Part shown: piece after piece, positions 1 through 22,830 of the stretch
Numbering within the stretch: the first letter of the stretch is position 1
Layout of the letters: every line of letters starts with the position of its first letter
Source: a virus
Reading direction: 5' to 3' (one strand)
IMG/VR virus record: IMGVR_UViG_3300042561_001692
Coordinates: 1 to 22,830 of that record
Length of the DNA stretch: 22,830 nt
Made by a program: the position numbers and the translations under genes
Notes under the pieces: model-generated
Told to the model about the DNA's origin: nothing
The model's input: only the letters and a program-made list of their open reading frames with translations
Databases searched by the model: none

Positions 1-524
1 GCAGGGACGGGTGCGGCTTGAGCCACGGGAGCTGGAGAACCAAAAATTCCAACTCCTTTTTGATAAGTTGCCTTATCTAAAGGATTGAAATAAAAGTTGC
101 TTTGGCCAGGGATTGGAGTGTAATCTCCTTGCTTCCTGTTCCCGTAGGCTGCAACACCTCGGAACGATTGAGCGCCCTTGGACCTTTGGAACTGTTCACC
201 CACTAAAGCTGGGTTGTTGACGATATTGCGTAATCGATCAAACTCAGCTTGACCGCCAAGAACCTTTGCTCCGAAGGAAGGGTCGGCTAATTGCTGCATT
301 GAATAATCAAATACAGCTTCGTATTGCCCAGGGGATTTGGCGATGTTGCGAATGTCAACACCACCCCAGCCACCTTGCAGGCGGCGAGCAAGAACATTGG
401 CTGCCACTGCAGCAACATCCTGGCCTTTGCCTCCACGGAAACCTTCCAATCCGGAAAGCACAGTAAGAGTGTTTAACTCTTCTGGCTTTAAACCAAAAAG
501 TTGTTGTACGGTCCTGGGTGCCAT
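1..524 (-). CDS. SleB-like cell wall hydrolase (Hydrolase_2 type), C-terminus cut by window edge
   Basis: The first 174 codons of a gene that runs off position 1. I translated it from the ATG at 524; AGAGGAGG lies just upstream and its start is 2 bases after the TAA of the preceding gene. The N-terminal half resembles the SleB/Hydrolase_2 fold: a Glu at about residue 27 (SGLEGFRGG) followed by the helix DVAAVAANVLARRL (37-50), then SPGQYEAV (64-71), matching the family's pattern of catalytic Glu, AVA..vlNR helix and pGQF. A later stretch, FRGVAAYGN (121-129) and GQSNFYFNP (140-148), fits the family's end. After residue 160 it becomes Pro/Ala-rich. In this family such enzymes cleave peptidoglycan; here a virion-associated lysin or endolysin is likely. 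The family call comes from motif reading only, and the C-terminal domain is unseen. Confidence 0.55.
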   Translation of the reverse strand, partial: MAPRTVQQLFGLKPEELNTLTVLSGLEGFRGGKGQDVAAVAANVLARRLQGGWGGVDIRNIAKSPGQYEAVFDYSMQQLADPSFGAKVLGGQAEFDRLRNIVNNPALVGEQFQRSKGAQSFRGVAAYGNRKQGDYTPIPGQSNFYFNPLDKATYQKGVGIFGSPAPVAQAAPVP

Positions 525-526
525 TA

Positions 527-1819
527 TTAGGACCTCCTCTTTAACTTCTGTAGGAGTTGGTAAGCAACCCCAGGATTTTCCGTTGCCCACTGATTCAAGG
601 CTTCCGGTGTCATCCCACTTGCACCTCCAAGATCTTGCAGCTGTCTCTGAAGAACTTGATCCTTCAGCATGCTCCTACCCAATTGCTGCTGGCCCTCATA
701 GAAGGAAGAAAGGGGGACACTTGTAGGAGCAGCGTACTGCTGAGCAGCGTTAAGTACTTCTTGAGAGAGTGCGCGTTCTTGAACATTTTGACGTTGTGCG
801 GGGACACCGGCCCCAGTAGACACAACTCCAGGTCCTAATGATGTGGGTGCTGAAGGGGTCTGTCGTCCGGCTTGCGATCCCGCCCCTGCCCCCGAAAGCG
901 GAGGAGGGAGGATCGGTGCTGGTGGCGAAGTACCACCAACAGGAGTCTGACCCATTCCTTGATATTGCGCAAAGCGAAATGACCGATCTCTTGCGCCGCT
1001 GTAATCAGGTGCTAATTCCCCAGGATTAACAACTGGTCTGTTTTGAATTGGTGTAACGCGTGGATCTTTGCGTGGGTCATAAACCAATCCTTGATCCTGA
1101 AGAATCCCGGTTAAACCACGACTTGCTTCGATCAAAGGTGTGGGATCTGCCAGGCCCCATGCCATACCACCCATTCCGCCAAGGGCTGTTGCACCACGCA
1201 AACCAGTTGCACCACCGGGAGCCAGATTGCGAACTAAACTTCCAACTTGACCAAAACCAGATTGTCCTGTTAAAGCACGCGCTGCTTTTTCAGAGGTGCC
1301 ACCAAACTGCTTCAGGAATTCACGACGCAAAGCAGGGTCACGCATGAAAGGTCCACCGAATCCGGTTGGGCTGACCAGTGCTCCCTGAAGACCTGTAGCA
1401 ACTTGACGTGCGCCTTGTACTGCATCACCAATGACAGGTGCTTTAAGGGCTCCTGTTGCATACTGCTGAACGCTACGGGCAAGTTGTGGCGCAGAACCTG
1501 CAGCTTCCTGAATGGCTCGATTAACAATACCAGCCTGAGCCGAACGCTGAAGACCAGCTGGCATCCCCGCCACGTCGGTAATCAGACCAGTAAAACGAGC
1601 TGGGATATTGCCAAAGCTTGCACCTGCAAACTGACTAGGCAATCCACGCTGGAGAACATTTTCAGCCTGTGCGGCCAGTGCTCTGTACGTTTGTGGGTTG
1701 GTTGCTGTGTCAGCAACCTGCTTAACAACCTTAGGTGCTGCCTTAGCGCCAAACCCCTGGACAGCCCGCAGAGCTGCTGGGCCACCACGCATGAACATCT
1801 GGAGAAATGCGTTACCCAT
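527..1819 (-). CDS. Ala/Gly-rich virion-module protein of unknown function, 430 aa
   Basis: I do not recognise this protein. I chose the ATG at 1819, which shares one base with the upstream stop (TAATG). A TTG at 1828 would add three residues but has no room for a ribosome binding site. The N-terminal 250 residues are Ala/Gly-rich and mildly hydrophobic (AALRAVQGFGAKAAPK; GATALGGMGGMAWGLADP), like membrane-active or structural phage proteins. A Pro-rich linker follows (PAPILPPPLSG), then a Gln-rich helical end (QQQLGRSMLKDQVLQRQLQ). Its last codons supply the GAGGAGG used by the SleB-like gene. Its position between a possible connector and a wall hydrolase suggests a tail or ejection-linked virion protein. 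That is inference. Confidence 0.75.
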   Translation of the reverse strand: MGNAFLQMFMRGGPAALRAVQGFGAKAAPKVVKQVADTATNPQTYRALAAQAENVLQRGLPSQFAGASFGNIPARFTGLITDVAGMPAGLQRSAQAGIVNRAIQEAAGSAPQLARSVQQYATGALKAPVIGDAVQGARQVATGLQGALVSPTGFGGPFMRDPALRREFLKQFGGTSEKAARALTGQSGFGQVGSLVRNLAPGGATGLRGATALGGMGGMAWGLADPTPLIEASRGLTGILQDQGLVYDPRKDPRVTPIQNRPVVNPGELAPDYSGARDRSFRFAQYQGMGQTPVGGTSPPAPILPPPLSGAGAGSQAGRQTPSAPTSLGPGVVSTGAGVPAQRQNVQERALSQEVLNAAQQYAAPTSVPLSSFYEGQQQLGRSMLKDQVLQRQLQDLGGASGMTPEALNQWATENPGVAYQLLQKLKRRS

Positions 1820-2280
1820 TAGCGCCAAGCCTCATGAAGATAAATACGAGAACCCACTGCAGTATCAGCTGGACCAGGTAGAGCTTGAATAAATTCCGCA
1901 CCTGATCGCTCATATCGATACCTGGCTTGGAAGGGATCCTTGTAGTTTGGAACATACAAGATGTTGGCTAAACGATCTGTTTCATACAGGTAGATCTCAT
2001 TCCAAACCTTAAGGGCTTCCTTGGCGTTACTCGACCGAATTGTACGGTCAACGTCACCAGCGATGCTTTCTAAACGCGTGGAAGGAGATGTTGCTACTTC
2101 TGTTTTCTTTTCTGCGGTATCACAACGACCAATCTGGATGATAATCTTGTCGTAAAAATATGAATCCGGGACTGTATTCATAGCCTCTTCCAGACGAGCG
2201 TAATCACCCGCCGGGACAGAAACTGTGAAGTAACCCAGGTGATACCTGACCCTACTTTTATCGAAGTCAGATAATTGCAC
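1819..2280 (-). CDS. Possible head-completion/connector protein, 153 aa
   Basis: Starts at GTG 2280; an in-frame TGA lies a few codons upstream, so no earlier start is available, and the Shine-Dalgarno is poor. The protein has normal globular composition, unlike most of its neighbours: an N-terminal DFDKSRVRYHLGY, then VPAGDYARLEEAM, a middle rich in charged residues, and a Tyr-rich end. Size, lack of repeats and place downstream of capsid genes would suit a head-tail connector or head-completion protein, but no diagnostic motif is visible. Its stop overlaps the start of the next gene (TAATG), so translation is probably coupled. A TATAATTA octamer lies 23 bases upstream of the start. Confidence 0.7.
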   Translation of the reverse strand: MQLSDFDKSRVRYHLGYFTVSVPAGDYARLEEAMNTVPDSYFYDKIIIQIGRCDTAEKKTEVATSPSTRLESIAGDVDRTIRSSNAKEALKVWNEIYLYETDRLANILYVPNYKDPFQARYRYERSGAEFIQALPGPADTAVGSRIYLHEAWR

Positions 2281-2302
2281 TTCTATCGTCCAGCATCAAT
2301 TA

Positions 2303-2308
2303 ATTATA
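2303..2308 (-). promoter_or_regulatory. TATAAT-like element upstream of the 153-aa gene
   Basis: The minus strand reads TATAATTA ending 23 bases before the GTG at 2280, in one of the longer intergenic gaps. No convincing -35 hexamer is visible 16-18 bases upstream. It matches an octamer seen in other gaps of this cluster. Promoter function is inference. Confidence 0.25.
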
Positions 2309-2323
2309 GTTCTAGAAAATCAA

Positions 2324-3070
2324 TCACAGCCGAAAGAATTGGTTTGTGGCATAGCGTTGACCCTGGAGATATGGATCTTCACCGGTAAATTGTGAAAGGA
2401 AGTTTTTAGGTGTCAACACTTGCTGCATCATGCCGCCAATTAAACCTTCCTTCATTTGCTCCATAAGTGTCTTAGGTTTTTCTTTCTCCCCAAGAACACT
2501 GATCAACGCATCAATCAACTGACCTTGCTGAGTTTTATTTGCAATTTCATTCTCAACAAAAGCTTGGGCTAGTGCTTGAGATGTGGCTGAATCTCCCCCA
2601 AAGCTTGCATCACTTTTGCGTGTTGTTGCAGCTTGAGGAAGCTCGCTCAAGTGAAATGTTTGAAGCTCATAAGGGCCAGTGCGCAACACGGAAACGTTTC
2701 CAGCATTTCCCATGCCAGCATGAGTAGAAATAGAACCTTGGCCAAGAAAGCGTAATGCGGTGCCTTCGGGAAAAGCGTAATCTTCTCCCCCGTGATTCGT
2801 AGTAGCACCAGGGACAGGAGCTTCCCTAGGACCCATGCGACTTGTGATTTGTGTCGCAGGATTTAAAGTAAAACCTTGTTTTTCTGGATTATAAACAGAA
2901 CGCCACTGCTCTTCGTTGGGTAAACGAAATTGCAAAAACTGTCCAATATCTTTACGTGCAATTGAAAGGGGAATTCGTTTCCCGTCTTTGGTTAATTCAA
3001 AATGAGCATGGGGACCACTGGAACGACCAGTGGAGCCAACCTTACCTTTGTATAGAGCTGGACCGGCCAT
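2324..3070 (-). CDS. M23-family (LytM-type) metallopeptidase with permuted motif order, 248 aa
   Basis: Likely zinc-dependent peptidoglycan endopeptidase of the virion. In ordinary M23 domains the HxxxD zinc motif comes first, a YaHLS histidine follows, and a VGSTGxSxGPHLHFE block with HxH closes the domain. Here the closing block is at the very N-terminus: GKVGSTGRSSGPHAHFEL at residues 9-26, with H21 and H23. The opening block follows: ITSRMGPRE (75-83), NHGGEDYAFPEGT (92-104) with H93 and D97, then TFHLSEL (138-144) with H140. All four blocks needed for catalysis are present, so it may be active. A C-terminal helical tail (about 160-248) has no counterpart in the family. The ATG at 3070 sits just after a terminator, so an upstream domain is not missing. 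A purely structural, inactive relative is the alternative. Confidence 0.8.
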   Translation of the reverse strand: MAGPALYKGKVGSTGRSSGPHAHFELTKDGKRIPLSIARKDIGQFLQFRLPNEEQWRSVYNPEKQGFTLNPATQITSRMGPREAPVPGATTNHGGEDYAFPEGTALRFLGQGSISTHAGMGNAGNVSVLRTGPYELQTFHLSELPQAATTRKSDASFGGDSATSQALAQAFVENEIANKTQQGQLIDALISVLGEKEKPKTLMEQMKEGLIGGMMQQVLTPKNFLSQFTGEDPYLQGQRYATNQFFRL

Positions 3071-3093
3071 ATACTTTTCTTTTTATTGTAAAA

Positions 3094-3119
3094 CGAAAAA
3101 ACCCCTGGTTTCCCAGGGG
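3094..3119 (-). terminator. Rho-independent terminator after the SH3/HhH gene
   Basis: On the minus strand a perfect 7-bp GC-rich stem (CCCCTGG at 3119-3113 pairing with CCAGGGG at 3108-3102, loop GAAA) is followed at once by TTTTTT and then CGTTTT. It lies 20 bases downstream of the stop of the SH3/HhH gene and 24 bases before the M23 gene start. This is the only convincing intrinsic terminator in the window. It probably lowers, rather than stops, expression of the lysin end of the cluster. Confidence 0.8.
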
Positions 3120-3138
3120 CTAGAAGCGTAAGATGTAA

Positions 3139-3567
3139 TTAAACTCGGATCAAGTCAGCTGCCAATACGGCGTCCCAATCAACACGTTTGATCTGCCTGA
3201 GCTGCTCTAAGTTGTTGAACCTCTCACCCGATAAGGACATCTGAAGGTCTTTGATTTCTCGGGCAGTCTTCAAACCAATACCCTTAATATGATCTGCGAT
3301 CATTTGGGCGGTGGCGGAATTGATGTTCAACCGCGTTTCCGGAGGAAAAGAGCGGGGTTCCTCTTGTGCAGCCTTGTCTTTAATCTGAAGAGTTTTTACT
3401 TTTTTGGTTGCCGATTCGTCAGGAATAAGTTCAGACTTGTAAGCGGTATAAACGCGACCGTCTTGGTCTTCGACCATGAACCAATCGCCGTTATCCCACT
3501 CGCTAACGATCTTTACACGCGCACCTGTTTTTTTGTGCTGGTAAAGCATTTCGGCAACAGTAGACAT
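3139..3567 (-). CDS. SH3-like plus helix-hairpin-helix (ComEA-type) protein, 142 aa
   Basis: ATG start at 3567. The N-terminal part (about 7-50) looks like a small beta-barrel of SH3/KOW type: HKKTGARVKIVSEW, DWFMVEDQDGRVY, then YKSELIP. A charged linker (51-75) leads to a C-terminal helix-hairpin-helix unit: RLNINSATAQMIADHIKGIG (79-98) with the KGIG hairpin, then FNNLEQLRQIKRV (117-129). This follows the NiNtA...GIG...F.sleeL pattern of ComEA-like DNA-binding repeats. In known families that repeat contacts DNA backbone without sequence specificity. Its place among head genes suggests a head or connector component touching packaged DNA; this is inference. The leader is a perfect hairpin, and a terminator follows. 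Confidence 0.75.
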   Translation of the reverse strand: MSTVAEMLYQHKKTGARVKIVSEWDNGDWFMVEDQDGRVYTAYKSELIPDESATKKVKTLQIKDKAAQEEPRSFPPETRLNINSATAQMIADHIKGIGLKTAREIKDLQMSLSGERFNNLEQLRQIKRVDWDAVLAADLIRV

Positions 3568-3590
3568 AGGACCAGAAGTTATCTGGTCCT
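3568..3590 (-). repeat. Perfect inverted repeat abutting the SH3/HhH start codon
   Basis: AGGACCAG (3568-3575) and CTGGTCCT (3583-3590) form an 8-bp perfect stem with a 7-base loop, ending on the base directly before the ATG at 3567. There is no T-run after it on either strand, so it is not a standard terminator. The only Shine-Dalgarno-like AGGA upstream of the gene lies inside the distal arm. It could control translation initiation, be an RNA processing site, or bind a protein. Confidence 0.6.
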
Positions 3591-3602
3591 AGTTTAACTC
3601 AA

Positions 3603-4400
3603 TCAGCTGACTGTGCGGCCCAGGAGATAGCCGTCGATGTCTTCGTAGCCAGGGGCTTCATCCGGCTGGATGTAGCACACTTCAACCACGAAGTAGCCCT
3701 TGCGGCCAGCGTTGGCATCATCGCTAGAGATGTACCAACCACCCGAAGTAGTGGTGCCGGTGGTGGTGCCACGGGCGAACACCTTGAAGGTGGTGGCGCT
3801 GGTCAGCTGTTCATAGATGACGGTAGGGCCAACGGTACCGGTAGCAACCAGCAGTGGGTTGGCGCTGTAAGCAGCGGAGCCAGCGGCGAAGAAGATCTCG
3901 CCACCCTGGGAACCAGAAGTAGTCGAGGTCAGGTTGGCCTGACCAACAGCTTCGCCATCACCAGAGACAGACACAGGAGCGTTGCTGCTGCTACGGCAGA
4001 AGGTGATCACGTTGCCGGTGGCAGCGTACACACCAGAGGACACGCGGCCGTCACCCCAACCGGAAGCCACGGAAATGGTGGCGCGGTAGACGTAAGCAGG
4101 CAGAGTGGTGTTGCCGGAAATCACCATGCCGGTGATGTCGGGGCGAGTGTCGTCCTGGCGATAAGGCGAAGGAACGATCACATCACCGGTAGCGGTGATC
4201 GCAGTACCAGAGGCACTGGACACAGCCACGTAACCGCGCTGCTGGAAGTAGCGATAGCCAGGGATGGCCAGAACAGAGGTAGGGCCGCCTTTGGAGGCAT
4301 TATTGGCACCACCGTCGTTGGTATCAATGTTTTTGTACCAACCGTTCAGGGGTTCTGCCCAGTTACCTGGGTAGATTTTCTTAGCGGACAAATAAGTCAT
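3603..4400 (-). CDS. Candidate capsid decoration or head-fibre protein, 265 aa
   Basis: ATG at 4400 with AGGGA about 9 bases upstream, 34 bases after the major capsid gene. The sequence is strongly beta-type and rich in Thr, Ser, Gly and Ala (TSATTFKVFARGTTTGTTTS at about 200-220), has no coiled coil, and begins with MTYLSAKKIYPGNW. I do not recognise a named family. Its place directly after the capsid gene, and its use of the same restricted GC-rich synonymous codons as that gene, suggest a high-copy virion protein such as a decoration protein or head fibre. A tail fibre fragment is less likely given its position and length. Confidence 0.7.
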   Translation of the reverse strand: MTYLSAKKIYPGNWAEPLNGWYKNIDTNDGGANNASKGGPTSVLAIPGYRYFQQRGYVAVSSASGTAITATGDVIVPSPYRQDDTRPDITGMVISGNTTLPAYVYRATISVASGWGDGRVSSGVYAATGNVITFCRSSSNAPVSVSGDGEAVGQANLTSTTSGSQGGEIFFAAGSAAYSANPLLVATGTVGPTVIYEQLTSATTFKVFARGTTTGTTTSGGWYISSDDANAGRKGYFVVEVCYIQPDEAPGYEDIDGYLLGRTVS

Positions 4401-4434
4401 TTATCTTTCCCTATGTTTGTATGTTGCTTAGTTA

Positions 4435-5598
4435 TCAAACGTCGCCGTCATCAGACACAAAGCTGTAAGCGGTGGTAACAAAATCCTTGTTCAGAATCTC
4501 GAAACCAGCGTACAGTTGCCAGATGAGGATGATGAAACGGCTGAAGTCGTCGTTGTTGTTGATGAGAACCTGAGCGTTCGGACCGCCGATGCCCACGCCA
4601 ACGGCCTGAGGACCGAAGAAGTAACCCTGAGCAACCTCTTGGTTGGCATAAGGGGCAGCACCGGTGAAGGAGGCAGAGACGTTCTTGGTCGGGAAGTTGG
4701 TCGACTCGAAGAACTTGACGCCTTCAAACTGAACGCCAGTAGGCATCACGGGCTCACCAGCCAGGAAGTAGCCCTGACCAGCCTGGGGACCCATGTAGAA
4801 GCTGGCGTTGTTAGGCATCATGGGGTTGCCCATGTACATGCCTTGACCAGGGTTACCAGCGTAACGAGCGATCTCACGGAAGTCAGGATCACGACGCAGG
4901 TGCATCATGAAGGTGGGATCACAGATGCAACGATACAGACCATCAGAGAAGGTCGGAACGTTGCGCTTGCGCAGGTCCTTAACAACGGTCAGCAGGTCAG
5001 TGCGAACCGAGAACTGCTGAAGATCAGCGGTGTACTCAGCGCTGCTATAGGTGATTTGACCAGAAGAGTTCTTGGCCTTGCTACCAGGGAAGTAGTAACC
5101 GCCTTGGGTGGTAGAAGCTTCACCGTTGGCTTCGGCTTTGGCAAGTTCATCAATGAACACGCGATCGCGCCAGCGGCGATAGTCGTCGAGCAGGGTCAGA
5201 GAACCGATGCTCTGGTGGAACATGTTCAGGTTACCGGTGTCCAGCAGCAGACGCTGGGCGGTAATCAGAGTTTCACGAGCGATCTTGAAGGTGCTGGGCT
5301 GAGTAGGATCACCCGGATCTGCAGGGCCGGTGTACTCTTTGAGCACCACCAGGACCTTTTCCTTCGTGATGTTCCGGCTGTTGGCAGTACCGATGGTCTG
5401 GTCGGACACGCGCTCACGGCTGTCCTTGGTACCAGGGGTACCCCAGAACTTATAGCGATCCAGCTGAACAGTTTGACCGGGCTGACGGGTGAAGTCGTGA
5501 ACGACCACGGGCTCCACTGCCATTTCAGCAATGTAAGCAGGGTGCGGACGATAAAGTTCCGCACCTAAGATCTTTGGAAAGTCGTTATCAATAAACAC
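4435..5598 (-). CDS. Major capsid protein, N4 gp56-like, 387 aa
   Basis: The main shell protein of the head. Two blocks resemble the N4 gp56 family of HK97-fold capsid proteins: LYRCICDPTFMMHLRRDPDF (221-240) with the Y..vi.Pd...Lr.D pattern, and the C-terminal GPQAVGVGIGG (329-339) followed by DDFSRFIILIWQLYAGFEIL (350-369). No prohead protease or delta-domain is apparent. The start is GTG at 5598, with GGAGG at 5609-5613 and a rather long 10-base spacer; no in-frame ATG precedes it. Codon choice is restricted and GC-rich compared with most neighbours, as expected for the most abundant virion protein. It follows the scaffold candidate after a 118-base leader with two inverted repeats, which could carry its own promoter. 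The family assignment is from motifs; the role is supported by position as well. Confidence 0.85.
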   Translation of the reverse strand: MFIDNDFPKILGAELYRPHPAYIAEMAVEPVVVHDFTRQPGQTVQLDRYKFWGTPGTKDSRERVSDQTIGTANSRNITKEKVLVVLKEYTGPADPGDPTQPSTFKIARETLITAQRLLLDTGNLNMFHQSIGSLTLLDDYRRWRDRVFIDELAKAEANGEASTTQGGYYFPGSKAKNSSGQITYSSAEYTADLQQFSVRTDLLTVVKDLRKRNVPTFSDGLYRCICDPTFMMHLRRDPDFREIARYAGNPGQGMYMGNPMMPNNASFYMGPQAGQGYFLAGEPVMPTGVQFEGVKFFESTNFPTKNVSASFTGAAPYANQEVAQGYFFGPQAVGVGIGGPNAQVLINNNDDFSRFIILIWQLYAGFEILNKDFVTTAYSFVSDDGDV

Positions 5599-5650
5599 TG
5601 TTTGTTATCCTCCAGAATCTCAGGAAGGTAGTTTATCGGGTGAAAGATTC

Positions 5651-5666
5651 AGACATTGTTATGTCT
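5651..5666. repeat. Small inverted repeat in the capsid gene leader
   Basis: AGACAT (5651-5656) and ATGTCT (5661-5666) form a perfect 6-bp stem with a 4-base loop, about 50 bases upstream of the capsid start. No T-run follows. It may structure the leader mRNA. At this length chance is possible. Confidence 0.4.
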
Positions 5667-5682
5667 TATCTAACACAAATTT

Positions 5683-5716
5683 TAGCAGTCGATAATTTAT
5701 CAATTAATGACTGCTA
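5683..5716. repeat. 8-bp inverted repeat between scaffold and capsid genes
   Basis: TAGCAGTC (5683-5690) and GACTGCTA (5709-5716) are perfect complements separated by 18 AT-rich bases, with the distal arm starting right after the scaffold stop codon. On the minus strand the second arm runs into TAAAATTTG rather than a T-run, so it is a poor terminator. It may be an mRNA end or processing structure, or an operator for the highly expressed capsid gene. Confidence 0.5.
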
Positions 5717-6679
5717 TTACTCCATCACGAACAGTTTGTTCGCAACGACTTGAGGCTGAGCCTGATTCAGAACACGCCAGGCATTCTGAGGATCACGAGC
5801 CATCATGTCATTGAAGTCGCCCCAGAAATTGCCGGGTTGCTGAGGAGCAGCGGCTGCAGGAGGAGCGGGCATTTGGCCCAGCTCAGGCTGCATGATTTGC
5901 TGAGTGGGGTAACCAGGAGTTTCCAATTGAGCCTCGTTTTCGTAAACGGGATAGGGACCTTCCGGACCGAAGAACTTCAGCGTGTAATCGCTAAGAACAT
6001 CGGGGTTGGTCAGGATTTCGTTGTAGGCGAGATTTTCTTGATGCTCGTTTACAGCGAATTGAGCGTAGTTTTGAATTGTGTCACTTGCGCGATTTCCCCA
6101 CGCGACGGCGCTGTCCAGCATTGTTTCCAGCTGGAGTGCGTAGTTGTTCAGGATTGCCGGAGCTTCGATCCCGAACGCGTCCATCACCTGACGGCTGTCC
6201 TGGCTCATTCCCACCAGGTCCGCGATTGCCTCCAAGGATGGAGTCGAGGAGGTTTGGGAATAGCTGGGCGAGGATGCCTGGCTGGGATATGAGGTCGGCG
6301 CTGCCGATTGTGGCGTAACTTGGGGGTTGGTCAACCCGTAATTGGCCGGGGTATAGGTCGTCGGAGCCGACTGTTGACCCTGGAACGGGGATTGAACTGG
6401 TGCGCTCAGCAGGTTCACCACCTTGTTGAACGCCGATTCCCACGGATTCGAGATCGATTCCGCCCCCTGGACCGATGGGGATTGGGGGGCGTACTGAGAC
6501 GGGGCGGATTGGTAGCTGGGGCTCGCCTGGGGCACTGCTTGGGGGTAGCTGGTACCCACCTGATAAGCCACTGGAGCCGATGGCGCTTGGGGCGCTGCCA
6601 CCACGTAGCTGCTTGGAGCTACCGCTACGGGCGACGGTTGGCTCGTCTGTGGGATCGATTGGACGGTAGCGTCCTGCAT
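5717..6679 (-). CDS. Candidate scaffolding protein, 320 aa, N-terminus overlapping the portal gene
   Basis: Sits between portal and major capsid gene, the usual place for a scaffold. ATG at 6679 has AAGGAG at 6687-6692 with an ideal 7-base spacer; this site lies inside the portal reading frame. Residues 1-150 are low-complexity, rich in Pro, Ser, Gln, Ala and Tyr (SQPSPVAVAPSSYVVAAPQ). Residues 150-245 look helical (LNNYALQLETMLDSAV; IQNYAQFAVNEHQENL). A Pro/Gln linker follows, and a final helical unit (GDFNDMMARDPQNAWRVLNQ) is the sort of C-terminal capsid-binding segment scaffolds carry. The first 199 residues share DNA with the portal tail in another frame. The function is inferred from position and composition. 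Confidence 0.75.
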   Translation of the reverse strand: MQDATVQSIPQTSQPSPVAVAPSSYVVAAPQAPSAPVAYQVGTSYPQAVPQASPSYQSAPSQYAPQSPSVQGAESISNPWESAFNKVVNLLSAPVQSPFQGQQSAPTTYTPANYGLTNPQVTPQSAAPTSYPSQASSPSYSQTSSTPSLEAIADLVGMSQDSRQVMDAFGIEAPAILNNYALQLETMLDSAVAWGNRASDTIQNYAQFAVNEHQENLAYNEILTNPDVLSDYTLKFFGPEGPYPVYENEAQLETPGYPTQQIMQPELGQMPAPPAAAAPQQPGNFWGDFNDMMARDPQNAWRVLNQAQPQVVANKLFVME

Positions 6680-8429
6680 AACTCATCTCCTTTTGTAAGG
6701 CCTCGAGGGTTCGATACAGATATGGGGTTAAATCCAGTCTGGGATCCGCAGCCATCGGTAGATCCGGTGATTGCGGGTGAGGGGTCTGCATCATGCCCCC
6801 CACTAAGCGAGCGAATTGAGAGTATGCACCCTGTAATTCGTTCACCATCCTGAACGGGAACCCAGATAACATCTCGGCCCGTTCCTCATCCGTTTTTGAC
6901 GGAAAGAGGTATTTCAGTGCTTCAATGCTATCAACACCTAATTCTTGCAGATTTCGGACAACAATGGAGTTGTTCAGAATATCTTGCGTTGAATCTTCGT
7001 AGACGGGACCCAACCAACGCCAAAGAATAGTTAGGTCACCATCAGGAATCAAACCAGTAACTCCGGGTGGAATTTGCTGAGTTTGAACCGATGCCATCAT
7101 CAACTGTTTGATCTGAGTATTGAAGCCATCTAAAGCAGCTTCATACAAATCAAGTTCATCTTGACTGGCACCTTCGGATGGCTCAACTGGCTTTTCGATG
7201 CCAGCAGCTGAAGCTAACGTTTCCCGGAACATGCGTTCTTCTTGGAAAATAATTAGCTCAAGACAGCGACAAATCCCGTGGTTGTAAATGGCGTTAGCTT
7301 TTTTCTTAGAGGTAGCCGCAACCCGCCCAAATAGGGATTTGTATTCAGTAGCAGTAACACCAGCAGAAATCGAAAGTTCATCCACACCGCCAAGAGCAGT
7401 ACGAATTTCTTCCCGATACTGACGAGCGAAAGCGTTTTGGTCACCAGTAATAGCATCTGGAACGATGTAGCCAACTCGGTCGTTTGGTTCCAGGTTGGCG
7501 ATCACACGCGGAACTCGAATCTGTCCGTCTACACCACGCGTGATTGGATCTTGCTTAAAGGTGGAACGGCTGTACGCACTTAAGCTGCCGAAACCAGAGT
7601 TTGCTGCAATTGAAGGGCGCTGGACTGTACCATCTGTCCCCGACTCCATAAGGTCGGTTTTGGGACGAGACGAAAGCAAAGTTGGATTACCAAAGAACTG
7701 AACGTTCTTCCGCATGGTGCGGACCAACTCGTCGTGCGTAACGATATGGTTGGCCATGGCGTCAAATTCGCCAAAGCCCTCCATTGAAAAGCCCTTGGGA
7801 TTGTTGAAGATTTCAACGCAAGGAATAAAACCAAGGGAGTTTTTGAAGGTTTTGGTTTTGCCGGGGTTGGCAAAGGACGGCATCTCAAAAGACATTTCGC
7901 CTTCTGAGTGTGTTTCTTCAATTTCCTTTGCTTTGATCGAAAGTTTGATATATCGTTTTGCACCCTGGTCCGCAGTAATTGCATTGCCAGTTACATTGGT
8001 GACATTGATGTTGTCACCAAAACCAAAACCACGACGAACCTTGTAGCTATAGATGATGATTACTTCCTCCAGCTCACCGTCTACGTTATAAAACGTTCGG
8101 TACTCGTGCTCGCGGAAATAATAAAGCCGGTAGTTCTGCTTGGTGGGGCGAATATAAAACAGACCCTTGCCGTCACACAAGAAGTAATCCCAGATGGAAT
8201 CCAGGCGGGTATCCAGTTGGTTGTACTTCAGTACGCGATCAATAAAATCTTTGCGCTGGTTACCAAAGTTATCTTGACCTGGGAAAAATTCAACACCCTG
8301 ACGGATGCCAAATAACTTCATCTGGGCCAGGTGAGAGGCTACAACGCTGGTATCAACAACCGCATTACCGTCTTTCTCGATATATGCGTTGATGATTTCC
8401 TGAAGTCTGGCATTAGAGCTAGTTGCCAT
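6081..8429 (-). CDS. Portal protein with a long Gly/Pro/Ser-rich C-terminal tail, 782 aa
   Basis: The dodecameric portal at the head vertex, through which DNA is packaged and ejected. The core (about 1-580) resembles SPP1 gp6-type portals: a start with several aromatic segments (LDSIWDYFLCDGKGLFYIRP, 76-95), SLGFIPCVEIFNNP (198-211), and GFGEFDAMANHIVTHDELVR (218-237) followed by KNVQFFGNP. ATG at 8429; the small gene upstream ends 8 bases inside it. From residue 584 the frame continues for nearly 200 residues as a disordered Gly/Pro/Ser/Arg-rich tail ending in a basic RRRVGKSRK. This tail is encoded entirely within the start of the scaffold gene. The core is secure; whether the full tail is made and kept is less so. 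Confidence 0.85.
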   Translation of the reverse strand: MATSSNARLQEIINAYIEKDGNAVVDTSVVASHLAQMKLFGIRQGVEFFPGQDNFGNQRKDFIDRVLKYNQLDTRLDSIWDYFLCDGKGLFYIRPTKQNYRLYYFREHEYRTFYNVDGELEEVIIIYSYKVRRGFGFGDNINVTNVTGNAITADQGAKRYIKLSIKAKEIEETHSEGEMSFEMPSFANPGKTKTFKNSLGFIPCVEIFNNPKGFSMEGFGEFDAMANHIVTHDELVRTMRKNVQFFGNPTLLSSRPKTDLMESGTDGTVQRPSIAANSGFGSLSAYSRSTFKQDPITRGVDGQIRVPRVIANLEPNDRVGYIVPDAITGDQNAFARQYREEIRTALGGVDELSISAGVTATEYKSLFGRVAATSKKKANAIYNHGICRCLELIIFQEERMFRETLASAAGIEKPVEPSEGASQDELDLYEAALDGFNTQIKQLMMASVQTQQIPPGVTGLIPDGDLTILWRWLGPVYEDSTQDILNNSIVVRNLQELGVDSIEALKYLFPSKTDEERAEMLSGFPFRMVNELQGAYSQFARLVGGMMQTPHPQSPDLPMAADPRLDLTPYLYRTLEALQKEMSYAGRYRPIDPTDEPTVARSGSSKQLRGGSAPSAIGSSGLSGGYQLPPSSAPGEPQLPIRPVSVRPPIPIGPGGGIDLESVGIGVQQGGEPAERTSSIPVPGSTVGSDDLYPGQLRVDQPPSYATIGSADLISQPGILAQLFPNLLDSILGGNRGPGGNEPGQPSGDGRVRDRSSGNPEQLRTPAGNNAGQRRRVGKSRK

Positions 8430-8577
8430 TCACCGTCTGCCCTTGTTCTTTTTTGATCTTAGCAGTTTTCTTATCTTCTTTTTTCTTGCGAAGCCACCGA
8501 TCAAAAAACCACAGCTCACCCGGAGTGTATAACTCGGGATTATTAAGGGCTTGTTTAATCAGTTTCTTTGTTTTCAC
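8419..8577 (-). CDS. Small Lys-rich protein, 52 aa
   Basis: A short gene found by reading the gap before the portal. It starts at GTG 8577, overlapping the upstream stop (GTGA), with GGAGG at 8584-8588 and a 6-base spacer. It ends with TAG inside the first codons of the portal gene. The protein begins MKTKKLIKQALNNPELYTPG, has an aromatic centre (LWFFDRWLRKKK), and ends with a Lys-rich helix. The overlap at both ends and the strong ribosome binding site support expression. I know no function; a small basic virion or packaging factor is possible. Confidence 0.7.
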   Translation of the reverse strand: MKTKKLIKQALNNPELYTPGELWFFDRWLRKKKEDKKTAKIKKEQGQTVNGN

Positions 8578-8912
8578 ATTACACCTCCAAAGTAAAGGCC
8601 GGCCTGACCCAGTTGAGGACCACGGTAAAACTGAGAATTTGCAACGCCCGCCATATTGCCAATTGCATTTGGAAGATTGCTGCTACCAGGTAGCACAGCA
8701 CGGGGTAGCTGAGGTACCAAGTTTATTGGACGCTTATTAAATTCTTCGGTTTCTTTTCCCGGTAAAATAGGTGTTTTATTCCACGGTTGGCCGCCAGGTA
8801 TTTGGAACCTGGGATCTTGTAAAGGATTGCCGGCCATCATGGGAGGACGCATGGCACCTTCGTTGCCGATACCTCCGCCGTAAAATCCACCTGGTTGCGT
8901 GGTATAAAGCAT
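8574..8912 (-). CDS. Gly/Pro-rich small protein of unknown function, 112 aa
   Basis: ATG at 8912 with AGAAGGAC just upstream. The protein is rich in Gly, Pro, Asn and Met (GGFYGGGIGNEGAMRPPMMA), with no obvious secondary structure and no membrane segment. It carries NPLQDPRFQIPGG (29-41), whose DPRF core recurs near the N-termini of two proteins upstream of terL. Its last bases contain the GGAGG used by the next small gene. It is probably a minor virion protein or an unstructured assembly factor. Confidence 0.6.
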   Translation of the reverse strand: MLYTTQPGGFYGGGIGNEGAMRPPMMAGNPLQDPRFQIPGGQPWNKTPILPGKETEEFNKRPINLVPQLPRAVLPGSSNLPNAIGNMAGVANSQFYRGPQLGQAGLYFGGVM

Positions 8913-8937
8913 GTCCTTCTATTTCGATTTTCTTATT

Positions 8938-9123
8938 TTACTCGTCTTCTTCCAGTTCATACAAAGATGGATCTGCAACCTTGGTCAAAACAATCCCATC
9001 ACCTTGTACGTCCCAATTCAGGATATCTCCTTCACGCCATCCCATTTCTTCTAGAAGTTCTTCTGGAAAAGTGAGGAATTGCTCACCGTTTTCATCTTCT
9101 TCTACTTCAAGGATGTAGCTCAT
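8938..9123 (-). CDS. AbrB/MazE-like small protein, 61 aa
   Basis: ATG at 9123 overlaps the upstream stop as ATGA. Residues 1-48 fit the swapped-hairpin AbrB/MazE fold: YILEVEEDENGEQFLTFPEE (3-22), LLEEMGWREGDIL (23-35) and GDGIVLTKV (41-49), matching the pattern of strand, iP.ell..lg...GD, strand. The remainder is a short acidic tail. Family members bind DNA as dimers or act as antitoxins. No toxin partner is adjacent. Similar small acidic proteins are, to my memory, common in cyanophages, with unknown role. DNA binding is uncertain because basic residues are few. Confidence 0.65.
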   Translation of the reverse strand: MSYILEVEEDENGEQFLTFPEELLEEMGWREGDILNWDVQGDGIVLTKVADPSLYELEEDE

Positions 9124-9413
9124 TTTGTCAAAAGCTTTTCCATAAGCTTATCAAGTTTATTATTAATTTCGCGAAAGTTATTGTGCATTTCTTGGATTTC
9201 CCTTAAGAAGTCCACCTTCAGAACGTAGTCCAAAGGCATGCGATTAATTTGGTCTTCCAAAATGTCAATCCTTCTTTTTTGAGAATTAGTGTAATTAAAC
9301 GCCTGCTGGATATCTTGGGTCTGCCGACTTAAGATCTTGTTGGCTACCCAGGTACCACCGCTTAATGCAGACGCAATAGCTGTTAAAGCTAACGCAATGT
9401 ATTCGGGGCCCAC
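9120..9413 (-). CDS. N-terminally membrane-anchored coiled-coil protein, 97 aa
   Basis: GTG at 9413, 33 bases after terL, with only a weak ribosome binding site. A single hydrophobic segment (about 5-27, YIALALTAIASALSGGTWVA) is followed by a long heptad-like helix (TQDIQQAFNYTNSQKRRIDI and REINNKLDKLMEKLL). A small membrane protein next to terminase and portal could be holin-like or part of a lysis or DNA-entry complex. One transmembrane helix with a long C-terminal coil is not a classic holin layout, and no spanin features are clear. The function is unassigned. Confidence 0.65.
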   Translation of the reverse strand: MGPEYIALALTAIASALSGGTWVANKILSRQTQDIQQAFNYTNSQKRRIDILEDQINRMPLDYVLKVDFLREIQEMHNNFREINNKLDKLMEKLLTK

Positions 9414-9446
9414 GGCTTTAAGCTTGCTTTTCTTCTAATTCTAATT

Positions 9447-10976
9447 TCAGAAATCAAGATGGAGTTGTCCTTTTCTGGCAAGTCCGGTTACCAACCAAAC
9501 CAAGGCATCGACACAGTCGTCATGACTACTGACTCCGAAATTCGTGAGTTCCTCGAAGAGATTTGTGAAGTTCCGGAATCGGTTGAAAATGATTTTACGA
9601 TCTTCGAACATACCGATAATTCCCCTAAACCGTGCAAGCTTGTCTGCACGGAACCCTTTAACGGGATGCCAGATGAGGTTATACAAACCTTCGTTGTTAA
9701 GGCAAACCCGCTTAAAGTCAGCTTCGAGGGATGCCTGATACTGGACGGCTTCTGACCAAATATCACACGTTGAATACGTTGGGAAGTAATGACCGTTGTC
9801 ATCTTTTCCAATAACTGACCAATCATTAAGAAGTTCTTTCATGGCATCCAGTTTCTCAAGGTTGCCCATGACCCGGATGCGGCGGTAATCAATAATATGG
9901 ATGCGATCCCCAATGCGACCGCCCAAGATCATCACGGTGTAATCGTTCTTTTCCTTGACGCCAGCAGATAGGTCAACACCAATGCCAAGGGTATCGAACT
10001 CTGTTGCAATCTCCGCCTTAACAATAAGTTCAGGTGCCAGGGACAGTTCGTTCTGCCTGACGACCTGATTCATGTACTGAAACGAGAAGGCAATCGGTGC
10101 TTGTCGTTTCTTTTCTTTGAGGTAATCCAACGACCACATCTCTGGCCAATAGGATTCTTCATCGCCAGTTTTGGGGTCTGTCTGGATGGCAGAAAGAACA
10201 ATCTGCGTCCAGTTATTCTGCTCGTTAAATGTGGTGGAATGAATGTCATCATGTCGGAAGCGTGTCCCAAGACAAATCGCCCTGGCCCCCTCGAACATGG
10301 TGGGAGCAATCACCGCGTTCCAGTTGTCCTGCATCATCTTTCGGATGTCAGGGTTTGAAATATCCGCAGCAGATTTAATGGCGTCATCAATCATCACAAG
10401 ATGAGAACGCTTGGAGGTCACCGAACCTTTCAGACCTGCAGCACAGAGAGTGAACTGTTCATCACCGGTTACGTCAATTCCAGCAAACTTATGGTCAATG
10501 GACCAGTACTCATTACTGGTGACGTTCTTCAGAAGGCGAACAGTAGGGAAAACTTCCTGATACCGTTTGCTTTCAATGATGCGTTTAATAGTTGCAGATT
10601 TTGAACGTGCAATATCAACGGTGTATGAGAGATAGAGGATCTGAAGAGGAAGTTTAGCCTGTGCGTGGATGCCAATAGCCCATGCCGTCAACAAACCAAG
10701 TACCGTGCTTTTGGCTGAACCACGGGGCGCAAGAAGATCAATGTTGGGGCCAGCAATTTTAATCAGGCAGTTGCTGTCTTCATTCGTGATGAAATGACGG
10801 TGCCAATCCAGGTGGTGTTTAGCAGGTTTCTTCTTCTCATCCATAAACTCGCAGAAGTAACTAAAATCTTCGCGAGCACGCTCAATAGCTTCTAAGTTCT
10901 TCTGTGGCTTAACGTTATACTTTTGCGCAGCAGCTTTTGCATTACGCCGGTACGCAAGATGAACGTATGAAGGCAC
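9447..10976 (-). CDS. terL: Terminase large subunit (DNA-packaging ATPase/nuclease), 509 aa
   Basis: The packaging motor. The ATPase half shows a Walker A-type loop LLAPRGSAKST (81-91), an adenine-side region around LQILYLSYTVDIARSKSATI (111-130), Walker B HLVMIDDAI (192-200) and a coupling-like CLGTRF (235-240). The RNase H-like nuclease half shows GIGVDLSAG (331-339), TCDIWSEA (403-410) and SSHDDCVDALVWL (483-495), supplying the acidic cluster D335, D405 and D486/D487/D490. The length is normal for the family. The start is GTG at 10976; an in-frame TGA lies three codons upstream and there is no good Shine-Dalgarno, so initiation is probably weak. A 6-bp hairpin spans the preceding stop. Confidence 0.95.
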   Translation of the reverse strand: MPSYVHLAYRRNAKAAAQKYNVKPQKNLEAIERAREDFSYFCEFMDEKKKPAKHHLDWHRHFITNEDSNCLIKIAGPNIDLLAPRGSAKSTVLGLLTAWAIGIHAQAKLPLQILYLSYTVDIARSKSATIKRIIESKRYQEVFPTVRLLKNVTSNEYWSIDHKFAGIDVTGDEQFTLCAAGLKGSVTSKRSHLVMIDDAIKSAADISNPDIRKMMQDNWNAVIAPTMFEGARAICLGTRFRHDDIHSTTFNEQNNWTQIVLSAIQTDPKTGDEESYWPEMWSLDYLKEKKRQAPIAFSFQYMNQVVRQNELSLAPELIVKAEIATEFDTLGIGVDLSAGVKEKNDYTVMILGGRIGDRIHIIDYRRIRVMGNLEKLDAMKELLNDWSVIGKDDNGHYFPTYSTCDIWSEAVQYQASLEADFKRVCLNNEGLYNLIWHPVKGFRADKLARFRGIIGMFEDRKIIFNRFRNFTNLFEELTNFGVSSHDDCVDALVWLVTGLARKGQLHLDF

Positions 10977-10989
10977 AGGACTGTTTCAG

Positions 10990-11005
10990 AGTATTACTAA
11001 ATACT
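10990..11005. repeat. Small inverted repeat in the terL leader
   Basis: AGTATT (10990-10995) and AATACT (11000-11005) are perfect complements with a 4-base loop, spanning the stop codon of the upstream gene and ending 13 bases before the terL GTG. It is AT-rich and has no T-run, so it is not a convincing terminator. Chance is possible. Confidence 0.35.
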
Positions 11006-12362
11006 AACCGAAAGCTCCAGACCTGAATGGATCTTCTGTTTGAGCACGGCGGCGATATTCATCTGCAGCCTGGCTTGCAATCAATGCTTTCTGTTCATCA
11101 AAAGCAGGAGCTTGCGCTTCCCTAACAGGACCTTCCCATGTATCTAAATTTCCGCGACCAGAATTTCTAACTGGATTTGAATTAATCGGTTTATTAATAT
11201 TGCGTTGATAATCTTGTTCTAATTGTCGTTGCCAAGCAGGTTTTGATTGATATCGCACTTGAGCAATTTGCTCTGTCTCTTCACCACGGGGGCCTCGTTC
11301 TTTAAACGTTTCTTCCCCTCTTGGCCCACGTTCGGGAATTTGTTCTTGAGGAGCGTTTTCTTGCAACGCTTGCCGAGAAGATTGGTTGCCAGCCGCTGCT
11401 TGTTGTTTTAAAATTTCAATATTTTTTTGAATGGTTTCATTAGCGCGGGCACGGCGATAATCTTCTCGGCCTACATTTTCTATGCCGTATTGCTGAACTT
11501 CGTAATCTTCGGGGGTTGCAGCTCGCTCAAAATACGTGTAATTACTTTCTAAGGGAATCTCAAATCCCATTTCAATTAATTGTTGTCTATAAGCAGCCCG
11601 TGAAGGGGCTTCAGCAGTGCTTTTATACTTTGCATTGGCCAATGGAGTTTTATATGCTGTTTGGAAGATATTTTCCCTAGCTGCCATTGCGTCATCGTAC
11701 GCTTTTAATCGGGCAAGAGTATCAGGGCTATTACCGGAATAGCCCATAGCAGCAGCCTGAGGGTTATTACGCAAAGCAACCGCGCCAATAGTCATAACAT
11801 CATTAGGCACTGGGTACTTTTCTAATTCTTTTTGATAACGTGAATATAAATTACTGCTTAAGTTATATCCTAAATTTTCTCTAGAAAAATATCCTCCATA
11901 TTTCCCAAAATTGGGCGCATATGAAATATTAGGTCCAAGTTTTGCTGAAGGAAATTCGGCGCTAGGGAATTGAGGTGCAGGTTTTGTTTGCGCTTCATAT
12001 TGGCGTTTTGCTTCGCCATAAAAACCCATTTCACGTTTATCTTCTTCGCTTAACTGAGCCGACTCAATCTGCTTGCGTTGTTCTGGAGTGAGTTGATTTA
12101 AATACTGTTGAAAAAAATCAGACGCTGCCGGTTTTGGAGCAGGCTCAACAATTGAACGTGTTTCAATCTCAGGAGAAACACTGGCTAATGTTTCACCGCG
12201 AGGACCAGTCTGCTGTGGAGCTTTGGCTTGTGGTACGTATGCTCCTTTAGGAAGATATGGATTTGCGCCGGGTTTAGCATTTGGGTTGCCACGATACCAT
12301 TCGGCAGCACCCATGCCATAAGTCTTGAGCATCCAGCTATATAAGTTTTCGTTAACGACCAT
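11004..12362 (-). CDS. Large low-complexity protein upstream of terL, 452 aa
   Basis: ATG at 12362 with GGAGG 9 bases upstream, directly after the previous stop (TAAATG). I do not recognise it. The N-terminus (MVVNENLYSWMLKTYGMGAA, then WYRGNPNAKPGANPYLPKG) may be a small folded unit. The rest is Gln/Glu/Arg/Ala-rich and Tyr-rich with predicted helices. It has two close copies of ERGPRGEET (about 350-370) and a related TGPRGET near residue 53, plus a FPSAEFPSAK duplication. It stands where some phages have terS, but has no visible helix-turn-helix and is too long. A minor virion or inner-core protein is more likely. Confidence 0.7.
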   Translation of the reverse strand: MVVNENLYSWMLKTYGMGAAEWYRGNPNAKPGANPYLPKGAYVPQAKAPQQTGPRGETLASVSPEIETRSIVEPAPKPAASDFFQQYLNQLTPEQRKQIESAQLSEEDKREMGFYGEAKRQYEAQTKPAPQFPSAEFPSAKLGPNISYAPNFGKYGGYFSRENLGYNLSSNLYSRYQKELEKYPVPNDVMTIGAVALRNNPQAAAMGYSGNSPDTLARLKAYDDAMAARENIFQTAYKTPLANAKYKSTAEAPSRAAYRQQLIEMGFEIPLESNYTYFERAATPEDYEVQQYGIENVGREDYRRARANETIQKNIEILKQQAAAGNQSSRQALQENAPQEQIPERGPRGEETFKERGPRGEETEQIAQVRYQSKPAWQRQLEQDYQRNINKPINSNPVRNSGRGNLDTWEGPVREAQAPAFDEQKALIASQAADEYRRRAQTEDPFRSGAFG

Positions 12363-12650
12363 TTACCCAAACCTCCCTTGATCAAACATTTTTAAAGGAC
12401 CAAATGCGCCTAGGGGAGCAAAGTTGGTTGGCTCTATTGTTTGTTGATTACTCATAGAAGCCGTCAAGGCTTCTGGTTCATAAGTAGAAGAATAAGGTTT
12501 CTGGCCAGAATTCAATAAGGTCTGAAACAGCTCATCATTCTGGGCAGCGTAACGAGACCGAAGACTTTGGGTGTAGTTCTTGACGCGTGCTAATTCCTTT
12601 TCGTTGAGAACGTCCCCAGCACTACTACCTGGCATCTTTCGGGCTCCCAT
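12363..12650 (-). CDS. Small protein of unknown function, 95 aa
   Basis: ATG at 12650 with AAGGAG upstream, one base after the stop of the 52-residue gene. It begins MGARKMPGSSAGDVLNEKEL, has one helix (ELARVKNYTQSLRSRYAAQN, about 19-38) and then an unstructured Ser/Thr/Pro/Asn-rich end (FAPLGAFGPLKMFDQGRFG). No family is recognised. Tight coupling on both sides puts it in the same late unit as terL. Confidence 0.65.
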   Translation of the reverse strand: MGARKMPGSSAGDVLNEKELARVKNYTQSLRSRYAAQNDELFQTLLNSGQKPYSSTYEPEALTASMSNQQTIEPTNFAPLGAFGPLKMFDQGRFG

Positions 12651-12651
12651 C

Positions 12652-12810
12652 TCACTTCTCCTTACGGCGTTTTTGCTCTTGATATTTACGCGCTTTATCT
12701 AATGCCGCCCGACGTTTTTCTTTGTCGGACATCTCAGAGCCATCCTCATTTTTGGCTTCTTTCTTCTTGAAGTGCTCAAGAAGTTCAGGCGGCATTTTAC
12801 TTTTTGACAT
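12652..12810 (-). CDS. Small highly charged helical protein, 52 aa
   Basis: A short gene read directly from a gap. ATG at 12810 follows the upstream TGA by one base; the gene ends in TGA one base before the next ATG. The protein starts MSKSKMPPELLEHFKKKEAK and continues as a Lys/Arg/Glu-rich helix (EKRRAALDKARKYQEQKRRK). Its last codons include AAGGAG, which serves the next gene. The exact fit between two genes supports it. I recall similar PPELLEHFKKK openings in small phage proteins but cannot name a function. Confidence 0.7.
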   Translation of the reverse strand: MSKSKMPPELLEHFKKKEAKNEDGSEMSDKEKRRAALDKARKYQEQKRRKEK

Positions 12811-12811
12811 A

Positions 12812-13642
12812 TCAGATGTTACCCGCTTGATACTGCTTCAGACGGTCAAGCAGTTCTTGGTAAGAAAGAATACCAAGTTGACCTTCCTCACCAGGAGCTG
12901 GAGCTGCGATGCCAGCTTGTCCTTGAGGACCAAAGCGAGCTTCAAATTGAGAAATATCATAATTCTTGCCTTGACCGCGAGCCCGCTCAAACTCAGAAAT
13001 CATCTCAGCTTGACGTTGAGCACCTGAAGCCTCACGGCGTCCAGGCTGGCGAGACATTGCTTGAGCCTGGGTACTTGCGTCTTGAAGACGACGGTTAAAC
13101 GTTTCTTCATCTTGGAAACGCCGACGACGCTCTTCTTCTAATCCAGCGGAACCTTCCATGCCACGGGCCGCACGATTGCGTTCTGCTTGAGCACGCATTA
13201 AGGCTTCTTGTTGCTGAGCTTGGGCCATCTGCTCTTGGAACATTTCCATCTGTCGAGCACGCTCTTGAGTAGCCCTTTGCAACTCAATTTGATTATCTTG
13301 TTGTGAACGTGAAGGACGACCAGCAAAAGGAGAGCGTCCAGTCCCAGGAACGCCAGGAGTATCACTTACGCCTGGAGGAGTAATTGGTGTGAAAGTATAA
13401 GAAGGACGAGAGGGAGAAGATGCACCACCTGACTCTCGGGCTTTTGCCTCTGCTTCCCGTGCTTTTGCAAGTTCATATTCACGTTGACGCTGAAAATCAG
13501 CCTCACGCTGTCGCTCTTGCTCCATCTCTATTTCAATTCTGCGCCGATCATCATTGGCGCCACCGGAATTAAATTTATCTGCTATTTCGTAAAGAGCAGG
13601 ATTATTAGGACCAGGTGCTTGGTTTGGATTTGCGCCGCCCAT
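12812..13642 (-). CDS. Coiled-coil Gln/Glu/Arg-rich protein, 276 aa
   Basis: ATG at 13642 with AAAGGAG and an 8-base spacer. A short Gly/Asn/Pro-rich start is followed by a long charged helix (RRRIEIEMEQERQREADFQR onward, about 33-70), a Pro/Ser/Gly linker (PSRPSYTFTPITPPGVSD), a second long Gln/Arg/Glu coil (about 110-215), and a small C-terminal region with NYDISQFEARFG and LSYQELLDRLKQYQ. The YDISQF element resembles FDIxKF in two smaller neighbours. No enzyme motif is present. It is likely a structural or assembly protein. Confidence 0.7.
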   Translation of the reverse strand: MGGANPNQAPGPNNPALYEIADKFNSGGANDDRRRIEIEMEQERQREADFQRQREYELAKAREAEAKARESGGASSPSRPSYTFTPITPPGVSDTPGVPGTGRSPFAGRPSRSQQDNQIELQRATQERARQMEMFQEQMAQAQQQEALMRAQAERNRAARGMEGSAGLEEERRRRFQDEETFNRRLQDASTQAQAMSRQPGRREASGAQRQAEMISEFERARGQGKNYDISQFEARFGPQGQAGIAAPAPGEEGQLGILSYQELLDRLKQYQAGNI

Positions 13643-13661
13643 TGGTTTTCTCCTTTATTAA

Positions 13662-14114
13662 TCAGCGATTTTGAAGACCACGAACTTTATCAATCATCTG
13701 CTGATACTCGGGAGTACCAACATCAGGCATCCTGGTAGTACGGCCAGGGCCAAACTGAATCCCTGAGCGCAGCCCTTCACCGCGACCTGCACCACCAAAG
13801 GAAGCACCAAACACACCAGCACCACGCTCTACGGCGCCGCCTGGGGTTGTTTCAGCATTAACGCCACGCTCTGCCGCGCCACGCTGCATGTTACGGAAAA
13901 TCTCTTCCCGACGACCCGTGCGATCACGCTCACGAGTAATTTCCTGGCGCTGATAAGCCATCTCCTCTGCACCCGTAGGCGGGTTAATGGCTGGACCAGG
14001 TGCTTCATTCGGGAACATCGAAGCTTTACCTGTTTCGGGCCTAGAGGCTTGGGCGGCACTCATGCGAGCAGCTGCACTACCGGCTAAGCGTGGGTTCTGC
14101 GTTTGGGCGCCCAT
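13662..14114 (-). CDS. Low-complexity Arg/Gly/Ala-rich protein, 150 aa
   Basis: ATG at 14114. The N-terminus is Ala/Pro-rich (RLAGSAAARMSAAQASRPET), followed by a charged helix (YQRQEITRERDRTGRREEIF), a Gly-rich segment (GAGVFGASFGGAGRGEG) and a C-terminal helix (EYQQMIDKVRGLQNR). No family is recognised. Composition matches its neighbours and suggests a mostly disordered virion or DNA-binding protein. A TAAAATAT element lies about 22 bases upstream. Confidence 0.6.
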   Translation of the reverse strand: MGAQTQNPRLAGSAAARMSAAQASRPETGKASMFPNEAPGPAINPPTGAEEMAYQRQEITRERDRTGRREEIFRNMQRGAAERGVNAETTPGGAVERGAGVFGASFGGAGRGEGLRSGIQFGPGRTTRMPDVGTPEYQQMIDKVRGLQNR

Positions 14115-14154
14115 GTCTCTTTATTCGTTGAATAATATTTTAGGCGGAGTAACT

Positions 14155-14745
14155 TTACTCTTCTAGTTGCATTCTAGCCCATACACTCATTGATGCTTCC
14201 TGCAGGGGACCTTCAATTGGGTCGTCTTTAAAGATAAACATCAACTCACGAATGGCGCGATCAGCACCAGCCATCAAGAGGCCCTTGCGGTCCCTGGCGG
14301 AGGTGAACTGATCAATCTGAGCAATAGCGCCGCGTAATTCTTTTTGCATGCTGGCAGTACGCGCCACGCCTGCATCACGCTTAACGACACCCTGCTCAAC
14401 GGCTTCCCTGAGCTTGCGGATGTCTTCCTGCATCTCGTCAATCTCATACAGAAGGGTTTTACGGTGATCAACCTTCTTGTAATTGCCGTTGACCCAGAGA
14501 TCGCATGCAACGATGCTTCCGGTATACCCAAGGAAACGGGCATACAAGAAGCACTCGATTACAGAATTATTGTCCTTAGCAAAAGAGCAGAAGGATTCCT
14601 GAACAGAAGCATCGAGATTATCGACCCAATGGTCGAAGACCTCAATATCGATAAGCTCGTTGGGCCTGTTGGTAATCGCGCTCTTCGTCGCGGCGCCTTT
14701 CTTCACCGGTGTAACCGATAGTTTTGCGCTCTTGCTCTCCGACAT
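14155..14745 (-). CDS. Globular protein, possible small terminase candidate, 196 aa
   Basis: The most ordinary-looking protein upstream of terL. ATG at 14745 lies inside the preceding gene, giving a 104-base same-strand overlap; a GTG 13 codons later would shorten it. A basic N-terminus precedes a helical domain (DHWVDNLDASVQESFCSFAK, then CFLYARFLGYTG) that could be a helix-turn-helix, followed by a coiled region (LLYEIDEMQEDIRKLREAVE) and a conserved-looking C-terminus (GADRAIRELMFIFKDDP). DNA-binding head, coiled oligomer region and tail are the plan of small terminases, and terL is 3 kb downstream. There is no direct family evidence. Confidence 0.6.
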   Translation of the reverse strand: MSESKSAKLSVTPVKKGAATKSAITNRPNELIDIEVFDHWVDNLDASVQESFCSFAKDNNSVIECFLYARFLGYTGSIVACDLWVNGNYKKVDHRKTLLYEIDEMQEDIRKLREAVEQGVVKRDAGVARTASMQKELRGAIAQIDQFTSARDRKGLLMAGADRAIRELMFIFKDDPIEGPLQEASMSVWARMQLEE

Positions 14746-14866
14746 CTTCTGCTTTTTTCTTTGAGAATTCGTAGGCTACACCAGCTGCCTGGCGATATTT
14801 GTCAATATCAAACCAGTCATCTGTGTTATAAGTATCCGTGATATCACCGGAAACCGTGGTAGCCAT
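14642..14866 (-). CDS. Small charged protein, 74 aa, related to its upstream neighbour
   Basis: ATG at 14866. The start, MATTVSGDITDTYNTDDWFD followed by IDKYRQ, resembles the opening of the 55-residue gene just upstream (TVAGSTTEDYFDINKFEQ). The C-terminal half is a charged helix (ERKTIGYTGEERRRDEERDY). Its last 104 bases are shared with the start of the 196-residue gene in another frame. No function is known. The paired N-terminal motif suggests both small proteins bind the same partner. Confidence 0.6.
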   Translation of the reverse strand: MATTVSGDITDTYNTDDWFDIDKYRQAAGVAYEFSKKKAEDVGEQERKTIGYTGEERRRDEERDYQQAQRAYRY

Positions 14867-14880
14867 TCTAATAACTCAAA

Positions 14881-15048
14881 TCAGAAGTTGCTCATCATAC
14901 CGGCCAGACCGGTAGCAAAGATGTCGCGACGGTTTTCAACGCTCTTCTGGCGCTGTTGGCGTTGCTTCGAGGACTCAAGACGCTCAAGCAGCTGCTCGAA
15001 CTTATTAATGTCGAAATAATCTTCAGTGGTGCTGCCAGCAACAGTCAT
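14881..15048 (-). CDS. Small charged protein, 55 aa, paralogue-like partner of the next gene
   Basis: A short gene found in the gap between 14866 and 15091. It runs from ATG 15048 to TGA 14881 with a GGAA just upstream. The protein opens MTVAGSTTEDYFDINKFEQL, continues as a Gln/Arg/Glu helix (LERLESSKQRQQRQKSVENR) and ends in a short hydrophobic ATGLAGMMSNF. The TTEDYFDINKF stretch parallels NTDDWFDIDKY in the next gene. TATAATTA lies 25 bases upstream of the start. Confidence 0.65.
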   Translation of the reverse strand: MTVAGSTTEDYFDINKFEQLLERLESSKQRQQRQKSVENRRDIFATGLAGMMSNF

Positions 15049-15072
15049 GTTAGTTCCATAACTAATGAATTA

Positions 15073-15078
15073 ATTATA
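15073..15078 (-). promoter_or_regulatory. TATAAT-like element upstream of the 55-aa gene
   Basis: The minus strand reads CTTATAATTAATTC in the 42-base gap before the ATG at 15048. No clear -35 hexamer is present. It shares the TAWAATWA octamer with other long gaps in the cluster. Promoter function is inference. Confidence 0.25.
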
Positions 15079-15090
15079 AGAGGTATTTTC

Positions 15091-16224
15091 CTAGAAACTA
15101 AACGCGTTAACCAAACTCTTGTAGATATCACCCTGTGCAGCAATCTTCTGAACTTCCTTGGCACCTTCGTTCTTGAGTTTCTGGGTCTCCTTGTCAATCT
15201 CACCTTGGAGATTGGTCAAGCCAGCGCTGTACAAGAACTGACGGGAGTCACGCACGTTCTGCAGCTGTTGCTCCAGCTCTGCAGGAGTTCCTTCAAACTG
15301 GTCAGCAAACGAAGGAAGCGCAACCTTGGTGCGTTCAGCCAGGTCTCCGCCATATGTTGGTAGCAAGCTCTTATCAAACTTAAAGGTACGTTTACCAGTG
15401 CCAACTCCTTCTGCATCTTTAATTTCGTCACCATACATGGTGTCGTAATAAGAATCCAGATAGCTGCGGTTAAACTTCTTCTGGTATTCCTGACCCTTGT
15501 ACAGAGATTCCTTGAGGTCGTTAACGGTCTGGTAGTAACCACCCTTAAACCGCTCCAGGCCAGCAGTCTTCTCTTCTTCGGTTGCTTTACGACCCAAGAT
15601 TTCTTCGTACGCTGCGCCTAAACCGGTTTGGAATCGTTTGGGTGCAATGTCCTCCGAATACAGTTTGGCGAACTGATTGACATCACCCTCCTTGCCGAAC
15701 ATGTCGTACTTGGTGGTGTACTCACGCAAGTAGTCCTGAGCCTGCTGGAAGTTAATTAAACCGCCGCGCAGCTGGCTCTCAATAGAAGATTTGAAAGGAT
15801 CATAACCAGCAACCGCGCTAGCTTCTCTGGCAGATTCTTTAGCTGCAAGCGCTTTTTCTTTATCAAGAACGCGTTGTTCTTCTCTGGAAGTTTTATCGCG
15901 ATAAAACTGTTTATCTGCTTCAGAATACTTAAGCTGTTCTTGCTGTAATCCGTATAGCTGAGCATGTGATTGCTGCTGGAACGCAAGCTGCTGCTGCGCC
16001 ATCGATTGGTTAAACGATGCAGCAACGTCAGCACGTTGATCAGCTTTAAGGTCTAATGTATAGCGACGTTCATTGGCAAGTTTTGTTTCCGCCATTTGAG
16101 CGTTGCGGAACGTTTCTTGACGCGTTGCTTCTTCCCGTTCGAATTGAAGCTCTTGTTCCCGGACGCGCCGATTCTCAGCTGCTACTTGAGCTGAATTATC
16201 TTGTCCGCCTCCGCCGCCACCCAT
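15091..16224 (-). CDS. Coiled-coil protein with a DUF4214-like motif, 377 aa
   Basis: ATG at 16224. A Gly run (MGGGGGGQ) opens the protein, followed by a very long charged coil (about 14-145: VREQELQFEREEATRQETF, QQQLAFQQQSHAQLYGLQQE, KEKALAAKESAREAS). The second half looks folded and contains GLGAAYEEILGRKATEEEK (about 203-221), similar to the YreiLgRea element of DUF4214-type repeats, and a Tyr-rich YLDSYYDTMYGDE. No catalytic motif is seen. It is likely a structural, possibly internal, virion protein. The DUF4214 resemblance is short and weak. Confidence 0.7.
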   Translation of the reverse strand: MGGGGGGQDNSAQVAAENRRVREQELQFEREEATRQETFRNAQMAETKLANERRYTLDLKADQRADVAASFNQSMAQQQLAFQQQSHAQLYGLQQEQLKYSEADKQFYRDKTSREEQRVLDKEKALAAKESAREASAVAGYDPFKSSIESQLRGGLINFQQAQDYLREYTTKYDMFGKEGDVNQFAKLYSEDIAPKRFQTGLGAAYEEILGRKATEEEKTAGLERFKGGYYQTVNDLKESLYKGQEYQKKFNRSYLDSYYDTMYGDEIKDAEGVGTGKRTFKFDKSLLPTYGGDLAERTKVALPSFADQFEGTPAELEQQLQNVRDSRQFLYSAGLTNLQGEIDKETQKLKNEGAKEVQKIAAQGDIYKSLVNAFSF

Positions 16225-16266
16225 ATCTAATAATTGCCAGGAATTGTTTTTATTTTAGCCCAGGCC

Positions 16267-17004
16267 TCATCCATAAGGCCCAAAACCAGCAGAGTAGTTA
16301 CCAAACATCTTATCCAGGACACCACGGTTAATTGCAACAGCTTCTTTAATGCGTCCTTCACGGTTTTTACGGGAAAGCTCACGTGCATCTGGAGAAAGAG
16401 CAATACCGATGTCCTGACGCTGACGATATCCTTCTTCTGCGGTCGCCATGGGAGCTTCAAAGAACGCACGGAACTTGCCCGCACGCTCGGCCAGCTGCTG
16501 GTTTTGCGTGTTCAATAAACTGTTGTTTGCAAATGCGTTATCTGCTACTCGTAATTGATTGCTGGTATCAATGACAGAATTAAGCGCATCCATGGATTTA
16601 CCAGCAATGCCCTCACGCATCCTGGCGGCGCTACCAATCAAGTCACGTTGAATTGCCCCTTGATTTTGAGTCAAGAAGGCATTCATGCCATAAATGTAAT
16701 TATCTGTTCTTGCATCTTGAGCTGCTTTGACATTCATCAAATCAGCAATTTGACGGTAACCACGGTCCAGACGGTTCTGGCCCATGGCCATTGCCGTGCC
16801 GTACAACGAAGCCTGCGATGCAACGTTCTGAGCGTTGGCCATCATTCGGGCAGCACGCTCTTGGGCTTGGCCTTGGAAAATGCCACCGACAACACTGCCG
16901 ACAGCCCCTAGACCAAAACCTCCGAATGTTGCCCAATCAAATGCCATGCCGCCACCTTTTGTTGCAGAAGAAAGATAGTTTGCTGGTTGTGAAGGGCCTG
17001 CCAC
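16267..17004 (-). CDS. Virion-module protein with N-terminal Gly-rich hydrophobic segment, 245 aa
   Basis: GTG at 17004 has AAAGGA about 8 bases upstream. An internal ATG at 16947 (residue 20), preceded by AAAGGTGG, is a plausible alternative start. Residues 27-46 (FGGFGLGAVGSVVGGIFQGQ) form a glycine-zipper-like hydrophobic segment, followed by an Ala/Gln/Arg-rich helical body (YRQIADLMNVKAAQDARTDN; NQQLAERAGKFRAFFEAPMA) and a short Gly/Tyr end. This layout recalls the T7 inner-core or ejection type of protein, without detectable homology by eye. Confidence 0.65.
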   Translation of the reverse strand: MAGPSQPANYLSSATKGGGMAFDWATFGGFGLGAVGSVVGGIFQGQAQERAARMMANAQNVASQASLYGTAMAMGQNRLDRGYRQIADLMNVKAAQDARTDNYIYGMNAFLTQNQGAIQRDLIGSAARMREGIAGKSMDALNSVIDTSNQLRVADNAFANNSLLNTQNQQLAERAGKFRAFFEAPMATAEEGYRQRQDIGIALSPDARELSRKNREGRIKEAVAINRGVLDKMFGNYSAGFGPYG

Positions 17005-17036
17005 TTCTTTCTTCCTTTTATTTTAAATTAGAAGGT

Positions 17037-17549
17037 TTAAAAATAAGTAGGAGCTTGCTGCACCTGAACCGCAGGAATGTTATAAGGAGTGCGAGCAGCA
17101 GCAAAAGCAGCGGCCATACGATCTCCAGAGGCGCCAAGGGCATCAGCAGCGTAACGTGCAGCTTCCGGTGTCCCGTACGGATTCATGGACATTGCAATAC
17201 CTTTAGTTAAATCACTTAAACCGGTGCTTAAGGTATTAAACATCAGGGATTTCCAACCCTTTCGCGTTTGTTCTTTATCTGCCTGCTCAAGCCGGCGCTT
17301 TATGAATCCTTCGTCAAACTGCATCATGGTGGGGGCCATGAGCGTATTGATTGTGGCGTAGTTTAAAAACGCTTCTCGTTCTTCTTTAGGAACCGACTGA
17401 AACATTTTTTGGAAATCTTCATAGCTTCCAGAACCCAGAAAACCCATGGGCCTGGTGCCAGCAAGATCAGAAGTTACAGAAGGTCCGGTAAGAGCGCCAG
17501 CACTATCTGGGTTCAAATAACCAGCCCATTTACCTGCATTAAAGGCCAT
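17037..17549 (-). CDS. Unrecognised virion-module protein, 170 aa
   Basis: ATG at 17549, three bases after the stop of the gene upstream. It begins MAFNAGKWAGYLNPDSAGAL, then a Gly/Pro segment, a helical centre (EDFQKMFQSVPKEEREAFLN; FIKRRLEQADKEQTRKGWKS) and an Ala-rich end (EAARYAADALGASGDRMAAA). No family is recognised. It may form a pair with the Ala/Gly-rich protein directly upstream. Confidence 0.6.
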   Translation of the reverse strand: MAFNAGKWAGYLNPDSAGALTGPSVTSDLAGTRPMGFLGSGSYEDFQKMFQSVPKEEREAFLNYATINTLMAPTMMQFDEGFIKRRLEQADKEQTRKGWKSLMFNTLSTGLSDLTKGIAMSMNPYGTPEAARYAADALGASGDRMAAAFAAARTPYNIPAVQVQQAPTYF

Positions 17550-17552
17550 GGA

Positions 17553-18401
17553 TCAATACCGGAAGGTGGACGATGCGTATGGATTGCTGGTCATCATGGT
17601 ACGCAGGTTTTCCCCGGCTTGGGCCTGAGCACCACCTGCAAGCTGGAAGGCATACTGCTGACGATTCAAAGCGCCAGTCAGTTGACCAAGTTGTTGATTC
17701 AGTTGCATCTGACGTTGCATGTCAGCGTTCTTCATTTGGTTGGCATAAGGCATCAAAGCCGCAGCCTGTTGAACCGGAATATCAACACCAGAAAGGCGCA
17801 TCAGTTCAGCAAGCTGCTTTTGTTCGGCAGTTAAATTGCTAAGACCAACACCTTGGGCTTGACCCGGAATGATACCTGGAGTTTGACCAGCTTCGCGTTC
17901 GCGCTGCTCTTGACCGCCAAAAATTTTGCCAGGTAAAGAAGCAACTGCACCCGTAAGGCCGGCGGCAGCCGTTCCTAAACCAGCTTGCGTAATTCCACCA
18001 ATTAAGGGGGCGGCAAGTTTTGCTGGGCCAGGAAGCATAGCTGCAGCACCACGAGTGACTGCGGCGCCTACTGGAGCAGCGGCACGGGTAGCAGCGGCAC
18101 CAACGCCAACTTGAGCGGCACCAGTCATTGCTTGACCAAGGTCACCACCGGTAATACCACCAGCAATATTTGAAACACCAGGAGCGATTGCAGCACCATA
18201 TTTGGCGGCGCCGCCAGCAAGAGCACCAGCCCCTTTCAATTTATTAAGAAGTTCCTGGAAAAAACGAGGATCTTGTTCTGCAGAGCCTGGAGCACCCAGG
18301 CCGGAAGTTAAAGGACCAGTGCCATAAGGAACCATGGCGCCGCCGGGCATACCCGACTGAGGCGCTTGGCTAGACCCAGCTGGGTAACCGACGTAAGCCA
18401 T
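17553..18401 (-). CDS. Ala/Gly-zipper protein, candidate membrane-active ejection protein, 282 aa
   Basis: ATG at 18401. Residues 1-42 are Gly/Pro-rich and lead to AEQDPRFFQELLNKLKG (41-57). Residues 57-160 are almost entirely small hydrophobic residues (ALAGGAAKYGAAIAPG; GVGAAATRAAAPVGAAVTRG; LIGGITQAGLGTAAAGLTGA), a pattern found in proteins that insert helices into membranes. The C-terminal third is Gln/Met-rich and helical (QRQMQLNQQLGQLTGALNRQ). A role in forming a DNA-ejection channel is plausible but unproven. A structural core protein is the alternative. Confidence 0.65.
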   Translation of the reverse strand: MAYVGYPAGSSQAPQSGMPGGAMVPYGTGPLTSGLGAPGSAEQDPRFFQELLNKLKGAGALAGGAAKYGAAIAPGVSNIAGGITGGDLGQAMTGAAQVGVGAAATRAAAPVGAAVTRGAAAMLPGPAKLAAPLIGGITQAGLGTAAAGLTGAVASLPGKIFGGQEQREREAGQTPGIIPGQAQGVGLSNLTAEQKQLAELMRLSGVDIPVQQAAALMPYANQMKNADMQRQMQLNQQLGQLTGALNRQQYAFQLAGGAQAQAGENLRTMMTSNPYASSTFRY

Positions 18402-18445
18402 ATTTAAAAGCAGCTTATGTTTCTAGATGTTTTAATTTTATCAGC

Positions 18446-19417
18446 CTACATACCTTGCTGATAATCTCCTAACTCTTCAAGTTTAGGGCGATTGGCTGTG
18501 GCAATAACTTCATTAATTAAGTTACCGGCTGTAACGCCTGCAACAGAACCAGCTAAGCCGCCAACAATGCCACGGATGGCCCCCTGGCGTCCGGGGTAAA
18601 ACTTAACCACTGTCTTGCCTTCCGGCGTAACGGCACGGCTTTGAACCATAGCCTGACGAGCTGCAATCGAACCGGCGGCAAAACCGCCAACCATAGGAAG
18701 CGTGACGGGAAAGCCCAGCATGCGGGCTTCTGGATATCCCTGTAAGTTTTCAGATGTTGCTTTAATCACGCCCAGATCAAGCAAACCGCGTTCGTTGTAA
18801 AGAAAATTTTGGTAATTTGCGTAACGTTCTTTGGTTAAAGAAGGAATATCTTGTTTTGCGGTTTCGTACTTGAGGGGTTCGCCGGTGCGGCCCATGAAAA
18901 AACGTTCCACTAACTCTTGTGCTGGCTGCGCAGTTTCACGCCGATCTTCCGAGCCAGGCTCAGAATACGTTTGGGCATATCCTTTGGGCCGGAAAAATTC
19001 TCCTGGATTTAAAATGTTGTAGGTACCAGCGGCGGAGATGGCTGGAGACGCAATTGCCAAAGCTGCTGCAGCCCGTGCTGTCGGAGATTTAATAGGATTA
19101 ACGCCATACTCAACACTTTTTTGAGCAACGGCCAGTGGATGGTTGTAACGCCACCAATAAGTACGCGAACCGTCGTTGGCTGCATCAACAATTAAACGAG
19201 ATGCATAAGCACCCAAAAACTGAGCAGGGGTTTCTTTAAGAGAAACACCCTGCATACCAACCGCCGCTTTAAAACGAGGATCTAAAATGCTTTGACCATA
19301 ACCAAGACCACCAGTATCTGAAGTTCTTTGAGCAACATCCGCTTTAAGAACGCCCGTTTTAACGCCTTGATAAACACCTTCAAGTTTTCCAAGAATGTCC
19401 TTAATTTGGAAATTCAT
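18446..19417 (-). CDS. Unrecognised protein with three hydrophobic segments, 323 aa
   Basis: ATG at 19417 overlaps the upstream stop (ATGA). The N-terminus is helical (FQIKDILGKLEGVYQGVKTG) with LDPRFKAAVG at 45-54. Hydrophobic Ala/Gly segments lie at about 113-134 (TARAAAALAIASPAISAAG), 234-253 (LGFPVTLPMVGGFAAGS) and 281-303 (IRGIVGGLAGSVAGVTAGNL). Between them is a polar stretch (170-230) that looks folded. It has no signal peptide. Membrane-active virion protein is a reasonable guess; no named family was recognised. Confidence 0.65.
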   Translation of the reverse strand: MNFQIKDILGKLEGVYQGVKTGVLKADVAQRTSDTGGLGYGQSILDPRFKAAVGMQGVSLKETPAQFLGAYASRLIVDAANDGSRTYWWRYNHPLAVAQKSVEYGVNPIKSPTARAAAALAIASPAISAAGTYNILNPGEFFRPKGYAQTYSEPGSEDRRETAQPAQELVERFFMGRTGEPLKYETAKQDIPSLTKERYANYQNFLYNERGLLDLGVIKATSENLQGYPEARMLGFPVTLPMVGGFAAGSIAARQAMVQSRAVTPEGKTVVKFYPGRQGAIRGIVGGLAGSVAGVTAGNLINEVIATANRPKLEELGDYQQGM

Positions 19418-20025
19418 CGCAACGCACCCCCACGCATGATGCCGTAGGGATCAAGGGAAGGATCGACGCGCCCAAGCGTTGATTCAATTCCTTGCATTTG
19501 GAACATGGTCCCAGGGGAAAGTGCTTCACCCTGCAGATTGTTGATCAGATCACGTTGAAGAAGTTGTTGCTCTGCAGTCAGCGTTTGATCCATAACCACA
19601 GGCTCGGCCAACATTTGTTGAAGCTGTTGTTGAGACATGTTGGCAATATGAGAGCCGGCAACCATAGGAGCGGTGGCCAGGGTTGCGCCAATGCTGCCAG
19701 CACCCATTGCGATGCTCTGCAAGGTCGACATCTCACCTGGCTTGGAGCCAGCAAGAACATTGGCAGCGCGTTGACCGGTTACTTTTGACAACATCTGCGG
19801 TGTAACTTTTCCTGCAAGACGGGCACCTGCAGTTGAGAGACCAATGTCCAACGCACCTGTTGCAAGGGATGGTCCCAGGCCGCCGCCGGCCAGCGCCGTA
19901 AATCCGGCAGTAAGAACCGAGCTGGGAATCGATGCCTTTGCCGCTTCTCTAGTTGCAGGCGCCATCATGGCCTGACCCATGCGGGAACCAAGGATTCGCT
20001 GTAATGCTTGACCCGCAAATTTCAT
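19414..20025 (-). CDS. Ala/Gly-rich hydrophobic protein, 203 aa
   Basis: ATG at 20025 with AAAAGGG upstream. It overlaps the next gene by four bases. Two Gly/Ala hydrophobic stretches (35-73: SVLTAGFTALAGGGLGPS onward; 102-125: LQSIAMGAGSIGATLATAPM) flank a basic link. A Gln-rich helix follows (SQQQLQQMLAEP; AEQQLLQRDLINNLQ), and the end is DPYGIMRGGALR. It is similar in style to the two genes after it, with which it may act as a membrane-interacting set. Confidence 0.65.
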   Translation of the reverse strand: MKFAGQALQRILGSRMGQAMMAPATREAAKASIPSSVLTAGFTALAGGGLGPSLATGALDIGLSTAGARLAGKVTPQMLSKVTGQRAANVLAGSKPGEMSTLQSIAMGAGSIGATLATAPMVAGSHIANMSQQQLQQMLAEPVVMDQTLTAEQQLLQRDLINNLQGEALSPGTMFQMQGIESTLGRVDPSLDPYGIMRGGALR

Positions 20026-20046
20026 TTTATTGACACCCTTTTTATC

Positions 20047-20052
20047 ATTATA
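20047..20052 (-). promoter_or_regulatory. TATAAT-like element upstream of the 203-aa gene
   Basis: The minus strand reads ACTATAATGATAAAAAGGG in the 30-base gap before the ATG at 20025. There is no clear -35 hexamer. The AAAAGGG just after it is the probable ribosome binding site. Promoter function is inference. Confidence 0.25.
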
Positions 20053-20055
20053 GTT

Positions 20056-20685
20056 TTACGTATTTTTGATAACTTGTTCTTCAATTATTTCTCCTTCTTT
20101 TTCTTCTTTTTTCACCTCCACTGGTTTCATCACTCCCTTCTTATCCAACAGCTGGGCAATGGACATCTTGCCTTCTATTTCATTATCTACGCGCTGCTCC
20201 GCTGCCGACATCAGATATCCATTGGGATCGGGATTCTTCATGCGTGGCATAGGGTTCTTAGCAACCTTGTCAGGACGCATGGTTGGACTTAATCGGTAAG
20301 CTTCAACCCACACCGGATTAAAGTCCGGTTGATCCTGAGGGCGTTGATCTGTTAATGCCCGGCCTTCGTTGAAATCATATTCCATAGGACGATTAAAACG
20401 TCCCAGGCCTTCAAACAACTCATACTCTCGCGTTACTTCCGTATTGTCATCAAAAAATGGAGAGTTTGAAACAAAATTAAGATCTGGGTTTAATGTACGC
20501 TTTCGCGTCATCATTCGCTTTAAAAGATCCGTTTCTTTAAAACGTGATGGGTTCCAGGGGTATTCACCTGTATCCGGTTTGGAACGGAACAGTTCGTCAA
20601 AATTTAAATTTGCACGAATCTTGCCTTGGGTATTAAACGGGTTGGTAATATAACGTCCAAGGTCAAGCCGATGATCTTTGGCCAT
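20056..20685 (-). CDS. Polar Asn/Pro-rich protein, 209 aa
   Basis: ATG at 20685 shares a base with the preceding stop (TAATG). The sequence is polar, rich in Asn, Asp, Pro, Arg and Phe (DLGRYITNPFNTQGKIRANL; DLNFVSNSPFFDDNTEVTRE), with little predicted helix until an acidic/basic tail (VEVKKEEKEGEIIEEQVIKN). There is no hydrophobic segment or enzyme motif. It is unlike its Ala/Gly-rich neighbours and could be a soluble partner, but the function is unknown. Confidence 0.65.
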   Translation of the reverse strand: MAKDHRLDLGRYITNPFNTQGKIRANLNFDELFRSKPDTGEYPWNPSRFKETDLLKRMMTRKRTLNPDLNFVSNSPFFDDNTEVTREYELFEGLGRFNRPMEYDFNEGRALTDQRPQDQPDFNPVWVEAYRLSPTMRPDKVAKNPMPRMKNPDPNGYLMSAAEQRVDNEIEGKMSIAQLLDKKGVMKPVEVKKEEKEGEIIEEQVIKNT

Positions 20686-20906
20686 TAACCTTTAGCCTTT
20701 TTCTTGTTATGTAATCCTACCAACGTTTTGCGAAGATTCGCCTGTTTCACCGTCTTCTCGTCGTACTTCTCAGGGTTGGTAAGAACGTTTTCTTGCAGCT
20801 GAGCAGTGGTGATTCCTTTCTTTTTGGCTTTAGCGGTGAAGGCGCCTTCCTTCATCTCTGTGCCTTGAATCCACTTCTTGTCCTTTTTCTTTTTCTCTTC
20901 AGCCAT
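20685..20906 (-). CDS. Small Lys-rich protein, 73 aa
   Basis: ATG at 20906 overlaps the preceding stop (TAATG), and its own stop overlaps the next start. It is very basic (MAEEKKKKDKKWIQGTEMKE; LRKTLVGLHNKKKAKG) with a helical centre (ITTAQLQENVLTNPEKYDEK). A nucleic-acid-associated virion protein is possible. Comparable small basic proteins occur in many phage head modules, often with unknown roles. Confidence 0.7.
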   Translation of the reverse strand: MAEEKKKKDKKWIQGTEMKEGAFTAKAKKKGITTAQLQENVLTNPEKYDEKTVKQANLRKTLVGLHNKKKAKG

Positions 20907-22825
20907 TAGATCAGACCCTGCTTGAAACGAGTGAGGAAGTTTTCAGCCGCACCAGGCTCATTTGCTAATTGTAGCGTCCGCAATCTGGTTGACACCTCTG
21001 CAGATGCACGTTTCTTCAGTTGTTGTTCAGCGTTGTATTTATCAACATCACTGCCGTACATGCTGAGTTCACCAAGCTGTTCGCTCGATAACCTGGAATA
21101 AGGGTTTGGCAGATCTTCTAACCTAGGTTTGCCAGTGAGTTCAGTAGGACGACGCTCGGCAGCAGGCGAATACTCGTAACCCAGTTCGCCATATTCTGAT
21201 TCACCAAACTCGCCACGTTTACGCACGGCACCAGATGCGTACTTGCGTTCCAGGCCGTAGACGCCCATGCCACCGCCTTCCTCTTCAATATCCTCACGAG
21301 TGATGCGGCCCATGCCACGGATGCCACCTTCGTAGCCAGCTTGCTGAGAAGCAGGCTTGCTGACGCGCTCAACATCGCCCTGACGCATCTGTTCCACAGA
21401 ACCAATATTTTCTACAACTGAGAGTGCACTGGGCATACCCACTCGCTCAATGCGACGGGTTTCTTCCTGCAGTGGCGCCATTACCTCCCGGCCTTCAGGG
21501 AAGTTTGCTCGCATGTTCTCCAGAAGTTGCTTCTCCAGTGCTTGACCGGCAAAACCTTCGGCAGCTAAACGACGGCGCTCATCACCACTGCGGGTACGTG
21601 CCACATCAATTGGATCGATCTCACCCCGCTCTTCACGAATGATGCGCTCAGCGGTGTTCTTCAGCTCCATGGCGCGGGCAATACGCTCATTCACCTGAGC
21701 AGTTTGACGACGGTTCTCAGGGCCGTAGTCGTAATCAAGATCAACTTCCTGTGCACGCAAGTAGCGTTTCCCTTGATCCACGAGTTGACCAAGGCGCCCG
21801 GCAGATTCAGCCTGATCCACCGGCACACCGTCAGGTGTCATCGATGCCGCAACATTAATGTTGTTGGTTGCGTCCTCTAACTTATCAATGGCACCAATGT
21901 TGAGATCTTCGTTGCGTTGCAGTTGTTGCCGCACCCGACCAGTTGCTTGATCTTCGCCAGATTCCAAAGCATTGATTGCTTGATCAACGTTGAACGGACG
22001 TTTAGTTTGTTGTGTTTCAACCAGGGAGTCACCACGGAGTTCATCCATGATTCGCAGCGCTTTGCCCTGCAACTCCATTTTATATTCACGGACAGAAGAA
22101 CGAACGCGCTGATCAGTACGCGCTTGCCGTTCCACAAGTTGATTATATTCCGTCAGCAGGCGATCAACGACATCACCTTCGGGTTCTGTTGCCTGTTGTA
22201 CGTACTTAAACAGGTTTTGCTGCGCAGGTGCCGCCGATAATGGCCGAGATTCAGCTTGTGCTATCAATTCACCTGCTTCTTCTGCTGAAACTGCAGCGGG
22301 TGCACGCAATTCCATCAAAGTTGTTTTGACACCAGGGATCTCTGGCTGGAATGTGCCACGGCGTGCTTCTGCCGCACGCAATAAACCTTCAGTTGCTGCT
22401 TGACGGCGGGCATCTGCCACCTGCCGTGTCAACATCTCTTTAGGATCCGGGCGATACGCAACAAACTCCTCTTCTGCAGCCGGCAAATAACCAAAAGCAC
22501 TGCCACCGGTCAAATTACGTTGACCAAGAGGGGGTGCAGCTGAAGGTTGAGGTTGGGTGGGAGGCCGGGGAATGGGCGGCCGCGCGGTTTCTCCACCGAC
22601 TTGCTGGGTGACACCCCTGAGCCTTGGGATGGGTTGGGCTGCACGCCTAACCATTTCCTCCTGCACCGCCACGTTTACCGGGCTTACAGCCTGTCTGCCG
22701 CGTAATGTACGGAATCCTGCGATGCCTGCCGCCAGTGCACCGGCACCGAGCGCAATTTTGCCCAACGTATCGACGATCCCACCCTCTTCTTTGGGTTGCT
22801 TGAGCTGATTACGCCGCCATTCCAT
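20906..22825 (-). CDS. Large helical protein with N-terminal hydrophobic segment, 639 aa
   Basis: ATG at 22825 is only five bases from the window end, so an earlier start cannot be excluded. Residues 17-40 (IVDTLGKIALGAGALAAGIA) form one hydrophobic segment after a charged start. A Pro/Gln/Arg linker follows (about 60-105), then long helical, charged regions (FKYVQQATEPEGDVVDRLLT; INALESGEDQATGRVRQQLQ; RIARAMELKNTAERIIREER) and a Gly/Glu-rich stretch near 530-560. No lysozyme or protease motif is visible. It is a good candidate for a large inner-virion or ejection protein, but this rests on architecture only. Confidence 0.7.
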   Translation of the reverse strand: MEWRRNQLKQPKEEGGIVDTLGKIALGAGALAAGIAGFRTLRGRQAVSPVNVAVQEEMVRRAAQPIPRLRGVTQQVGGETARPPIPRPPTQPQPSAAPPLGQRNLTGGSAFGYLPAAEEEFVAYRPDPKEMLTRQVADARRQAATEGLLRAAEARRGTFQPEIPGVKTTLMELRAPAAVSAEEAGELIAQAESRPLSAAPAQQNLFKYVQQATEPEGDVVDRLLTEYNQLVERQARTDQRVRSSVREYKMELQGKALRIMDELRGDSLVETQQTKRPFNVDQAINALESGEDQATGRVRQQLQRNEDLNIGAIDKLEDATNNINVAASMTPDGVPVDQAESAGRLGQLVDQGKRYLRAQEVDLDYDYGPENRRQTAQVNERIARAMELKNTAERIIREERGEIDPIDVARTRSGDERRRLAAEGFAGQALEKQLLENMRANFPEGREVMAPLQEETRRIERVGMPSALSVVENIGSVEQMRQGDVERVSKPASQQAGYEGGIRGMGRITREDIEEEGGGMGVYGLERKYASGAVRKRGEFGESEYGELGYEYSPAAERRPTELTGKPRLEDLPNPYSRLSSEQLGELSMYGSDVDKYNAEQQLKKRASAEVSTRLRTLQLANEPGAAENFLTRFKQGLI

Positions 22826-22830
22826 GACTT

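Follow-up and report, generated by a model that had tools for sequence, protein, structure and literature searches.

The stretch of DNA analysed here (22,830 nt in total, hereafter the window) comes from a cyanophage of the S-EIV1-like lineage: TerL and the major head protein are each 86% identical to those of S-EIV1, the portal protein is 76% identical, and the gene order is the same. Among its open reading frames (ORFs), we found one of 248 codons with an ATG start on the minus strand (2324–3070), which follows the gene for the major head protein within the structural module and is syntenic with its S-EIV1 counterpart. The ORF list, the two-stretch matches in Pfam, NCBIfam and the PDB, and the homologues delimit this gene as a permuted M23 peptidase domain followed by a C-terminal tail. 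The upstream neighbour (3139–3567, minus strand) encodes a 142-residue helix-hairpin-helix protein, 80% identical to that of S-EIV1, and the downstream neighbour (1819–2280, minus strand) a 153-residue protein of phrog_29158, 88% identical.

A terminator-like hairpin separates the M23 gene from its upstream neighbour (3100–3121, minus strand; RNA fold −19.1 kcal/mol, z −3.5), and an in-frame stop lies four codons 5′ of the ATG. Because the stop precedes the start so closely and the hairpin separates the preceding gene, nothing is missing upstream of the ORF; these two features, together with the conserved start, exclude an overlooked upstream start or portion of the gene. Elsewhere in the window, a 350-residue ORF that runs antisense to the gene for the major head protein (4516–5568, plus strand) is probably a compositional shadow, and a small gene between the portal and terminase genes (8938–9123, minus strand) encodes a 61-residue protein in which a MazE/AbrB-like antitoxin domain was recognised (E 8.7e-8).

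A circularly permuted M23 domain

The M23 family is one of the main families of wall peptidases and is annotated by collinear profiles. In the LytM/M23 scheme, zinc is bound by a His, an Asp and the second His of HxH, and catalysis is carried out by the first His of HxH and the His of HL. The sequence-only reading had proposed that these motifs are circularly permuted in the window protein. On re-reading the ORF, we located every motif and residue on which that proposal was built, namely GKVGSTGRSSGPHAHFEL (residues 9–26), SRMGPRE (77–83), NHGGEDYAFPEGT (92–104), TFHLSEL (138–144), and H21, H23, H93, D97 and H140.

Four segments can be recognised in the protein, all encoded on the minus strand. 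The usual C-terminal part of M23 is N-terminal here (residues 5–33, 2972–3058; GKVGSTGRSSGPHAHFELTKDGKRI, with H21 and H23), as assigned from PF01551 profile positions 70–94 and from the conservation in 55 sequences. A linker that bridges the former C- and N-termini follows (residues 34–73, 2852–2971); it is predicted to be ordered, and is shorter in the tape-measure relatives described below. The usual N-terminal part comes next (residues 74–151, 2618–2851; TSRMG.R, HGGED and HLSELP, with H93, D97 and H140), as assigned from phmmer matches to 3slu, 6muk and 2gu1, from MepM and ShyA, and from the same conservation. The remainder is a variable, helical C-terminal tail (residues 152–248, 2327–2617).

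The Pfam and NCBIfam M23 profiles and the PDB sequences 3slu and 6muk matched the protein in two stretches, in reversed order. PF01551 matched with an E-value of 1.4e-6, residues 9–33 corresponding to positions 70–94 of the 96 in the profile, and the scores were 28.8 bits for the full protein (cut-off 28.7) and 30.7 bits for the domain. The N-terminal 63 residues on their own also matched M23 (E 1.7e-4). The NCBIfam MepM profile (E 1.1e-8) and ShyA behaved likewise, and in the phmmer match to 3slu (E 1.1e-10), residues 62–148 aligned with chain positions 213–302 and residues 9–38 with positions 312–342, so that two segments neighbouring in the target are reversed in the window protein. As a control, conventional bacterial M23 proteins were examined under the permuted profile, and their two pieces appeared in normal order, ~15 residues apart. 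The order HxH, HxxxD, HL was found in the window protein and in all of the 55 aligned domains, the conventional order HxxxD, HL, HxH being encountered in none, and the same reversal is retained in dozens of independent contigs. No further M23 motifs flanked the permuted domains in the sequences read, which excludes tandem M23 remnants, and the domain profile search of the window protein gave M23 matches only and none to NlpC/P60.

Structure prediction is consistent with the permuted order. AlphaFold2, run on residues 1–152 with 55 sequences, confidently predicted one compact domain (pLDDT 94.2, pTM 0.88), whose strands match the M23 set in rotated order and whose linker residues 34–73 mostly exceed a pLDDT of 90. 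In the full-length model (22 sequences), block means reached at least ~90 for the greater part of residues 21–150, and pLDDT fell below 50 over most of the tail. Foldseek found no significant M23 match in the PDB with either model, a possible outcome of applying a sequential aligner to a permuted domain and not positive evidence for permutation. In a sequential search of BFVD, the best fold match, A0A510E7V3_3, covered the whole domain (E 1.6e-5, TM 0.66 by query), and the third, weaker match was to another permuted protein, the virion structural protein of S-TIM5. Conventional phage M23 proteins gave weak partial matches only, as expected because the query is permuted.

The reversed two-stretch matches, the 55 aligned domains, the purifying selection described below and the single-domain model of residues 1–152 support the reading that the window ORF encodes a circularly permuted M23 domain, in which the last third comes first and the first two thirds come after it. 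On the best reading, the new termini fall in the loop that separates the HL strand from the GxxGxTG-HxH strand, and residues 34–73 join the old ends.

Relatives, conservation and exchange of the domain

Searches for relatives turned up the permuted form widely among phages, in several lineages. A first scan of viral contigs yielded 42 loci and a second, with an alignment as query, 56, with much overlap between them; the S-EIV1 protein as query added 45 more, and those read were of the S-EIV1 type except for the weakest match (L224), a conventional-order M23. A profile alignment that combined six highly divergent permuted sequences lacked the strength needed to scan contigs. The S-EIV1 protein itself (AHV82231, annotated as 'peptidase M23 family') is permuted likewise, with HLD in place of HAH, and has no Pfam match. 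Tape-measure or tail proteins of Acinetobacter and Moraxella phages also contain a permuted M23 domain of the HLD type. The Moraxella match stops at profile position 66 and that of the window type starts at 69–70; the breakpoint lies near positions 66–70 in both. Tape-measure-like proteins with a permuted M23 domain were found in viral contigs as well (L227/L231 and L225), and S-TIM5 and S-TIM54 carry one midway in proteins of ~990 residues labelled virion structural. In the Acinetobacter/Moraxella and the S-TIM5-type proteins alike, the breakpoint coincides, or almost coincides, with that of the window type.

Among the matches listed at an E-value of 1e-6 in 145 cyanobacterial genomes, two spanned both halves of the domain. 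One was a conventional M23 when read, and the other, in genome G137, was the one convincing case: a permuted M23 protein of 208 residues encoded on the chromosome (7458–8084, minus strand; locus L275). The genes adjoining it resemble those of mobile elements and include endonuclease-like and lysozyme-like ORFs; it perhaps belongs to a prophage or a satellite element. Plasmids, when searched, contributed no more than Acinetobacter copies of the tape-measure domain, along with partial M23 matches.

In the alignment of 55 permuted domains, including those of tape-measure proteins, H21, H93, D97 and H140 never vary, and the invariant columns number only eight (G9, H21, G80, R82, H93, D97, G121 and H140). 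Position 23 is His in 28 sequences and Asp in 27. The claim of the sequence-only reading that all expected zinc and catalytic positions are supplied holds for the window protein, and all five residues are invariant in the 22 homologues of the window type. Purifying selection is evident from dN/dS values of 0.035–0.15 among homologue pairs with unsaturated dS. We also noticed individual deviations. One window-type homologue (L042, 5001–5751) has in-frame stops in the tail region, likely owing to a frameshift or an assembly error, and in one permuted tape-measure-like protein (L228–L230 and L242/L277) the first zinc histidine of HxxxD has seemingly been lost (GGGAIDIAVPEGT).

A tree of the two blocks, which comprises ~95 columns and has modest support, grouped 22 permuted sequences (S-EIV1-like, tape-measure and L275) at a support of 0.685 and placed S-TIM54 and S-TIM5 among conventional cyanophage-like M23 proteins (inner nodes 0.54 and 0.82), which hints at more than one permutation event. 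It is tempting, albeit tentative, to speculate that permutation at one fixed loop arose more than once among phages, and that permuted domains of this kind serve as wall peptidases specific to phage virions, shaped for insertion into tail proteins and for cassette exchange matching host walls.

Exchange among close relatives was observed directly. The window M23 protein is only ~30% identical to that of S-EIV1, though the neighbouring proteins are 80% and 88% identical, and the two permuted types in S-EIV1-like phages are ~33% identical to each other. When an HLD-type contig (L183) was compared by BLASTN with a HAH-type contig (L014), DNA identity was 88.4% until 9 nt into the gene, vanished across the M23 domain, and was 89.9% from ~codon 160 on; a further contig, L182, showed the same breaks against L014 and L016. 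Placed on the window by codon number, these breaks delimit an approximate catalytic cassette from codon 3 to ~codon 160 (2591–3062, minus strand). Tail types and catalytic-domain types occur in differing combinations. Given the breaks and the mixed pairings, the permuted domain can be regarded as an interchangeable module: our comparisons showed that it is swapped whole as a cassette between related phages and that the tail is shuffled independently.

Proposed function and comparison with known systems

We consider the window ORF, from an S-EIV1-like cyanophage, likely to specify a circularly permuted zinc peptidase of the M23 family, acting as a virion-associated peptidoglycan endopeptidase that is exchanged as a module. 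The permuted chain would refold into one M23-like domain (residues 1–152). By mapping onto LytM, we take H93, D97 and H23 to be the zinc ligands and H21 and H140 to be catalytic; if so, the former three would bind zinc and the latter two would act on the peptide bond. Gene position and relatives suggest that the enzyme resides in the virion, to which the low-confidence C-terminal tail would likely anchor it. Local opening of peptidoglycan during genome entry would be its most likely role, because the nearest profiles are those of murein endopeptidases and the relatives lie in tail or virion proteins.

Four other explanations need to be weighed. It is unlikely that the permuted fold is genuine and the peptidase activity has been lost, leaving a module that serves in structure or in wall binding, as the degenerate LytM domains in EnvC and NlpD do. 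HxD replaces HxH in about half of the aligned relatives, with Asp at the site of the third zinc ligand, which counts against a permuted peptidase, and the HxxxD histidine is lost in one cyanophage-like contig. Nevertheless, H21, H93, D97 and H140 are invariant across the 55 domains, Asp commonly serves as a zinc ligand, and HLD occurs with an otherwise complete motif set in bacterial M23 proteins of conventional order. In L233, L241 and L250, bacterial M23 proteins that are also conventional in order, HLD replaces HLH. The search for HLD was confined to CTG/CGC codons and under-sampled other codon usage.

Slightly less probable is an active enzyme with another substrate, e.g., a virion protein in head or tail maturation, or with other chemistry. 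Permuted NlpC/P60 proteins have turned to lipids (PMC12994826), and the M23 gene directly follows the head genes. Against this, relatives of the domain lie within tape-measure proteins, a usual site of wall-cutting domains, and the closest profiles are those of MepM and ShyA, both murein endopeptidases. Completion of the site between two subunits, each chain of a swapped dimer receiving its HxH strand from the other, is very unlikely: the sequence is compatible with it and predictions were made for monomers only, but the monomer model is confident throughout the domain, HxH strand included, and in relatives the domain has short linkers and lies within long tape-measure chains. Finally, a protein that has decayed, or was pieced together from two M23 fragments, and lacks a functional site, as the Pfam score barely above the cut-off might suggest, is highly improbable and is refuted for the family as a whole by the active-site residues kept in more than 50 homologues, the purifying selection, the confidently predicted single compact domain and the same order in unrelated phages.

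For the permuted peptidase that we prefer, circularly permuted NlpC/P60 proteins offer a precedent (PMC6403190; PMC12994826). Searches for permuted M23, LytM, lysostaphin or wall endopeptidases found no M23 case in the open-access literature covered, and a 2025 preprint on permuted endopeptidases concerns NlpC/P60. Within that literature, the permuted M23 design provisionally appears not to have been described before. Because annotation relies on collinear profiles, permuted M23 proteins score weakly, are named without the permutation being noted, or are missed. A natural permutation that keeps the full site tests the tolerance of the fold, and of its metal site, for new termini, and such proteins, given their predicted activity, would be ready-made permuted wall-cutting enzymes. 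Moreover, since otherwise near-identical phages exchange the cassette, a link of wall-peptidase type to host becomes directly testable.

The window protein shares with M23 (PF01551; MepM/YebA, ShyA and LytM) both fold parts, the HxxxD, HL and HxH motifs and the predicted strand content, but the order is rotated, the termini lie in the loop before GxxGxTG, and the old ends are connected by a linker, which measured ~17–48 residues in the sequences read. The S-EIV1 protein AHV82231 occupies the same locus between neighbours 80–88% identical to those in the window, is similar in length and has the same permutation; it differs in sequence and in carrying HLD where the window has HAH, and its annotation is silent on the permutation. 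The Acinetobacter and Moraxella domains share the permuted order and a near-identical breakpoint, whereas they lie within a long tail protein and have HLD and a shorter linker. The virion structural proteins of S-TIM5 and S-TIM54 (Aurunvirus) are permuted and keep HxH, but the domain lies within a far longer chain, and its position in the tree hints at a second origin. Permuted NlpC/P60 proteins (YaeF/LRAT-like) likewise represent a branch that underwent circular permutation within a superfamily of wall peptidases; theirs, however, is an unrelated cysteine-peptidase fold, in which permutation accompanied a change to lipid substrates.
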